Of a stretch of DNA of 64,000 nucleotides, positions 1 through 64,000 are shown piece after piece. Position 1 is the stretch's first letter, and every line of letters starts with the position of its first letter. The DNA lies in the NCBI RefSeq assembly GCF_029433105.1, contig NZ_JARNTW010000002.1:599744-663743 (forward strand), read 5' to 3'. The notes under the pieces are model-generated. The model was not told the DNA's origin, did no database searches, and saw nothing but the letters and a program-made list of their open reading frames with translations. This DNA comes from Runella sp. MFBS21 (GTDB lineage: Bacteria; Bacteroidota; Bacteroidia; Cytophagales; Spirosomataceae). A program made the translations under genes and the position numbers.

Positions 1-24
1 TTTATACTAATGACCCTTGAACAT

Positions 25-951
25 TTATCCCCAAACCAGTTCCAATTGCCGTTCTTGTGGCTTTGTTTTCTGCCCATGATTATGTTGGTCTATTTGGTCT
101 GTGCCAAAGTTGCAAACGAGAGCTTCCACAACTGTACGCCTGTTTTCTATGCTGCCACCGTTGTGATAAAAATGGTCTTTGGTAATAATGTTGAACTTGC
201 TCCAAAACTTATTAATCATTTCATTTTCTCGCCAGTCGTTGTGATGCCACGTTGAGAGAATAAATTTTGCTTTGGTTTCTGAAAGCAAGTTGAACAATAG
301 TTCTTCGTCCTGTTCTGTCCAACCGTTGTAATAGTCAACGTGTCTGCCGTAATAGGGGGGGTCACAATAAATGATGTCGTTTTCTGTCGCCAGCGGAATG
401 ATGTCAGCAAACGACTTGTTGTAAAATATCCAATTAGGTTCAGGTTGAATAATTTGAGAAACCGTTGCAACCTGATTAGTAATTTTAGTTATGTATGCCT
501 GTGCAAAACGGTCTGGTTTTTTACAAAAAGGAATATTCCAATTACCCTTGCTGCCAAAACGCATCATCCCATTAAAACCTGCTCGTGATAGAAAAATAAA
601 ATCGTAAGGTGAAAATTCCCCACTGTTAAACCGTGAACGAACTTTTAAATAATGTTCATAGCCGTTGTTTTCAGCTTCGCTTAACAGTTTGCCTTCTTGC
701 TCCAAATATTGTTTCATTAAAGGTGCAGAAATAGCTTTGCTCTGTATCCCTTTGTAGAAGTCAACTATATGAGGATTAGTATCATTTAAGATTGCTTTCT
801 TATACCCTGAATTAAATGCAACTACACCAGTTCCTAGAAAAGGTTCTATCCATTTTCCTTTTTGATTAGCTATGTTTACCAAATCCTTTATCCAAGGAAC
901 GAGTTTGGTTTTAATACCTTGACTTTTTATAGGTGGAACAATGACTTTCAT
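25..951 (-). CDS. EcoRV-type adenine-specific DNA methyltransferase (D12 class)
   Basis: A 308-residue N6-adenine DNA methyltransferase that should protect the host against the adjacent nuclease. Visible motifs are the SAM-binding FLGTG (residues 38-42), the catalytic DPPY (197-200) and a PPIKSQGIKTKLVP start that matches my recollection of M.EcoRV almost word for word. Further blocks shared with M.EcoRV are NTNPH-like 57-61, FNGM..F.SKG (126-136) and FCKKP.RFAQAYITKI (142-157). It is complete and ends 24 bp from the window edge. It lies 3 bp downstream of the nuclease gene on the same strand, so the two are probably co-transcribed with the nuclease first. By homology the target is GATATC; that specificity is inference. 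Confidence 0.95.
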   Translation of the reverse strand: MKVIVPPIKSQGIKTKLVPWIKDLVNIANQKGKWIEPFLGTGVVAFNSGYKKAILNDTNPHIVDFYKGIQSKAISAPLMKQYLEQEGKLLSEAENNGYEHYLKVRSRFNSGEFSPYDFIFLSRAGFNGMMRFGSKGNWNIPFCKKPDRFAQAYITKITNQVATVSQIIQPEPNWIFYNKSFADIIPLATENDIIYCDPPYYGRHVDYYNGWTEQDEELLFNLLSETKAKFILSTWHHNDWRENEMINKFWSKFNIITKDHFYHNGGSIENRRTVVEALVCNFGTDQIDQHNHGQKTKPQERQLELVWG

Positions 952-954
952 GGC

Positions 955-1881
955 TTAATCTTTTGAATTTCTTGTTACAATTTTATCCCACAAATCCGTT
1001 CTGCCTTTAAATTCTAAGAAGTCTTTGAGGTTGGTGATTTTTGTGGCCTTTCCTTCTTTGACCATTGTTGCAGACCCAAAATTTATCCAATATTCGTCAA
1101 ACCACTCTTCACCGAGTTGGCGGAATACGCCATTTTCATTTCGCAAGTCGTCAATGCTCAATGTAGAGCCAATGTTTGCAGTGTTACTCGAACCTTGTTT
1201 GTCGCTGGCAATTTTCCATTTTTCGGCTGCGAAAAAATCAAAGTCCTTAATTACAGAGGTGATAGACTTTAAGTTCTTGACGGTGGTTACTTCTCGTTCA
1301 CCAACTTTGCGGTTCGCCGCCCGTGTATTTGGTATTTCATATTCCTCTTGAAGTTCCTGAACTTGATAGATTTCCGTATCAGTAGGGTGGTCAGCATTTA
1401 TGTCTGTCCTTGTGTAGATAACGCCCAGGCAGTAATGTCCTAAATATTGGTTATAAGGGAATTGAATGTTCTTTTTCTTATCTCGTTCCTTGAAATAGCT
1501 ACCGTGGCTTCCCAAAGTGAAACTGGAAATACCGTTTTTCTTCCGATAAGTTGTTTTCAAGTCAACAGCAAATTTTACTTCTTCATTTTCCTTACTGATA
1601 AATGTTAAGTCAGGATAGTAGTTTTGATGTTCAGTCAGAATGATTTTGTATCCGATTTCGTCAGCAAACTGTAGGATTTGAGGAAATATATGTATTTCAA
1701 GAATTTTTGAAACGATTTTGGTGTCAGATGATATGGTATAGATATTCTTGTAAACGTCTATAAAGCCCTTCACCGACCAGTCGCCATTGGCGGTAGAAAC
1801 GTATTTCTCTAACTTGGTGGTGAAATTGTCAAGTGCTTTTTTAAAGTCTGCTTTATATTTCTCTTTTTCCTTTGCTGTCAT
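955..1881 (-). CDS. EcoRV-like type II restriction endonuclease
   Basis: A 308-residue homologue of R.EcoRV, somewhat longer than the 245-residue prototype. The PD-(D/E)XK centre is intact: P90-D91 followed by D107-L-K109, the same 16-residue spacing as D74/D90/K92 of EcoRV. Other shared blocks are SDTKI.SKI.E (52-62), the F..D.KTTY strand, FPYNQYLGHY, YTR and GSSNTANIGS (EcoRV has GSGNTTNIGS). Cleavage of GATATC is therefore likely, though inferred. It is followed after 3 bp by its methyltransferase, and no controller (C) protein gene is visible. It starts 40 bp after the end of the dihydrouridine synthase gene, so it may read through from that promoter. Confidence 0.93.
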   Translation of the reverse strand: MTAKEKEKYKADFKKALDNFTTKLEKYVSTANGDWSVKGFIDVYKNIYTISSDTKIVSKILEIHIFPQILQFADEIGYKIILTEHQNYYPDLTFISKENEEVKFAVDLKTTYRKKNGISSFTLGSHGSYFKERDKKKNIQFPYNQYLGHYCLGVIYTRTDINADHPTDTEIYQVQELQEEYEIPNTRAANRKVGEREVTTVKNLKSITSVIKDFDFFAAEKWKIASDKQGSSNTANIGSTLSIDDLRNENGVFRQLGEEWFDEYWINFGSATMVKEGKATKITNLKDFLEFKGRTDLWDKIVTRNSKD

Positions 1882-1920
1882 TGGCCAAATTTACTAAAAA
1901 TTTTGGTCTGTTATATGCCT

Positions 1921-2910
1921 TTATACCATCTCCAAAGCATAAACCTCCGCTACTTCTTCCAAAATGGCGACGATTTTTTCGTAGGTAGGAGCTTCTACCA
2001 ACCGCATACGGTAGGGTTTGAAATTGTTGAGTCCTTTGAAATAAGTAGCGTAGTGACGGCGCATCTCAAAAATACCCGTTTTATCGCCTTTCCAGCGGAT
2101 TGAAAAATCAAGGTGTTTGCGACAGACACGTACGCGCTCGGCCGTGGTAGGAGGAGCCAAATGCTCGCCTGTTTTCATAAAATGCTTGATTTCGTTGAAA
2201 ATCCAAGGATAACCTATACTCGCCCTTCCAATCATGATGCCATCAATGCCAAAGCGGTTACGATATTCCAATGCTTTTTCGGGACTGTCGATATCACCAT
2301 TTCCAAAAATCGGAATTTGAATGCGCGGATTTTCCTTGATTTTGCCAATCAAAGTCCAATCGGCCTCCCCTTTATACATCTGTACACGGGTGCGCCCATG
2401 GACAGTAAGTGCCTTGATACCAATGTCTTGTAGGCGTTCAGCTACTTCTTGGATATTCTTCGTAGACTCATCCCAGCCTAAGCGTGTTTTGACCGTTACG
2501 GGCAGGTGCGTCGCTTTTACTACGGCTTCGGTCATTCTGACCATTTTCGGAATATCTTGTAACAAAGCCGCCCCGGCTCCTTTGCAAGCGACTTGTTTGA
2601 CCGGACAGCCGTAGTTGATATCAATCAAATCAGGACTAGCTTTGGTCGCAATTTTGGTACATTCGCCCATGGTTTCGATGTCACTCCCAAAAAGCTGAAT
2701 ACCAATAGGGCGTTCATACTCAAAAATGTCTAATTTTTGTACACTCTTAGTGGCATCTCGAATCAATCCTTCAGATGATACAAACTCGGTATACATCAAA
2801 TCGGCACCGCCTTCTTTACATACTGCCCGAAACGGAGGGTCGGATACATCCTCCATAGGAGCAAGAAGCAATGGAAACTCACTCAATTCTATATTTCCTA
2901 TCTTTATCAT
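1921..2910 (-). CDS. dusB: tRNA-dihydrouridine synthase (DusB-like)
   Basis: A 329-residue flavoenzyme that reduces uridines in the tRNA D-loop. The TIM barrel carries the family start APMEDVSDPPFR (residues 17-28), the INYGCPVKQVACKGAGAALL region with the catalytic cysteine at 109, the HGRTR motif, and the FMN phosphate-binding NGDI and DGIMIGRA segments, followed by the helical domain with the MRRHY..YFKG motif. Length and motifs fit DusB. It is divergent from metK across 218 bp and is the first gene of a run continuing into the restriction-modification pair. Confidence 0.95.
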   Translation of the reverse strand: MIKIGNIELSEFPLLLAPMEDVSDPPFRAVCKEGGADLMYTEFVSSEGLIRDATKSVQKLDIFEYERPIGIQLFGSDIETMGECTKIATKASPDLIDINYGCPVKQVACKGAGAALLQDIPKMVRMTEAVVKATHLPVTVKTRLGWDESTKNIQEVAERLQDIGIKALTVHGRTRVQMYKGEADWTLIGKIKENPRIQIPIFGNGDIDSPEKALEYRNRFGIDGIMIGRASIGYPWIFNEIKHFMKTGEHLAPPTTAERVRVCRKHLDFSIRWKGDKTGIFEMRRHYATYFKGLNNFKPYRMRLVEAPTYEKIVAILEEVAEVYALEMV

Positions 2911-3128
2911 ATGTTGTCAGTTATTTAGCGGCTATGTGTATAGTAGCTAGTTATTTAGTCAAAAAAATAACGCTTAATGGATAACAATTAACAGATAACT
3001 AATCTCTATAATCAATTACAAATTTCGCTCTTTTTTCTTTATCTGTGAAAATAACCTAAATTTGTTCCCTAAAATTCATCCTTCGGAGAATACTTCAAAT
3101 AATTATACTTTGTAAATCACAAAATAGA

Positions 3129-4418
3129 ATGTCTTATTTATTCACTTCAGAATCTGTATCGGAAGGCCATCCCGACAAAGTAGCTGACCAAATCTCAGAC
3201 GCTCTCATTGACCACTTCATGGCGTTTGATCCCACCTCAAAAGTAGCATGCGAAACCCTTGTAACGACCGGGCAGGTTGTATTAGCAGGTGAAGTAAATA
3301 CCAAAACATATCTTGATGTTCAGCAAATAGCCCGCGAAGTAGTGGCTAAGATTGGTTATACCAAAGCTGAGTATATGTTTGAAGCACACTCGTGTGGGGT
3401 TCTTTCGGCTATTCATGAGCAATCAGCCGATATCAATCAGGGTGTGGATCGTAAAACCAATGACGATTTTGAAAGTAAAGCCAATGCCCAAGGTGCTGGT
3501 GACCAAGGAATGATGTTTGGGTATGCCACTCGCGAAACCGACAACTTCATGCCTTTGGCGCTCGATTTGTCACACAAGATTTTGGAAGAACTTGCGGCTA
3601 TTCGTCGCGAAAACAAGCGCATTAAATACCTTCGCCCCGACGCTAAGTCGCAGGTAACTATCGAGTACTCTGACACCAATAAGCCTATTCGTATTGATAC
3701 TATCGTAGTATCGACGCAGCACGATGATTTTGCAGAAGACGAAGCCATGCTTGCTACAATTCGCAAAGATATCATCGGCTATGTAATCCCCCGCGTAAAA
3801 GCAAAGTTGAAGCCTTCATTGCGCAAATTGTTTAATGACCAAATCACTTATCATATCAACCCAACTGGCAAATTCGTTATCGGAGGTCCTCACGGAGATA
3901 CTGGTTTGACAGGCCGTAAAATCATCGTAGATACTTATGGTGGCAAAGGTGCTCACGGTGGTGGTGCTTTCTCGGGTAAAGATCCTTCAAAAGTAGACCG
4001 CTCGGCGGCTTATGCTACGCGCCACATCGCCAAAAACTTGGTAGCAGCAGGTGTGTGTGATGAAGTATTGGTACAAGTATCATACGCTATTGGGGTAGCT
4101 AAGCCTTGTGGTTTGTACGTAAATACCTACGGAACTGCCAAAGTAAAAGGCGAAAATGGTAAGAAATTGAGCGATGGCGAAATCGCAAAAATCGTAGAGA
4201 ATGTGTTTGACTTGCGTCCTTATGCGATTGAGCAGCGTCTCAAACTTCGTAATCCCATTTATTCAGAAACAGCCGCTTATGGCCACATGGGGCGTGAGCC
4301 AAAAGTGGTAACCAAAGTATTTGAAAACGCTGGGCAACGTGCTGAAGTGGAAGTAGAGCTTTTCACTTGGGAAAAACTTGATTATGTTGACGCCGTAAAA
4401 GCTGCGTTTGGCTTGTAA
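3129..4418 (+). CDS. metK: S-adenosylmethionine synthase
   Basis: Makes S-adenosylmethionine from methionine and ATP in the cytosol. The 429-residue protein begins with the MetK signature [20 protein letters not shown], has the mobile-loop hexapeptide GAGDQG and the phosphate-binding [19 protein letters not shown]. The HPDK histidine, the acidic metal ligands and the lysines of the last motif are all present. It stands alone, followed 20 bp later by a strong terminator. I looked for a SAM riboswitch in the 218 bp upstream and saw no recognisable fold. Confidence 0.98.
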
Positions 4419-4439
4419 TCAGGCTATGTATAACGTATA

Positions 4440-4481
4440 AATAAAGAAGTCCCCGTTTGTTAGAGCGGGGACTTCTTTATT
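4440..4481. terminator. Bidirectional terminator between metK and the DUF3817 gene
   Basis: A near-perfect hairpin with a 15-16 bp stem (AATAAAGAAGTCCCCG and its complement) and a 10-nt loop, with A and T runs on the outside. The flanking genes converge, so it can serve both. Confidence 0.9.
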
Positions 4482-4502
4482 ATATCAACCTACGGATTGG
4501 AA

Positions 4503-4805
4503 TCATGCCTCCTTTTTGAAGAGCTTCGCATCGGCCCAAAATGTACCAAAAGGAATCACAGAGGCCAAAAGCGCTAATCCTGTTTTTTTGGCTGACCATT
4601 GGTACTCAATTTTACATTGTATCACGGCCAAGACATACAATACAAACAAGACGCCATGTGCCATTCCGATGATTTTGTTGGGCTGTGGCATAGCGGCGTA
4701 GTATTTCAACGGCATCGTCACAAAAAGGATTAACAAAAATGAAACCCCTTCTATAAAACCAATAATGCGTAGCCGTCCAATTTGAGTTTTGAGTAAATTC
4801 GTCAT
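4503..4805 (-). CDS. DUF3817 family small integral membrane protein
   Basis: A 100-residue protein with three hydrophobic segments (about residues 13-33, 45-64, 73-90) and the family pattern IGF.EG.SFL....PLKY, GMAHG.LF.LY and a basic C-terminus. It matches the DUF3817 family, often found as a single small membrane protein in Bacteroidota and Actinobacteria. The function is unknown. It is convergent with metK and 90 bp downstream of the hydroxylase gene on the same strand. Confidence 0.85.
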   Translation of the reverse strand: MTNLLKTQIGRLRIIGFIEGVSFLLILFVTMPLKYYAAMPQPNKIIGMAHGVLFVLYVLAVIQCKIEYQWSAKKTGLALLASVIPFGTFWADAKLFKKEA

Positions 4806-4895
4806 TTTTAGAATATTGTGGTGAAAACGCCTCCTTTAAAGGCGCTACAAAGAAAATCAATTTAGGCCTTGTTGTGGAGTGTGTTCACCAAAAAA

Positions 4896-5720
4896 TTAGG
4901 GCGGGCCAAATAAAATCCCTGCCACTTCGCGCCAGTTTTTGGCTTTTCGCACATCCCTAACGATGTCGCGCCATTCATGAAAATTGAGATAAACCACATT
5001 CTTAGAGGTCACAGGTTTTGTAAGTCCATACATGGGTTTTTCGGTTTCTTCTTGAAAAGTCCCAAAAAGCCGATCCCAAATGATAAAAGTCGTTCCGAAA
5101 TTTTTATCAATATAAGCTGCATTTTTGCCATGATGTACACGGTGATGCGAGGGTGTCACAAAAATATATTCAAACCAGCGTGGTAGTTTGTGAATCACTT
5201 CGGTATGTATCCAAAATTGATACAGCAAATCTAGCTGATAGCAAGTAAACGTAATGACAGGATGAATTCCAGAAAGCCAAACGGGTAAGAAAAAAATGAT
5301 TTTTATGTGCTGTGTCCATGAATTACGGAAAGAGGTGGCTAGATTGAGGTGTTCTGACGAATGATGTGTGACGTGCGTAGCCCACCAAATGCGCTGCTTG
5401 TGAGCAATAAAATGCGCAAAATAATTGCAAACGTCAATCCCTAAATAGGCCAATACCCACGCCCACCAAGTATTTGGAATACGCCACGGGACGATTTCAT
5501 AACAAAACAAACTCAATCCCACAATGAAGGCTTTGAGGAGACCATTGATAATTAAGCTGCCAATCCCAATGCCAACCGAGGCTTTTAGGTCTTCGGTATC
5601 GTAGTGGTGGTGGTTGTCGTGCTTTAGGAGCCAATACTCTATCCCTACACATAAAAAAATCAACGGAGCTGCATACAGCAATATCGGCTGCAAATCTTGT
5701 TCAAATTGCTGAGGAGTCAT
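4896..5720 (-). CDS. Sterol desaturase / fatty acid hydroxylase family protein
   Basis: A 274-residue membrane protein of the di-iron fatty acid hydroxylase superfamily. Three histidine clusters that bind the di-iron centre are visible: H103-FIA-H107, H116-VT-HH (119-120) and HH(192-193)-RV-HH(196-197). Four or five hydrophobic segments (residues 12-30, 50-75, 83-100, 140-165) anchor it. The substrate cannot be read from sequence; bacterial relatives act on lipids such as fatty acids, carotenoids or ether lipids. It is followed by the DUF3817 gene; the DUF4833 gene lies upstream on the same strand after 80 bp. Confidence 0.9.
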   Translation of the reverse strand: MTPQQFEQDLQPILLYAAPLIFLCVGIEYWLLKHDNHHHYDTEDLKASVGIGIGSLIINGLLKAFIVGLSLFCYEIVPWRIPNTWWAWVLAYLGIDVCNYFAHFIAHKQRIWWATHVTHHSSEHLNLATSFRNSWTQHIKIIFFLPVWLSGIHPVITFTCYQLDLLYQFWIHTEVIHKLPRWFEYIFVTPSHHRVHHGKNAAYIDKNFGTTFIIWDRLFGTFQEETEKPMYGLTKPVTSKNVVYLNFHEWRDIVRDVRKAKNWREVAGILFGPP

Positions 5721-5800
5721 GATAAAAAAACAAAAATTTCAGAAAGAAAATGGTTTTGTATGGCTGTTAGAAAATCATAAAAATCCAACTTAAATAAATA

Positions 5801-6334
5801 TCACACATAAATGCGCTCATAAACAGCTTGGTTTTTGACAGAATCGAAGCCAAATAGTTCGATATAATCTACTTTTGGAATCAAAGCTGTGGAGGCTAGT
5901 TGTACAAATACCTTTTGTAAAGAAGCCCTACAACCTTTGATTTGGGTAAATGCCGCTAATTTGCCTTGGTGATAATCAAGGGTGATAGGACGATTTTTGA
6001 AGGCATTGAGGGTAATCTCTACGGTATTAGAGGCAGGATTGACAGTATGGGTTTTATAACCGTAAGCAAGTTGCCATTGGAGATTGGAAAGATCTTCTTT
6101 TTGCCCTTTTTCGGCGTACCTTATCCAATATACGTCAATAGGTTTTTGAAAGTTGATTTTCTTGTCGGCAATGAGGTTGGCATCATAAATCACCGTATTG
6201 GCGTTGTTGCTGCGCTGAATATAAAAAAGGCGATTAGCCGACGCAGGTGGTTCGGGAAAGTTGGTTTTGGGCAATCGAGTGTTAAACCCAAAAAATACGA
6301 AACTTGTAAGGAGTGTTAAAAAAAATGTTTTCAT
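5801..6334 (-). CDS. DUF4833 family exported protein
   Basis: A 177-residue protein with an N-terminal signal peptide (MKTFFLTLLTSFVFFGF) and the DUF4833 pattern: LFYIQRS.N.NTVIYDAN, then KPIDVYWIRY and QWQLAYGY. The rest is a predicted beta-rich domain ending in VDYIELFG. The function is unknown. The tract from its start to menF (about 257 bp) holds divergent promoters and no gene that I can see. Confidence 0.8.
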   Translation of the reverse strand: MKTFFLTLLTSFVFFGFNTRLPKTNFPEPPASANRLFYIQRSNNANTVIYDANLIADKKINFQKPIDVYWIRYAEKGQKEDLSNLQWQLAYGYKTHTVNPASNTVEITLNAFKNRPITLDYHQGKLAAFTQIKGCRASLQKVFVQLASTALIPKVDYIELFGFDSVKNQAVYERIYV

Positions 6335-6591
6335 AGCTGCATGTAAAGTATGGTTTTCATTGATACTTGTGTCTTAATGACAACCCACTTGAGTGTTCCC
6401 CCTACTGAAATTAAAAAAATTAGGTCACGTCTTCAAAACAAAAGCAATGAATCTGTTCTTTTATAAAAAAATCAAAGTAGCTTGCTTCCTTTCTGAGGTA
6501 GAAGAAGAAAGGGAAAGCTGGCGAAACTAATGACACCTTTTTTGAAAAAAGAATGTTGTGAATAAGTAATGTTGGACACGCATATTAAAAG

Positions 6592-7815
6592 ATGACGATT
6601 GAAAATAAACTCACTCAAGTAGCTTTAAGGCCCGAAGCGGGCTGGCAAGCGGCACAAGAGTTAGGGTGGGCGGCGGTTTTGTGGCGGTTGCCTCGAGCCA
6701 AAGAAAAACAGCTCATCATCAATTTTAACCCAGAGTTGACCCAAACCAAGATTGTGCTAGAGGATTTACCGGCGGGTTTTGCGGTGAGCCCTTTCCTGAA
6801 TTTAGAAGGCAATGACTCGTTTTTTATAGAAGCCGATTTGTATTTTCGTTTTGGGGCTTCCAATGAAGTGTTAGCGGAGCAAAGCAATCTTCCTCTTACC
6901 GACCCACAGAGGGTAACTTGGGAAAATCGCGCTCATTTGGTTGATTTGACTCCTCATCATGAAGTTCACCCTTTGGTGCATCGTAGCCATAGCGATGTGG
7001 CTTCAGCTTCGTATATTAAGTCGGTAGAAGAGGCCGTAGCGGCTATCGAAACGGGCAGTCTCAAAAAAGTGGTTCTTTCTCGTACCAAAGAAATAGAACT
7101 TCCTTCGGGGCTTTCGTATGTGCAGTTGTTTGAACGCCTGAATCAAAAATACCCCAATGCTTTTGTATCGTTGGTCTATTTGCCCCACCTCGACCAAGTA
7201 TGGCTCGGCGCTACGCCCGAAACACTCGTTAGTGTAGACAGAGAGGGTATTTTCCGAACGGTGGCTTTGGCCGGAACTCAGCCAGCTTTTGACGGGAATG
7301 GGCAGTTGATGTCGCCCAAAAAAGCACCTTGGACTCAAAAGGAAATCGAAGAACAGGCACTGGTGAGTCGGTACATTATCTCTTGTTTTAAAAAAATCAG
7401 GGTGCGAGAATATATAGAAGAAGGCCCCAAAACGGTGATTGCAGGCAATTTGATGCACCTTTGTAGTGAGTATGCCGTAGATACCAAAGAAATCAACTTT
7501 CCCGAAATAGGTACCGTCATGCTCGAATTGTTGCATCCGACTTCGGCCGTGTGTGGAATGCCTAAACAAGCCGCCTTGGACTTCATTCAAAAGCACGAAA
7601 ACTACGATAGGGCTTTTTATAGTGGTTTTTTGGGGCCGGTAAATGTCGAAAAAGAAACGAATCTGTTTGTCAATTTGCGTTGTATGAAAATACAGCAAGG
7701 AATTGCCACTTTATACGCGGGAGGAGGAATCACGGAAGACTCCGACCCCCAAAAAGAATGGCAAGAAACCGAGCTCAAATGCCATACCATGCTGTCGGTA
7801 TTGGCTGAAAGCTAA
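6592..7815 (+). CDS. menF: Isochorismate synthase (chorismate-binding enzyme)
   Basis: A 407-residue chorismate-utilising enzyme, expected to turn chorismate into isochorismate as the first step to menaquinone. The C-terminal ~260 residues are the catalytic fold: KKVVLSRTKEI, then TPETLVS, TVALAGTQP, and the family end GGGITEDSDPQKEWQETELKC, whose glutamates bind magnesium. The N-terminal region is poorly conserved, as usual for MenF. The SDP..EWQET form favours isochorismate synthase over anthranilate or aminodeoxychorismate synthase. No other men gene lies next to it; ispG follows after 77 bp. Confidence 0.88.
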   Translation: MTIENKLTQVALRPEAGWQAAQELGWAAVLWRLPRAKEKQLIINFNPELTQTKIVLEDLPAGFAVSPFLNLEGNDSFFIEADLYFRFGASNEVLAEQSNLPLTDPQRVTWENRAHLVDLTPHHEVHPLVHRSHSDVASASYIKSVEEAVAAIETGSLKKVVLSRTKEIELPSGLSYVQLFERLNQKYPNAFVSLVYLPHLDQVWLGATPETLVSVDREGIFRTVALAGTQPAFDGNGQLMSPKKAPWTQKEIEEQALVSRYIISCFKKIRVREYIEEGPKTVIAGNLMHLCSEYAVDTKEINFPEIGTVMLELLHPTSAVCGMPKQAALDFIQKHENYDRAFYSGFLGPVNVEKETNLFVNLRCMKIQQGIATLYAGGGITEDSDPQKEWQETELKCHTMLSVLAES

Positions 7816-7892
7816 AACAATCACCGGTTTTTTGGCGTTTAATGAGTAATTTTGCCAAGGAAATTCTGAAACTGTAAACCATCATCTGATTC

Positions 7893-9902
7893 ATGCTAAC
7901 GCTCAACGACACCGTATCGCTTCAAGACGCGATAAAGTCGTATCAATATGCCAACTCGCTTACAGAGTATTCGCGTCGTAAAACCATCTCGGTCAACATC
8001 GGTGGCGTGCCGATGGGGTCTGATTACCCCATACGAGTACAATCCATGACTACCGTTGATACGATGAATACAGAAGGCTCAGTGGAGCAGGTGATTCGGA
8101 TGGTAGAATCGGGCTGCGAATATGTACGTATCACAGCGCCGAGTGTCAAAGAAGCCCAAAATTTAGAAAATATCCGTAAAGAATTGCGGGTGAGAGGCTA
8201 TACAGTACCTTTGGTGGCAGATATACACTTTACACCCAACGCTGCCGAATTGGCCGCGCGGATTGTAGAAAAAGTACGTATCAATCCGGGGAACTATGCC
8301 GATAAAAAGCGTTTTGAATTAATAGATTATACCGAAGATGAATACCAGCGGGAATTAGAAAGAATCCGTGAAAAATTCATTCCTCTTATCAAAATATGCA
8401 AAGAATACGGCACTGCTATGCGGATTGGTACCAATCATGGTTCACTTTCTGACCGTATCATGAGCCGCTACGGCGACTCACCGCTTGGGATGGTGGAGTC
8501 GGCATTGGAGTTTTTACGAATTTGTGAAGAATTTAACTATCATGAAGTGGTGCTTTCGATGAAATCAAGCAATCCCGTAGTGATGGTTGAAGCTTATCGA
8601 TTGCTGGTCAATAGGCTTGATGCTGAAGGGCTTAAGCCTTATCCTTTGCACTTGGGTGTAACCGAGGCCGGAGAAGGCGAAGATGGCCGTATCAAGTCGG
8701 CAGTAGGAATCGGTACTTTGCTCGAAGATGGTTTGGGTGATACAGTGCGCGTATCTCTTACCGAAGACCCCGAATTTGAGGCGCCTGTTGCTAAAGCACT
8801 TATCGACCGCTATACTCAACGCACGCAACAATCAAAACCAATTCAAGCAGTCGGAGGCTCCCCTATCAATCCTTTTCAGTATAGCCGCCGCAAAACCCAC
8901 GAAGTATATAATTTGGGCGGTAGCAATGTACCAAGAGTTATTGCAGATTTTTCCCAAATCAATATTGACAAATACGAAGATTTGCGGAGTATAGGGCATT
9001 ATTATTTGCCTGTACCCGACAAGTGGAAAATGAATGACTTGGGGGTTGATTTTATATATACTGCCCAGCAACCCGTGCCTTTTATGCTTCCAATGGGCCT
9101 CAAAGAAATCGTGGATTATGAGGTGTGGCTCACTTTGACAGACCAAGAAAATAAATTCCCTTTGTTGACTTGGGCACAATGGCAAAACAAAACTACGGTA
9201 AGTTCGAAACTCAATTTTGTGGCGTTAGATGCGTCCCAATTAGACGACATACAGGGTTTGAAAGTAGAAAATGTAGTGATACTCCTTCGTACCGACAATG
9301 CCCACGCTATGCCTGAGTTGAGGCGTTTTATGTTTGAATTGACTACAAAAGGCGTTGATTGCCCCGTGGTGATTCATCGTACCTACGACACAGCCCAAGC
9401 CGACGAACTTTCTCTTTTTGCTGCTACTGATTGTGGAGGATTGTTGGTCGATGGTTTTGGGGATGGTATTATGCTATCCGCTCAGGTGGAAGCCTCGCTT
9501 GATACAGAAAACAAACTTCAAATCGCTGCTCAACAAAACAGCATCGGCTTCGGTATCTTACAAGCGGCTCGTACACGGATGTCAAAAACCGAGTACATTT
9601 CATGCCCTTCGTGTGGACGTACCTTGTTTGATTTGCAAGAAACGACCGCTATGATTCGGAAGCGTACTGACCATCTCAAAGGCGTAAAAATCGGAATCAT
9701 GGGATGTATTGTGAATGGACCTGGCGAAATGGCTGACGCTGATTATGGTTATGTAGGTATTGGGAAAGACAAAATTTCACTGTATCGCGGTCAACAAGTA
9801 GTCAAAAAATCGGTGGCTGCCGACAAAGCCGTAGATGAACTAATCGCTCTTATCAAAGAAGACGATAAGTGGTTTGAGCCCGAAGAAATAGAGGCTTTCT
9901 GA
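7893..9902 (+). CDS. ispG: 4-hydroxy-3-methylbut-2-enyl diphosphate synthase, long form
   Basis: Catalyses the penultimate step of the MEP isoprenoid pathway, reducing methylerythritol cyclodiphosphate to HMBPP with a [4Fe-4S] cluster. The 669-residue length marks the three-domain form found in Bacteroidota, Chlamydiae and plants, with an inserted second barrel at about residues 285-530. The N-terminal TIM barrel shows VRVQSMTT, VRITAPS, ADIHF and KVRINPGNY. The C-terminal cluster domain has CPSCGRT and GCIVNGPGEM.DADYGYVG, giving three cysteines plus the conserved glutamate. A TAATTTTG at 7847-7854 could be a -7 element, but no -33 partner is well placed. Confidence 0.97.
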   Translation: MLTLNDTVSLQDAIKSYQYANSLTEYSRRKTISVNIGGVPMGSDYPIRVQSMTTVDTMNTEGSVEQVIRMVESGCEYVRITAPSVKEAQNLENIRKELRVRGYTVPLVADIHFTPNAAELAARIVEKVRINPGNYADKKRFELIDYTEDEYQRELERIREKFIPLIKICKEYGTAMRIGTNHGSLSDRIMSRYGDSPLGMVESALEFLRICEEFNYHEVVLSMKSSNPVVMVEAYRLLVNRLDAEGLKPYPLHLGVTEAGEGEDGRIKSAVGIGTLLEDGLGDTVRVSLTEDPEFEAPVAKALIDRYTQRTQQSKPIQAVGGSPINPFQYSRRKTHEVYNLGGSNVPRVIADFSQINIDKYEDLRSIGHYYLPVPDKWKMNDLGVDFIYTAQQPVPFMLPMGLKEIVDYEVWLTLTDQENKFPLLTWAQWQNKTTVSSKLNFVALDASQLDDIQGLKVENVVILLRTDNAHAMPELRRFMFELTTKGVDCPVVIHRTYDTAQADELSLFAATDCGGLLVDGFGDGIMLSAQVEASLDTENKLQIAAQQNSIGFGILQAARTRMSKTEYISCPSCGRTLFDLQETTAMIRKRTDHLKGVKIGIMGCIVNGPGEMADADYGYVGIGKDKISLYRGQQVVKKSVAADKAVDELIALIKEDDKWFEPEEIEAF

Positions 9903-10043
9903 CGAGAGAGGGAGTTTTTTGAATAAGTAGCAAAGCAACACAAGGCTTCACCGTCTGTCGTTGTTGCGTGCTTTGTGTTGAAGGTGATAAACTTAGGAAG
10001 TCTATTTTTTTGCAAAAACTTAAACAACAAAACAATTTTTGTG

Positions 10044-10232
10044 ATGAAACGCTTGATTCAATTTTTTCAACTTAGTGAAGTCTTCGGATATTTTGTCCGG
10101 GTATTTCAAAAACCCGACCCTTCGCGGCCAAATACATCCTATTTGAGAATGATGCACGGTATCAACCGTATTTCTATCGTCATGTTTTTGTTTTGTATTG
10201 GGGTGATGTTGTACCGCTTTTTTACCCGATAA
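10044..10232 (+). CDS. DUF6728 family small membrane protein
   Basis: A 62-residue protein. I start it at the ATG at 10044 (MKRLIQFFQLSEVFGYF) because the upstream extension is unlike known members. The pattern FFQLSEVFGYFVR...DPSRP....RMMHGINRISI.MF followed by one transmembrane helix (about residues 43-60) matches DUF6728 of Cytophagales. The function is unknown. The next gene begins 2 bp after its stop, which suggests coupling. Confidence 0.75.
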   Translation: MKRLIQFFQLSEVFGYFVRVFQKPDPSRPNTSYLRMMHGINRISIVMFLFCIGVMLYRFFTR

Positions 10233-10234
10233 AA

Positions 10235-10594
10235 ATGAATATTGAAACTTTTCAGACGTATTGTTTGTCCAAAGCAGGAGTGACCGAGGAGTTTCCTTTT
10301 GGAGAAGAGACAATGGTCTATAAGGTAATGGGCAAAATATTTGCGCTCACTTCACTTGATACTACTCCCTTTAGTATCAATCTGAAATGTGATCCTGAAA
10401 AGGCGCTTCTTCTTCGTGAAGAATATGACTGTGTAAGACCTGGATACCATATGAACAAAAAACATTGGAATACGGTCATCGTGGATGGCGCCGTAAAATC
10501 AGGTGTCATTGCCGAATGGATTGACCATTCTTACGAGTTGGTGGTGCTATCGCTCCCCAAAAAAATACGTGAAGAATTGATAAAACAAAAGTAG
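10235..10594 (+). CDS. MmcQ/YjbR family protein
   Basis: A 119-residue protein from the ATG at 10235, two bases after the preceding stop. It has the MmcQ/YjbR fold markers: start IETFQTYCLSKAGVTEEFPFGEE, then MVYKVMGKIFAL, LKCDPE.A..LR, and PGYHMNKKHWNTV. The family has a cyclodipeptide-like double-wing fold and is annotated as DNA-binding, though the actual role is not established. Probably in one transcript with the gene before it and the DinB gene 47 bp later. Confidence 0.88.
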   Translation: MNIETFQTYCLSKAGVTEEFPFGEETMVYKVMGKIFALTSLDTTPFSINLKCDPEKALLLREEYDCVRPGYHMNKKHWNTVIVDGAVKSGVIAEWIDHSYELVVLSLPKKIREELIKQK

Positions 10595-10641
10595 AAGACG
10601 TCAGCTAATGTCCTGATAAATCCTTCTCTTTTCAGAACGGT

Positions 10642-11208
10642 ATGAATGTCAAAACGACCCGCGATTCCCTGCTTTCACAACTAGCACAAATACGTCAAAC
10701 TTACGATGAGAAGTTGGCTCTTTTGACTGAGCAACAGCTGCTTTGGAAACCTGCTCCTGACCGATGGGGGATTCTGGAATGTTTGGCTCATCTCAACATG
10801 GCTAGTCAATACTATGTGAGGCAACTCCACCTAAAATGGGAACAAAATTCCGCCGCTGCGTCTCCTATTAGTGAGTTTGAGATGAGCCTAAATGGAAAGT
10901 TGATTTTGCGTTTTTTAGATCCTAAGTCTACCTTAAAGATTCCTGCTCCAAGCATGTTTAAGCCCAAACCTTATCATTTAGATGTGCCTAAAGTGAAGCA
11001 GGCATTTGTTGAGATTTTGGAAAGCTTTTCAAAATTTATCGAAAAATCTGACCGTATAGATTGGAACCTTAAGGTACTTTCTCCTTTTAGTACGTGGCTA
11101 AAATTTCGCTTAGGAGATGTTTTAATTTTTGTAGTAGCTCATCTTCAACGCCACCTCAATCAAGCTCTAAAAGTCATGCAAGAGCCTGGCTTTGCGAAGG
11201 TGTTGTAA
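10642..11208 (+). CDS. DinB-like four-helix metalloprotein
   Basis: A 188-residue DinB superfamily protein, a four-helix bundle that binds a metal through three histidines. Visible candidates are the histidine in ECLAHLNMAS (about residue 50) and two in FVVAHLQRHLNQ (about residues 172-176). The pattern W.P.PDRWGILECLAHL is typical. Bacterial homologues include thiol transferases that use bacillithiol or mycothiol, but no substrate can be assigned here. Confidence 0.85.
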   Translation: MNVKTTRDSLLSQLAQIRQTYDEKLALLTEQQLLWKPAPDRWGILECLAHLNMASQYYVRQLHLKWEQNSAAASPISEFEMSLNGKLILRFLDPKSTLKIPAPSMFKPKPYHLDVPKVKQAFVEILESFSKFIEKSDRIDWNLKVLSPFSTWLKFRLGDVLIFVVAHLQRHLNQALKVMQEPGFAKVL

Positions 11209-11474
11209 TAGTCCAAAAAGCCCATTTTTAGGCTGTTATGCCCTTTTTTTTGAAAAATATTAGATTTTTTTTTGAATTCTAAGTCTTTGTTAATTGTCTG
11301 AAAATCAGATATTTGTATTTTTTAGTATATTTGTCTTTTATAAAATTGCACTATTTTCATTAATTTTTTACTTTTTTCTGTTGCGTTTAAGTGTAGAATT
11401 ACTAAATTTCGCCCAAATGACGCTATTTTTGGCGTTTTTGGAAACATTTTAAAAACCAAAATTTGTAAATTATT

Positions 11475-11654
11475 ATGGCAAAATTTGATGAAGTCAAAAA
11501 CTTGATAATGAGTCTAGAAGGGGACTTTGATAAGTTCTACAATAAAGGCAATCAAGCAGCCGGGACCCGTGTTCGTAAGGGAATGCAAGACCTTAAAAAT
11601 TTGGCTCAGGCGATTCGTGCAGAAATACAAAATACCAAAAACACTAAAGAATAA
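11475..11654 (+). CDS. Hc1-like histone H1 family protein
   Basis: A 59-residue basic protein, beginning MAKFDEVKNLIMSLEGDFDKF and continuing through FYNKGNQAAGTRVRKGMQ and LKNLAQAIRAEI. This matches the short Hc1/H1-like proteins found as single genes in most Bacteroidota. They bind DNA and may compact the nucleoid. The C-terminus lacks the long lysine-rich tail of chlamydial Hc1. It is preceded by about 265 bp of AT-rich sequence without a gene, including a TATATTTG at 11326-11333 that resembles a -7 element. A terminator follows 35 bp later. Confidence 0.88.
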   Translation: MAKFDEVKNLIMSLEGDFDKFYNKGNQAAGTRVRKGMQDLKNLAQAIRAEIQNTKNTKE

Positions 11655-11689
11655 GGAATCGGCTTACTGAAAACACCGAACATTAACAA

Positions 11690-11723
11690 AGAGGGGACCT
11701 AACAGCAAGTTAAGTCCCCTCTC
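11690..11723. terminator. Terminator between the Hc1 gene and the SCP2 gene
   Basis: A hairpin with a 9-bp stem AGAGGGGAC and its complement GTCCCCTCT, separated by about 16 nt that add TTAA pairing. It lies between convergent genes. Confidence 0.75.
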
Positions 11724-11728
11724 GTAGT

Positions 11729-12028
11729 TTAAGCGCTAAACGTTTGGGCGATTTTCATGGCTACTGCCATATCCCCTTCTATCTTCAATTGACCCGACAT
11801 AAATGCTGTCATGGGATGAAGCTCACCGCTTAAAAGAGCCAAAGCATCGGCCGTAGAAATATCGAAAGTGCAATCGGCTTCCCCGTCTTGGGTACTTACT
11901 ACATTTGGTACTTGCTTGGCATCTACTAAAATAACACCATCTTCAGTAACAAATTTGATGGAGGCGTCGAGGCCACTATCCGAGCCTACAAGGGTTGTGA
12001 TTTTTTCAGTGAGGGATTGGAAGCTCAT
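11729..12028 (-). CDS. SCP2 sterol-binding domain protein
   Basis: A 99-residue single-domain SCP2-like protein. The family pattern is clear: IKFVTEDGVILVDAKQ, DCTFDISTADALALLSGE and PMTAFMSGQLKIEGDM..AMK. SCP2 domains hold hydrophobic ligands such as fatty acids or acyl-CoA in a tunnel; the bacterial ligand is unknown. It is monocistronic and faces the RidA gene head to head across 91 bp. Confidence 0.9.
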   Translation of the reverse strand: MSFQSLTEKITTLVGSDSGLDASIKFVTEDGVILVDAKQVPNVVSTQDGEADCTFDISTADALALLSGELHPMTAFMSGQLKIEGDMAVAMKIAQTFSA

Positions 12029-12119
12029 GCTGAAAGTTGGTTTTTAGATTGAAAAATACGAATTTGGGAGGCAAGTTAGGAGTCTTATTTGTCAATAATT
12101 AAAAACCAAAACTATTTTT

Positions 12120-12569
12120 ATGAAAAAAAATATCTTTACTTTATTTTTCCTTTTTAGTACCGTCTTCTGTATCGCTCAAAAGAAAGTCATTCAAACAGAA
12201 CAAGCACCTGCTCCCATTGGCCCTTATAGCCAAGCGGTAGAGGCCAATGGGATGGTTTTTGTGGCGGGGCAAATTGGCCTCAATCCTCAAACTCGACAGT
12301 TAGTAGCGGGTGGAGTAGAGGCCGAAACTGCTCAAATAATGGACAATATCAAAGCCATTTTGAAGGCTGCTAATCTTAGCCTAGCCGATATTGTAAATAC
12401 TACTATCTATGTCAAAGATTTAACTTACTTTTCTAAAATCAACGAAATTTACGGAAAGTACTTTGAAGGCAATTTTCCTGCTCGTGCTACCGTTGGGGTT
12501 AATAATCTGCCAGGAGGGGCTGCCCTCGAAATTGCGGTTGTGGCCGTAAGAGGTCCTCGCAAAAAATAA
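12120..12569 (+). CDS. Exported RidA-family enamine/imine deaminase
   Basis: A 149-residue RidA (YjgF/YER057c/UK114) protein with an N-terminal signal peptide (MKKNIFTLFFLFSTVFCIAQ), so it should act outside the cytoplasm, unlike most RidA proteins. The domain shows APIGPYSQAVEANGMVFVAGQIG, then NIKAIL.AA..SLADIV.TT.YV and the signature P.RATVGVNNLPGGAALEI. The arginine of PARATV (about residue 122) and the terminal glutamate are the usual active-site residues. The substrate is unknown. Confidence 0.9.
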   Translation: MKKNIFTLFFLFSTVFCIAQKKVIQTEQAPAPIGPYSQAVEANGMVFVAGQIGLNPQTRQLVAGGVEAETAQIMDNIKAILKAANLSLADIVNTTIYVKDLTYFSKINEIYGKYFEGNFPARATVGVNNLPGGAALEIAVVAVRGPRKK

Positions 12570-12678
12570 CAAACAAATCTATTATTAAAATTGTTTATTG
12601 TAAAGTATTGATAGTCAGCTCATAAAACAGTTGGGTGTCATTATTGTCTTTCTCTAATTTTCCTTTTGTTAAGTTTTT

Positions 12679-12731
12679 ACTAAAAAATTAGTTAAATAAC
12701 TTGGAAAACTAATATTTTAGTTTTTACTTTG
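12679..12731 (+). promoter_or_regulatory. Promoter of the BlaI-M56 operon with two tandem BlaI-type operators
   Basis: Two dyads of the form ACTAA-N4-TTAGT lie at 12679-12692 and 12708-12721, with centres 29 bp apart. They overlap a likely promoter with TTG at 12701-12703 and TACTTTG at 12725-12731 (21 bp spacing). BlaI/MecI repressors bind paired dyads of this size over their own promoters, so autoregulation by the BlaI-like protein encoded 30 bp downstream is likely. The dyads are seen directly; binding is inference. Confidence 0.7.
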
Positions 12732-12760
12732 AATCGTATTACTACCTATCACAAACCACT

Positions 12761-13123
12761 ATGAGAGAATTAACAAAAGCCGAAGAAGAAATCATGCAAA
12801 TCCTGTGGGATTTGGGAAAAGGCGTAGTATGGGATGTCATTGAGCATTTACCCGATCCTAAGCCAGCTTACAATACAGTCTCTACATTCATCAGGATACT
12901 AGAGCAAAAAGGGTTTATAGACCACCGAGCGATCAGTGGTAAAACCTACGAATATTTCCCAATTGTGACCAAGGAAGATTATCGTGCGTACGAAGCCAAC
13001 AAGCTCGTTAACAATTATTTCTCAGGTTCTTTGAAGGAATTGGTTTCGTTTTTTGTACAAGACAACAATTTGAGCCTTAAAGATGCCGACGAGATTATAA
13101 AAATGTTACAAAATAAAGATTAA
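12761..13123 (+). CDS. BlaI/MecI/CopY family transcriptional repressor
   Basis: A 120-residue winged-helix repressor. The N-terminal half has the family pattern LTKAEEEIMQILW.LG.G.V.DV....P.PKPAYNTVSTF.RILEQKGF; the C-terminal helices (residues 85-118) should dimerise. Members are inactivated when an M56 membrane protease partner senses a signal. That partner is encoded 65 bp downstream on the same strand, and two dyad operators lie over its promoter. Confidence 0.95.
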   Translation: MRELTKAEEEIMQILWDLGKGVVWDVIEHLPDPKPAYNTVSTFIRILEQKGFIDHRAISGKTYEYFPIVTKEDYRAYEANKLVNNYFSGSLKELVSFFVQDNNLSLKDADEIIKMLQNKD

Positions 13124-13188
13124 CAAAAAATAGCTATGGGCTCCTACCCATAGCTCTCTATACTTCCTAAACCTCCCGACCAATATCC

Positions 13189-15225
13189 ATGGAACACTTA
13201 ACCTATCTTTTAAAAGTAAGCGGAGGCATGATTGCCCTCTATGCAGTGTATTGGCTTGTATTGCGCAAGCATACTTATTTTAACTTCAATCGATTTTATC
13301 TATTAGCAGCCTTGTTATTGTCGTTTGGAGCACCTTGGGTGACATTCACCGAAGAAATAAAAATAAAATCAAGTAGTACACCTATCTATTTAGATCCTGA
13401 GCTAATGACCGAAATAGCTCCTCAGGTAGAGCCTGTGGTATCGACCGAGGCAGTGCTGCTGGGGTTGTATGTGATAGGGCTATTAGTGATGTTGGGGCGG
13501 CTGGGATACCGATTGTGGCATTTGAGCAGGCTCATCAATGAGGGGTATAAACAACGTATAGGGGGCTATGTACTTGTCAAAAATACCGCGGGAAATGTTT
13601 CTTCTTTTTCATTTCTTAACTATTTGGTCATTGCCGAAAATGATTCGTCGGCCTATGCTGATGTGATTTTGAGACATGAGCTAGTACATATCAAACAACG
13701 ACATAGTTGGGATTTGCTTTTGATAGAAGTTGTACAAGCCCTGTGTTGGTTTAATCCGATATTGATTTATTACAAACGTTCTCTCAAAGAAATTCACGAG
13801 TTTATTGCAGATGAGCTCGCTACCGAAGGCGACCGCTTTGGGTATGCAAGGAGGCTGGCAAGTTATGCGCTAGGTGTACCACCTCAAGTATTGACCAACA
13901 ACTTTTTTGATGTATCACAACTTAAAAATAGAATAGCCATGTTGACCAAAAATCGTAGTTCGAGATGGGTACTAGGAAGGTATCTTCTGGCAGTACCAGT
14001 AGCAGGAGTTTTGATTTCAATGGTTGCCGCTCGCTCGGTAGAAGTGATTGAGATTAAGCCAGACGTAGTCGAAATTTCTAACCAAGGGATGATGACGGTC
14101 AAAGGGACCGTTGTGGATGCTAGAGATGGCAAAGGCATGCCCGGAGTGAGTGTGATATTGAATGGGAGCCAACGAGGCACCAGCACCGATAGCAAAGGAG
14201 CCTTTGTGTTTAGTGATATACCTACTAATGCCGAGCTTTTGGTGGAGTTTATTGGATTTAAAACGCGAGTGATTCCGGTGGCGGGCAAAGCCAATACCAC
14301 CAAGGTAATGAAGATAGCACTTTATGAAGGCCCCAATTTAAAAAATATGCCTGTCACCAAAAAAGAGGCTACTCTTCCGCCACCACCTGAGCTTTTAAAA
14401 AATGGAGACAAGGTGTATAGCGTAGTACAGCAAAGTCCAGAGTTTGTAGGGGGCATGAAAGCCCTAGGCCCATACATCCAAGCTAACATGAAATACCCTG
14501 CACCTGCAAAGCGTGCTTATGTAAGTGGAAAAGTATTTATAAGTTTTGTAGTGCTAAAAGACGGGTCATTTACCGATATAAGGGTGATAAAGGGGATTGG
14601 ATTTGGATGTGACGAAGAGGCGCTGCGTTTGGTAAAAACCATGCCGGCTTGGAAGCCTGGAATGCAAGACGGCAAGCCTGTCAATGTAAGATACAACTTG
14701 CCCATTCATTTTGAATTGGATAAGAAATCGGCGCAGAATGAAACAAACGACGAGGCAAACCTTCATGGTAAGGAAGTAAAAATACAATTGGGACATGCAT
14801 CCAATCCTAATGAAGAACCTTTGATACTGCTAGATGGGGCACCTCTCAAAAAGGGAGTAGAAGCCTTGAATCCAGATGATATAGAATCGATTGAGGTAGT
14901 GAAAAACGACGCGGCGGTTCGTATCTATGGCTCAGAGGCAAAAAATGGGGTTGTAAGAATCATTTCTAAAAAAGCGGCCGCCAAAAATGACGACAAGAAT
15001 TTTACTCTTAGACTTACAGACCCTTCTGCTTCAAATTTTTTAGGTCTTCATACCGATGATTTACCCTATTTTTTGGTAGATGATAAAGAATCTTCGCAAG
15101 AAGAGGTTCGCAAAATGGGGCCTAACAAAATAGAAAGTGTCAATGTACTAAAAGGAGAAGGGGCAATAAAAAAATACGGAGATAAAGGTAAAAACGGTGT
15201 TTTAGAGATAAAAACCAAGAAGTAA
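13189..15225 (+). CDS. BlaR1-type M56 membrane metallopeptidase fused to CarboxypepD-like, TonB C-terminal and plug-like segments
   Basis: A 678-residue sensor/protease partner of the BlaI-like repressor. Residues 1-115 carry three transmembrane helices. The M56 zinc site is H163-E-L-V-H167 with a later E.IADE.A at about 206-212. A further helix lies near residues 263-282. Residues 300-375 form a CarboxypepD_reg-like beta-sandwich (KGTVVDARDGKGMPGVSVI). Residues 415-510 are a TonB C-terminal domain (YPAPAKRAYVSGKVFISFVV). After this come two short TonB-receptor-plug-like segments with the repeated pattern IES(I/V)(E/N)V(V/L)K....(I/K)(Y)G...KNGV (about 567-596 and 645-676). The build suggests a regulator that reaches across the periplasm, which is inference. 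Confidence 0.9.
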   Translation: MEHLTYLLKVSGGMIALYAVYWLVLRKHTYFNFNRFYLLAALLLSFGAPWVTFTEEIKIKSSSTPIYLDPELMTEIAPQVEPVVSTEAVLLGLYVIGLLVMLGRLGYRLWHLSRLINEGYKQRIGGYVLVKNTAGNVSSFSFLNYLVIAENDSSAYADVILRHELVHIKQRHSWDLLLIEVVQALCWFNPILIYYKRSLKEIHEFIADELATEGDRFGYARRLASYALGVPPQVLTNNFFDVSQLKNRIAMLTKNRSSRWVLGRYLLAVPVAGVLISMVAARSVEVIEIKPDVVEISNQGMMTVKGTVVDARDGKGMPGVSVILNGSQRGTSTDSKGAFVFSDIPTNAELLVEFIGFKTRVIPVAGKANTTKVMKIALYEGPNLKNMPVTKKEATLPPPPELLKNGDKVYSVVQQSPEFVGGMKALGPYIQANMKYPAPAKRAYVSGKVFISFVVLKDGSFTDIRVIKGIGFGCDEEALRLVKTMPAWKPGMQDGKPVNVRYNLPIHFELDKKSAQNETNDEANLHGKEVKIQLGHASNPNEEPLILLDGAPLKKGVEALNPDDIESIEVVKNDAAVRIYGSEAKNGVVRIISKKAAAKNDDKNFTLRLTDPSASNFLGLHTDDLPYFLVDDKESSQEEVRKMGPNKIESVNVLKGEGAIKKYGDKGKNGVLEIKTKK

Positions 15226-15261
15226 AAGCCTGAAAACATAAATTAATTGTTAGCTTGAGAC

Positions 15262-15300
15262 GAAACCCGAGAGATTTTCAATATCTGACGGGTTTTTTGT
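15262..15300 (+). terminator. Terminator of the BlaI-M56 operon
   Basis: An imperfect hairpin GAAACCCGAGAGAT...ATCTGACGGGTTTTTT with a mismatch in the stem, followed by a T run. Confidence 0.75.
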
Positions 15301-15409
15301 TTTATTTTGCGAGATAAAGATTTTCAACATCTGTTAAGACTTGACAAGCTTCAGGGGTATTTGCCTATAACTTGCCAAGTTTCGCAATCTAATTTTGTTT
15401 GACCATAAA

Positions 15410-16402
15410 ATGATTGAAACCCGCGCTTACGCCCGTGCAGGGCTATTAGGAAACCCTTCCGACGGTTATTTTGGAAAGACCATCTCTATTTCAGTTCGTA
15501 ACTTTGGAGCTTCTATTACTTTACACGAATCGCCTGAGCTACAGATTGAGCCACAAGTCCAAGATTCGCACATTTTCAAAAATATATTTCATCTACGCGA
15601 TACCATCAGCACGCTAGGGTACCACGGTGGAATTCCTCTCATAAAAGCAGCTATTAAGAAATTTGTGGAGTATTGTGAAAAAGAAGGCATTCGGCTTTCC
15701 AACCAAAACTTCACGGTGCGCTATCGTACTACGATTCCACGGCAGGTGGGTTTGGCAGGCTCAAGTGCTATTGTGGTAGCTACTTTGCGAGCGCTGATGC
15801 AATTTTATAAAGTGGAAATTCCTTTGCCTATTTTGCCGACGCTGGCCTTGAAAGCCGAAGTAGAGGAGTTGGGGATTACGGCCGGGCTTCAAGACAGAGT
15901 CATTCAGTGTTATGAAGGCTGTGTGTATATGGATTTTTCGCGCGATTTAATAGAAAGCCAAGGGTATGGACATTATGAGTCCATTGACCCTCGTTTGTTG
16001 CCTAAGTTGTATATTGCTTATAAAACCGATTTGAGTAAAGTCTCGGGAAAAGTCCTTAATACCATTCGTCAGCGGTGGGAGCAAGGTGACCCACATGTAG
16101 TAGGTACGCTGCAAAACATCGCCAATGTAGCAGGTGAAGGACGTGAGGTTATCAAAAATCAAGATTATGAAAAATTGCATGATTTGGTAAATCAAAACTT
16201 CAACTTTAGAGGCCAAATCATGACGATCACGGAGCGAAATCAGGCCATGATTGATACTGCACGTGCTTGTGGAGCGTCGGCTTCATTTACGGGCTCTGGG
16301 GGGTCGATTATCGGCACATACCGCGACGAAGAAATGCTCAATCGTCTTTTTGTAGAACTTAAAAAACAAAACGCGCGCGTCATAAAGCCATTTATTGTTT
16401 AA
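15410..16402 (+). CDS. GHMP-family sugar kinase resembling plant glucuronokinase
   Basis: A 330-residue GHMP kinase. The ATG at 15410 gives the start MIETRAYARAGLLGNPSDGY; an in-frame TTG 15 bp earlier is less likely. The three GHMP motifs are present: AGLLGNPSDGYFGKTIS (N-terminal), PRQVGLAGSSAIV (ATP loop, about residues 107-119) and SASFTGSGGSIIG (C-terminal). The wording of all three, plus ELGITAGLQDRV..CYEG.VYMDFS, follows plant glucuronokinase (GlcAK) as I remember it more closely than galactokinase or mevalonate kinase. The likely reaction is phosphorylation of a sugar or uronic acid at C1; the substrate is inferred. No sugar-nucleotide gene is adjacent. Confidence 0.85.
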   Translation: MIETRAYARAGLLGNPSDGYFGKTISISVRNFGASITLHESPELQIEPQVQDSHIFKNIFHLRDTISTLGYHGGIPLIKAAIKKFVEYCEKEGIRLSNQNFTVRYRTTIPRQVGLAGSSAIVVATLRALMQFYKVEIPLPILPTLALKAEVEELGITAGLQDRVIQCYEGCVYMDFSRDLIESQGYGHYESIDPRLLPKLYIAYKTDLSKVSGKVLNTIRQRWEQGDPHVVGTLQNIANVAGEGREVIKNQDYEKLHDLVNQNFNFRGQIMTITERNQAMIDTARACGASASFTGSGGSIIGTYRDEEMLNRLFVELKKQNARVIKPFIV

Positions 16403-16457
16403 ACCGTTGGGGGGGAAAAGTTGTTTGTAAGGAGACAAACACTTAGCATTTTTTCCT

Positions 16458-17495
16458 ATGACTAGCCTCCCCACTTCTCGGATTTTTAACGACGATTTTT
16501 TATCACCTTATCGCCAACAAGGCGACCCTGTGGCCGATAGGGTGATTGCCCTCTTAGCACAAGACCAAGGTAGAGAAGGATTAGGGCGTTTTATGCGTTA
16601 TTTGGGCGATTTTCAGGACTTATTGACTAGCCAATTGCCGGCTTATGTAAAGCAGTTTTTTGAGGAGCACCAAAAACTCCCGGCGTTTGCCGACAGTAGG
16701 CAAATGCAGCAGGCATTGGCTTTTTTTTGGAAATACAATCAACAAATTGCCCTCCTATTAGGTTGTTATTCTTTGCCGTATTGCTATGCTGCTGCGGAAG
16801 GGGCGCAAGTGCTTTGGCTTTCTCAACGTATCAAAAACGACACTTTTAAGCGTCTTGAAGAAACCGGAGAGTTTGTGTTTGGTATCATGCAGGAGCGTGA
16901 TTGGCCTAATGGCCGTAATCTTACCAAAATCCTCAAGATTCGCTTGATGCACGCGGTGGTACGTTATTTTACGTATCATTCAGGACAATGGGATGATGCT
17001 TGGGGTGTGCCTGTGAATCAAGAAGATATGGCTGGTACCAATCTTGCTTTTTCGTACATTGTAATCAAAGGTCTGCGCAAATTAGGGATTTTTGCCCCTG
17101 TGGCACAAGAAGAAGCTTATCTTCATTTTTGGAATGTGGTGGGGTATTTGTTAGGATTGGAGGAGAAATTAGTGCCACAGCATTTGAGAGAAGCCTACCA
17201 TCTCGACCGTGCCATTGCCAAGCGACAGTTTAGGGTTTCGGAAGCAGGAATAGGACTTACCAAAGCATTGATGCAAGTCTTGCGTCAGCAAGCGCCTACG
17301 GAAGTTTTAAGCAACTTTCCTGTTGCACAAATGCGATTTTTGCTGGGATCGTCCGTGGCTGATTTACTGGAGGTTCCCTCATTTTCGTGGGAGGGAAAAA
17401 TGGTACAACTTACTACTATTGTTCCTATTTTTAATAATTTAGTACGTATTAATAAATCACCATCGTCAGTACTTACAAAGTATCAGCGACGATGA
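16458..17495 (+). CDS. MpaB-family oxygenase-like protein (DUF2236)
   Basis: A 345-residue protein of the MpaB/latex-clearing-protein-like family. It has the helical pattern with Y.AAAEGAQVLW.SQRI...T..RL.ET..FV, the conserved histidine in RLMHAVVRYF (about residue 168), and VNQEDMAGTNLAFSYIVI. Relatives bind b-type haem through histidine and act as oxygenases or peroxygenases, but many bacterial members have no known substrate. It follows the kinase by 55 bp on the same strand, possibly in one transcript. About 197 bp without a gene follow. Confidence 0.82.
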   Translation: MTSLPTSRIFNDDFLSPYRQQGDPVADRVIALLAQDQGREGLGRFMRYLGDFQDLLTSQLPAYVKQFFEEHQKLPAFADSRQMQQALAFFWKYNQQIALLLGCYSLPYCYAAAEGAQVLWLSQRIKNDTFKRLEETGEFVFGIMQERDWPNGRNLTKILKIRLMHAVVRYFTYHSGQWDDAWGVPVNQEDMAGTNLAFSYIVIKGLRKLGIFAPVAQEEAYLHFWNVVGYLLGLEEKLVPQHLREAYHLDRAIAKRQFRVSEAGIGLTKALMQVLRQQAPTEVLSNFPVAQMRFLLGSSVADLLEVPSFSWEGKMVQLTTIVPIFNNLVRINKSPSSVLTKYQRR

Positions 17496-17692
17496 TTTTG
17501 TTTACCAGTCTAGATTGTTTATCTTTGAATAATGGCTAATGGCTATTGATATATTCCAAAAATACATAATCACCACTACCATCATTTGTTTTTATCGTTC
17601 CACCAAAAAGCAGTTTACCAGCTTGAGCGGTTGTTAGCCGATACGGTCTAGTTGTTTTCAGTAAACTGACGAAGTTCAAATCTCAAAAAGCT

Positions 17693-18514
17693 ATGAAAAT
17701 CAGAACAACTTGCTTCCTTGTGTTTGTTTTATTAGCAGATATAGCAATAGCTTCACCTCGCGATTCATTGTGGACAAAAATCTACCGAAAAAGTTTTCCT
17801 ACTTATGATGAGGAACTGATATTTCATGATAGAAAAAGGCGTTTTGCCACCTTCAGGACTTTCGATAAATCGGGGATGCTGATGACCGAAACCAATTTCA
17901 AAGATTACCCAGAAGGCATACGGCAAGGGTTTTCGAAGGGATTTTATCCAAGTGGGCAGCTTTATTGGATTGCCGATTATCGCAACAATGAGCTATTTGG
18001 AGAGTTTAGGGTGTATTATGAAGATGGAAGCCTCAAACGTCGCGAAATTCATCGCTCAGGGATGCGAAAAGCGGGGTATTGCTACGACCGTTCAGGAGAA
18101 GAAATACCGTTTTTTGAGTTTTTTCGCGAACCTCAGTTTCCTGGAGGCGATTATGCTTTACAATCCTACATTCGTAAGAAACTAAAAGGGGTGAACGTTG
18201 GTACCCAAAATGAATTTTATGCCTTGGATTTATTGATTCAAGCAGATAGTGTAGCAGTTCTCAATCGGTTTGGAGGTAATCAACTGCTCTCGGTCAAACA
18301 CCTTGCTGAGCTGATTCGAGATATGCCCAAGTGGAGTCCTGCGTATTTTGACGAAGTACCGCACGACAAAACATACTCGGTCAATTTGGTGTTTCGTAAT
18401 GGTGGTATTTACATAGCAAATATACTACCTGATTTGGGTGGGGCTTATCGTAAAAAATTCCATGCGCCAGAAGTTCCCTCAAGCAGTCCACCTGTTTCGG
18501 GTCGGCGCCGATAG
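17693..18514 (+). CDS. Exported protein with MORN-like repeats and a TonB-like C-terminal region
   Basis: A 273-residue protein with a signal peptide (residues 1-20). Residues 70-120 hold MORN/YwqK-type repeats (G.SKGFYPSGQLYW.ADYRNNEL.GEFRVYYEDGSLKRRE). Next comes FPGGDYALQSYIRKKLKG, a motif that in Bacteroidota begins TonB C-terminal domains, with a DMPKWSPA block near residue 217. Such proteins are common and unassigned; some act in envelope signalling. A terminator follows its stop at once. Confidence 0.75.
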   Translation: MKIRTTCFLVFVLLADIAIASPRDSLWTKIYRKSFPTYDEELIFHDRKRRFATFRTFDKSGMLMTETNFKDYPEGIRQGFSKGFYPSGQLYWIADYRNNELFGEFRVYYEDGSLKRREIHRSGMRKAGYCYDRSGEEIPFFEFFREPQFPGGDYALQSYIRKKLKGVNVGTQNEFYALDLLIQADSVAVLNRFGGNQLLSVKHLAELIRDMPKWSPAYFDEVPHDKTYSVNLVFRNGGIYIANILPDLGGAYRKKFHAPEVPSSSPPVSGRRR

Positions 18515-18550
18515 AAAAAGCCCTCAAGTTTCAATACTTGAGGGCTTTTT
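18515..18550. terminator. Terminator between convergent genes
   Basis: A perfect 15-bp stem (AAAAAGCCCTCAAGT and its complement) with the 6-nt loop TTCAAT. A and T runs on both sides suit both neighbouring genes. Confidence 0.92.
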
Positions 18551-18560
18551 CGTATGATTG

Positions 18561-19067
18561 CTACTGTGATTCGGCACGTTCGGCCAATACTTCGGCTAAA
18601 GGACGAAATCCTTCGGGGGCTTGTTGTGCCTCATCTTCCGGCGAATAAGGATATACATCCAAAATAGGCGTAAGATTTACATCCGTAAGCTCATACGGAA
18701 CAAGCATTGTAGCGAGGCTTTTTTCGATGCGTTCGATAGCTTGTTTGGGGCTATCAGCATTGACAAGCATGTAGCTAACAATTTTTTTCTCTTTGCCTTT
18801 GCTTTCGTCGATAGATACATAAAACATCTTACATTTAAACCACTTTTCTCCGCCTTCTTCTTCAAAGTGAAATACATCGGAGAGTTTCATACGAGTAAGG
18901 CTACTGATTTGGAAGTCAGGGGTATTGTCGGCTACGATTCGATATAGGCGAGCTTCGGCATCGGTATATGATACAGCGTCGACTAAATAAGCCTCCGAAA
19001 TGGTTTTGAGAGCGCCGTTTTCTTGTTCTTGTTGATATTTGATTTTTCCTAAGTACCAGCTTGGCAT
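18561..19067 (-). CDS. DUF4494 domain-containing protein
   Basis: A 168-residue protein starting at the ATG at 19067 (MPSWYLGKIKYQQEQENG); the longer open frame upstream has no family support. Family blocks are EAYLVDAVSYTDAEARLYRI, F.VSSLTRMKLSDVFH-like, WFKCKMFYVS.DE..GKEKK and the end ..TPILDVYPY. DUF4494 is a single-gene family widespread in Bacteroidota with no established role. Confidence 0.88.
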   Translation of the reverse strand: MPSWYLGKIKYQQEQENGALKTISEAYLVDAVSYTDAEARLYRIVADNTPDFQISSLTRMKLSDVFHFEEEGGEKWFKCKMFYVSIDESKGKEKKIVSYMLVNADSPKQAIERIEKSLATMLVPYELTDVNLTPILDVYPYSPEDEAQQAPEGFRPLAEVLAERAESQ

Positions 19068-19626
19068 TTTGATAGATGGATTGGGTGACGTAATCTTTTT
19101 GAAAGTTGAGCTTGTTTTCTGACTCAAAAGGTGATTGCAAAGATAGAGGAATTTTGGAGCGAGAGTTTCCAAAATAATCGGCTGAGTAGAAGAGTGGCTG
19201 AAAATAAGTATTGGATTATTGATTTTTCCACGGTCATTTATTTGCCTTTTGAAAGACCTAGTAGTCTTCCAAAGCCGTGCTTTCCACAATTTTCAGGTGC
19301 AATTTATGCCTGTTCGTCGCATCTTGGGGTGATATGCCTATTTCATATACCCAATGATTTTAATTTTGAATGCTCACACACTTACAATCGCGTCCTCAAA
19401 TAAAGAAAACGAAGTCAAAAGTCTTGGTAATACTTAGTATAATTGCTTAACTAAGTAACCAATAGTCGTTAAAAAGTTGGTATTATTTTTATATTTGATG
19501 TAGTTTATTGGGAAAAATTGAAATATTAAAAATTAAATTTTGGCGAAACTTGAAATAAGAAGGATATAATGTAATCTTTAAATATTGTTCGCTTCATCAG
19601 CTTACACTTTTCTTAACCTAACTTAT
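19068..19626. other. Intergenic region without a supported gene
   Basis: About 560 bp between divergent genes. A 90-codon plus-strand frame at 19131-19403 overlaps the unused upstream extension of the DUF4494 frame and has no family features. A TATATTTG at 19490-19497 resembles a -7 element for the peptidase gene, but the nearest TTG is only 10 bp away. I see no RNA gene. Confidence 0.5.
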
Positions 19627-22431
19627 ATGCACTTCCAACATCTATTTAAACCTTTATTTGTCTCATGTGTTGCGTTGTCGGTAGCTTCTTCTTTGCAGGC
19701 GCAAAAAATTGATGAGACCTATAATCAAAAAATCAAAGAGTATACTACCGACACCCGTTTTTTGCCTTCTTCGGTTCTCAATCTTGCCGATGACCCCAAG
19801 GTGCCTTCTCCTCTCAAACATTTTGGAACTATTATTGGCGCACCGGGGGTCTTACACCACACCACGGAGATTTATGGCTATTTTCAGAAATTATCGCAAG
19901 TTTCACCCTTTGTTAAAATTAGCCCAGTAGGTACGAGCGAAGAAGGCAGACCCATTCAATTGGTGACTATTGGCAACGAGGATGCCATCAAACGAGTGGC
20001 GCACTATCAAAAGCAATTGGCTTTGTTGGCCGACCCTCGTAAGATATCGGCTCAAGAGGTAGAAAAAATACTAGGAGATAGCAAGCCAGTATATTATATC
20101 AACTGCGGTCTTCACTCTCCTGAAATGGGCTCTCCCGAAATGGTGATGGAATTGGCCTACAGACTCATCACCGGACAATCTGACGAAATCAAAGCCATTC
20201 GTAATAATATCATTCTCATTATCAATCCTGTATCAGAACCCGATGGCTGGGACAAACAAGTGGATTGGTACAATAGATACACCAAAAATCGCACCAACTT
20301 CGAAGACGGTTTTCCAAGAGTACCGTATTGGGGTAAATACACTTACCACGACAACAACCGCGACGGCTTGCAGATGTCGCAAGCCCTGACCAAAGCCATG
20401 TACAAGATTTATTTTGACTGGCATCCTACGGTTATGTTGGACTTACATGAGTCGGTTCCGTTGTTGTATATTTCAACAGGTACGGGGCCTTACAACGAAT
20501 CTATCGACCCCATAACTATCGGCGAATGGCAAGTTATGGCCAATCACGAAATGACCTCACTCGCTTCGCAGGGATTACCGGGGGTATTTACGTGGGCATT
20601 TTATGACGGATGGAATCCCGGTTACGCATTCTGGATTGCCAACAATCACAATTCCGTAGGCCGTTTTTATGAAACTTTTGGCAACGCTGGTGCCACCACT
20701 TATGTACGTGATTTATCGACTCAGAAGTACTCAGGTGACCCCGTTACGAGCAAAGAATGGTACCGCCCCAATCCTGCCACCGAAAAAGTAAACTGGTCGT
20801 ATCGCAACAACATCAATTATATGCAAGCGGGGGTATTGGCAGGATTGTCGTATGCGGCCAATAACAAGAGGGTATTGTTGACAAATTTTTACCAAAAAGG
20901 ACTCAATGCGCTCAAAAAAGGTAAAGAAGAATCGCCCAAGGCATTTGTGATTCCGCAAAACCAAAACGACCCTGCGATGGCAGCCTATTTGGTGAATCAA
21001 TTGCGCGGCCAAGGTATCGAAGTTCACAAAGCCGAAAGTGGTAAAAACCAAGGAGATTATGTGGTGATGTTGGAGCAGCCTTATCGCAATTTGGCGGTAT
21101 CGTTGCTGACCAAACAAAACTACCCTAAAGAAGCCAAATTCCCGCCTTATGATGATATTGCATGGACTTTAGGCTACCTCAATGGCGTAGATGTAAAAGC
21201 GCAGGATACCCTTACTTTTTCGGCATCAGATCTTAAACTCCTTACCGAGGATGCCAAATACACAGGAAAAGTGGACGGAGAAGCCACCAACTATGTCATC
21301 AATTACAAAGCTCAGAACACCGTTTTACCGGCACTCTATTGGCTCAAAAATCAAGGTAAGTCCACTAAAATCAGCGTTTTGGAAACCAAAACAGCAGTGG
21401 CTGGAGTCAAAGATACGTTAGGTGCTGGCTCTATTGTATTACAAGGACTTGCTGCTGAAGATGCCAAGAAAATAGCCTCACAGTTTGGCATAGATTTATG
21501 GCCTGTCACCACACTCCCTACTACCAAACAGCATGAATTGACGTTGCCCAAGGTAGCGATTTATCATAGCTGGTTCAATACCCAAGACGAAGGATGGGTA
21601 AGATTTACTTTTGAGCAACGTGGCATTCCTTATACTTCTATTCACAAAGACGACCTCAAAGCAGGTAATTTAAAACAAAAATTTGACGTGATTGTCGTAC
21701 CCAAGATGAGAGGTTCGGCGAGTGATTTTATTCACGAAATTGATAAAAAATTTGGTCCCCTTCCTTACACTAAAACCTCGGAATATCCTTCGCATGGTAT
21801 TCCTTATGCGACCGACGACATGACAGGCGGTCCGGGCTTTGAGGGGCTTGATAAACTCAAACAATTTGTGGAAGCAGGAGGAGTATTGGTACCTTTGGAA
21901 AATTCGGCGACTATGATAGCCGAGACGGGTATCACGCGTGATTTGGAAAAAACCGAAGCGGCGGGATTGTTTCATCCAGGGTCGATTGTGCAGGCCAAAG
22001 CCCGCCAAACCGATAGCCCGATTTTGTATGGCTACCCAGAGGTGTTTCCGATTTTTAGAGGTATTGCTCCTATTTTACAAACCAAAAAGCATAATCGTGA
22101 TATGATGGTGCTTCAGTATGGAACCAAGCCCCTCAAAGATGAAGAAGAATATAAAGGGCCTATCATGGGGCTTCCTGATAAGAAGGTAGAAAAAGAAGCA
22201 AAGAAAGCCACTCCAAAAAAAGAAGAATCTTACGTATTGTCGGGAATGGTAAAAAATGAGCAGACCATTGTTGGTCATGGAGGAATTTTCAACGTGCCAG
22301 TAGGAGCAGGGCGAATCGTGGCTTTTACCTTCAATCCGCTGCACCGCTACATCAACCATCACGATGCCCCTATGGTATGGAATGTGTTGATGCACTGGAA
22401 TCATTTGGGAATGGGCACTGCCGAAAAATAA
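19627..22431 (+). CDS. Exported M14-family zinc carboxypeptidase, copy 1
   Basis: A 934-residue protein starting at the ATG at 19627, with a signal peptide ending near LQAQ (about residue 27). The M14 domain covers residues 60-400: zinc ligands H163 and E166 in CGLHSPEMGSPEM, then the third histidine region DWHPTVMLDLHESVPLLY and a likely catalytic glutamate in GRFYETFGN. The C-terminal ~500 residues include a glutamine-amidotransferase-like Rossmann part (VAIYHSWFNTQDEGWVRFTFEQ, GGPGFEGLDKLKQFVEAGGVLV) without an obvious catalytic triad. It probably trims peptides in the periplasm or outside the cell. First of three tandem paralogues, closest to the second. Confidence 0.9.
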   Translation: MHFQHLFKPLFVSCVALSVASSLQAQKIDETYNQKIKEYTTDTRFLPSSVLNLADDPKVPSPLKHFGTIIGAPGVLHHTTEIYGYFQKLSQVSPFVKISPVGTSEEGRPIQLVTIGNEDAIKRVAHYQKQLALLADPRKISAQEVEKILGDSKPVYYINCGLHSPEMGSPEMVMELAYRLITGQSDEIKAIRNNIILIINPVSEPDGWDKQVDWYNRYTKNRTNFEDGFPRVPYWGKYTYHDNNRDGLQMSQALTKAMYKIYFDWHPTVMLDLHESVPLLYISTGTGPYNESIDPITIGEWQVMANHEMTSLASQGLPGVFTWAFYDGWNPGYAFWIANNHNSVGRFYETFGNAGATTYVRDLSTQKYSGDPVTSKEWYRPNPATEKVNWSYRNNINYMQAGVLAGLSYAANNKRVLLTNFYQKGLNALKKGKEESPKAFVIPQNQNDPAMAAYLVNQLRGQGIEVHKAESGKNQGDYVVMLEQPYRNLAVSLLTKQNYPKEAKFPPYDDIAWTLGYLNGVDVKAQDTLTFSASDLKLLTEDAKYTGKVDGEATNYVINYKAQNTVLPALYWLKNQGKSTKISVLETKTAVAGVKDTLGAGSIVLQGLAAEDAKKIASQFGIDLWPVTTLPTTKQHELTLPKVAIYHSWFNTQDEGWVRFTFEQRGIPYTSIHKDDLKAGNLKQKFDVIVVPKMRGSASDFIHEIDKKFGPLPYTKTSEYPSHGIPYATDDMTGGPGFEGLDKLKQFVEAGGVLVPLENSATMIAETGITRDLEKTEAAGLFHPGSIVQAKARQTDSPILYGYPEVFPIFRGIAPILQTKKHNRDMMVLQYGTKPLKDEEEYKGPIMGLPDKKVEKEAKKATPKKEESYVLSGMVKNEQTIVGHGGIFNVPVGAGRIVAFTFNPLHRYINHHDAPMVWNVLMHWNHLGMGTAEK

Positions 22432-22440
22432 GATAAAAAC

Positions 22441-22485
22441 GCCTCCATTGGTTGCGGCTTGTGGCTCATCAATGGAGGCTTCATT
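22441..22485 (+). terminator. Hairpin between peptidase copies 1 and 2
   Basis: A 10-bp perfect stem GCCTCCATTG/CAATGGAGGC around a 19-nt loop. The T-rich tail is weak, so it may attenuate rather than fully end transcription between the tandem genes. Confidence 0.5.
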
Positions 22486-22502
22486 TATAAAATCGTATTC
22501 CT

Positions 22503-25271
22503 ATGAAAAAACTCTACTCTGCTCTTACTTTGGGATTGTGTGCCTTGTCGCTGCAAGCTCAGGTGATTGACGAAGCCTACAACCAAAAAATAAAAGAGTT
22601 TACGACCGATACCAAATTCTTGCCTTCGTCGGTATTGAATCTCCCTATTGATACAAAAGTGCCTTCTCCGCTCAAGCATTTCGGTACTATCATTGGAGCA
22701 GAAGGAGTACTGCATCGTACTTCCGAAATTTATGGGTATTTCCAAAAATTGACCGAAACCTCGCCGCATATTACCATGCAACAAGCAGGTGTAAGTGAAG
22801 AAGGACGCCCCATGAATCTGATAGCGATTGGGAGTAAAGAAACCCTCAAAAAACTTGAACATTATAGAAAACAACTAGCACTCTTAGCCGACCCTCGCAA
22901 GCTAGCGGGGCAAGATGTCAGTAAGATTTTGGTGGATTCGAAGGTGATTTATTATCTCAACGGAGGAATGCACTCTCCTGAGATGGGCTCTCCTGAAATG
23001 CTGATGGAATTGGCATATCGCTTAATAACAAGCCAAGCACCTGATATCAAGGCCATTCGTGAAAATATAATTGTACTCATCAATCCCGTCTCCGAACCCG
23101 ACGGCTGGGACAAGCAAGTAGATTGGTATTATCGCTATTCTAAGGCTCGTAAGTCTTATGATGATGGCTTCCCAAAATCGCCTCCCTACTGGGGTAAGTA
23201 TACTTACCACGACAACAACCGCGATGGTCTTCAGATCTCGCAAGCCATTACCAAAACCATTTATAAAATCTACTACGATTGGCATCCGATTGCTATGCTG
23301 GACTTGCACGAATCGGTACCTTTGCTGTATATATCCACTGGGACAGGGCCTTACAACGAAACCATCGACCCTATCACTATCGGCGAATGGCAAGTCATGG
23401 CCGACCACGATATGACTTCCCTTGCTGCTCAAGGTTTGCCAGGGGCGTTCAATTGGGCATTTTATGACGGATGGTATCCGGGGTATGGTATTTGGGTGGC
23501 CAACAATCACAACTCTATCGGGCGTTTTTATGAGACTTTTGGCAATGCAGGTGCCAATACTTATTTGCGCGATTTGTCAAACCAAAAATATGCAGGCGAT
23601 GCGGTTACGAGCAAAGAATGGTATCGGCCTTATCCAGCTACCGAAAAAGTGAATTGGTCGTTTCGCAACAATATCAATTATATGCAGGCAGGCGTAATAG
23701 CTTCCTTGTCTTATGCGGCTACCAATGGTCAGTTGTTGTTGAAAAACTTTTATCAAAAAAGTCTTAACAATATCAAAAAGGGAACAGACGAAACGCCACG
23801 GGCTTTTGTAATTCCTAAAAATCAACGCGACCCTGCAATGGCGGCCTATTTGGTAAATCAGCTTCGGGGGCAAGGCATCGAAATTCACAAAGCCGAATCA
23901 GGTGCTAATCATGGAGATTATGTGGTTTTGTTGAACCAACCTTACCGCAATTTGGCGGTGTCGTTGTTGACCAAACAAAATTATCCTAAAGAAGCGAAGT
24001 TTCCACCGTACGATGATATTGCTTGGATGATGGGGTACTTGTATGGTGTTACGGTAACTCCGCAAGATACCGTAAAGTATCAACTTAGTGACCTTAAAAT
24101 GGTAGCCAACGACGTGAAATACGTAGGCGAAATCAAAGGAGAAGGAAGCAATTATGTACTTCCCTACAAAGCCCAAAATACAGTATTGCCCGCAATTTAT
24201 TGGCTTTATTCCCAAAACAAAGACGCTAAAGCGGTGGTTTTAGATGCCAAAACTACCGTCGAAGGCTTGAAGGATACCCTAGCGGCGGGAAGCATCGTAT
24301 TCAAAGGAATCACGGCCGAGCAAGCCAAGCAGCTGACGACTCAGTTTGGGGTTGATTTACAATCCACCAAAACCCTCCCTAGTGTCAAACAGCACGAAAT
24401 CGTTACCCCTCGCGTGGCTATTTATCATAGCTGGTACAATACCCAAGATGAAGGCTGGGCGCGTTATACTTTTGAGCAGCGTGGTATTCCTTATACGTCT
24501 ATTCACAAAGACATGCTGAAAGCGGGTGATTTGAGGAAAAAATTTGACGTTATTTTAATGCCTCGAATGCGGGGCGGAGTGAGTGATTTTATCCACGAAA
24601 TTGACCCGAAATTTGGTCCTCTTGCTTATACTAAAACCAATGAGTTTCCTTCACATGGCATGCCCGACTCAACGCCTGATATGACAGGTGGGCCGGGGTT
24701 TGAAGGGGTAGGGCAACTCAAAAAATTTGTGGAAGCAGGTGGCGTACTTATTACCCTCGACAATACCTCTATGATGATAGCAGAAGCAGGAATAGCGCGC
24801 GATTTGAAAGTCTATAATGCGCCTACGCTTTTTCATCCGGGGTCGGTGGTGCAGGTCAAGGCCCGTCAAAAAGAGCATCCGATTCTGTACGGCTACCCTG
24901 AGGTATTTTATCTTTTTAAAGGCATGGGGCCTTTGTTGCAAACCGAAAAGCGAGACCGTGACATGATGCTTCTTCAGTATGGTACCAAACTCCTCAAAGA
25001 AGACGAAGAGTATAAGGGACCCATCATGGGAATGCCCAACAAAAAAGTAGTGAAAACACTCGACAATCAGCCTCCTAAAAAGGAAGACCTGTATGTACTA
25101 TCTGGCATGGTACGCAACGAACAAACGATCATCGGGCACGGCGGGATTTTTAACGTGCCGGTAGGGCAAGGTCGTGTGGTTGCATTCACGTTTGACCCTT
25201 TACACCGTTTTCTAAATCACCACGATGCGCCGCTGCTTTGGAATGCGATTATCAATTGGAATCATCTTTAA
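22503..25271 (+). CDS. Exported M14-family zinc carboxypeptidase, copy 2
   Basis: A 922-residue close paralogue of the preceding gene, colinear over its whole length, including the mature start VIDEAYNQKIKEFTTDTKFL. It has a signal peptide (residues 1-20), HSPEMGSPEM zinc motif, DWHPIAMLDLHESVPLLY, GRFYETFGNAG and the same amidotransferase-like C-terminal part. All recognisable catalytic residues are kept in both copies, so neither looks inactive. The third gene starts 28 bp downstream, suggesting one transcript for copies 2 and 3. Confidence 0.9.
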   Translation: MKKLYSALTLGLCALSLQAQVIDEAYNQKIKEFTTDTKFLPSSVLNLPIDTKVPSPLKHFGTIIGAEGVLHRTSEIYGYFQKLTETSPHITMQQAGVSEEGRPMNLIAIGSKETLKKLEHYRKQLALLADPRKLAGQDVSKILVDSKVIYYLNGGMHSPEMGSPEMLMELAYRLITSQAPDIKAIRENIIVLINPVSEPDGWDKQVDWYYRYSKARKSYDDGFPKSPPYWGKYTYHDNNRDGLQISQAITKTIYKIYYDWHPIAMLDLHESVPLLYISTGTGPYNETIDPITIGEWQVMADHDMTSLAAQGLPGAFNWAFYDGWYPGYGIWVANNHNSIGRFYETFGNAGANTYLRDLSNQKYAGDAVTSKEWYRPYPATEKVNWSFRNNINYMQAGVIASLSYAATNGQLLLKNFYQKSLNNIKKGTDETPRAFVIPKNQRDPAMAAYLVNQLRGQGIEIHKAESGANHGDYVVLLNQPYRNLAVSLLTKQNYPKEAKFPPYDDIAWMMGYLYGVTVTPQDTVKYQLSDLKMVANDVKYVGEIKGEGSNYVLPYKAQNTVLPAIYWLYSQNKDAKAVVLDAKTTVEGLKDTLAAGSIVFKGITAEQAKQLTTQFGVDLQSTKTLPSVKQHEIVTPRVAIYHSWYNTQDEGWARYTFEQRGIPYTSIHKDMLKAGDLRKKFDVILMPRMRGGVSDFIHEIDPKFGPLAYTKTNEFPSHGMPDSTPDMTGGPGFEGVGQLKKFVEAGGVLITLDNTSMMIAEAGIARDLKVYNAPTLFHPGSVVQVKARQKEHPILYGYPEVFYLFKGMGPLLQTEKRDRDMMLLQYGTKLLKEDEEYKGPIMGMPNKKVVKTLDNQPPKKEDLYVLSGMVRNEQTIIGHGGIFNVPVGQGRVVAFTFDPLHRFLNHHDAPLLWNAIINWNHL

Positions 25272-25299
25272 TTTTTTCATACACTTCTTTATTTCAACT

Positions 25300-28089
25300 A
25301 TGCTTAAAAATTTTCTTCAATCACTTCTTATCATGTTGCTGTTGGGTATTACGGTGGCATGGTCCCAAACGATACCTTCTCCCAAAGAACATTTTGGGTT
25401 TAACATTGGTGATGATTATCAACTCTCTAATTATACCCAAACAGAAGCCTATTTTAAAAAATTGGCTGCTTCTGACAGAGCAAAGTTAGTAGATATTGGA
25501 ATGACCGAAGAAGGTCGTCACCAGTATATGTTGATTGTGTCATCGCCCGAAAACCTCAAAAAGTTGGCTCGTTATCAGGAGATTTCGACCAAAATGGCAC
25601 GCGCTGAAGGTATCAACGAAGCGCAAGCGCGGGCGTTGGCCAATGAAGGCAAGGCGGTCGTATGGATTGACGGAGGACTTCACTCCACAGAGACGGTAGG
25701 TACAATGCAGCTTATCGAAACGGCATGGCAACTCATAAGCCGCAAAGACCCCGAAAATATGCGGATTCTTGACAACGTAGTGGTGCTACTTACCCATGCC
25801 AACCCTGACGGGCACGAATTGGTGGGGAATTGGTATATGCGCAATCCTACACCCGAAAAGCGTTCACTTGATCAGTTGCCTCGTTTGTACCAAAAATACG
25901 TGGGACACGACAACAACCGTGACTTTTTTATGTTGCACATGAAAGAATCGCAAAATATTGGCCGTCAGTTGTTTGTGGAGTGGATTCCTCAGATTATGTA
26001 CAACCATCACCAACGTGGCCCTGCGGGCTCGATTTTGGCAGGGCCTCCTTATCGCGACCCTTTCAATTACGTATTTCATCCATTGATGATAACAGGAATT
26101 GATGCAGTAGGAGCTGCGATGGTCAATCGTCTTATTTCCGAAGATAAGCCCGGGTTTACCCGCCTTAGTGGTTCGGTTTTTTCTACTTGGTACAATGGAG
26201 GTTTGCGTACCACTACGCACTTCCACAATATGATTGGGCTTTTGACCGAAATCATCGGCGGGCCTACTCCCGAAAATGTGCCGCTTGTTCCCAATCGTTT
26301 GATTCCGAATGGAGCTACTCCTTTTCCAGTAACTCCCCAAAAATGGCACTTTAAGCAATCAATTGACTATTCTTTGTCGCTCAACTACGCCGTACTGGAC
26401 TATGCCGCTCGCCACAGCGACGAGTTGTTGTACAATATTTATCACATGGGTAGAAACTCAATCGAGCGTGGTAGCACTGATTACTGGACACTCTCTCCCA
26501 AAAAAGTAGATGCCATTACGGCTGCTCAAAAAAGCGATAGAAGTTCTAAGCCTGATTCGACCAATGCCGCCAACGACCCACTTGGGTTTAGAGGCGGAAT
26601 ACCCGTAAAATATTATGATGCGGTATTAAAAGATAAAAATCTTCGTGATGCACGTGGATATATTATTCCTTCTACCCAACGTGACTTTCCTACGGCAGTT
26701 AAGTTTGTCAATGCTTTGATTAAAACAGGTATTTTGGTATACAAAGCTACGGCTGAATTTAGTGTAGGTGGCAAAACTTACCCTGCGGGATCGTATGTAG
26801 TCAAAACAGCACAAGCGTTTCGGCCACACGTATTGGATATGTTTGAACCACAAGATCACCCCAATGATTTTCCTTATCCGGGTGGGCCTCCTACGCGTCC
26901 TTATGATGCTGCTGGATGGACCCTTGCTTATCAAATGGGTGTAGAATTTGACCGTGTTTTAGACGGATTTGAGGGGCCTTTCCAAGCGGTTCCGTACGGA
27001 GAAGTACAATCTCCGGCTGGAAAAATAGAGAGTGCAGCGGCAGGTGGATATACCTTGAGTGCCCAATCCAACAATACTTTTATCACGGTCAACGAGTTGT
27101 TGAGTGCGGGTGTAGAAGTGTACCGTTTACCACAAGGATTAGCCGGTAAGTCGTCGGTAGAGGCGGGGGCATTTTACGTACCTGCTTCGGCCAAAGCCAA
27201 ACCTATTTTAGAAAAAGCGGCCAAAGAATTGGGAATCGAAGTAAGTGGAGTTGCCAAACGTCCAACGAGTGGATTGGCCAAAGTAGCACCGCTAAAAATT
27301 GCACTTTGGGACAACTACGGAGGCTCTATGCCGTCGGGTTGGGTACGTTGGTTGATGGAGCAGTATAAGTTTCCGATGCAAGTGGTGTACGCACAAGATA
27401 TCGATGGGGGTGATTTACGCAAAAAATTTGATGTAATCATTTTTGTGACGCGGGCAATTCCTGCCGCAGGAGGTGGCCGCGACAACGATATTTATAGCAT
27501 TTATTCTAGTCGAGAGCCCAAGACAGAAGACATTCCCGCCGAATATCATCGTTGGCTAGGGCGTATTACTGCCAACAAATCTATTCCGCAGATAAAGAAA
27601 TTTTTAGAAGAAGGCGGAAAAGTAGTGACCATTGGAAGTAGCACCAATTTGGCATATCATTTGGGCTTGCCCGTAAAAAGTGCTCTCAATGAAATGACCA
27701 ACGCAGGCTTAGAACGCCCACTGCCAGCCGAAAAATATTATATTCCTGGAAGTGTCTTACGCGTTACGCTCGATTCTACGCAAGCAGCTACGTGGGGAAT
27801 GTCTGGGCAAACGGATGTTTACTTCGATTCGAGCCCAGTCTTCAAACTTGCACCAGCGGCAGTAGCTAAAGGACAAGTGAAGCCTTTAGCGTGGTTTTCG
27901 ACCGCCAAACCCCTCCGCAGTGGTTGGGCGTGGGGTCAGGCTTATATTCAGGATGGCGTAGCAGCCTTCGAAGCCCCCGTGGGTGCGGGCAAACTCTACG
28001 CTTTTGGACCAGAGATTACGTTCCGAACTCAAGCGCAAGGCACGTTTAAACTGCTCTTTAATCAACTCTATTCGGTAGCCAATTACTAG
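25300..28089 (+). CDS. Exported M14-family zinc carboxypeptidase, divergent copy 3
   Basis: A 929-residue protein from the ATG at 25300; the longer frame overlaps copy 2 and is rejected. Signal peptide to about residue 24 (TVAWSQ). The zinc motif is GGLHSTETVGTMQ, followed by HDNNRDFFM, a NHHQRGPAGS segment where copies 1 and 2 have DLHESVP, and a likely catalytic glutamate in LLTEIIGGPTP. The C-terminal part again has an amidotransferase-like Rossmann region (LKIALWDNYGGSMPSGWVRWL). It is clearly related to copies 1 and 2 but far more diverged, so specificity probably differs. A strong terminator follows. Confidence 0.88.
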   Translation: MLKNFLQSLLIMLLLGITVAWSQTIPSPKEHFGFNIGDDYQLSNYTQTEAYFKKLAASDRAKLVDIGMTEEGRHQYMLIVSSPENLKKLARYQEISTKMARAEGINEAQARALANEGKAVVWIDGGLHSTETVGTMQLIETAWQLISRKDPENMRILDNVVVLLTHANPDGHELVGNWYMRNPTPEKRSLDQLPRLYQKYVGHDNNRDFFMLHMKESQNIGRQLFVEWIPQIMYNHHQRGPAGSILAGPPYRDPFNYVFHPLMITGIDAVGAAMVNRLISEDKPGFTRLSGSVFSTWYNGGLRTTTHFHNMIGLLTEIIGGPTPENVPLVPNRLIPNGATPFPVTPQKWHFKQSIDYSLSLNYAVLDYAARHSDELLYNIYHMGRNSIERGSTDYWTLSPKKVDAITAAQKSDRSSKPDSTNAANDPLGFRGGIPVKYYDAVLKDKNLRDARGYIIPSTQRDFPTAVKFVNALIKTGILVYKATAEFSVGGKTYPAGSYVVKTAQAFRPHVLDMFEPQDHPNDFPYPGGPPTRPYDAAGWTLAYQMGVEFDRVLDGFEGPFQAVPYGEVQSPAGKIESAAAGGYTLSAQSNNTFITVNELLSAGVEVYRLPQGLAGKSSVEAGAFYVPASAKAKPILEKAAKELGIEVSGVAKRPTSGLAKVAPLKIALWDNYGGSMPSGWVRWLMEQYKFPMQVVYAQDIDGGDLRKKFDVIIFVTRAIPAAGGGRDNDIYSIYSSREPKTEDIPAEYHRWLGRITANKSIPQIKKFLEEGGKVVTIGSSTNLAYHLGLPVKSALNEMTNAGLERPLPAEKYYIPGSVLRVTLDSTQAATWGMSGQTDVYFDSSPVFKLAPAAVAKGQVKPLAWFSTAKPLRSGWAWGQAYIQDGVAAFEAPVGAGKLYAFGPEITFRTQAQGTFKLLFNQLYSVANY

Positions 28090-28112
28090 CGTTACTTTAG
28101 CTTATCCTCCAT

Positions 28113-28153
28113 GCCGCACCAAGTAGCATTTGCTGCTTGGTGCGGTGTTTTTT
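28113..28153 (+). terminator. Terminator of the peptidase cluster
   Basis: A hairpin with a 14-bp stem (GCCGCACCAAGTAG pairing with CTGCTTGGTGCGGT, containing a G-T pair) and a 6-nt loop, followed by seven Ts. The next ~257 bp up to the kinase gene are AT-rich and hold no gene that I can support. Confidence 0.9.
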
Positions 28154-28410
28154 TAGGAGCTTATTCAAAATATTTTTTGTTCGCCCCAAAAGGTTTTCAC
28201 TCAAGATAGTGATATACCTTCACCTAGCCGTTGACCATTTTTATTCCTATAAAATACCGAGTTACTTGACTTCCTTTTTTGTTATTAATTATCTTTGGAA
28301 TCCTATATGGTACACTTTTGTTGTCAAAAGAGTTAGTTTTTGCAAAACGAACTCTTTTAAAAATGGATATTTTATAGTACCAAACGTTAAAAAATTCTTA
28401 CCCTATTGCA

Positions 28411-31155
28411 ATGAAAATACTCTTCTTTGTTGTTTGCTGTTTTTGTTCTTTCATTGCACTTAGCCAAGAGGTTAGCCTCACTCCAAGTACAAAATCAATA
28501 AATATCACGGAGAAAATAGCGGTTTTTGAAGATAAAAATGCCTCTCTTTCGTTTCCGCAAGTCCAACAGCAAGTATTCACACCTTTTTCCCAGAGATCAA
28601 TTCTTATCCCATTTTCTGATGAAGCCTTTTGGGTAAAGTTTAAGGTTAAAAATACACATCCCGCCCAAGACGATTGGATATTGGATTGGAGTAATTTTTT
28701 TGCCGAATATGTTTCGTTTTTTGTGCAACAAGACGACGGGGATTTTCAGGAAATAAAGAAAGGGGCACTTGTAGCTCGTGGCAATGCGAAGAGAGACAAC
28801 CCTTACATAAATTTTAAAATTGGATATCAAGAAGAAAAGGTTTTTTATGTTAAAATATTGAGTCAGAGGGGATTGTATGGAAGATTTACGATTCTGACTC
28901 CCGAAGCTATGGCGGAAGAGCAGATTGATGATGCCAAGTCAGAGAGCTTTATCAATGGCCTCATTGTTTTGAGGTTGGTGTATGTGTTGTTGTTGGCGGC
29001 ATTCGTGGTCAAAGAGCTGGCTTTCAGGCGTTATTCTATTCTGCTTATTATGCGGTCGTTTGCCTATTGGGGGTTTGTGGGAGTTCTGGGAGGCTTTTTT
29101 ACCAACAATGTCACTACGGCTCTGACCATCAATTTCCTTAGTTATCATGTTTTGCCAATTGGTCAGGTTTTGGCTGCTACGGCTATTTTGCCGATTGCGA
29201 GGTTTCCTTCGTTTGTAAGTCATGCTTTCAAAATAGTAGTGGCGCTTACGCTTGTGTTGGCTTTGGGTATCATATTTGATTATCGGTGGTATTGGCTCAA
29301 AGCAAGTACTTACTTAATCATCTGTACTCAATTAAGTATTTTTGCATTGTATATTGTGGCCGTATGGCGAAAATACCCCCTTAATTGGTACTATTCGGTA
29401 CCTTTTTTGTTGGGAATTGGGAGCTATATCTTTATTCAGATGCGGCTCGTGAGTTGGGTCAATTTTGGGTGGATTTTTGCTTTTGCCAACTTCTGTTTTA
29501 TTTCCGAAATCTTTGTGTTTGGCGTGTTTTTGAGCCGGATTATCCAAAATTATGAAAAGGCATGTTTGGTATCCCAAAAAGAATTGCGCTTCAATCAAGA
29601 GCAAGCCTCACGACTCAAAGAACTTGATGAACTCAAGACTAATTTTTTTACTAATATCTCTCACGAGTTTAGGACGCCTCTTACGCTATTGATTGGGCCG
29701 CTTGCTGATTTTCAGAAAAAATACCCCGGAGAGAGATTGGTAGAGATAATGCAACGTAATATTATGCGTTTGCAATCATTGATTAATCAACTGCTCGATT
29801 TATCAAAACTAGAAGCAGGAAAGCTACAACCTGAAATACAAAAAGGAGATTTAGCACTTCATCTACGGCACTTGTTTGGGTCTTTTGAATCATTGGCTCA
29901 AAGTCGGAATATTATTTTTCATTACGAACAAACCTATACCCACGAGGAGGCCTATTTTGATGCGGACAAAATCGAAAAAATCGTTACCAATTTACTTTCC
30001 AATGCTTTTAAGTTTACGCCCCAAAATGGTCGTGTTCATGTAAGAGTGCAAACTACCCTAGAAGAACTCAAAATCGTGGTGCATGATTTTGGAATTGGAA
30101 TTGCACCCGAAAGGCTGCCTCATATTTTTGACCGTTTTTATCAGGTTGACAATTCGGCTGGCCGTCACTATGAAGGAACAGGGATTGGATTGGCTTTGGT
30201 CAAAGAGCTCATCGAAGTGCTGAAAGGAAATGTAAATGTAGAAAGTGTAGTAGGCAAAGGAACTATCTTTGCCGTCAATATCCCTATTGGAAGAATGACT
30301 TGGGAGGATCAAATCATTGAGCATGATTACTTAGAAATGATACCCCCTCTGCCAGCATTAGTACAAAGTAGCAATGAATCAGAAAGTACCACTGAGGGGC
30401 AGTGGCCGATTGTGCTTTTGGTAGAAGACAATCCTGATTTGCGAGTTTATATGCGTGCCATTTTCGAAAATCAATATCAAATCATCGAAGCTATTGACGG
30501 ACAACAAGGACTCGAAAAGGCCATCGAATATATTCCAGATTTGGTGATTTGTGATTTGATGATGCCGCGTCTCGATGGCTTGGGGCTTTGTAGAGCTATA
30601 CGCTCTGATATTCGTACTAGTCATATCCCAATTATCATGCTTACGGCCAAATCTACCATGCAAGATCGGCTAGAAGGGCTAGAGTTGGGGGCGGACGATT
30701 ATCTGACCAAGCCTTTTAATCGTGATGAGATGGAAGTTAGGGTACAAAATCTTATCCGCCAACGCGAGATACTGCGGCAAAAGTATGGACAACAAATAGC
30801 CGAAACCATGGCTCAAGTAAGAGAAAAACCGGTATTGTCTCTCAATGAGCAGTTTTTGCAAAAAGCGGTGACAGTAGTCGAAGAACACCTGAGCGATAGC
30901 AGTTTTGATGTTGAGCTTTTTTGTAAAGCTATGAATATGAGCCGCAGCAATATGCACCGCAAACTTCGAGCTTTGACCAGCCAATCAGCGACGGAGTTTA
31001 TCCGTTCGATTCGTTTGGAGCGGGCTGCCGAGCTTCTTAAACGCCGCACCGGAACCGTCTCCGATATTGCTTTTCAGGTGGGTTTTGAGAGTTTGCCTTA
31101 CTTTTCAAAGAGCTTTCAGGAACAGTTCGGAATACCGCCTTCTGAGTACAGGTAA
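28411..31155 (+). CDS. Hybrid two-component system: 7TM sensor, histidine kinase, receiver, AraC output (copy 1)
   Basis: A 914-residue one-protein signalling system. After a signal peptide (1-19) comes a 7TMR-DISMED2-like extracellular domain (about 30-160, with FSDEAFWVKFKVKN) and seven hydrophobic segments (about 175-385). The kinase has FFTNISHEFRTPLTLL with phospho-acceptor H418, an N-box at KIVTNLLSNAFKFTP, and the G boxes GIGIAPERLPHIFDRFYQ and GTGIGLALVKEL. The receiver domain carries D715 in VICDLMMPRLDG and the lysine in YLTKPFNRDE. The last ~100 residues are an AraC-type DNA-binding domain ending SKSFQEQFGIPPSEYR. The ligand and targets are unknown. The next gene is a paralogue. 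Confidence 0.95.
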   Translation: MKILFFVVCCFCSFIALSQEVSLTPSTKSINITEKIAVFEDKNASLSFPQVQQQVFTPFSQRSILIPFSDEAFWVKFKVKNTHPAQDDWILDWSNFFAEYVSFFVQQDDGDFQEIKKGALVARGNAKRDNPYINFKIGYQEEKVFYVKILSQRGLYGRFTILTPEAMAEEQIDDAKSESFINGLIVLRLVYVLLLAAFVVKELAFRRYSILLIMRSFAYWGFVGVLGGFFTNNVTTALTINFLSYHVLPIGQVLAATAILPIARFPSFVSHAFKIVVALTLVLALGIIFDYRWYWLKASTYLIICTQLSIFALYIVAVWRKYPLNWYYSVPFLLGIGSYIFIQMRLVSWVNFGWIFAFANFCFISEIFVFGVFLSRIIQNYEKACLVSQKELRFNQEQASRLKELDELKTNFFTNISHEFRTPLTLLIGPLADFQKKYPGERLVEIMQRNIMRLQSLINQLLDLSKLEAGKLQPEIQKGDLALHLRHLFGSFESLAQSRNIIFHYEQTYTHEEAYFDADKIEKIVTNLLSNAFKFTPQNGRVHVRVQTTLEELKIVVHDFGIGIAPERLPHIFDRFYQVDNSAGRHYEGTGIGLALVKELIEVLKGNVNVESVVGKGTIFAVNIPIGRMTWEDQIIEHDYLEMIPPLPALVQSSNESESTTEGQWPIVLLVEDNPDLRVYMRAIFENQYQIIEAIDGQQGLEKAIEYIPDLVICDLMMPRLDGLGLCRAIRSDIRTSHIPIIMLTAKSTMQDRLEGLELGADDYLTKPFNRDEMEVRVQNLIRQREILRQKYGQQIAETMAQVREKPVLSLNEQFLQKAVTVVEEHLSDSSFDVELFCKAMNMSRSNMHRKLRALTSQSATEFIRSIRLERAAELLKRRTGTVSDIAFQVGFESLPYFSKSFQEQFGIPPSEYR

Positions 31156-31207
31156 AGTGTAATGAATCACTTAATATTCATTATAAACAACTTTTGGGTA
31201 GGTGTTT

Positions 31208-33988
31208 ATGAAAATATATTTTTACTGTTTGTTGGTTTTTTTGTGGGTTGCTCATCAAGGAGTAGCACAGTTGAGCAATGTCGTGAGTGACCAAGTCTCC
31301 CAAATGAATATCTCTGAAAACTCAGAAGTATTTCAGGATGTAAGTAAAATAATGCCTTTTGAAGACGTTGTCAAGCAAAGTTTTGAGCCTCATCACCATA
31401 AGCTGTATCAATATTCTTTTTCGTCAAATGTTTTTTGGTTTAGGTTTCGGATAAACAACACAAATAGTCTTGATCACTGGTATTGTTTGTGGAGCGATGC
31501 CCTCAATGACCACGTAGATGTATATATTCCTACTGCCAAGGGTACTTATCGAGTTTTGAAAGGAGGCATGCTCGCCCTTCCTTCCGATAAAGCATACAAA
31601 GGGCTTTTTCCGTTATTTAATTTAGGTGTTTTGCCCCAAGATAGTGCCCAAGTCTACTATTTAAGACTACAAGCAAGCGAGCCTATCAATGGTCAGTTGA
31701 CTTTGCTTACGCATCAGGCTTTTATTGACCGTATGCCTACTACGCTAGCTATGGCATGGCTAGTGATAGGGATTCAACTGTTGCGTGTGTTGTACAATAT
31801 CATTTTGGCTCGTTATATCCGTAATACTTCTTTTAGGTGGTATAGTTTTCACACGATTATCGTAACACTTTCGGTATTAGGCTCTTTTGGGGTGACGGCT
31901 AATATTTTTAGTGAAATGCCCCAGCTGGCAGTTTTTCTAAATTCTGCATTTTATCAACTTATGCCCGCTACTTATACTCTTTTTATCTATTCACTGCTCA
32001 ATGTCCCCCAAAACTATCCAAGACTAAAAGGTGCCTTTTTCTTGCTCGTTGGTTGTAGTATTTTACAAGTGGCGGCGCATTTGGTAATACCAAGGATGTA
32101 CTTATTGGTTTTCAACAATTACTTGTTTTTATTAACTGAATTTTTCCTGATTAGTATTTCGTTGTATTCACTGGTTAAGCGTTTGCCGGTAAATTTTTAC
32201 CTTTTGATTCCTTGTTTCTTTACGTTGGTGCCGTTTGTATTTCTCAATCTGCGTGCTTTGGGAGTCATTCATTATGATTGGATTTACCCCATGATATACA
32301 TCACCAATTTTCTCGAAATATTGGCTTTAGCTTTGGTATTAGGTAAAATTATTGAGGCTACAGACCGCGAAAAACTCAAAACGGAAAAAGCGCTTTTGGC
32401 CGAAAAATTAGAAGCTGAAAAATTGCATGAATTAGATGTTTTGAAGAGTCGATTTTTTACTAATATTTCTCACGAATTCCGAACCCCTCTGACGCTTTTG
32501 GTGGGACCTCTCAATGATTTTCGTAAAAAATATCCGTCGGAGCGGCTCATCCCTTCTATGCTTCGCAACGTAGAAAGGCTTCAAACCCTTATCAACCAAC
32601 TGCTAGATTTGGCGAAGCTTGAATCGAAGCAATTGAAAGTAGAAATACAGCAGGGTGACATAAGCTTCTTTTTTCGGTATCTGTTTTCTTCTTTTGAATC
32701 CTTGGCCCACAATCGCCAGATTATTTATAATTACCAACAGTCGCACGATAGTTTTGAAGGGTATTTTGATGCTGATAAAGTCGAAAAAATTGTCACCAAT
32801 TTACTCTCAAACGCCTTTAAATTTACTCCTTCAGGAGGGCGCATTGAGGCTTTTGTAATGTTTGATAATCAGTATTTTGTTTTACAAATTTCAGATAACG
32901 GCATCGGAATAGGAGAAGCCCAAATCCCCCGAATTTTTGAAAGATTTTATCAGGCAGAGGAGGGAGCTGGTAGGAAATATGAAGGCTCGGGTGTGGGTTT
33001 GGCACTGGTCAAGGAGCAGGTAGAAGTACTCAAGGGCAATATCTCGGTGGTGAGCGAGCTCGGTAAAGGCACTTCTTTCAAAATAACAATACCCATAGAT
33101 TTTGAAACTTGGAAAAACAATATTGTAGATTCAGAGATACGGCCTGAGCTTATTCTTCGCTCGCGTTTGATAGAAGATAGAGAAGAAACATTTAATCAGC
33201 CCAAAGCCAAAGGTAGTACGCTACCGTTGTTGCTGGTAGTAGAAGATAATCCTGATTTGCAGTTATATATATCCTCGATTTTTGAAAAGAAATTTCAGAT
33301 AGAGGGCATTCTCAACGGGAAAGAGGGGCTCGAAAAGGCCTTTGAAATGATACCTGATTTGGTGATTTGTGATTTGATGATGCCTCACATGGACGGAATT
33401 AGTTTTTGTAAAGAACTTAAATCAGATCCTAGAACCAATCATATACCCGTAGTGATGCTTACTGCCAAAGCTACCCTCGAAGACCGCTTGGAAGGGTTTG
33501 AATCAGGAGCCGACGAATACCTCACAAAACCATTTAATCGGGAAGAACTGGAGAAAAGAGTCGAAAATTTGGTAAAACAAAGGGTATTGTTGCAGCAAAA
33601 GTATAGTCTTCAGTTGGGTAGCGAGACAGCTATCTCGGGGCTACCCTTAAAAGCGACGGTAGAATCACTGTTTTTACAAAAAGCCGTCGAAGTAGTAGAG
33701 TATCATTTAGGGGATAGCAAATTTGATGTGGAGCAGTTTTGTAGAGAAATGGGAATGAGCCGTACCAATATGCACCGTAAAATGAAGGCCCTCACTCAGC
33801 AATCTACGACGGAATTTATCAGACTCATCAGGCTTAAAAAAGCGGCACAGATTTTTCATGCAAGGGGAGGACGAGTATCGGACGTAGCGATGTTGGTGGG
33901 ATTTGAAAGTCTGTCTTATTTCTCTAAGTCGTTTCAGGAGCAGTTTGGTATATCTCCTTCTGAGTATATTACTCAGCATCATTCGTGA
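31208..33988 (+). CDS. Hybrid two-component system: 7TM sensor, histidine kinase, receiver, AraC output (copy 2)
   Basis: A 926-residue paralogue of the preceding gene with the same order: signal peptide, DISMED2-like domain (FSSNVFWFRFRINN), seven membrane segments, HisKA (H422 in FFTNISHEFRTPLTLL), HATPase, receiver (D722 in VICDLMMPHMDG) and C-terminal AraC domain (SKSFQEQFGISPSEY). I start at the ATG at 31208 rather than the GTG two codons earlier. The output and kinase parts match copy 1 closely; the sensor and membrane parts are more diverged, which suggests different inputs. The 52-bp gap suggests co-transcription, and a terminator follows. Confidence 0.95.
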   Translation: MKIYFYCLLVFLWVAHQGVAQLSNVVSDQVSQMNISENSEVFQDVSKIMPFEDVVKQSFEPHHHKLYQYSFSSNVFWFRFRINNTNSLDHWYCLWSDALNDHVDVYIPTAKGTYRVLKGGMLALPSDKAYKGLFPLFNLGVLPQDSAQVYYLRLQASEPINGQLTLLTHQAFIDRMPTTLAMAWLVIGIQLLRVLYNIILARYIRNTSFRWYSFHTIIVTLSVLGSFGVTANIFSEMPQLAVFLNSAFYQLMPATYTLFIYSLLNVPQNYPRLKGAFFLLVGCSILQVAAHLVIPRMYLLVFNNYLFLLTEFFLISISLYSLVKRLPVNFYLLIPCFFTLVPFVFLNLRALGVIHYDWIYPMIYITNFLEILALALVLGKIIEATDREKLKTEKALLAEKLEAEKLHELDVLKSRFFTNISHEFRTPLTLLVGPLNDFRKKYPSERLIPSMLRNVERLQTLINQLLDLAKLESKQLKVEIQQGDISFFFRYLFSSFESLAHNRQIIYNYQQSHDSFEGYFDADKVEKIVTNLLSNAFKFTPSGGRIEAFVMFDNQYFVLQISDNGIGIGEAQIPRIFERFYQAEEGAGRKYEGSGVGLALVKEQVEVLKGNISVVSELGKGTSFKITIPIDFETWKNNIVDSEIRPELILRSRLIEDREETFNQPKAKGSTLPLLLVVEDNPDLQLYISSIFEKKFQIEGILNGKEGLEKAFEMIPDLVICDLMMPHMDGISFCKELKSDPRTNHIPVVMLTAKATLEDRLEGFESGADEYLTKPFNREELEKRVENLVKQRVLLQQKYSLQLGSETAISGLPLKATVESLFLQKAVEVVEYHLGDSKFDVEQFCREMGMSRTNMHRKMKALTQQSTTEFIRLIRLKKAAQIFHARGGRVSDVAMLVGFESLSYFSKSFQEQFGISPSEYITQHHS

Positions 33989-33993
33989 AAATA

Positions 33994-34026
33994 AACCCCG
34001 GCAACGTTTTGAACGTTGCCGGGGTT
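33994..34026. terminator. Bidirectional terminator overlapping a stop codon
   Basis: A perfect 15-bp stem AACCCCGGCAACGTT / AACGTTGCCGGGGTT with a 3-nt loop. Its right arm runs into the stop codon of the convergent response regulator gene. Confidence 0.9.
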
Positions 34027-34699
34027 AAAGCAGTTCTGTAGGGTCAATCAAACGATGCTTGATAGCAAAGAGTACCAAGCCTGCCGAATTGCGCGCTCCT
34101 GTTTTTTCAAGTAGATTGTTGCGATGACCATCTACCGTTCTTACACTTATAAACAATTCATCTGCAATCTCTTGGGCTGTTTTCTGTCTGCAAATTAAGG
34201 TCAAAATTTCGGTTTCGCGGGAGGTCAGCGTGGAGGGGAGGTTATCGGTTAGCAATATTTTTTGTCTTTTGCTGTTCATCCGATTTTTCATGGCATTGAG
34301 AAAAGCTTCGTTGAAATAAAAGTCTTTTTCGATGACAGTATGAATGGCGCGTTCTACCTCTTCGGGTTCTACGTTTTTGAAAAGATAGGCATTGACTCCC
34401 AACTCCATCAAATGCGTCACGAAGCGGTCTTCACCATAGACCGATAAGATAATGATTTTGACGGAAGGGTAGTCAGTATGTAAAATTTTGGTGGTCTCAA
34501 TGCCATTGAGTTCGGGCATCGATAAGTCGAGCAAAACCACATCGGGTAAGGGAGTACAAGTGGCAAGAGCCTCTATTAAAATTTTGCCATTGTCGGCTTC
34601 CAATACCACACTGATATTTTCAAAAGTATTGACAATCGAAGCCATTCCTTTTCTAAAGAGCACTTGGTCGTCGGCGATGGCAACTCGGATAGAAGACAT
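34025..34699 (-). CDS. NarL/FixJ-family response regulator
   Basis: A 224-residue regulator: receiver domain (residues 3-120) with acidic pocket D10-D11, phospho-acceptor D58 in VVLLDLSMPELNG and a conserved lysine in YLFKNVEPEE; then a LuxR-type helix-turn-helix (about 160-215, LTSRETEILTLICRQKTAQEIADELFIS and TVDGHRNNL). It begins 13 bp after the partner kinase gene ends, so the pair is almost certainly one operon. Targets are unknown. Confidence 0.95.
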   Translation of the reverse strand: MSSIRVAIADDQVLFRKGMASIVNTFENISVVLEADNGKILIEALATCTPLPDVVLLDLSMPELNGIETTKILHTDYPSVKIIILSVYGEDRFVTHLMELGVNAYLFKNVEPEEVERAIHTVIEKDFYFNEAFLNAMKNRMNSKRQKILLTDNLPSTLTSRETEILTLICRQKTAQEIADELFISVRTVDGHRNNLLEKTGARNSAGLVLFAIKHRLIDPTELL

Positions 34700-34712
34700 A
34701 AAAAATGCGGAT

Positions 34713-35513
34713 TTAAGAAAATGCCAAAGGTACTCGTACTGTCACGCTGGTACCTTGGTTGGGTTGAGTGATGTATTGGAGGGTACCATCAAACATGCGT
34801 GTTCGGGTTTCGATATTTTTTAACCCCAAACTTTTTTTCTGATAGGCTTCTTCGTAGTCAAAACCCCTGCCGTTGTCGGTATAGTGCAAGCACAGTTCAT
34901 GGTCTACTGGTTCTATCACAATCTCGATTTGGGTGGCGTCGGCGTATTTGATGCTATTGTTGAGAAGCTCTTGTACCAGTCTATACATCATGAGGTTGAG
35001 TGTAGAGTGCGCTTGGGGAATATCTTTGACGCTCCAGTTGATGTCTGCATCAGTGAGGTCAAGGCTTTTTTCGCACAGACCTTCGATGGCATAGCTAAGT
35101 CCAAACTCTTCTAATCCACTGGGGAGAAGATCATTGGAGATTCTTCTGACGTTATCGATGGTGTTGTCGATAAGGCTTTTGTATTTATCGGCGAGGTCTG
35201 ATATTTCGGGCGCTGACTTAGATTTGAGGTGCATTTGGCCTACCAAAAGCCGCATCGCTGAAAGTGCCGCCCCGATTTCGTCGTGTAGGTCACGCGCTAG
35301 TCTTTTTCTTTCTGACTCTATGCCCTCTATCGTGCTGTTGATGAGTTCTTGCTGGTATTTCAATTCCATTTTTTTAAAGGTTAGTTCTTGTCTAAACAAT
35401 CGTTTTTGGTACAAAATCATGAAAACCACTACGCACCCAACCAACAACAACATCACAAAAGTCCCACCAAAAATAGCAAGGTATAAATCTATTTCAGACG
35501 AGGACTGTACCAT
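34713..35513 (-). CDS. Sensor histidine kinase of the HisKA_3 (NarX/DesK-like) type
   Basis: A 266-residue kinase starting at the ATG at 35513 (MVQSSSEIDLYLAIFGG), which overlaps the upstream gene by 25 bp. One transmembrane helix (about 13-35) is followed by a coiled-coil linker, the HisKA_3 box ERKRLARDLHDEIGAALS with H77, and a HATPase domain with ELLNNSIKYA and DNGRGFD. It has no sensory domain of its own, so the signal may come from the co-encoded multi-pass membrane protein; that is inference. It should phosphorylate the regulator encoded just downstream. Confidence 0.93.
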   Translation of the reverse strand: MVQSSSEIDLYLAIFGGTFVMLLLVGCVVVFMILYQKRLFRQELTFKKMELKYQQELINSTIEGIESERKRLARDLHDEIGAALSAMRLLVGQMHLKSKSAPEISDLADKYKSLIDNTIDNVRRISNDLLPSGLEEFGLSYAIEGLCEKSLDLTDADINWSVKDIPQAHSTLNLMMYRLVQELLNNSIKYADATQIEIVIEPVDHELCLHYTDNGRGFDYEEAYQKKSLGLKNIETRTRMFDGTLQYITQPNQGTSVTVRVPLAFS

Positions 35514-36139
35514 AAACCAATTCCAATAAAAATATGTAAAAGGGCAAAAACACAAGCATGTAAGCCCCAAGACATGTAATTAAAAGCTTTGTTTTCTTTG
35601 AGGATGGCATTGCTTAGAATAAACAGCACGAGACTTCCTGCAAAATAGAACAGAAATCCGGTATTTATCCAAAAAATAGGACATTTTTCTGGTCGTTTGG
35701 TATTTAATTCGATGAGCATTTTGTAGAAATACATCATCGAGAAAACAATAACCAAAACACACTCAAGCCCTCTAGCGTAAGTATTGAACTCGGTGAGTTT
35801 CTGAAAAAAAATTGAACTGACAACCGCAAAAACCGTAAAAAATACCATCAGCGCAGGAACGAGCCAGCGTGGATAAAACCTTCCAAAGAGTGTATAATAA
35901 AACAAAGCAATGATATTGAGTTCAAAAACGGTATAGAAATGTATTAAAATGAGGTTGTTGCCGAGAATTTTTGCCAAAAAATAAGCCAAAATCTGCGCCA
36001 ACACACTCAGTCCTAAAAACGCAACGATATACCAAAGGGCTTGTTTAAGAAAACGAAACCGTATGAGGGCAATGGTAACAGGCAGCGCTAAGAAAAAAGG
36101 ACTGTAATACAACATCCACATCAAGAACCCTTCTATCAT
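35489..36139 (-). CDS. Multi-pass membrane protein upstream of a sensor kinase
   Basis: A 216-residue protein with about seven hydrophobic helices (approximate residues 10-27, 35-57, 63-85, 92-113, 125-143, 156-178, 188-210), a conserved-looking HFYTVFELNIIALFYY and basic loops. I do not recognise a named family. The gene overlaps the kinase by 25 bp, and it resembles seven-helix sensor proteins, so a role as the input module of that kinase is plausible but unproven. Confidence 0.75.
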   Translation of the reverse strand: MIEGFLMWMLYYSPFFLALPVTIALIRFRFLKQALWYIVAFLGLSVLAQILAYFLAKILGNNLILIHFYTVFELNIIALFYYTLFGRFYPRWLVPALMVFFTVFAVVSSIFFQKLTEFNTYARGLECVLVIVFSMMYFYKMLIELNTKRPEKCPIFWINTGFLFYFAGSLVLFILSNAILKENKAFNYMSWGLHACVFALLHIFIGIGLWYSPRLK

Positions 36140-36232
36140 AGCTTTGTTTTTTGCGGTAAGTTGCAGATTTTTAATTAACTAATTTGTCCTTAAATATTAT
36201 TTAAGTGGTTGATATACAATGTTATTGTATGG

Positions 36233-36727
36233 TTATTGGCATGGAATGTCACTGTCGCCTTCAATGAAAAGCGGACTTTTAGGATCGCAAATGGGGGGGC
36301 AGGGCCGAGTTACGTCAAATAGTTCGAAATTATATTTTTCCATGCGTTCTTCTTTCCAATTGTATACCTCTTGCTCGCCAATCAAATCCACGATTATATG
36401 TTTTTCATCTTCCTTGGCATGAGGGTCAATCGTCCCCTTACGGGCAGCACTTGCAAATACCAAGCAAGCTTCTTGGCCGGTGGGAGATTCTGGATTGGGT
36501 TTTATGCCAATGTATACCCGTGCAAACTCTGTATCGGTCTGGGCAAGTAGATCCACAAAGTCGGCGCGACGTACTACAAATGCCCTCATTTCGGCTGGTT
36601 TAAATTGCTTTTGTTGGTCTTCTGGAAGATTGATCCACGTACTTACCCAATCTTGAGCATCTGCCAAATCTACCACTACTGATTTCCACTCATCTACTGG
36701 GTTTGAAGGTGTGTTTTCTTGTGCCAT
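36233..36727 (-). CDS. Hypothetical protein, 164 residues
   Basis: A soluble acidic protein with no signal peptide or membrane segment. Visible traits are a helical N-terminal half (WINLPEDQQKQFKPAEMRAFVV) and a Pro/Cys-rich end (RPCPPICDPKSPLF). I do not recognise the family. It stands alone, 94 bp upstream of the membrane protein gene in the same direction. Confidence 0.65.
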   Translation of the reverse strand: MAQENTPSNPVDEWKSVVVDLADAQDWVSTWINLPEDQQKQFKPAEMRAFVVRRADFVDLLAQTDTEFARVYIGIKPNPESPTGQEACLVFASAARKGTIDPHAKEDEKHIIVDLIGEQEVYNWKEERMEKYNFELFDVTRPCPPICDPKSPLFIEGDSDIPCQ

Positions 36728-37261
36728 AATTTCAATAAAAGATTAGAGTTTTTTAAAGTGTTGAAAACTAATATATTAAATATAAAATAGGATAAAGTGT
36801 TTCCCATCGCAGCGTAGCTTTTAGGGTAGCTCTATCGAGCTGTAATTTATATATAAATACACAAAGCTAAAGGGCTTAGATAGGATTTTAATAGGTAAAA
36901 ATGCCTGTTTTTGGATACAGGTAAAAATACGGGTAAAGCCTGCGCATAAGTGCGTGTTTTTTAAAATAGGTATTTAAGCGGGTAGAATTCAACGCCACAT
37001 TTGACAATTTTGCCCTGCTCAATAAGAGCATTGCTCAACGTTATGAAAATTATTATCTAAACCTCTATCGTAAAATGAGACGGCTTTCAAAGTCGTCTCT
37101 TCATTTCATCCAAATAGTACAATACACTCTAAAAGAAGTTTGGCTATGGCCTGATTTTGGGAAATGGAACATTGGGGTTAAAGAATGCAACATGGGCGTT
37201 AACGTGGGCACTGCTTGAGACGTAGGTTTGTATCATAATTTTAACTTTAGTTGAAAATGTT
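36728..37261. other. Gene-poor AT-rich region
   Basis: About 530 bp without a supported gene. It contains a terminator-like hairpin at 37077-37099 (GAGACGGCTTT/AGTCGTCTC with a short loop and T-rich tail) and, at 37165-37204, two short TGGAACATT-type repeats listed separately. Confidence 0.5.
37165..37204 (+). repeat. Left block of TGG(A/C)ACATT-GAGTTAAAGAA-type short direct repeats
   Basis: Two degenerate tandem units, TGGAACATTGGGGTTAAAGA at 37165 and TGCAACATGGGCGTTAACG at 37186. The same motif recurs in the same orientation at 37775-37855, on the other side of the small gene at 37262-37729. Multi-repeat ends of this kind occur in IS21-family elements; whether these are such ends is inference. 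Confidence 0.5.
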
Positions 37262-37729
37262 ATGAAAAGTTTAATGTCAGCAGTTGTTATGAGTTGGCTC
37301 GCACCGCCGCCTACTCAAGCGCAAGAGCTTGCTTTGGTGAACAAACCCACCAAACAAGCAAGTGTAGCTCACTACGCCCCTGTAGTGTCTCATGCCCATT
37401 CAAATCCCGACTTGTCGTCACAAGCCGCAGGATATACTCCTTGGTTACGAGACTTTTCGGAACACATGGCCAAGTATGTGGTTTATCCTAGCCGCGGACG
37501 CGCTTATGACATCAGTGGGAAGATGTATGTCAGAATCGGTATTACGCCGCAAGGGGTAGTCAAAGTAGTAGGTTTTTTAAATTCTTTAGGGACAGATTTT
37601 GAGGAGGCAATTAGGGAGGCTATTGCCCAAATCCCCCAAGATATCATAAAACCTTTGGGGTTTAATATGGTCACTTCCTTACGCGTAGTAGTACCAGTGA
37701 GTTTTAAAAGTTCTTCCTTCAAGGAATAA
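37262..37729 (+). CDS. Small exported protein with a TonB-like C-terminal domain
   Basis: A 155-residue protein. The N-terminus (MKSLMSAVVMSWLAPPPTQAQ) looks like a signal peptide, and residues 65-150 follow the TonB C-terminal pattern: Y..YP.....ISGKMYVRIGITPQGVVKVV, then DFEEAIREAI and a final VPVSF strand. There is no N-terminal membrane anchor for energy transduction, so it may be a free periplasmic TonB-like domain. It sits between two blocks of short direct repeats. Confidence 0.65.
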   Translation: MKSLMSAVVMSWLAPPPTQAQELALVNKPTKQASVAHYAPVVSHAHSNPDLSSQAAGYTPWLRDFSEHMAKYVVYPSRGRAYDISGKMYVRIGITPQGVVKVVGFLNSLGTDFEEAIREAIAQIPQDIIKPLGFNMVTSLRVVVPVSFKSSSFKE

Positions 37730-37774
37730 GAATATTGTATTATTTCTAGTTGGGAATATAATATAGTTAAGATT

Positions 37775-37855
37775 TGGAACATTTGAGTAAAGAAATGACA
37801 CATTAGAGTTAATGTTTTTTAATGTTTGGCACATTAGAGTAAAAGAATGGGACAT
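37775..37855 (+). repeat. Right block of TGGCACATTAGAGT-type short direct repeats
   Basis: Units begin at 37775 (TGGAACATTTGAGTAAAGAA), 37796 (TGACACATTAGAGTTAATG), 37827 (TGGCACATTAGAGTAAAAGA) and 37848 (TGGGACATG). Spacing is 21, 31 and 21 bp. They match the left block at 37165-37204 in the same orientation. Confidence 0.55.
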
Positions 37856-37983
37856 GCTTGCTAACACTTTTTTTGAGGTGACTGTACTTTTGGGTAGGTT
37901 TTGTGCAGGTACTCCAAACACTAAACACAGAGCTTTACTCAACGTTATAAATTCTTTTAAACCCTTTTCGCTATCTTCTAGCA

Positions 37984-38115
37984 ATGATGTATTTATTGAT
38001 ACCAATCACCCTAGTTGGAATTGGCTATTGGGTTGCTACCGCCAAAAGTCCCAACAAAGAAATGTATGCTCCAGAAGAGTACCTCAGAAGACTGAGGAAT
38101 CCCCCCAAGTCCTAA
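37984..38115 (+). CDS. Possible small membrane protein, 43 residues
   Basis: The frame encodes one hydrophobic helix (MMYLLIPITLVGIGYWVA) followed by a charged tail with APEEYLRRLRNPP. Start, hydrophobic segment and charged end are well ordered and third positions look unbiased. No homologue comes to mind and no promoter is clear. A small palindrome (CTAAGTTT/AAACTTAG) lies over and after the stop codon. Confidence 0.35.
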   Translation: MMYLLIPITLVGIGYWVATAKSPNKEMYAPEEYLRRLRNPPKS

Positions 38116-38173
38116 GTTTTGAAACTTAGTAGGGGGTCGGTAAAATACATTGACCTTTTAATTTTTTCAGAAA

Positions 38174-41100
38174 ATGATCTTTTCTTCTACAAGAATATGT
38201 TGCTTGTGGGGGTTGTTGTTTGCAGTAAATTTACTGTATGCTTCTCCCTACAATACAAAGCGCGTAACTAACAAAAAACATGTTGCCGCTTCTGCTGCTG
38301 ATACCTTATATATATGGACAGGAGCAGTCAATACCGACTGGAACAACCAAAACAACTGGCTCGTAGAGGGTAGCGTTCCCGCCTCGCCTCCGACATTTGG
38401 TTCGATTCAAGGGAAATACACTAAAATTCCCGCACTGACTAACAATAACTATCCCGAAATTACGGCCCAATCAGGAGCACGGGCTCTGCTCATAGAGGAG
38501 GACGCCAAAGTCACTATCCTTAATGGTGGGGTTTTGAAAATAATAGGTAGTGCTACGGATGGGGTGCGAAACTATGGTACCCTTACCAACAACGGAAACA
38601 TGGAGGTAGATTCGGCTTACAACGATGGAGTAGTCAACTATGTAGGAGCTTCGATTGTCAACACCGCCACTTTCACCATTAATAACGGTCTGGGCAATCG
38701 CCTCGAAAATCATGGATATATCAACAACAGTGGCACTTTTGAGGCCGCAGGTGGAATCGAAGTTTCTTTTATAAATCACCCTAATGCGAGACTTATCAAT
38801 ACCCAAAGCTTTACGGCAATGGGCGGAACAAATGGTGCCCTTGAAAACTCGGGAAAAATTGATAATTACCAGCAATTCAGCTTAGTAGGAGGGTATTTGG
38901 GTACTGTATGTATTAGTTTTGACACATTATATAACCATACTGGAGGAACTTTTTCGATAAATGGGGGAAGACAGAGCCTTCTTGATAATGCCAAATATAT
39001 CAAAAACGAGGGGACGATGAATATTAGCAGAGTAGGAAATTCGGATGCTAATGTGTATGCTATTATCAATAGGGAGGGGGCTAGTATGTATAATGCTCTT
39101 GGTGCCACATTAACAAATACTTCCTTTACTAATGCAGGTTTTGAAAACAGTGGTTATATCAAAAATGAAGGTACTTGGACACTTGGAAGTGTAGGTGGGT
39201 CGGCTGAATGTTTAAAAAATACTAGCCAAGGAGAAATTCGCAACGAGGGTAGCTGGGATGTTTCAGGTACTAGTGGAAATGGTATTAGAAATGAGGGAAA
39301 AATTTCAAATGGACCCTCTTCTAGCCTGTCTTTTGTTGGTATATCAAATAATCAATCTATTCGTAACTATGGTATATTTTTGAGCGAAGCAGGATGTCAT
39401 TTGAATATATCAAGCACGGGGGGAACATCAATCATAAATTATGAAGGTGCTACTTTTTGTAATGAATGTAGCACAACGGTTGGCCCTCAGGGTGGGGGCT
39501 TTGTTGAGAATTATGGTAGAATGGAGCAAAAAGGCAACATATTGATAAAAAATGCACTTCCAACTTTACTTTTTAATGAAGGTTATTGCTATCTCAATTC
39601 AGAAATTAGCAAGTCTGACGGAATAGGAATATCTCAGTTAATATCAAATTCTGATTCTCTAATTCTTGGACCTGAGGCATATTTAAATTTGACTAACACT
39701 GCACGTATGTCTAAGATATTGGAAAACAAATCCACAGGCTATGTGTACAATGAAGGTCGTATAGAAGGGTTTGAGCAAATGAATATGGCTATTCAAAATC
39801 AGGGAAAGATGATTTTGGCAGCATCATCCTACATCAAAACCAAGGGGGTTGGAACACCTATCACCAATGGTGGTGAACTTCTAAATCAAGGAACCATTTT
39901 GTTGGATGATGCGATGACTGGATTTTCCAATACAGGCACTTTTACCAACGAAGGGCATATCAACGTTAACCGATTTGGAAATTATTCATTAAACAATACA
40001 GGAACTTTTACGAATAAAGGGCATTTCGAAACGGGCAATTCTACTAAAGGTATCTTCAACGACGGCGGAATCATCGAAAACCAAAACGTGATGGAAATAG
40101 ATTCGGTCTTTGAGAATGCTATTTTCCAACAAGGTGCCACTAGTACTTTTACCAACACGACTACGGGCAAAATTCACATTGATTTTGTATTCCAAAATGG
40201 TATCAAAAATGCCGCTGGTTCTTTTGTCAACAATGGCGAAATCTACGTGGCTCAATCAGATACAGTTGCTTTGGCAGGAGTCGAAAACAGTGGGACTTTT
40301 GAAAACAATAAACTAATACGTATCGGAGGAAATGGTAAAATAGGAATGGGCATCAAAAACTTGGGCACTTTCAACAACAAAGCCCAAAGTAGTCTTTATC
40401 TAAAAAGCGCAACGGGTTTGGGAATAGAAAACCAAGGTGGCACTTTCGACAATCAAGCCTGTGCGTATATAGAATCAGAACAGGCAATCGTCAATACCTC
40501 TGGTACTTTCATCAATGGTGGAATCATTCGCAAACTCAATGACGCCATCGTACAAGCTAGTAGCATAGGCACCAATACGGGGAACGTCGTCAATGAAGAT
40601 TCAGATGCTTTTACATTTGCGGGAAGCAATGCGCCACTACCAGTATCTATCAGCAGTAGCGATGATGCACTGTGTATCAATAGCAGTCGAACACTTACGG
40701 CCACTCCATCAGGAGGTAGCTTCAGTATCACAGGTCCTGGCACTTTGGTAGACAACCAACTGACGGCCACAGGAGCAGGAACTATCCAAATCACCTACAC
40801 CTTTGTAAGTGCCGAAGGATGTCAGTTTCCGCCTATACAGCAAACAATAGAAGTCCCCGCTTCGCCTATTATCACTAATGTAGCAGTCACACAGCCAAAT
40901 TGTGGCACTATGGGTAGTATTGTGGTCACGGCTACTGGTACAAGTACTATCGAATATAGCAAAGACAACGGAGCTAATTGGCAAGCTTCTTCAACTTTCA
41001 GCAATCTCAGCGCAGGAAGTTATCAGGTAAAAGCAAGGTTTGTTGGAGAAGAGGTATGTACTGTAAGCTACGTTAGCAATCCAGTAGTCCTTCAAAATAG

Positions 41101-41965
41101 TGGTAGTTTGGGCATTTTTAATGTCACAGGCGGAGGGATAATATGTGCTGGAAGTGGAGGGAATGCTCCCGGTGTGGCGGTGGTACTTAGTGGCTCGCAA
41201 GTAGGGGTCAATTACCAGCTCAAGCGGGGAGCTAACAACGTCGGAAATGCAGTAGCAGGGACTGGTAATATATTGGTATTTTCTAATCAGACCGTTGCAG
41301 GAGAGTACTCGGTAGTAGCTATGAGCCATGGGGGAGAATGTATGGAAACCATGAACAATTCCGTAACTATAGCTACAGGTACTACACCTACTACTTACAC
41401 CTTAACAGGAGGCGGCAGCTACTGTGCAGGTGGAGCAGGCGTAGCGATAGGTATGAGCAATTCTCAAGCTGGTGTCAACTATCAACTGCGACGTAGCAAT
41501 GCCAATATTGGGAGTCCTGTAGCAGGGAGTGGCAGTGCTATTTCTTTCGGTAATCAAACCTTGGCTGGGACTTATACCGTAGTAGCAACGCAAGTAAGTT
41601 CGGGCTGTACCCGCAATATGAGCGGTTCTAAGAGCGTGATTGTCTCTAATTGTGCCGGGAGGGAAGGGATAGCAGATTGGTCAAATCAAGATAGCTTTTT
41701 TGATGGGAAAAATTGGGCAGTGGTGTCTCCCAATCCTGTTGCAAATCAGAATATTGTGCTAGAACTAAGAGGGGTAGCAGGTCAATCGGTGAAATGGCAA
41801 CTGGTGAGTCTTCAAGGGAATATCCTCAAACAGCACCAAGTGCAAGTACCGTCTAACTTACATCGTCAGGAAATCAATGTCAGTACTTATAAAGTAGGAA
41901 CTTATGTGTTGAAGGTTGAAAGCGAAACACAAAAGACTACCCTAAAAGTACTCAAAATAGAATAA
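38174..41965 (+). CDS. Large type IX-secreted protein with N-G-T/N-rich repeats and Ig-like domains
   Basis: A 1263-residue exported protein. After the signal peptide (to about residue 24), residues 45-800 contain dozens of degenerate ~20-residue units centred on N(T/S)GTF.N.G.(I/F), for example near 585-620; the pattern suggests a long parallel beta-helix like filamentous adhesins. Residues 815-1140 hold Ig/SprB-like modules with paired cysteines (for example GGGSYCAGGAG) and repeated VNYQL(R/K)R segments. Residues 1183-1263 form a type A C-terminal sorting domain (SPNP..., then GTYVLKVE), directing export by the type IX system. It is likely a surface adhesin or matrix protein; that role is inference. 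Confidence 0.88.
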   Translation: MIFSSTRICCLWGLLFAVNLLYASPYNTKRVTNKKHVAASAADTLYIWTGAVNTDWNNQNNWLVEGSVPASPPTFGSIQGKYTKIPALTNNNYPEITAQSGARALLIEEDAKVTILNGGVLKIIGSATDGVRNYGTLTNNGNMEVDSAYNDGVVNYVGASIVNTATFTINNGLGNRLENHGYINNSGTFEAAGGIEVSFINHPNARLINTQSFTAMGGTNGALENSGKIDNYQQFSLVGGYLGTVCISFDTLYNHTGGTFSINGGRQSLLDNAKYIKNEGTMNISRVGNSDANVYAIINREGASMYNALGATLTNTSFTNAGFENSGYIKNEGTWTLGSVGGSAECLKNTSQGEIRNEGSWDVSGTSGNGIRNEGKISNGPSSSLSFVGISNNQSIRNYGIFLSEAGCHLNISSTGGTSIINYEGATFCNECSTTVGPQGGGFVENYGRMEQKGNILIKNALPTLLFNEGYCYLNSEISKSDGIGISQLISNSDSLILGPEAYLNLTNTARMSKILENKSTGYVYNEGRIEGFEQMNMAIQNQGKMILAASSYIKTKGVGTPITNGGELLNQGTILLDDAMTGFSNTGTFTNEGHINVNRFGNYSLNNTGTFTNKGHFETGNSTKGIFNDGGIIENQNVMEIDSVFENAIFQQGATSTFTNTTTGKIHIDFVFQNGIKNAAGSFVNNGEIYVAQSDTVALAGVENSGTFENNKLIRIGGNGKIGMGIKNLGTFNNKAQSSLYLKSATGLGIENQGGTFDNQACAYIESEQAIVNTSGTFINGGIIRKLNDAIVQASSIGTNTGNVVNEDSDAFTFAGSNAPLPVSISSSDDALCINSSRTLTATPSGGSFSITGPGTLVDNQLTATGAGTIQITYTFVSAEGCQFPPIQQTIEVPASPIITNVAVTQPNCGTMGSIVVTATGTSTIEYSKDNGANWQASSTFSNLSAGSYQVKARFVGEEVCTVSYVSNPVVLQNSGSLGIFNVTGGGIICAGSGGNAPGVAVVLSGSQVGVNYQLKRGANNVGNAVAGTGNILVFSNQTVAGEYSVVAMSHGGECMETMNNSVTIATGTTPTTYTLTGGGSYCAGGAGVAIGMSNSQAGVNYQLRRSNANIGSPVAGSGSAISFGNQTLAGTYTVVATQVSSGCTRNMSGSKSVIVSNCAGREGIADWSNQDSFFDGKNWAVVSPNPVANQNIVLELRGVAGQSVKWQLVSLQGNILKQHQVQVPSNLHRQEINVSTYKVGTYVLKVESETQKTTLKVLKIE

Positions 41966-41990
41966 TATGCTTGAGAACCATGATGTAAGC

Positions 41991-42024
41991 AAAATGGAGG
42001 ATGTTCATATCCTCCATTTTCTTT
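41991..42024 (+). terminator. Terminator of the large secreted protein gene
   Basis: A perfect 12-bp stem AAAATGGAGGAT / ATCCTCCATTTT with a 6-nt loop and a C/T-rich tail. Confidence 0.88.
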
Positions 42025-42109
42025 CTTAGATTCTCATTGTAAGCTTTTAGGCTCTGATATGGCAATATAGAAAGTACGTGTTTTTTTGAATAACTTATTT
42101 AACTCAAGC

Positions 42110-43519
42110 ATGGATAGATACGCACAGCTACAACTTTCGATTTTAGGGACAAAATCTGCTTTTTCTAAGATACAACGGCCTACGCGTTTTGGGGTGTTGA
42201 TTTGTTGGATAGCGGTTACTTATGCGGGGATTTTATATCCTTTTACGGTAGGAATGTTACTTTTTAGTATTGGTTTTATCAACTATTTATTGCTGTTAAG
42301 TTTTAGGATAAACAATAATTTTTTGTTTAAACCAAAAGCCGTTCTAAAGGAGCCTCAGGTAGCTCTTCTGGAATGGCCGAGTTTTTCGATTATTATCCCT
42401 TTAAAAAACGAATCAGCAGTAATCGAGGGGACTTTTCGTGCCATTCATGCCTTGGCATATCCCACCCATCTGAAAGAAGTGATTGTAGTGGTAGAAGAGA
42501 CGGATGCTGTCACCAAAGAAAGCCTACATAAGCTTACTTTGCCGTCCTATTTCCGTGTTTTGTACATTCCAGAGTTACCGCCTTATACCAAAGGGAGGGC
42601 TTTGGTACATGCGCTGAAAATAGCCACAGGCGAGTATTTGACGGTCTATGATGCCGAAAGCCGCCCCGAACCTTCACAACTTCAAAAAGCGGCATGTGCT
42701 TTTGCTAATACCAACGAAGAACTATGCTTACAAGCTAAAATCCATATATCTAATCCTAATACAAGTTGGGTAAGCCGTCAGTTTGCAGGAGAATACTACG
42801 AATGGTATGAGCGCCACATGCAAGAGTTGTCATCGCAAAAGCTGCCGTTTGGATTGGGGGGGAATTCTTTTTTTGTTTCAAAAGCCAATCTTGAAAAAGC
42901 CGGTGCTTGGGATCCTTTCAATGTCACAGAAGATGCAGAATTGAGTGTTAGACTTGTACAAAACAACGTGAAAATCACGCTTTTGGAGAGTGTCACCACA
43001 GAGTCATGTCCTGATAAAATAAAAGATTGGATTAATCAACGTACACGCTGGAACAAGGGACTCTTTATCACTCAGTTGGTACATCTAAAAAGTAGTTGGC
43101 GTCAGGGTGGTTTTGGACTAGAAGGCTGGTTGAGTTTTTGGGTACCTATGATGAGTGCCGCTATGGTGTCATTTTTTAATATTTACATTCCTTTATACTT
43201 AGGACTAAGCGATATACCTTACCCATTGCTTATTTTGATGAATGTGAGTTTGTGGATTTTGTTGGCGTTTAGTTTGGGTTGTTCTTGGATTATTAATTTG
43301 AAATCGTATCGTCAATTAGGTATTCAAAAATCAAATTTTGGGGTGTTCTTTGATGCTATTCGGTATTTGTTTTTGCATTTTGCGGCTGGTTTTAAATCGT
43401 ATGTGGAGTACTTTTTTGCCCCTATGCATTGGCATAAAACCATACACAATGAACTAATTCAACCAACACTTCCTGAGGAGAAATCTCTTCCTCAGGAGGA
43501 AGTGTTGGTATCCCCTTAA
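42110..43519 (+). CDS. Membrane glycosyltransferase family 2 (processive synthase-like)
   Basis: A 469-residue inner-membrane glycosyltransferase from the ATG at 42110; a TTG 24 bp earlier is in frame but less likely. Two N-terminal helices (about 30-70) precede the GT-A domain: SIIIPLKNE.AVIEGT, nucleotide-sugar binding DAE at 181-183, acidic TEDAELSVRL, and the QRTRW-type acceptor motif near residues 308-315. At least three helices follow (345-450). The order resembles cellulose/polysaccharide synthases such as XagB-like enzymes. The sugar is not predictable. It follows the secreted adhesin gene, but a terminator separates them. Confidence 0.88.
   Translation: MDRYAQLQLSILGTKSAFSKIQRPTRFGVLICWIAVTYAGILYPFTVGMLLFSIGFINYLLLLSFRINNNFLFKPKAVLKEPQVALLEWPSFSIIIPLKNESAVIEGTFRAIHALAYPTHLKEVIVVVEETDAVTKESLHKLTLPSYFRVLYIPELPPYTKGRALVHALKIATGEYLTVYDAESRPEPSQLQKAACAFANTNEELCLQAKIHISNPNTSWVSRQFAGEYYEWYERHMQELSSQKLPFGLGGNSFFVSKANLEKAGAWDPFNVTEDAELSVRLVQNNVKITLLESVTTESCPDKIKDWINQRTRWNKGLFITQLVHLKSSWRQGGFGLEGWLSFWVPMMSAAMVSFFNIYIPLYLGLSDIPYPLLILMNVSLWILLAFSLGCSWIINLKSYRQLGIQKSNFGVFFDAIRYLFLHFAAGFKSYVEYFFAPMHWHKTIHNELIQPTLPEEKSLPQEEVLVSP
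43462..43512 (+). terminator. Hairpin in the last codons of the glycosyltransferase gene
   Basis: ACCAACACTTCCTGAGGA pairs with a downstream TCCTCAGG-(GAG)-AAGTGTTGGT, an 18-bp stem with a three-base bulge and a 9-nt loop, lying within the coding sequence just before the stop. It may act as a terminator or RNA-stability element. There is no clear T run. Confidence 0.5.
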
Positions 43520-43527
43520 GCAGGTAT

Positions 43528-45195
43528 TTAGGGCAATTTTGGATGCTTTTTATGCCATGTGGTAGCATCTTGATATACCTTGGCTACGCCCAAAAGCTTG
43601 GCTTCGGCGTAGAGTTGAGCTGTGAAGGTAATGCTAGTAGGCATTCCGTTTTTATTGAATCCATTAGGCAGACACACACTTGGATGGCCCGATAGATTGG
43701 TATAAGTCAAGTTGCCTCCTGCATAAGTTGGAGTGATATACACTTCCACTTTCTCTTTCTTCAAAATTTGGTACAAATCCTGAATCATCTTGGTTCGGAC
43801 GCGTTGGGCCTGTACGTACTCTACGGCTGGAATAAACCGCGCCGAACGGAACTCATTGGGCCAGGCATTTTTGATTTGACGTACCATTTGGTCGTCTTTG
43901 TTGGTGAGGGTAAGTTCGTCAAAAGCAGCTCCTCCTTCTACGCCAATCGCAATCGTCAAATCTCCCAAAGGATAAGAAGGAAGCTCAAAAGCGACCAATT
44001 CGGCTCCCAATTCGCGGAGTTTAGATAGGGTTAGAGAATCATTGGCACGGTTGGGGTAATTGGACTCAAACGCTTTTTTAAGATAGCCAATCCGCATTCC
44101 TTTGAGGGTTTTGAGAGGTTCATAGTTAAAGGGCAAATCCCTCACCGTAGCATCATATCCATCTGGCCCTTTGATAGCATCAAAAATCAATGCACAGTCT
44201 TCGACCGAGCGCGTCATTGGGCCAATTTTGTCCATGCTCCAGCTCAGGGCCATTGCTCCGTAGCGACTTACGCGCCCAAAAGTAGGGCGTAATCCGGTGA
44301 CACCATTGACGGTAGAAGGAGAGACAATCGACCCTAATGTTTCGGTCCCGATGGCAAAGGGCAAACAGCCCGCTGCCACTGCCGAACCCGACCCCGCTGA
44401 AGAGCCGCTAGCGCCGGTTTTAGTATTCCAAGGGTTGCGGGTCATGCCGCCAAACCATACATCACCCCACGCAAACTCCCCAACCGACATTTTGGCCACT
44501 AACACCGCTCCTGCTTTTTCGAGCCGCTGAATCACCGTGGCATCATAGGGCAATTGTTGATTTTTGTAAATATTAGAACCCCAAGTAGTAGGATATCCTT
44601 TTTGGGCCAGTAAATCTTTGGCGCCGTACGGAATTCCATGCAAGGGACCCCGATATTTCCCCGCTTTGATTTCGGCATCTGCTTGGGTGGCTTGCTGCAT
44701 GGCGAGGTCTTCGGTCAAAGTGACGACATTGAGCAAGGTAGGGCTATATTTTTTGAGCCTAGCAATAAAAAATTGGGTTAACTCGACCGAGGAAATTTGT
44801 TTGGTTCGAATCAGCGCTCCCAATTCGGCAACTGTATAAAAAGCCAAACTATCGCGATTTAGGGGCATCGTTACTTTTCCTAGATGGCTGGCCTGAAAAG
44901 GTTTTTTGGTTTTTTCAAATTCAAAACCAACAGGAACGGGGTCAAAAAGCAGCGCGGGGGCAATGTCGTTGGTGAGTGGTATTTTACGAACTCGCTCAAA
45001 ACCTTTGAGTTGGTCGTTGAGATTGTCGAGCATAGAGTCTCGTTCGGCAGCCGAAAACTCTATCCCAAATACTTTGGAGGCATAATGGGCTATGTCGGAG
45101 GTAATGGGGTTTTCGGCTGGTCGATAGGCCGTTCCGAGTAAAAAGCTGCCTGCACAAGCAGCAATAGCTCCTAAGGAAAGTAAAAGTTTTCTCAT
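43528..45195 (-). CDS. Exported amidase-signature hydrolase
   Basis: A 555-residue amidase-signature protein with an N-terminal export or membrane signal (residues 4-23). The catalytic Ser-cisSer-Lys triad is visible as K193 (GIPYGAKDLL), S265 (GASGSSAGSGSA) and S289 (GTETLGSIVSPS). The export signal and the absence of gatB or gatC nearby argue against the Gln-tRNA amidotransferase subunit, despite the fold. The substrate is unknown; extracellular amides or peptides are possible. Convergent with the glycosyltransferase, 8 bp apart. Confidence 0.9.
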   Translation of the reverse strand: MRKLLLSLGAIAACAGSFLLGTAYRPAENPITSDIAHYASKVFGIEFSAAERDSMLDNLNDQLKGFERVRKIPLTNDIAPALLFDPVPVGFEFEKTKKPFQASHLGKVTMPLNRDSLAFYTVAELGALIRTKQISSVELTQFFIARLKKYSPTLLNVVTLTEDLAMQQATQADAEIKAGKYRGPLHGIPYGAKDLLAQKGYPTTWGSNIYKNQQLPYDATVIQRLEKAGAVLVAKMSVGEFAWGDVWFGGMTRNPWNTKTGASGSSAGSGSAVAAGCLPFAIGTETLGSIVSPSTVNGVTGLRPTFGRVSRYGAMALSWSMDKIGPMTRSVEDCALIFDAIKGPDGYDATVRDLPFNYEPLKTLKGMRIGYLKKAFESNYPNRANDSLTLSKLRELGAELVAFELPSYPLGDLTIAIGVEGGAAFDELTLTNKDDQMVRQIKNAWPNEFRSARFIPAVEYVQAQRVRTKMIQDLYQILKKEKVEVYITPTYAGGNLTYTNLSGHPSVCLPNGFNKNGMPTSITFTAQLYAEAKLLGVAKVYQDATTWHKKHPKLP

Positions 45196-45256
45196 TGATT
45201 TTTAGGTTGATGATAAAGTAGCACTAATAATAGCAACGATTAAAGCTAGAATGGTG

Positions 45257-45286
45257 TTTGCAATTTAGTACAAATCTGTATATTTG
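45257..45286 (+). promoter_or_regulatory. Bacteroidota-type promoter of tRNA-Arg
   Basis: TTTG at 45257-45260 and TATATTTG at 45279-45286 are separated by 18 bp. This matches the Bacteroidota primary sigma consensus (TTTG and TAnnTTTG). Transcription should start about 7 bp downstream, shortly before the tRNA at 45307. Confidence 0.72.
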
Positions 45287-45306
45287 CAGCCCAATTCGCT
45301 CAAAAT

Positions 45307-45378
45307 GCACCCGTAGTTCAATGGATAGAATTATGGTTTCCGGTACCATCGATAGGGGTTCGAGTCCCTTCGGGTGCA
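45307..45378 (+). tRNA. tRNA-Arg (anticodon CCG)
   Basis: A complete cloverleaf folds by hand. The acceptor stem is GCACCCG/CGGGTGC, the D arm GTTC-AATGGATA-GAAT, and the anticodon stem ATGGT/ACCAT around the loop TTCCGGT, with anticodon CCG at 45340-45342 reading CGG. The variable loop is CGAT, and the T arm has the loop TTCGAGT. Discriminator base A78 is followed by CA. A promoter lies upstream and a strong terminator starts 17 bp after the tRNA. Its 3' end appears to be an integration site. Confidence 0.95.
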
Positions 45379-45394
45379 CAATAAGAAATATAAC

Positions 45395-45438
45395 ATACAA
45401 AAAATGCCTTAGATTCGTGTCTAAGGCATTTTTTGTAT
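45395..45438 (+). terminator. Terminator after tRNA-Arg
   Basis: A perfect 19-bp stem (ATACAAAAAATGCCTTAGA and its complement) with the 6-nt loop TTCGTG and a T run in the descending arm. The AAAATGCCTTAGA stem is also used by the terminator at 60181-60217. Confidence 0.93.
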
Positions 45439-45442
45439 TACC

Positions 45443-45830
45443 ATGCACCACGGTAAACCCAAAAATGTTTCAGTAATGACGGTCACTCCTGAACTCAATA
45501 ACCGCCCTAATAAGGAGAGATTGCATTCCATTCAAATAGGTATTACCCACAATCGTAAATTAAAGCGCATTGCGTTGGAGTATGCCATCCCAATGCAGCC
45601 ATTAAAATGAAGATGCTGGAAGCGCAACAGGAAGATTTGCGTAGCCAAATTCCGGTCCTCTAAAAGCAATTTGCAATCTACGCTCAAGCAAGTTTAAGGA
45701 GTTTTTGAAACAGGAAGATTTGCTTTTTCCTGAACTGGATGATGATCTTATCAAATCCTACCAACGGCATCTGAAGAAAATCGGTAATGCCACCAATATC
45801 ATTTGTAATGCCATTTCGCTATCATTTTAA
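45443..45830 (+). pseudogene. Decayed tyrosine recombinase (phage integrase SAM-like), N-terminal part only
   Basis: Two pieces in different frames can be read. From 45443 the frame gives an arm-type DNA-binding region with IQIGITHNRKLKRIALEYAI. Near 45700-45830 another frame gives FKEFLKQEDLLFPEL, DDDLIKSYQRHLKKIG and NATNIICNAISLSF before a stop. These match the N-terminal arm-binding and SAM-like core-binding domains of Bacteroidota transposon integrases. At least one frameshift separates them and the catalytic domain (R..H.R..Y) is missing, so it is inactive. Its position directly after tRNA-Arg fits past integration there. Confidence 0.75.
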
Positions 45831-45964
45831 AATTGTGCTTTTGCGGCTCCTGTGATGGTCAGCTCAAGGGCCACTTTCATTTAATAGCAAAATTGTTGGG
45901 TAGGAAGGTAAGCTTTGCAAATCAAGCTTGGAATTTGCTATCAAATTGACTATAGATATGGTTA

Positions 45965-46090
45965 CCGCTAACGGTTTCGAGCTTGGCGATGTGGCGGATT
46001 TTTAGTATCCCGAAGGCTTTCGGGATTTTATAGAAGCATCGCGCCGGTGACCCGGTTCAGACGCCATATTGCCAATAGGATGTTAGTGGC
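45965..46090 (-). repeat. attC-like palindrome 1
   Basis: Cores GCTAAC (45967-45972) and GTTAG (46082-46086) bound imperfectly paired arms: left TTGGCGATGTGGCG pairs with the complement of CGCCATATTGCCAA (12 of 14). The left arm carries extra unpaired bases. A perfect inner hairpin, ATCCCGAAGG/CTTTCGGGAT-like, lies at 46007-46026. The stop codon of the upstream gene is formed inside the GTTAG core. It follows the gene at 46083-47237 in the gene's sense. Confidence 0.7.
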
Positions 46091-47237
46091 TGTGATTCTC
46101 ATTCCAATCAAGTTTTGTGATTTTATTTCCGTTTATAATGAGAACCGATATTTCCCTGTCCAAACCTGTTCCATAATGGTCTAAATTCATAAGAGTAAAG
46201 TTTCCATATTTGTTTGTAACGGGGTGGTGAGTGTAAAAATCGTCAAAAAATAAAGCATTTACAATTTGAATTTCATTATCCTTAATTTCCGCAAGGAAGG
46301 TTAAGTTAAAAAGATGAACCAAATATAAAACTTTGTCTTTGTGGTTGAATGAAGAAAATACCTGTACTCCATATAAATCAAATGTTTTTTTGAAGGCATT
46401 TGACTTGTCACTATAACCAATGGCTTGTCCCTTAAATGTTTTTCCAACTTCATTTGGTTGTGCCAAAGTTAGTTTTGTCGGGTCAGGTATGGTTTTTAAT
46501 TCTGTTGAGCCACCACCGTGTCCTAAATGAGCTAAAACATTATAGCCATTTTCATTTTTAATTATCGAGTTAGCACAAGTTGATTCAGTGAAAAAGGTTT
46601 TTAATGTTGATTTTTCAAAAAAGTAAACCGTCCCGCCCCATTCTCCAAAACAGTCGCCAAACACAATAAATCTATTGTCTTCAAATAGTTTTGGGCGATT
46701 TTTTAACGGAAATTTATTTTTTGATTTAGTCCATTTATTGCCATTCCAAAGATAAATTGAATTTCCTGAAAGCCCACCTAACTGATTGTTAATTATCCAA
46801 TGATAATTGAATTGTTTAGTATTTAACTTGTTTTCTAATTTTGTATTTCGTTCAAAATTGTCAAGATTAAAACAAGCAAATTTTCCATTTTCAAAAAGAG
46901 AAACGAGTGAATTGTCATAAATAACTGAAAAGGAATTTGGGAAGTTTTTTACATTGTTTTTTTCTTCACCTTCATTTTCATATTTGTCTGTGAAGTATGG
47001 ATTTTTAATAACAATATGATTTGTATCGAACTCAATGTAGTTGTCGCTTACGGAAACCTTAAATTTCTCTTTGTAAGGACTTAAATATAAAGTGTCTTTT
47101 GTTACAGAAACTTTTTTCCAAGTTTGCTTTCGGAAATGGTCAATAAGTTTTTTCTCAAAATTCAGTTGTTTGTTTTGAGCAAACGTTGAAATTGAAAGCC
47201 CGAAGCTTAATATTATGTAGAATAGTTTGTTTGTCAT
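46083..47237 (-). CDS. Hypothetical exported protein, cassette gene 4
   Basis: A 384-residue protein starting at the ATG at 47237; a GTG two codons upstream lies inside the neighbouring palindrome. Signal peptide MTNKLFYIILSFGLSISTFAQ. The rest is beta-strand-rich with many W/Y/F-containing segments (IYLWNGNKWTKSKNKF, VYFFEKSTLKTFF), perhaps a beta-propeller. I recognise no family. Its TAA stop is part of the palindrome core that follows. No promoter is evident between it and the preceding palindrome. Confidence 0.72.
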   Translation of the reverse strand: MTNKLFYIILSFGLSISTFAQNKQLNFEKKLIDHFRKQTWKKVSVTKDTLYLSPYKEKFKVSVSDNYIEFDTNHIVIKNPYFTDKYENEGEEKNNVKNFPNSFSVIYDNSLVSLFENGKFACFNLDNFERNTKLENKLNTKQFNYHWIINNQLGGLSGNSIYLWNGNKWTKSKNKFPLKNRPKLFEDNRFIVFGDCFGEWGGTVYFFEKSTLKTFFTESTCANSIIKNENGYNVLAHLGHGGGSTELKTIPDPTKLTLAQPNEVGKTFKGQAIGYSDKSNAFKKTFDLYGVQVFSSFNHKDKVLYLVHLFNLTFLAEIKDNEIQIVNALFFDDFYTHHPVTNKYGNFTLMNLDHYGTGLDREISVLIINGNKITKLDWNENHSH

Positions 47238-47238
47238 A

Positions 47239-47390
47239 GCCACTAACGTTAAAGCATTGGCGATGGTGGGGTCAGCTCAATCCCGAAAGCTTTCGGGACA
47301 CATATGCCCAATAGAATTACAAATTCGGACGGCCGATGCCATTGAGTTTACAACTGTCAGCCCCACTATTGCCAATACGATGTTAGCTGT
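47239..47390 (-). repeat. attC-like palindrome 2
   Basis: Cores CTAAC (47243-47247) and GTTAGC (47382-47387). The arm CATTGGCGATGGTGGGG pairs with the complement of CCCCACTATTGCCAATA (14 of 17), and TCAGCTC/CTGTCAG-like bases extend it. A perfect 18-bp inner palindrome TCCCGAAAGCTTTCGGGA lies at 47281-47298. The same arm wording occurs in palindrome 1. The unit TTGGGCAT, read on the minus strand, is shared with palindromes 3 and 4. Confidence 0.75.
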
Positions 47391-47413
47391 TCGGGCTTTG
47401 TTTTATTATCAGT

Positions 47414-47824
47414 CTAATCAATTTGTCGGTAAATTAACCCTTGACTTGCTAACTCATTTTCCTTAAGTGGACTAATGAATGCAATTCCAAAATCAGCAAC
47501 ATCACCATTTATATCACAAAAATGTCTATCTCCTTCATATCCGCTATTTTTTAGAATATCATTTAGTCCTGCTAGTAAATTCTCAGAGTCCACGTAATCC
47601 GAGATTATTCGGACAGAAAAGTTTTCCTTTCTACCGTTCACTACCAACGTAAATTTAAACTCATCGTTATTCTTTTCTCCCACGAAACTGTCAAGAGTTA
47701 ACAATCCTTGTGAAATTGCAAAAGATTTTTCAATGGTCTCTTTGTAATCATTAGCTTCTGATATGCAATCTGGAAGGTCAATGAAGTGTTCATTGTCTAA
47801 AATAATGTCGTTGAAATAATTCAT
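47414..47824 (-). CDS. Hypothetical protein, cassette gene 3
   Basis: A 136-residue soluble acidic protein (MNYFNDIILDNEHFIDLPD...), alternating predicted helix and strand, ending FISPLKENELASQGLIYRQ. I recognise no family. Size and acidity resemble polymorphic-toxin immunity proteins, but no toxin gene is adjacent, so this is weak. It lies between palindromes 2 and 3, which begin 24 bp after its stop and 53 bp before its start. Confidence 0.65.
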   Translation of the reverse strand: MNYFNDIILDNEHFIDLPDCISEANDYKETIEKSFAISQGLLTLDSFVGEKNNDEFKFTLVVNGRKENFSVRIISDYVDSENLLAGLNDILKNSGYEGDRHFCDINGDVADFGIAFISPLKENELASQGLIYRQID

Positions 47825-47876
47825 AATATTAAATTTATTAATTGATTTAATTGATTTTGGTCAGTTGTCTGCCTGA

Positions 47877-48008
47877 CAGCTAACGGATAGGGCTTTGCGA
47901 CGGGCGGGTTTACAAGCACAAATGCCCAAGTTATTACTAAAATTCAATTGAAAAACTAATATTGATTTTTGCACTCAGCCCACCTGACGCAAAACCCGTG
48001 TTAGCACT
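47877..48008 (-). repeat. attC-like palindrome 3
   Basis: Cores GCTAAC (47879-47884) and GTTAGC (48000-48005) with arms GGCTTTGCGACGGGCGGG versus GGGTTTTGCGTCAGGTGGG (complement of the right side). Bases in the left arm are again unpaired. On the minus strand it contains TTGGGCATTTGTGCTTG, close to the equivalent piece of palindrome 2. It follows the gene at 48049-48696 in gene sense. Confidence 0.68.
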
Positions 48009-48048
48009 TCGCCCTTCTTTTGTTCTTCTGTTTGTTATTTTTTTAAGT

Positions 48049-48696
48049 CTATTCATTTTCTCTTTTATAAATTTCTCCATTCAAACTATTTAGAATAGCT
48101 GTCTTTAAGTCAAAATTGTCAGAATATGAGTAAACTGCATTAGTTAATTTCATTTCACCAAATTTTGGATGACCATTTCTGTCGTTGCCAATAATTTGTC
48201 TATGAGAATGGGCTTGTGTAATGTCACCTTCTGAAATAGTCAGGAAAATCATCAACAAAGTTTCCAGAGGAAGGAAAAACAATGCATGTTTTTTTGTCTT
48301 GTCCGAATTAATTAAAAAACCGTCAAGTCTGTCAGAGCTGTCAAATGAAAAGACTAATGAAAAGCTATGAATTATTTGGTTAATAATAAATCTCCAATCT
48401 TTTTCTGTTTTTGTTACTTTGTCAAAGTTGTAAAGAGTGTCAATTCTGTGCCAGTTTATATGGTCAACAATTGTTCCCTTGCTTTCGGAAAATTCCAAAT
48501 TTTCTTTCTTTGTCAAAAAGTCTGGTAGTATTTTCTGTGCATCATCAAGTTTCCTGATTATGTAAGCACCTATCATTAACGCTTTTTCAACTTTTACCTG
48601 GGATTGTTCAGTAATTCGTTTTAAATGTCTGAACTTAGCAATTGTCAAAAAGCTATTGTATAATTCCTTTTTCCAAAAATAACTTTCATGTATCAT
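48049..48696 (-). CDS. Hypothetical protein, cassette gene 2
   Basis: A 215-residue soluble protein, helix-rich in the first 100 residues (KVEKALMIGAYIIRKLDDAQK), then mixed, with a His-rich AHSHRQIIGNDRNGHPKFGEM segment near 165-185. I recognise no family. It starts 33 bp from palindrome 4 and ends 40 bp before palindrome 3, the regular gene-plus-site order of the array. Confidence 0.65.
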   Translation of the reverse strand: MIHESYFWKKELYNSFLTIAKFRHLKRITEQSQVKVEKALMIGAYIIRKLDDAQKILPDFLTKKENLEFSESKGTIVDHINWHRIDTLYNFDKVTKTEKDWRFIINQIIHSFSLVFSFDSSDRLDGFLINSDKTKKHALFFLPLETLLMIFLTISEGDITQAHSHRQIIGNDRNGHPKFGEMKLTNAVYSYSDNFDLKTAILNSLNGEIYKRENE

Positions 48697-48729
48697 TATT
48701 TCTTATTTCTGTGTCCTCTTTCAGGGTGA

Positions 48730-48928
48730 GTGCTAACGAGCAGGTATTGCTGCAGGTGGGATATTTTATAACGTCCAGCCTGGAACCGATGCCCAATTGA
48801 AAATATAATGTTGAAGTTAACAACAAAAAGCCAAATTGAAACTCGTCTGCCCGAACAAAAGTACAGCGATGCAAACAGCCGAAGTTTCAACGTCCAGCCC
48901 CACTTGCAGCAATACCAATGTTGGCTGT
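48730..48928 (-). repeat. attC-like palindrome 4
   Basis: The longest of the set. Cores GCTAAC (48732-48737) and GTTGGC (48920-48925). The arm GGTATTGCTGCAGGTGGG pairs with the complement of the right arm at 17 of 18 positions, and a second paired block ACGTCCAGCC lies further in. The loop of about 130 bp has no gene and includes minus-strand TTGGGCATCGG. It follows the LRR gene in gene sense. Confidence 0.75.
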
Positions 48929-48949
48929 TCGTTTTTCTTCACAATAATT

Positions 48950-50431
48950 TTAAGTTCGTTTGTGAATGGTCTCGCTAAAGAATTTCCCACTTGTTGCTAC
49001 AAAATCATGAGTTACATTTTGAAATGTCATAGTGTCTAACATGTTTTTCCCATCAAGCCATAACTCCTTTAAACTAGGAAACTGGTAGATGTCAATGATT
49101 CTAATATTCGTGCCCCTAATGTCAAGTTTTTCAATGTTCGGAAAAGTAATAGCTTTTGGGAATTGAGTTATCGGATTCATTTCAATTATTAAAGTTTTTA
49201 GATTAACTAAATTCTCTATTGAATCAGGTATTTCCGTTAATCCTGAATCTGCAATTTGTAAAAATTTTAAGTTCGGCAACATTGAAAGCTTTTCGATTGT
49301 GTCAATTATGTCAAGTTTAGGTTGCTTACGAAAATTTGCAACCGTAATATGTTTTAGCCTTCCTATTTTGTCAGAAATCGTTTCAAGCTGAACTTGATAG
49401 CAGTCAAAAATATTCTCGATTTCATCTCCGTATCTCATAGAGGCATAAGGAATCATTCCTGTCTTCGGTTTTACAAGGAAATAATTTCTCCTAATTGCTT
49501 GAGAAAATACCAAGAATTCCGCTGAAGCAATTGCAGGGTTTTCATATAGAGCCTTATGAATGTACTCTTGGTCCTTCAAGTAACTGTCCTTCCAGTTTTC
49601 TTTTACTTGGGATAGTAAATCAGATGGGGCATATTTCTCGAGTTGCTTTTTTGCAGCTTTTCTAACTTTTGAATCTCTGTGAAAACAGCTAAGATTTAAA
49701 ATGTACGAAAGCGTATAATTATTTATATCACTTTCTATTAGAGCATTAACTGATTGTTGTACTAACAAATCATCTTCACTTATCAAAGTATTAAATATTG
49801 TATCTGCTCTCTCTAAAGCAGATAAATCGTTATCAATTAATTTGATGTTTACAGAATGGTGTGCGACAATTGTTGAATCCGTATTCTTATTTTGCTTTTT
49901 AGATTCTATTTCCACAGAAATATTTACATCCACTTTTGTTCTTTGAATTGAAACTAATTTGTATCGATGTGCTTTTTCAAATGGCTCAATATTCCAATAA
50001 GATTTGCCTAAGACTACATCTAATTGTTTCCAGATTATTTCAGAAGCATCACTTGTATTTTCTTCAACTTTCAATTTTTCTCCTTCATCGGACATAATAC
50101 TATCATTCATTGCCATGAATGAACGCCTCAATTTGCGTCCCTCACAATAGTTTAAATTAAATGCCATGGATGTCTCTGAAAGAGCGAAAGTTAAGGTGTC
50201 GCCATTTTCTATACTCCATGGCTCAACGCACAAATCCATGTTTATAAAAAGCAATGTTCCTTTTTCGCTGAAATAAATATCACATACTTCCTCTTCTTTC
50301 CAATTTTCTGATGCCTTTTCAAAATTTATTTCTTCAATAAAGCTTAGTGTTAAACCAAGTTGTTTTTGTAGTTCAATTAAGTTGTTGTTAAAGTTAATAT
50401 TAGTCGCAATTCCAGATATGTTAAAGCCCAT
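48950..50431 (-). CDS. HEAT- and leucine-rich-repeat protein, cassette gene 1
   Basis: A 493-residue protein from the ATG at 50431 (MGFNISGIATNINF). The frame stays open for 42 more codons upstream, but that part covers half of an attC-like site and looks non-coding. Residues ~215-300 resemble HEAT/armadillo repeats (SCFHRDSKVRKAAKKQLEK...); residues ~380-480 are leucine-rich repeats with LPNLKFLQIADSGLTEIP, LVNLKTLIIEMNPITQFP and FPSLKELWLDG. It is probably a cytosolic protein-binding scaffold; the role is unknown. First gene of the array. Confidence 0.75.
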   Translation of the reverse strand: MGFNISGIATNINFNNNLIELQKQLGLTLSFIEEINFEKASENWKEEEVCDIYFSEKGTLLFINMDLCVEPWSIENGDTLTFALSETSMAFNLNYCEGRKLRRSFMAMNDSIMSDEGEKLKVEENTSDASEIIWKQLDVVLGKSYWNIEPFEKAHRYKLVSIQRTKVDVNISVEIESKKQNKNTDSTIVAHHSVNIKLIDNDLSALERADTIFNTLISEDDLLVQQSVNALIESDINNYTLSYILNLSCFHRDSKVRKAAKKQLEKYAPSDLLSQVKENWKDSYLKDQEYIHKALYENPAIASAEFLVFSQAIRRNYFLVKPKTGMIPYASMRYGDEIENIFDCYQVQLETISDKIGRLKHITVANFRKQPKLDIIDTIEKLSMLPNLKFLQIADSGLTEIPDSIENLVNLKTLIIEMNPITQFPKAITFPNIEKLDIRGTNIRIIDIYQFPSLKELWLDGKNMLDTMTFQNVTHDFVATSGKFFSETIHKRT

Positions 50432-50469
50432 GTCTTGTCTATGTTTGTTAGTAGTAAAGAGTCGGTTTA

Positions 50470-50600
50470 AAATGACAGCCAACACAATATAGCCGCAACC
50501 CTTTCGCCTACACCCCAAATATACCCACTTTCCATAAAATGTACCTAATGATTTCATAGGATGTTATGTAAATTTTTTCCCAAAGTGGGTAAAGGCTAAA
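50470..50600 (-). repeat. Half attC-like site and boundary hairpin at the upstream end of the array
   Basis: The plus strand has AGCCAACACAATATAGCCGC at 50477-50496, which resembles one core and arm of palindrome 4 and sits 46 bp before the start codon of gene 1, as in the other units. I cannot find a matching second arm. A separate 10-bp inverted repeat TACCCACTTT (50522-50531)/AAAGTGGGTA (50582-50591) follows. This may be a truncated site marking the array end. Confidence 0.4.
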
Positions 50601-50642
50601 CAGACATAGTGTTTTTAGTTCAAAATCGCCCATTTTGCTTTC

Positions 50643-50690
50643 AAAACCAAAAGGCTGCACTCAGTGAAATAGGGCAGCCTTTTGGTTTTT
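50643..50690. terminator. Terminator at the right part of the island
   Basis: A perfect 16-bp stem AAAACCAAAAGGCTGC and its complement, with a 15-nt loop, followed by Ts. It lies between the cassette genes and the second tRNA-end copy. Confidence 0.85.
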
Positions 50691-50742
50691 TATAAGGGGG
50701 TACTTCTTTTTGTAAATACGATTATATGAATCTACGAAGTTG

Positions 50743-50752
50743 TTCGGGTGCA
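50743..50752 (+). repeat. Second copy of the tRNA-Arg 3' end (candidate att site)
   Basis: TTCGGGTGCA is identical to the last ten bases of the tRNA at 45369-45378. It continues with TAAAAAGAA, compared with CAATAAGAA after the tRNA. No complete tRNA precedes it. Confidence 0.5.
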
Positions 50753-50774
50753 TAAAAAGAAGTCATACATGACA

Positions 50775-50818
50775 AAACCCAAAAAGCGTTAGATAAGTCT
50801 CTAACGCTTTTTGGGTTT
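50775..50818. terminator. Terminator after the second tRNA-end copy
   Basis: A perfect 19-bp stem AAACCCAAAAAGCGTTAGA and its complement around the 6-nt loop TAAGTC. Its distance from TTCGGGTGCA is about the same as that of the terminator behind the intact tRNA. Confidence 0.92.
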
Positions 50819-50877
50819 GATTCCTAACTTGAGAATTTAATGGCAAGTAATTAATAGTCCGTTGATATGGCTTAGTA

Positions 50878-52893
50878 TCAATGATAACTTAAGCCTTCTC
50901 CAAATTTGAACAATGAATAACCCTTTGGTTCTAGCATACCGGGTACATCTGATTTGTTTTCTTCTACGGCCTGCTGAGAAGTGGGAATGGTAAATGGTAA
51001 TTTACCTGTTGGGTTAAATTTCCCACTTATAACGTCCAAAAGGGCATCGGTAGTGGTGCCAAAGGTTGCTATGATGGTTTTGGCCGCCTCACTGTTAAGT
51101 TCATCTAATACCCATGGACTTGAAAAATTGATGGCTAACACCGTAGGTTTGCTTTTGAGGGTTTCGTTTACGCGGCTTATGTCAATTTTGTTTTTTGATA
51201 AACCTAATTCAATGGGCTTATTGGCTGAGGCAAACAAACCTCCAGCACTTGGAACAAGCCACAATACGACTATATCAGCTTCTTCTTTTGTCATTACAAA
51301 TTCCAAGGCTTGGTGAGGAGAAGTGGGTTTATAAACTGTAATTGGGTTAGCAACTCGACCATTGTCGTAATGGGTTTCAAAATAAACCTTTGTTTTTTGG
51401 GCTAATGGAAGAATTTTCGAATCATTTTTTAAGAGAACGATGGATTTACGTAAAGCCAACTCGGCTTTTTCTTGGAAAGCGGTACTGCCCACCGTAGTTT
51501 GTGCTTTTTCGGGGTCAACGTAAGGATTCTCAAATAGACCTAATGCAAATTTCTCGGTCAATAAACGTGCGACAGACTCATTGATTCGAGTTTCTGAGAC
51601 CAGTCCTTGCTTCACTACATCTTTCAAAATAGTGGGGTCTGCGGTACCAGAAAATAAGTCTACTCCTGCTTCCAAGGCTTTTTGGTAGCGTTGAGTCAAA
51701 GTGAGCTGTTCGACCCCCCAAGGCATCATTTCAATGGGCCCCGTGTCAGAATTGACGATACCTTTAAATCCCAATTTTTTGCGTAAGAGGTCTTGAATAA
51801 TGGCTTTGTTATAAGAAAAACCCACTTCTTCAAATCCCTTTCCCTTAGGGCTTGAATAATACGGCATGATAGCCGAGGTACCAGCTTCAATCGCCGCTTT
51901 AAAAGGCTTTAGATGATATTCAAACATGCCCCCTGGGTAATGTGCATATTTTCCCCAATCAAAGTGCGAATCCAAGCCTTTTTCTTGAGGCCCACCCCCC
52001 GGAAAATGCTTCGTTGTCATCGCTACCGAACTGGGGGATAGATGCGTTCCCTGAAATCCTTTTACAATCTCCCCTATCATGGCGGCACTCCAATCGGCAT
52101 CTTCTCCAAAAGTTCCTTCGATACGCTGCCAGCGGGGTTCGGTTGCCAAGTCGGCCATGTACATATACCCTTTGCGCAGCCCCACTGCCGTCCATTCTTG
52201 ACGCGCAATCTCTGCAAACTCTCTTGTAAGTTTTAGATCATGCATGGCCGCGAGTCCTAGCTCTCCGGGCCATTTTGAAAACGCCGTAGTTCCCACACTC
52301 AATCCAATGGCGGCATCAATCGTGATGTGATTTCGGGGGTTGGAGGCCACAATCGCCGGAATTCCCAAACGAGTGCTTTCGCACAAATCTTGCAAATGAT
52401 TAGCCCATTCGGCTATGGTTTTTGCGGGTGGATTGGCACGAAGTATAAAGTGCCGTAAGTGGAATTCTTTTACTCCTTTGGTAGTACCCGCAGCCGACAT
52501 AATAGGCACCGTGAGGGGCTTTCGAGTAAACATGTTGTTGGGTTGTACCAAATCTTCTTCATTGAACTTGCTGGTGATTTGAGTTCGTGCCCCTCCCTGC
52601 TGAAAGGCGTTGTCGCCCGCCATTCGGGTGGTACTAATAAGCATAAAGCCTACCTTTTCTTCTATCGTCATTTGGGAAATCAAATCCTGTACGCGTACCT
52701 CTGGCGACAGACGCCAATCTTCGTAAGGATCGAGCTTTTCATTTTTATTGAGATCCTTGAAAGTTAGCCCGTCTTTGAGGATTATTTTTACGGAACGATA
52801 GCCTAAGGTAGGTTGCTGGGCTAAGAGGAAGCCTATTGAATAGGGGCCTATCATCCCCATGACTAAAGCTAGAATTTTTTTCAATTGAATCAT
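50878..52893 (-). CDS. Glycoside hydrolase family 3 (beta-glucosidase-like), exported
   Basis: A 671-residue GH3 enzyme with a signal peptide (to about residue 25). The N-terminal TIM barrel shows LISQMTIEEKVGFM, RNHITIDAAIG, R.EGTFGEDA, AMTTKHFPGGGP and the nucleophile region GFKGIVNSDTGPIE with aspartate in SDT. The C-terminal alpha/beta sandwich has ALRKSIVLLKND.KILPL and GKFNPTGKLPFTIP, ending in a short EGLSY. No fibronectin-III domain follows. It likely cleaves beta-linked oligosaccharides in the periplasm; the linkage is unknown. It stands alone, with 200 bp without a gene upstream. Confidence 0.92.
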   Translation of the reverse strand: MIQLKKILALVMGMIGPYSIGFLLAQQPTLGYRSVKIILKDGLTFKDLNKNEKLDPYEDWRLSPEVRVQDLISQMTIEEKVGFMLISTTRMAGDNAFQQGGARTQITSKFNEEDLVQPNNMFTRKPLTVPIMSAAGTTKGVKEFHLRHFILRANPPAKTIAEWANHLQDLCESTRLGIPAIVASNPRNHITIDAAIGLSVGTTAFSKWPGELGLAAMHDLKLTREFAEIARQEWTAVGLRKGYMYMADLATEPRWQRIEGTFGEDADWSAAMIGEIVKGFQGTHLSPSSVAMTTKHFPGGGPQEKGLDSHFDWGKYAHYPGGMFEYHLKPFKAAIEAGTSAIMPYYSSPKGKGFEEVGFSYNKAIIQDLLRKKLGFKGIVNSDTGPIEMMPWGVEQLTLTQRYQKALEAGVDLFSGTADPTILKDVVKQGLVSETRINESVARLLTEKFALGLFENPYVDPEKAQTTVGSTAFQEKAELALRKSIVLLKNDSKILPLAQKTKVYFETHYDNGRVANPITVYKPTSPHQALEFVMTKEEADIVVLWLVPSAGGLFASANKPIELGLSKNKIDISRVNETLKSKPTVLAINFSSPWVLDELNSEAAKTIIATFGTTTDALLDVISGKFNPTGKLPFTIPTSQQAVEENKSDVPGMLEPKGYSLFKFGEGLSYH

Positions 52894-53094
52894 CAGGTTA
52901 AAAGTGCAATGTCTAACAGAACCATACTATTGAGTCTTCTCTATTCGCCAAAACGGACGTTTTTGAGCAATGAATCTTTAATAATATTCCCTCTCTTTCA
53001 AGTAGAAAAATAAAAAAGACTCAATGACTAAATCAGGTGTCTGAAGCAACTTTTCTGATGCTCAAAAATATGGGTCATGAACCAAACCCCGTGA

Positions 53095-53862
53095 TTATTT
53101 GCCTAGCCACTCCTTAAAATTGGGTACTCGGTCGGCGCTTACGTATATTTCTTGTAGCAAGGTAGGTTCTAATTCTAGTTTAAGTTTACCTCCAAAAAAA
53201 GAATGGGCCGTTTGGATAGCAGATAAGGAAACCAACAATGAGCGATTGACCCTGAAAAACAAATAAGGGTCGAGGATTTGTACTAGCCTATCAAGGCTGT
53301 AGTCGATAGGCCATCGTTGTCCTTGGCTAGTAATCAAAAGTGTAACCCTATCTTCATAGAGAAAATAAGCAATATCTCTGACGTTGATACTGCGGTATTT
53401 TGAACCTAAAGACACCATAAAACGGTCTTTGTAAGCACTATATAGAGGGGGTTTAGTCGGATGCGTAGGCGCAGGTGGTATCAATGCCGATTGAGATGCT
53501 CCCCAATACCTTTTAAATTTGTCTAAAGCCTCACCAAGCTCAGTGGCATCAATTGGTTTTAGCAAATAATCAATACTATAGTGTTTAAATGCCTCTAAGG
53601 TATATTGGGGATATGCCGTCGTAAAAATGATAGGAATTGAAAGTTTTAATTCCTTGACAATCCGAAATCCTAAATCATCTTCTAAATGAAGGTCAAGAAA
53701 AATAAGGTCTGGTTTAGAAAAAGAAGCTTCCCCAAACCATTGGATACTCGTATTGACTGAGCGCAAGTGCGCCAAGACTTCAATTTTTGGATCATAATTA
53801 TGGAGCAATGTCTGTAGCCGTTGGGCAGTCAAAGTTTCATCTTCTATAATCAATACTTTCAT
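53095..53862 (-). CDS. LytTR-family response regulator
   Basis: A 255-residue regulator: receiver domain with E7-D8, phospho-acceptor D57 in PDLIFLDLHLED and the lysine in YLLKPIDATELGEAL; then a proline-rich linker (125-140) and a LytTR DNA-binding domain (about 150-252, FMVSLGSKYRSINVRDIAYFLYEDR...FRVNRSLLVSLSAIQ). It overlaps the kinase gene by 4 bp, which indicates translational coupling. Confidence 0.95.
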   Translation of the reverse strand: MKVLIIEDETLTAQRLQTLLHNYDPKIEVLAHLRSVNTSIQWFGEASFSKPDLIFLDLHLEDDLGFRIVKELKLSIPIIFTTAYPQYTLEAFKHYSIDYLLKPIDATELGEALDKFKRYWGASQSALIPPAPTHPTKPPLYSAYKDRFMVSLGSKYRSINVRDIAYFLYEDRVTLLITSQGQRWPIDYSLDRLVQILDPYLFFRVNRSLLVSLSAIQTAHSFFGGKLKLELEPTLLQEIYVSADRVPNFKEWLGK

Positions 53863-54977
53863 GATAAAATAGGTATTTTAACAACAAAGATATCTTCTGT
53901 TTCTTCTATCAATACGGGGCTGTTGGTCAACAATCGGTAGCGATCGATGATATTCTGTAATCCTAACCGCGTGGAGGGTTCGGGGACTTGGCGTCGCCGA
54001 ATAGTGTTATGAATCATGAGATAGTTTTCGAGCATATCAATCATCACAATCAAAGGCTCTTGCAAAGACATCTGGTTGTGTTTTACCGCATTTTCTACCA
54101 ACAACTGTAGTGTCAATGGGGCAATGAAATAATTATTGGCCTCTTTTTCGGATATATGAATGTTTACTTGAAACCTTTCTTCAAAACGCATTTTGAGCAA
54201 AAAAGTATACGTATTCAGAAAATCTAACTCTTCGTGCAAACTAATACGCTCATGCATGCTTTGCTCCAAAATATAGCGATATGCTTTAGAAAGATGGTGA
54301 ATAAATTGAACGGATAATTGAGGCTGTGTTTCGACCAATGATGCCAAAATACTGAAATTATTGAACAGAAAATGAGGGCTTACCTGATTTCTGAGCGCAA
54401 TATTTTGCATTTTAAGGTGTAATTTCTCCATTTGCTCCGCCTTAAACTCCGCATCTTTTAGCCTTAGATAGGCCCTTCGATAAGACGCAAGGTAAAAAGC
54501 AGAAAGTAGCGCCATAATAGTTAAAGCATTGAGGGCATTTTTTAGGGGAAGTTGGCGAAAGTTTCGATAACTCACATTCCCTTTTGTTTGTCTCTGTACT
54601 ATTCCAAATTGAGTTTCGAGTGCCGTTTCAGTCCTAGTCCACAAGAAGCGAAAACCTATATTGAAAATAAGGGCCATGACACACGCAATGATAAAGGTCG
54701 CTACTTGAATCGGAATTTTAAACTCCATGAGAAAGGCCGTGCCAAACCAATCAAACAATTGATTTTGGAGCCATTCGATAAAAAAAATCCAAATGAAAAA
54801 AAACAAGGCAATAACAATAAACTCCATAGTCCACAGTGGTACACGCTCCCATGATAGCTGCTGACGGATATCAGGGATGAGGGCGTACATCCGTAAGGGC
54901 ATATAAAGCACTGACATGCTTAGGGCTAGTCGCCCTATTTGGCGGAAAGTTAGATGGTAGGTGGTAGGACTATTCAT
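53859..54977 (-). CDS. LytS/YehU-type sensor histidine kinase
   Basis: A 372-residue membrane kinase from the ATG at 54977; another ATG six codons upstream is possible. Four hydrophobic helices (about 17-33, 50-68, 90-113, 148-165) precede a coiled coil and the His_kinase domain NQVSPHFLFNNFSILASLV with H202. The ATPase part has LLVENAVKHNQ as the N-box and the end RLGLQNIIDRYRLL, but the expected G box reads only weakly. It pairs with the regulator that overlaps its 3' end. The signal is unknown. Confidence 0.93.
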   Translation of the reverse strand: MNSPTTYHLTFRQIGRLALSMSVLYMPLRMYALIPDIRQQLSWERVPLWTMEFIVIALFFFIWIFFIEWLQNQLFDWFGTAFLMEFKIPIQVATFIIACVMALIFNIGFRFLWTRTETALETQFGIVQRQTKGNVSYRNFRQLPLKNALNALTIMALLSAFYLASYRRAYLRLKDAEFKAEQMEKLHLKMQNIALRNQVSPHFLFNNFSILASLVETQPQLSVQFIHHLSKAYRYILEQSMHERISLHEELDFLNTYTFLLKMRFEERFQVNIHISEKEANNYFIAPLTLQLLVENAVKHNQMSLQEPLIVMIDMLENYLMIHNTIRRRQVPEPSTRLGLQNIIDRYRLLTNSPVLIEETEDIFVVKIPILS

Positions 54978-55038
54978 GGTGCCTAAAAATAACATTTGCT
55001 AACGTACGTTGCACCATCAAATGTAGCAGTGAGCTTGT

Positions 55039-55071
55039 CTATTTACAACTATTGTAGGTGTATGTTTTGCT
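55039..55071 (-). pseudogene. Fossil of the 3' end of an RHS-like lipoprotein gene
   Basis: The minus strand reads SKTYTYNSCK then TAG, identical in protein to the end of the intact lipoprotein gene at 60278-61084. The DNA differs at four positions, all synonymous third bases. Upstream of these codons the similarity stops. It therefore looks like the surviving tail of a second, once functional, related gene. Confidence 0.6.
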
Positions 55072-55072
55072 C

Positions 55073-55212
55073 TACATCGTAGTTTGGTTCCACGCACTTA
55101 ATTACAGGAGCTGATTTTAAAACCGAAAAAATCTAAATTCCTCTTTTTCACTTTGATAAAGTTTTGCTGATGAATCACACTGCACCATGGTTTCAGTATA
55201 AGAGGAAGACAC
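55073..55212. repeat. ~140-bp interspersed repeat, copy 1
   Basis: Shares an 88-bp core (55109-55196) with three other copies, starting AGCTGATTTTAAAACCGAAA and ending CACCATGGTTTCAG. The outer parts are weakly conserved. It sits directly downstream of the gene at 55225-55947. Confidence 0.85.
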
Positions 55213-55224
55213 GGGCTTATAGGT

Positions 55225-55947
55225 TTACGGATTCAGGAATGTGATGGTACGTGGACTAATGTCTTCAAACTTCCAGCCTTCTGTAAGTTCTGCTTTTACT
55301 AAGGCCTCTTTTAGCGGTTCACTCACTATTTTAAATAATTCTCGACTGATGAAATAATCGTAGAACTTATCCAATACAAAATCATGTATATTCAATACAG
55401 ATTCTCTTTTGAAGTATTTTAGCCTTACGTCATAGTAATCATCTTCATGATTAATTGCTAATTCTAAAGCCGATTGCACAATTCCACTTCCGCGCTCAGA
55501 GTAGGTACATTGCTCGTAAACAATTTTTGTTTCTTTCCCCAACTGAAAAAGGTAATAATCTAACTTTTGGCCTTGATACATTAGCTTTGCGGGGTAAAAC
55601 TTATGCCGAGGAAGTTGGAACTGACTGATGGTTTCTTTGAAACGTTCAGAAACCAAAAAGCCACCTCCAAGTGTAAAGACCCCATACATATCTAACTTTA
55701 TCCAATCAAATTTTCTACGAGAAGAACCATCCCCTAATAAAAAATAATCAAAAACAGGAGCATTTTCAACAATATGGTAGTCTTGTATTGTTTTTTCAAT
55801 AGGAATATAATTGGTATCACCTTCTTTGGAGCCGTACGCCATATATTCTAACCCTACCATACCTTTGGTTAAATAGGCACCTGGGAATACTTTTCGTTTG
55901 GGATCATTATCTCTACAAATACCATTTATAATTTTAAAGAATTTCAT
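55225..55947 (-). CDS. Hypothetical immunity-like protein, 240 residues
   Basis: Starts at the ATG at 55947 (MKFFKIINGICRDNDPK). Visible features are GGGFLVSERFKETISQFQLPRHKFYPAKL in the middle and a helical C-terminal third. The pattern of a protected-residue segment followed by F.LP.HKFYPA recalls polymorphic-toxin immunity families of the Imm11/Imm43 kind, but I cannot confirm it. No toxin gene lies next to it. Repeat copies 1 and 2 flank it. Confidence 0.65.
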   Translation of the reverse strand: MKFFKIINGICRDNDPKRKVFPGAYLTKGMVGLEYMAYGSKEGDTNYIPIEKTIQDYHIVENAPVFDYFLLGDGSSRRKFDWIKLDMYGVFTLGGGFLVSERFKETISQFQLPRHKFYPAKLMYQGQKLDYYLFQLGKETKIVYEQCTYSERGSGIVQSALELAINHEDDYYDVRLKYFKRESVLNIHDFVLDKFYDYFISRELFKIVSEPLKEALVKAELTEGWKFEDISPRTITFLNP

Positions 55948-55990
55948 TGGCAATTAATTTTAAGATGGCTCAATTTTTGGTTAGCTTTTA

Positions 55991-56130
55991 TACACCGCGT
56001 TCAGTATTCCACGCACCTATTTTCACTAGCTGATTTTAAAACCGGAAAAATCCAAATTCGTCTTTTTTACTTTGATAAAGTTTTGCTGATGAATCACACT
56101 ACACCGTGGTTTCAGGTTTGTGGAGACACA
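55991..56130. repeat. ~140-bp interspersed repeat, copy 2
   Basis: Core 56028-56115, close to the other copies. Beyond it lies GTGGAGACAC, shared with copies 3 and 4. At 56133-56150 it also has a shifted remnant of the last codons of the gene at 55225 (ATTACGGATTAGGAATGGGA). Confidence 0.85.
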
Positions 56131-56165
56131 AATTACGGATTAGGAATGGGATAACCCGCAAGCTA

Positions 56166-56780
56166 TTATGCTTTTGGGTGAATTTCAATTCGATAATTTT
56201 TCATTTCAAGACTGCCCTCTTCCCAATAAAACCCAACTCTATTCTCCATAAGTTTTATTTGAGTCAATTTTAAAATATCCCAAGGAGTAAATATTTCATC
56301 AGGTTTATCTAAGAAATAGGAGACTTCACAAGGCCAATCCTCATCTTCTATGTCTTCTTTTTTTAAGGCATTTAACCAAATCATTTCTTCTTCAATAGGT
56401 TCGCCGTACTCTATAATTTTTCTGATATCATTCTCAGTGTTTAGTTTAAACCGTTTAGTAAAGTTATTGGTAACTACAGAGTACCCTACATAGCAATCGT
56501 CGGTATCAATGATTCCTATGATACATTCAGGATTACCAAAATAATCAAATAGCTCTTTTTCTAATGGGGATATCCCCTCTTGAAAAAACAATGAAGATAA
56601 GGCATCGTTGAAAATAAGTATCCCTGTGTCGTACCTATCAATAGTCGTATTATGAATATTTCTATCGTAAGTATGCGATGCCTCAATATTGCTATTACTA
56701 GCTAGAAAAGTGGCAATTTCATCAAGATTGTAATCTTTTGATTTTGTTGGTATTGCAATACCATATACATTCCAGCCCAT
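56166..56780 (-). CDS. Hypothetical protein, 204 residues
   Basis: A soluble acidic protein beginning MGWNVYGIAIPTKSKDYNLDE. The central part has mixed strands (CIIGIIDTDDCYVGYSVV), and the end VGFYWEEGSLEMKNYRIEIHP is strand-rich. I recognise no family; size, acidity and neighbourhood fit an immunity-type protein. It lies between repeat copies 2 and 3. Confidence 0.65.
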   Translation of the reverse strand: MGWNVYGIAIPTKSKDYNLDEIATFLASNSNIEASHTYDRNIHNTTIDRYDTGILIFNDALSSLFFQEGISPLEKELFDYFGNPECIIGIIDTDDCYVGYSVVTNNFTKRFKLNTENDIRKIIEYGEPIEEEMIWLNALKKEDIEDEDWPCEVSYFLDKPDEIFTPWDILKLTQIKLMENRVGFYWEEGSLEMKNYRIEIHPKA

Positions 56781-56952
56781 TTGAAGATTTTTTTAAGTTA
56801 AGTGATAGGTTGGGTACTTCTGTCTGCTAAGAAAGAAGGCTTTCTTTAATAAAGAACTACCAGTTAAGTCAACTACCCAAAAAAATTTCAAGAAGAGTCT
56901 TTTGTGTCCCTTCACCCCTGATTTTACCTTGTCTTTTGCATCATCCCATTTT

Positions 56953-57094
56953 CTACACCATGTTCTGTGTCCCGCAAACCTATTGGCATGGCACTAGCTG
57001 ATTTTAAAACCGAAAAAATCCAAATTCGTCTCTTTCACTTTGATAAAGTTTTGCTGATAAATCACACTACACCGTGGTTTCAGTTGTGGAGACA
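56953..57094. repeat. ~140-bp interspersed repeat, copy 3
   Basis: Core 56995-57082. The whole ~140 bp from TACACCATGTTCTGTGTCCC to GTGGAGACAC is nearly identical to copy 4, including GCAAACCTATTGGCATGGCA, so these two are the most recent duplicates. Confidence 0.88.
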
Positions 57095-57120
57095 CATGAG
57101 GATAACTGTTTAAAAAGCGT

Positions 57121-58191
57121 TTAGATAAGATTTTGGATGGATGATTCTTTTTCAAAAATGTGTAAAGTACCACCACTGTCTAAGACATAAAGTCTATCGC
57201 CGTCTATTTGTGGGGCTTGGTGAAAACTAACACAAGAATATGCATCTAAACGAGGCATTGTTAGATATTCTAGCCAATCTATAGTAAGCGACAAACGATT
57301 GAAAGTTCCTAGGATTTCTATTCCTAATTCGCTACCTGATGCGATAAAATACACATACTCATCCGTGTAGCAACAGTGGGTGATACTATAAGGCTCTTCT
57401 GGATTTTTCCATAGTATTTTTACCTCTTGGGAAGCTAAATCTACCTCAAAATAATACAGATATTTAAGCAAATAGAGTTTATGGTTTTGTATATTCCAAT
57501 AATAAGAACCAGTAAACCATTTTGTAATGTGAAAATAGGGGGCAAAATCAATTTTCCACAATACTTTTCCTGTTGCGACATCTAATCCTAATAATTGCTC
57601 ACCTGCCATCCAAACCAAAAGTATATTTTCTAATATTCCAATAATTTGCTGAATATGAGCAGGTTTTGGGCCATCAAATTGATACCAAATATAAGAAGAT
57701 AGGTCAGACTGCCATTGGGATAAACCATTCGTTCTAACTATACTAATAAGGTTAGAACTATTACTGCCTAAATAAACATTATTAGTAGATTGTAACCCTA
57801 TAGTACCCCAATAATTATTATTAACCCAGCAAAAATTCATTGCATTTAAATCAAATAATCCTATTTCTCTATGTTTATCTTTATTTTTCATTAATGCAAC
57901 AATCTTACAGTCAATCATATTTATATAAGGATTGATATTTATATATTGATAATTGTTATTCTTGTATTTGTAAAGCTCTTTTTTTTAAAAATTTAAGCCT
58001 ATTATTTCATTTTCGTCTTCCCAAAATATATTTGTTTTTGAAGTAACCATTAATGAATTGAAATCGTTTTTAAATTCATAGAATGCTTTTGGGTTTTTTG
58101 CTTCATATATTTTGTTTTGAGTATGAAAAAAAAAGGTATTACTGATAAGTGCAATACTTTTAATGTTAAGAATTTCACTTACTTTAATCAT
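57121..58191 (-). pseudogene. Beta-propeller-like protein gene interrupted by an in-frame stop
   Basis: Two open parts, 58191-57985 (68 codons) and 57918-57121 (265 codons), lie in the same frame. Only the TAA at 57985-57987 breaks the reading; the 22 codons between the parts have no other stop. Read through, the 357-codon product matches the organisation of the 384-residue paralogue upstream, including (L/M)GLDVATGKVLWKID (paralogue MGIDTQTGKTLHVF), IDWLEY and the end LYVLDSGGTLHIFEKE. The C-terminal part has PQQ/WD-like repeats. The stop lies beside an A-run, so a sequencing error or recent decay are both possible. Its first ATG overlaps the previous stop (ATGA). Confidence 0.6.
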
Positions 58192-58598
58192 GTTGTATAG
58201 TATTTAATGTTAATAAATCCATATAATCGTTTTTCAAAAGCATTGACTGAATTTTCAAAGTCATCCAGATCGTTAACCGTTAAATCATCTAACTCAGACC
58301 AAAATAAAGGTTTAGTTTTTAGAATATTCCCAACTTCGACTCCTTGGCACTGAAACATTGTTTTGAAAATATTTTTTACGTAAGCATCGGGGTCTGGCAC
58401 ACCGTATTTTACTAACTTTTGTTTATCAGAAAAGTATCTTAATTGGCTCAAAGAGTTGATATTTCGTAAATAACATAAAAATTGTCCATAACTGCCATAG
58501 TCAATCGAGAAATTGTAGAAAGAAGATTGGGAGCGATCACATTTTAATGGTGAATCTTCTTCATCATTATCACGAGGTGTCCAGCTTTTAAATTCCAC
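58188..58598 (-). CDS. Hypothetical protein, 136 residues
   Basis: A small soluble protein (MEFKSWTPRDNDEEDSPLKC...) with aromatic-rich central helices and the end RLYGFINIKYYTT. No recognised family. Its TGA overlaps the next start (ATGA), and it begins 9 bp after the propeller-like gene upstream, so the three genes form a tight operon. Confidence 0.65.
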   Translation of the reverse strand: MEFKSWTPRDNDEEDSPLKCDRSQSSFYNFSIDYGSYGQFLCYLRNINSLSQLRYFSDKQKLVKYGVPDPDAYVKNIFKTMFQCQGVEVGNILKTKPLFWSELDDLTVNDLDDFENSVNAFEKRLYGFINIKYYTT

Positions 58599-58607
58599 AA
58601 GACTCTA

Positions 58608-59762
58608 TTATTGAAAATTAACATCTTGTTTTTCAAAAATATGTAATGTTGCCTGATTATCTAAAACATACAGATTATTTGAAGAGACCTCTATTTGCAT
58701 TAAGATTCCGCTATCATCAAATTCATAAACCCAGTCGATTTTCAGGGTTTGACGATTGAGCGCAGCAATTTGGGCTTTGGAGGCATTGTCTACAATAAAA
58801 TAGATATGAGTATCATCAAAGCAACTACGAGTAGCCCATGCTTTTAGTTGTACCAAAGAAGTCCCCTGCTTAAAAGGGGTAATGCCTCCATATAGGGCAT
58901 ACTCATCTATCAAATCATAAATTTGGAGTTTTGGGGCTTGTAAATCCACTTCATAATATTGATGATTATGTACGCCAAAGAGTTTTTGGGTGACTTCATC
59001 ATAAAAAGTATGAGGATGTTCGGGCAAATCGGTTTGGTGATAAAAATCGTATTGTTTGGTTTCGGTATTTTCACCTTCCATTTTGATAATTTCAGCGTCT
59101 TTTTCTTTAAAAACATGAAGTGTTTTACCCGTTTGGGTATCTATGCCCATTATCACTCCCTTCGAAATATCTAACCAAAGTACATCATTTACTACGGTTA
59201 TGGCACGTCTGATAGCATATTCTTCCCTATAAGTTACGCCATGCGTTTGCCTTCTCCATATACCAATATCCGAAATGTCGTTTGTCCATACTGTACCATT
59301 TTCAGATAAGCACTTTATCAAATACGATTTTTCTTGAAAAATTATTCTATCTTCATAAAAATAATGTGGATATAAACCTTCTTTTCCAAAACTAAAAGAC
59401 TTTATTTCTCTGTTGTTAATATAGTCGAATATAATCCAATTGTTAACTACTTTGTTTTCTATATATTTCCAATCTTTTGAAGCCAGACATAATCCTTCTT
59501 CTTTTATTATAAATGAACCAAGTAGACATTCTAAGTGTGCTTGTTTTTTTTCAATGTCATATATGATGATTTTTTGATTTGAGTTAATAGCGAGCCTTTT
59601 TTCATCCCAAAATGAAACACCAAATGTGGAGAAATTGAAACTTAACAAAGTGTCATTTAGTGATATTTTGTTAAGTTTGAAATGAAAATATACAATATGA
59701 TTCCTTTTCTTGTTGACATAAGGGAATTCAATATTGTTGATTTTATCTTTAAATTTATACAT
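58608..59762 (-). CDS. Beta-propeller-like (PQQ/WD-type) hypothetical protein
   Basis: A 384-residue protein without a signal peptide, built of short strand-rich repeats such as VLWLDISKGVIMGIDTQTGK, KLFGVHNHQYYEVDLQ, IYFIVDNASKAQIAALNRQT and LYVLDNQATLHIFEKQ. The pattern D..TGK.L and N(R)QTLKIDW resembles PQQ-like beta-propeller blades. The function is unknown. The interrupted paralogue lies just downstream, with a small gene between. Similar intracellular propellers occur among immunity or SUFU-like partners of secreted toxins, but there is no direct evidence for that here. Confidence 0.7.
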   Translation of the reverse strand: MYKFKDKINNIEFPYVNKKRNHIVYFHFKLNKISLNDTLLSFNFSTFGVSFWDEKRLAINSNQKIIIYDIEKKQAHLECLLGSFIIKEEGLCLASKDWKYIENKVVNNWIIFDYINNREIKSFSFGKEGLYPHYFYEDRIIFQEKSYLIKCLSENGTVWTNDISDIGIWRRQTHGVTYREEYAIRRAITVVNDVLWLDISKGVIMGIDTQTGKTLHVFKEKDAEIIKMEGENTETKQYDFYHQTDLPEHPHTFYDEVTQKLFGVHNHQYYEVDLQAPKLQIYDLIDEYALYGGITPFKQGTSLVQLKAWATRSCFDDTHIYFIVDNASKAQIAALNRQTLKIDWVYEFDDSGILMQIEVSSNNLYVLDNQATLHIFEKQDVNFQ

Positions 59763-60012
59763 ATCTAATCTACATTTACAACTATAAAAATTTTATTGCC
59801 AAGTAACGTAATCCAATCATCATAAATAGCTCTTTGTATAGGTTTTTATAATGATAATAAAAGTGGGTCAATAATTCTAAAAAGATTTTCTCGTAAGTTA
59901 TTGTTTCTCCAAATTACCTCAAATATTTCATCTTTTTGACTACCTTGCAAGAGTTCCTGCATTTTGGCTTTGCCTTGTATGATATTGGTTTTTCGTTCAT
60001 TGAACACATAAC

Positions 60013-60156
60013 TACACCATTTTCTGTGTCCCGCAAACCTATTGGCATGGCACTAGCTGATTTTAAAACCGAAAAAATCCAAATTCGTCTTTTTCACTTT
60101 GATAAAGTTTTGCGGATGAATCACACTACACCGTGGTTTCAGGGCTGTGGAGACAC
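60013..60156. repeat. ~140-bp interspersed repeat, copy 4
   Basis: Core 60055-60142, nearly identical to copy 3. Unlike the other copies it is not directly downstream of an intact gene; it lies between the start of the propeller gene and the end of the lipoprotein gene. A short plus-strand frame runs through it (59936-60163), but the copies differ by missense changes in that frame, so I do not call it a gene. Confidence 0.88.
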
Positions 60157-60180
60157 GGATTGAGGCTGTCATATCATTTC

Positions 60181-60217
60181 ACAAAAATGCCTTAGACGCT
60201 AATCTAAGGCATTTTGT
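60181..60217. terminator. Terminator downstream of the lipoprotein gene
   Basis: A perfect 13-bp stem AAAATGCCTTAGA / TCTAAGGCATTTT with the loop CGCTAA. The stem is the same sequence as that of the tRNA-Arg terminator at 45395-45438. Confidence 0.85.
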
Positions 60218-60277
60218 AAAATGTCGAACGGAGTCTCTCACATTGTAGCCTGTTGAGGTTACAATACGTCATTCTAG

Positions 60278-61084
60278 CTATTTACAACTATTATAAGTAT
60301 AAGTTTTGCTATAAGTGGCAATACCTGAGCCATCCAAAAAGCGCGTGAGAGATTGTTCCGTAAGCGGAAAATCCTGCTCGTTGTAAGTATAAGTATAGGT
60401 TGTTTCTCGGGTAGCTTTGCCCGCCACGTATTCTACGCGCTTGGTGTAGTTGCCGCCCGCACCGGCCACAAAAAGCGGTACTTTGATATAATCGCCATAG
60501 TAAGTCAAGATACTAAAAGGCCATCCCTCAAAACCATCGTGTACGGTTTTTTTGTTGTCAAAATCGCTCAACACATTGCGATACACTTCCTGATTAGTGG
60601 CAGTATTGGTAGTGATGGTTTCGATGATATTGCCTTGGGCGTCGCGCTTGATGGTAGTTTGCAGCCCTTTCGTATCCGTTATTTTAGAGATACGTTTGTT
60701 GGCGTCGGTTTCAAAAGTAAGGGTATAATTAATATAGGCTGGCTCTACGGTTTTGTCTACTACGAGACTGCGCAGTGCTCCGTCCGAAGTGTAGGTCAAG
60801 GTTTCTTCGACGGCACCATCTATGATTTTTACAAGTCGGTTGTTGGCATACGTATATTGGGCATTGCTCGCAAATTGCAGCTGTCCAGTGGTGTTGTCTT
60901 TGAGTGAGACGCGCAGCCCTTCTATCAGTCCGGCATTGTTGTAAGTATATTCTAATTTATAGGCATCATTTACACCAGTTTCGCTGCTTATAGGGCAGAA
61001 GTAGGTCGGTACAGGCGCAGGTTCTTCTTTGGGATTGCACGAAAAAACCAAGACAATAGAGAGTAGTAATGCTATTTTGTACAT
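60278..61084 (-). CDS. RHS/YD-repeat-like lipoprotein
   Basis: A 268-residue exported lipoprotein with lipobox VFSC (signal MYKIALLLSIVLVFS, lipidated Cys16) followed by a Pro/Glu spacer. The body has beta-strand units typical of Bacteroidota YD/RHS-like lipoproteins: LEYTYNNAGLIEGLRV, AQYTYANNRLVKI, TTIKRDAQGNIIETI and TYTYTYNEQDFPLTEQS. Such proteins are surface- or periplasm-anchored and have no known function. A fossil of the same 3' end lies at 55039-55071. Confidence 0.8.
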   Translation of the reverse strand: MYKIALLLSIVLVFSCNPKEEPAPVPTYFCPISSETGVNDAYKLEYTYNNAGLIEGLRVSLKDNTTGQLQFASNAQYTYANNRLVKIIDGAVEETLTYTSDGALRSLVVDKTVEPAYINYTLTFETDANKRISKITDTKGLQTTIKRDAQGNIIETITTNTATNQEVYRNVLSDFDNKKTVHDGFEGWPFSILTYYGDYIKVPLFVAGAGGNYTKRVEYVAGKATRETTYTYTYNEQDFPLTEQSLTRFLDGSGIATYSKTYTYNSCK

Positions 61085-61467
61085 TAGGCGAAATGGTATG
61101 TTGATAACTTTAAAAACGAACTAACCTCATTTTTCTTTTGCCCGAAGCTAGGAATAAATCATTATGAATGCGCCACAAGAAAAGTAATTTTAGTTACGTT
61201 AAAATTTTATCACCACTAACTTTTCTTAGGAATATGTTTAATATTTTTAAAAATATTGAAGAATATAAAGGGTAGGGTAGTGGCATTATTAGTAGGTATT
61301 TTGGAGGTGTATTTGTTTTATTATCAGTGATTTAAGTTTTTTTGACAAAGAAGTTGGAGAGGTTTTTTTAATGTCTATTAGGAGATGGTCGCTCGTAAAC
61401 GACCTTGTGACACAAAGGAGAAAATGAACGAAAAGGCCTTACTTATTATAAACAATTTTTGAGAAAA
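61085..61467. other. Intergenic region between divergent genes
   Basis: About 380 bp, AT-rich, with promoters for both flanks presumed. I see only a small hairpin GGTCG-CTCGTAAA-CGACC at about 61388-61405 and no gene. Confidence 0.5.
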
Positions 61468-63756
61468 ATGACCAACCGTTTCGTCTATTTATTTTTGAGC
61501 ATATTTTTAGGGACAGGGGCAGCGCTATCTGCCCAAGTCGCTGCCAAACACGATTTGGTGTTTGATAAACTTCCTACGCGTTGGGATGAAGCCCTTCCGC
61601 TAGGAAATGCTTTTATGGGAGAGCTGATTTGGCAAAAAGGCGATAAACTCCGTTTTTCGCTCGACCACGCCGAACTTTGGGATTTGCGTCCGATGGTAGG
61701 AATGCGCAAGCCAGAGTTTACTTATAAGTGGGTACAGTCGCAAATCAAAAAAAACAATTACGCGTTGGTGCAGCAGTATGGGGATATTCCTTACGAACGT
61801 GAGCCTGCTCCAAGCAAAATTCCGGGTGCTGCGCTCGAAATCGACTCCAAAGAGTGGGGTGAGGTAACAAGTGCGCGCGTCAATATTGAAAAGGCAACAG
61901 CAGAAGTCAAATGGTCCAATGGTGCACAGCTAAATTCTTTTGTACATGCCAATCAGCTTTTGGGGTATTTTCGCTTAAAAGGCGTTAAAACCTTTAATAT
62001 CAGCCTTATTGCTCCCAAATACGAAGGCGAAGTGGACAAGACCGCCGGCGGCTCGGTAGCAGGTGATGATTTGGCAAGGTTGGGCTATAAGCAAGGAAAA
62101 GTAGTAGAGGGGGCCAATTCTTATACCTACCGCCAAGCAGGTTGGGGGGGATTTGAGTATGAAGTAAGTGTACGTTGGAAAAAAACGGCTACCGACACTT
62201 GGGAAGGAGCTTGGAGCATCTCGGCTCATTATCCTAATCTGCCTAAAACCGAAGCTAGTAAACAAACTACCACGGCTTTGTCGTTTGACAAAGCGCTGGT
62301 GTCGCATCAGGCTTGGTGGAAAAACTTTTGGGCCAAATCTAGCATCAAGATTCCAGACGAAATCTTAGAAAAACAATATTATTTGGAGCAGTACAAATTT
62401 GGAAGTACGGCTCGTAAAGGTGCACCTCCGATTTCGCTGCAAGCCGTATGGACCGCCGACAATGGACGCCTGCCGCCTTGGAAGGGTGATTTTCACCACG
62501 ACCTCAACACGCAATTGAGCTATTGGCCGAGCTATGCCGCCAATCACCTCGACGAAGCGATTGGTTATATTGAGCATTTAGAACAAAACCGAGAAGCCTA
62601 TCGAGACTATACCAAATGGTTTTATGAAACGGAAGGAATCAATGTGCCAGGCGTAACCACCCTCACAGGCGTAGCTATGGGAGGCTGGATTCAGTACTCA
62701 TTTTCGCCTACGGTATCGTCGTGGTTGGCGCATCATTATTATCTTCAGTGGCGATATAGCATGGATCGGGAGTTTTTACAGAAAAAAGCGTATCCTTGGT
62801 TTAAAGATGTAGCTACATTTTTGGCGGCCAATACCTTTATGAATGAAAAAGGCAAACGCCAACTACCCATCAGCTCAAGTCCCGAAATCAATGACAACAG
62901 AGTGACGGCGTGGTTTCATGAAAACACTAATTACGACTTGTCGCTGATGCGCTTTACATTTGAAAAAGCCGCTGAGCTAGCGCAAGAGCTGAATCTATCT
63001 CAGGAAGCCGCCTATTGGCGCAGATTTTTGAGCGAATTTGACGGCTACGCCCTTTCTGAGAATAACGAACTCAAGTTTGCACCTTCTTTGCCTTACAATC
63101 AGTCACATCGGCATTTTTCGCACTTGATGGCGATTCATCCTTTAGGAGAAATTCGCTGGGAAAATGGTGAAAAAGACCAAACAATTATCAAAAATACCAT
63201 CAATTTGCTCGAAAAAATAGGCCCTGATTGGTGGTGTGGCTATTCGTATTCTTGGATGGGCAATCTCAAAGCACGTGCCAAAGATGGCGAAGGTGCTGCT
63301 AAGTATTTGCGTACTTTTTCGACGGCTTTTTGTTTGCCAAACTCCTTCCATGCCAACGGTGACCAAACCAAGTCGGGCTTGTCTAAGTTTACCTATCGGC
63401 CTTTTACTTTGGAAGGCAACTTCGCATTTGCGGCGGGAGTGCAAGAGATGCTTTTGCAAAGCTATGCGGGCTTTATCGAAATTTTTCCTGCTATTCCTTC
63501 TTCTTGGCAAGGAGCTTCTTTTACTGATTTGCGTACTGAGGGGGCCTTTTTGGTAAGTGCCGTTCGGGAGGCTGGGCAAGTAGACGCCGTGACTATCAAA
63601 TCCGAAAAAGGCGGTAAAACACGCCTTAAATTGCCCTTCAAAACCTATTTGATTAAGTCTCAAAAAGGAGCTACTGTCAAGAAAACAGAAGAGGGGTTTG
63701 TGGAATTGACCTTAGAGAAAAACGGATTTGTGATCCTCAAAAATGGCTACGAATAA
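61468..63756 (+). CDS. Exported glycoside hydrolase, family 95-like
   Basis: A 762-residue enzyme from the ATG at 61468, with a signal peptide ending near ALSAQ. The N-terminal beta domain begins VFDKLPTRWDEALPLGNAFMG, a form typical of GH95 (alpha-L-fucosidase/galactosidase) proteins. The (alpha/alpha)6 barrel shows PPISLQAVWTADNGRLPPW, HHDLNTQLSYWPSYAANH, SPEIN, HRHFSHLMAIHPLGEI and the closing block FTLEGNFAFAAGVQEMLLQS. These match the GH95 active-site region, though exact catalytic residues need an alignment. It likely removes terminal sugars from plant or host glycans outside the cytoplasm. No SusCD pair is nearby. Confidence 0.85.
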   Translation: MTNRFVYLFLSIFLGTGAALSAQVAAKHDLVFDKLPTRWDEALPLGNAFMGELIWQKGDKLRFSLDHAELWDLRPMVGMRKPEFTYKWVQSQIKKNNYALVQQYGDIPYEREPAPSKIPGAALEIDSKEWGEVTSARVNIEKATAEVKWSNGAQLNSFVHANQLLGYFRLKGVKTFNISLIAPKYEGEVDKTAGGSVAGDDLARLGYKQGKVVEGANSYTYRQAGWGGFEYEVSVRWKKTATDTWEGAWSISAHYPNLPKTEASKQTTTALSFDKALVSHQAWWKNFWAKSSIKIPDEILEKQYYLEQYKFGSTARKGAPPISLQAVWTADNGRLPPWKGDFHHDLNTQLSYWPSYAANHLDEAIGYIEHLEQNREAYRDYTKWFYETEGINVPGVTTLTGVAMGGWIQYSFSPTVSSWLAHHYYLQWRYSMDREFLQKKAYPWFKDVATFLAANTFMNEKGKRQLPISSSPEINDNRVTAWFHENTNYDLSLMRFTFEKAAELAQELNLSQEAAYWRRFLSEFDGYALSENNELKFAPSLPYNQSHRHFSHLMAIHPLGEIRWENGEKDQTIIKNTINLLEKIGPDWWCGYSYSWMGNLKARAKDGEGAAKYLRTFSTAFCLPNSFHANGDQTKSGLSKFTYRPFTLEGNFAFAAGVQEMLLQSYAGFIEIFPAIPSSWQGASFTDLRTEGAFLVSAVREAGQVDAVTIKSEKGGKTRLKLPFKTYLIKSQKGATVKKTEEGFVELTLEKNGFVILKNGYE

Positions 63757-63905
63757 TCTTAAAATGAATACCAATTAGATTTGAAAAGATACCGTTTTGA
63801 TAGAGTAAAGACAAGGTTTATGCCTTAGAGTGGGGCGTAAAAGGCTGTTTTTCTGGATATAGTGAATGTCTCAAAATCATAGATAAAAAATTGATGATTT
63901 GTCAT

Positions 63906-63913
63906 TAACTTTG
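63906..63913 (+). promoter_or_regulatory. Possible -7 element before surE
   Basis: TAACTTTG matches TAnnTTTG and lies 26 bp before the surE start. I see no well-spaced -33 TTTG, so it is tentative. Confidence 0.35.
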
Positions 63914-63939
63914 CCAACTTAAAAAAGAACAGCCACTCA

Positions 63940-64000
63940 ATGACGAATTCTAAAAAACCACTTATACTGGTAAGCAACGACGACGGTATTACTGCGTTAG
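63940..64000 (+). CDS. surE: 5'-nucleotidase SurE, first 20 codons (cut by the window end)
   Basis: The frame begins MTNSKKPLILVSNDDGITAL, matching the SurE N-terminus, where N-D-D-G provides the metal-binding aspartates. SurE removes phosphate from nucleoside monophosphates. Only the start is visible; the rest lies beyond position 64000. Confidence 0.85.
   Translation, partial: MTNSKKPLILVSNDDGITAL

Follow-up and report, generated by a model that had tools for sequence, protein, structure and literature searches.

An orphan cassette array of Runella sp. MFBS21 as a probable part of an integron-type system of Bacteroidota

The window, a stretch of 64,000 nucleotides of Runella sp. MFBS21 (contig NZ_JARNTW010000002.1), very probably contains an orphan cassette array, composed of a leader and four cassettes, that belongs to an integron-type system of Bacteroidota. 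The integron-like cassette reading put forward in the original prediction is supported. The argument is a comparative one: the sites covary, the arrays keep a uniform orientation, a recombinase stands at their head, different cassettes follow a conserved leader, and shared DNA breaks at G^TT. Our search of the open-access literature found no description of such a system, and this gene-capture system, widespread in Bacteroidota, is apparently undescribed.

The cassette array in the window

The array consists of the following features (bit scores refer to the covariance model R1, described below; families were sought in Pfam, NCBIfam and PADLOC):

45967-46087, minus strand: attC-like site S1, 33.5 bits, the last site of the array
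46083..47237, minus strand: g1, 384 aa, no Pfam, NCBIfam or PADLOC family; its stop codon overlaps S1
47242-47387, minus strand: attC-like site S2, 52.8 bits; its right arm contains a phylum-wide 27-mer
47414..47824, minus strand: g2, 136 aa, no Pfam, NCBIfam or PADLOC family
47879-48005, minus strand: attC-like site S3, 98.5 bits; one of the 24 training rows of R1
48049..48696, minus strand: g3, 215 aa, no Pfam, NCBIfam or PADLOC match
48732-48925, minus strand: attC-like site S4, 40.2 bits, of the 194 nt class
48950..50431, minus strand: g4, leucine-rich repeat protein (Pfam LRR_4, E 1.4e-10)
50478..50700, minus strand: putative attI-like leader upstream of g4, best conserved at about 50480-50643, with the core G^TTGGC at 50483-50478
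50516..50523, minus strand: promoter-like TATATTTG within the leader, recognized by sequence

The order is g4-S4-g3-S3-g2-S2-g1-S1, so the claim that one palindrome follows every gene holds. The reading frame of g4 is open to 50557, and the earliest ATG within the cassette lies at 50431. The remark that no gene has an obvious promoter is right for the single genes. The leader upstream of g4 had been overlooked as an attI-like element adjoining this gene; its promoter-like TATATTTG at 50516-50523 matches TAnnTTTG, which we take to be the Bacteroidota -7 consensus. BLAST with a leader query that ended at the core gave 75.9-87.2% identity over 150-166 nt to three copies in a close congener (G402); among further copies in the own genome identity reached 89.6%. 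In the alignment with the three congener copies the sequence is common up to GTT (ATT in one of them) and unrelated past the core, so that different cassettes lie in G402 behind the same leader. At the far end of the array, a 308-nt alignment that takes in S1 shows 79.5% identity to G402 (L241, 10022-10328). The absence of IntI, noted originally for the window, extends to the whole genome, where a TIGR02249 (IntI) search returned nothing over the cut-off. No array-type recombinase (see below) was found in this genome either, hence the array may be frozen, served in trans or acquired ready-made. With four sites, and neither IntI nor array recombinase found, the array corresponds to a CALIN whose sites are non-canonical attC. 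A broken integrase was also suspected beside a tRNA-Arg at 45440-45830, where tblastn with two integrases gave no match.

Structure and distribution of the attC-like sites

The attC-like sites are structured imperfect palindromes under selection for pairing. The model R1 was built from 24 related, diverse sites, S3 among them, and its structure was drawn by us from those same 24 sequences; in this set 85% of the cells were paired vs. 66.5% after shuffling, 107 cells were changed on both sides vs. 42.7, and the covariation score reached 0.450 vs. 0.148, none of the 500 shuffles being as high in any of the three measures. Less striking were the pairs changed on both sides (18 vs. 15.6 shuffled; 44 of 500 shuffles as high) and the further pair types (36 vs. 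34.5; 181 of 500). All four palindromes of the original prediction were recovered by R1 on the minus (gene) strand, with slightly corrected limits and E-values from 6.5e-20 (S3, itself a training row) to 2.1e-5 (S1). One site alone proves little, because single-sequence folding of S1–S4 is only slightly better than that of shuffles (z -1.2 to -2.9 for the gene strand); the palindromes fold in both strands.

The consensus of the sites is GCYAACA...CGTTRGC, with lengths of about 130, 160 or 190 nt. After removal of seven duplicate loci, which also underlies the strand-folding and box counts, and of one further duplicate site (326 to 325), the non-redundant set comprised 325 sites in 87 loci. The GTT frame is present in about 315 of them, and the canonical attC boxes RYYYAAC ... 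GTTRRRY are rare (24/325 and 26/325, respectively), so that by these boxes the sites do not qualify as attC. The more stable fold was that of the bottom strand in 196 of 272 sites and of the top strand in 71, which gives a mere hint of a folded bottom-strand substrate. None of the 60 loci with at least two sites (298 sites) has mixed orientation. In 258 cases the nearest flanking ORF immediately precedes the site and shares its strand; in 9 it is on the opposite strand, and for 58 none was found.

A Bacteroidota-wide covariance search, close to what the original prediction proposed, revealed that the sites are widespread: of the 395 genomes sampled, 173 or more carry them (8 candidates per genome scored), and the own genome holds at least 19 (150 of 3031 candidates scored). 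The sites listed for the own genome include S2 and S3, not S1 and S4. The pattern CAGCCCCAN{10,28}GTTRGC as sole detector gave counts close to the control in most genomes, its sole merit being that identical 30-mers stood out, and a local palindrome scan with strict settings yielded almost nothing, after which its thresholds were relaxed.

The recombinase at the head of the arrays

A tyrosine recombinase heads the arrays. Sites were present in 33 of 40 recombinase neighbourhoods, which were hand-picked, mostly from the top of the recombinase match list. In their 645 kb R1 gave 115 matches with E up to 0.005, of which 113 remained after removal of two opposite-strand mirror matches; 109 of these share the strand of the recombinase and 108 are downstream of it, the closest usually at a distance of one gene, and in 39 of the 40 neighbourhoods any sites follow the recombinase strand. 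Seven loci carry no sites, three of them (L184, L200 and L208) despite ample downstream sequence. The original prediction pointed out that a recombinase should be sought whose presence tracks the arrays, and sites were indeed found in 96 of 117 genomes with an array recombinase vs. 77 of 278 without it. Against this, 66 of the 201 genomes that have neither an array recombinase nor canonical IntI still carry sites. The survey scored no more than 5 candidates in each genome, so that some recombinases may be missed; some of the recombinase-less arrays are orphans. What had escaped the earlier reading, correct as to the missing integrase, is that the recombinase exists elsewhere in the genus and the phylum, as an IntI relative without I2.

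The array recombinases form a clade adjoining IntI, as judged from proteins of at least 280 aa, with groups assigned by similarity to L136 or IntI1. None of the 49 array-type recombinases aligned has the IntI-specific I2 insert, and all 17 IntI rows do. It is absent also in 7 other aligned rows, XerC/XerD included, and since other tyrosine recombinases such as these lack it, the absence of I2 alone does not mark the array clade. Against TIGR02249 (cut-off 265 bits) L136 scored 210.6 and L046 192.5, both in two stretches with a gap at about positions 180-240; by this cut-off or by the I2 domain the array recombinases would not count as IntI. The top-scoring NCBIfam is NF040815, "site-specific tyrosine recombinase/integron integrase" (recomb_XerA_Arch; cut-off 220), which L136 exceeds with 225.5, whereas L046 (206.3), L048 (193.4) and L044 (172.4) stay below, the last two scores coming from short ORFs; the family name is silent on attC-like arrays. 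No relative of the array recombinase was found among viral contigs.

These data bear on the possibility that the array is a remnant of a canonical IntI integron (CALIN) which has lost its integrase. The layout would be identical, and canonical IntI exceeds the TIGR02249 cut-off in 105 of the 395 sampled Bacteroidota genomes. Yet ten canonical-IntI neighbourhoods (151 kb) hold a single weak R1 match even at E up to 0.05, in contrast to the 115 matches around the array recombinase; sites are rarer in genomes with canonical IntI only (11/77) than in those with neither recombinase (66/201), and few sites have the GTTRRRY end. We regard such an origin as very unlikely.

Leaders and cassette exchange

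Beside the recombinase a candidate attI-like motif, CATATAnnnAAGTTRG, is located about 65-125 nt past the stop codon in most placeable leaders. The expression matched 30 of 53 recombinase leaders, a few of the 30 matches looking spurious, and TAnnTTTG occurs in 23 of 53 vs. 11% of random stretches. In four genomes of one genus the platform and the attI-like site are in common and the sequence behind them differs. The leader, conserved up to G^TT and different beyond, may thus act beside the integrase as the entry point of cassettes.

Shared units, which are selected comparative cases, suggest that cassettes move as a gene with its attC and break at G^TT. A unit of 1302 bp, 99.77% identical between L068 and L187, has both breaks at G^TT. 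In one genome it follows an attI-like motif, in the other a mid-array R1 site; no R1 site was seen at its 3' end, and the search for a recombinase in L068 gave none. Another unit is the first cassette beside the recombinase in L046 and lies mid-array in L057, its 5' break being at G^TT and its 3' end within the core region. In a blind test 14 of 455 HSP ends fell within 12 nt of cores vs. 3.2 expected, a modest excess. The expectation that relatives carry different genes at the same sites is borne out by G402, where the common leader is followed by other cassettes, and by shared cassettes breaking at the core; a lack of shuffling at the core, named originally as a refutation, was not what the comparison gave.

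The palindromes might instead be RNA elements that accompany particular genes, such as transcription terminators specific to them, an outcome also foreseen as a refutation. They lie mostly directly after genes, and they fold in both strands. A 27-base stretch of S2 nevertheless has exact copies in 33 stretches of other genomes (none in viral contigs) with unrelated-looking flanks, which indicates that the palindromes are not gene-specific, and near-identical 130-nt sites with unrelated-looking flanks recur in many families of Bacteroidota. As shared DNA breaks at the core and the sites cluster downstream of a single recombinase family, terminators seem a hardly credible explanation. Equally hard to credit are short non-autonomous transposons (MITE/REP-like, with an HUH or DDE transposase) inserting behind genes, for although the copies are dispersed, palindromic and nearly identical across genomes, the arrays have one orientation, shared units comprise a gene and the DNA behind it, broken at G^TT, and not the palindrome by itself, very divergent copies covary, which implies long selection on folding, and site positions follow the recombinase.

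In the integron-type system that we prefer, a complete platform would comprise an I2-less, IntI-related tyrosine recombinase, the adjoining attI-like site, often with TAnnTTTG, and the cassettes, each of one gene or a few with a structured attC-like site. The recombinase would excise cassettes between attC-like sites, using the self-folded bottom strand of the site as substrate, and would insert them between the G and the TT of attI. The leader promoter may drive the first cassettes.

Relation to integrons and resistance genes

Integrons (IntI, attI and attC), both mobile ones and chromosomal superintegrons, resemble the system in that a recombinase gene heads an array of one orientation, an attI-like site has a G^TT core, and a cassette is a gene with an imperfect palindrome that folds. 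Both also have in common that cassettes are exchanged, that orphan clusters exist and that plasmids carry them with resistance genes. Unlike in integrons, the recombinase lacks the I2 insert, the sites seldom fit GTTRRRY/RYYYAAC, and in 39 of the 40 neighbourhoods any sites lie on the recombinase strand rather than divergently. From NF040815 the system differs in that several array recombinases fall under its cut-off.

According to the introduction of PMC7790495, cassettes cannot be captured without I2, and gaining this domain opened the path to integron integrases. With an I2-less clade beside IntI heading arrays of folded sites, the necessity claim, as worded in that introduction, becomes directly testable, and the clade provides a living model of how things stood before I2, or of an alternative to that state. 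Searches based on I2-bearing IntI and canonical attC may overlook the system in the genomes surveyed here.

One Riemerella anatipestifer plasmid has sites behind aadS, two tet(X), lnu(I), blaOXA, estT and APH(3'); judging from these sites, the resistance genes of the plasmid (tet(X), blaOXA, APH) are cassettes of the array system. The veb1 cassette has, according to PMC3518468, a 133-bp attC with a GTTAGCG core and a long terminal part, is mostly reported in class 1 integrons, and carries a site inefficient with IntI1. R1 aligns with the blaVEB-1 site from end to end at 33.6 bits, and blaVEB is probably a cassette of the array system as well. We lean, with some reserve, towards the broader view that a second integron lineage exists in Bacteroidota, phylum-wide and partly plasmid-borne, which would capture genes through folded sites without I2, and which would have put together the multi-resistance cassettes found in Riemerella as well as given blaVEB to class 1 integrons. 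The array system may also explain the odd behaviour of the veb1 cassette in class 1 integrons.

Palindromic Sites of the Window and Their Relatives

The original prediction of an imperfect palindrome behind each of four minus-strand genes was borne out in the window, and the limits of the palindromes were set by R1, a covariance model built from 24 related sites. The array is flanked by a tRNA-Arg gene and a GH3 glycosidase gene:

45307-45379, tRNA-Arg
45967-46087, attC-like palindrome S1, behind a minus-strand gene (limits from R1)
47242-47387, attC-like palindrome S2, behind a minus-strand gene (limits from R1)
47879-48005, attC-like palindrome S3, behind a minus-strand gene (limits from R1)
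48732-48925, attC-like palindrome S4, behind a minus-strand gene (limits from R1)
50478-50700, attI-like leader, without an adjoining recombinase
50878-52893, GH3 glycosidase gene

A direct repeat, TTCGGGTGCA, is present at the 3′ end of the tRNA-Arg (45369-45378) and past the array leader (50743-50752); it may be the mark of a tRNA-targeted island with the whole array inside.

The folding energies of S1-S4 as single sites are only mildly low, and the strong evidence for the palindromes comes from their relatives rather than from such folding. Among 84,980 species genomes, exact copies of a 27-base piece of the S2 right arm occur in 33 stretches, from hosts belonging to Chitinophagaceae, Spirosomataceae, Cyclobacteriaceae, Sphingobacterium, Chryseobacterium, Flavobacterium, Hymenobacter and others. 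Apart from two stretches, L067 and L080, they keep most of the 130-nt site around this piece while the flanks seem unrelated, which argues that the palindromes are not gene-specific. Also among the 33 are isolated MAGs that carry the labels Ignavibacteria, Thermochlorobacteriaceae, Brocadia and Pacearchaeota; in the last two (L056 and L080) it reflects either transfer or a binning error.

The same stretches contain further sites, very different in sequence. Twenty-four diverse sites could be aligned with 26 pairs, with 85% of cells paired vs. 66.5% in shuffles and a covariation score of 0.450 vs. 0.148, which dropped to ≤0.115 when partners were slid; two of the five measures in this test were not striking against shuffles. 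With R1, at least 19 clustered sites were detected in the window's genome (150 of 3031 candidates scored), and in a phylum sample, where eight candidates per genome were scored, 173 of 395 genomes and 95 of 170 genera had at least one. Large arrays, each one-stranded, contain 20 (G375 stretches), 21 (G057) and 27 (G186) sites.

Organization of the Arrays

Array statistics were obtained from 325 sites at 87 loci, picked for sites or recombinases, with duplicates taken out. None of the 60 loci with at least two sites (298 sites) has mixed orientation. In 258 of 325 cases the ORF that most closely precedes the site shares its strand; in nine it is on the opposite strand, and in 58 none was found. 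The median ORF-to-site gap is 12 nt and the median site-to-site spacing 880 nt. Sites are mostly 120-139 nt long, lesser groups having lengths of about 160 and 190, and in gene direction the consensus is GCYAACA at the start and CGTTRGC at the end. The bases 3′ of G^TT, the proposed crossover point, vary among sites, as is expected if they are part of the next cassette; canonical GTTRRRY is matched by 26 of the 325.

Repeats were seen within two arrays. A unit of ~1245 bp has four near-identical copies in that of G057 (L134 10832-12076 and 15678-16922; L135 10791-12035 and 17576-18818) and represents either cassette duplication or an insertion sequence. In the L054 array, 693 bp occur twice at 100% identity (1679-2371, 6649-7341) with one end at a core, a likely cassette duplication.

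The Array Recombinase

Among ORFs near arrays, a tyrosine recombinase gene lies immediately ahead of the first cassette in G057, G375 (where it is broken), G002, G150, G007 and L054. Against NF040815 the G057 protein reaches 225.5 bits, and against TIGR02249 210.6 bits (cut-off 265), the latter match being in two stretches that skip approximately positions 180-240. Sites are present in 33 of 40 neighbourhoods of such recombinases (proteins 42-71% identical to that of G057); of these 113 sites, 109 share the strand of the recombinase gene and 108 lie downstream of it. Among the seven neighbourhoods without sites, four have ≤300 bases downstream and three have ample sequence. At a single divergent locus, L210, the four sites are on the other side of the recombinase. 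Some array recombinases have an N-terminal extension of ~80 residues (RIAVYFEKN...WHLP; e.g., L136 6591-7658).

In an alignment, the IntI insert is present in 17/17 IntI and absent in 49/49 array recombinases, as well as in seven other recombinases, including XerC/XerD. In a midpoint-rooted tree, with groups taken by similarity scores and several long branches, the 49 array recombinases are on one side of a branch (96/92) and IntI on another (100/100); a further branch (100/99) parts both groups and row L270 from six XerC/XerD-like rows.

Sites were found in 96 of 117 genomes with the array recombinase (E ≤1e-48) vs. 77 of 278 without it (Fisher 6e-24, uncorrected for kinship; 395 genomes). 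By class, they occur in 74/89 genomes with this recombinase only, 22/28 with both enzymes, 11/77 with canonical IntI only and 66/201 with neither, and ten canonical-IntI neighbourhoods searched with R1 gave a single weak match (26.7 bits). Of the 395 Bacteroidota genomes, 105 encode a canonical IntI that scores above the curated cut-off, a larger number than expected from PMC9024848; among the IntI matches listed, G037 is the only genome in the window's class.

The attI-Like Leader

The stretch adjoining the array recombinase ends in the consensus CATATAnnnAAGTTRG; a looser attI expression matches 30 of 53 leaders, some of these matches being apparently spurious, vs. 15% of random stretches. 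Four same-genus genomes have several kb in common, including the recombinase and the attI-like site, and diverge beyond AGTTA, with L198 and L201 alike for ~40 nt further.

The window leader and three copies in G402, a close congener, are common up to GTT (ATT in one) and unrelated past it. In the window's genome, six or more further site groups are preceded by leader copies (L123, L125, L126, L127, L128 and L129; weaker in L125 and L128), each continuing with different letters. The G402 GH3 protein is 97% identical to that of the window, and the array adjoining it has other genes; beside GH3 in nine more distant congeners no R1 sites were found at E ≤0.01. The array recombinase was not found in the window's genome or G402 (best matches ~33% identity) and is present in congeners, e.g., G190, G397 and G403. 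Leader copies seem to multiply in G402, where this recombinase was not found. Three consecutive leaders, each with its own genes, lie at G402 L241 9092-12506.

Probable Movement of Cassettes

Two selected cases illustrate shared cassettes. A 1302-bp unit is common, at 99.77% identity, to a Bacteroidetes MAG (L068) and G059 (L187), preceded by the attI-like motif TATATAAACGAG in the former and the site end AAACCG in the latter; both go on with TTGGGCGC, and on the 3′ side their identity stops at CCCGTT. No R1 site was found at the 3′ end of this unit and no recombinase in L068. The gene of this best shared cassette, L068 4837-5655, resembles that of a dihydropteroate synthase by a motif (ILGVVNITEDSFSDGG). 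In Sphingobacterium CZ-2 (L046), the cassette next to the recombinase, the first of its array, has a mid-array copy in a Chitinophagales MAG (L057; 84% identity), identity beginning at G^TTGTACG in both and fading past CGTTAGCGG. In a blind test of 455 HSP ends, 14 were within 12 nt of a core vs. 3.2 expected.

By analogy to integrons, the array system would work alike: the recombinase would cleave the core between its G and T and swap a single strand between a folded site and the leader duplex, the product being resolved by replication. The bottom strand folds slightly better in 196 of 272 sites, which is compatible with a folded-strand mechanism. By the features tested (I2, the TIGR02249 cut-off and GTTRRRY), the system lies outside the definition of IntI integrons. 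Caution on priority is due, since the NCBI name of NF040815 already includes "integron integrase" and the literature compared consisted of open-access papers.

Plasmids and Resistance Genes

Recombinase relatives of ~65% identity are encoded on two Chryseobacterium plasmids, of which L213 has five R1 sites downstream of the gene and L279 gave none in the R1 search. Within the first 17.8 kb of a Riemerella anatipestifer plasmid (L277 1994-17490, NZ_CP073240.1) lie 12 sites, all on one strand. Nine of them come directly after a same-strand gene, in most cases one for resistance (aadS, two tet(X), lnu(I), a helix-turn-helix gene, blaOXA, estT, a phosphotransferase and APH(3′)); this region is a multi-resistance cassette array of the array-recombinase system.

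On a Klebsiella IncC plasmid (L278 8001-9763, NZ_CP084417.1), a shortened recombinase relative (52.6% identity over residues 107-355) directly precedes GAGTTAGCGGTAATT, an attI-like core, followed by blaVEB-3, behind which no R1 site was found; by coordinates, two K. pneumoniae plasmids have the same neighbourhood. When flanked by other known cassettes, the blaVEB-1 or blaVEB-18 cassette starts with TTAGCGGTAATTT, as before blaVEB-3 on L278, and ends in a full-length R1 match (33.6 bits, close to the score of S1). The blaVEB site is described in PMC3518468 as 133 bp long, with a GTTAGCG core, and inefficient with IntI1. We infer that blaVEB came into class 1 integrons out of the array-recombinase system.
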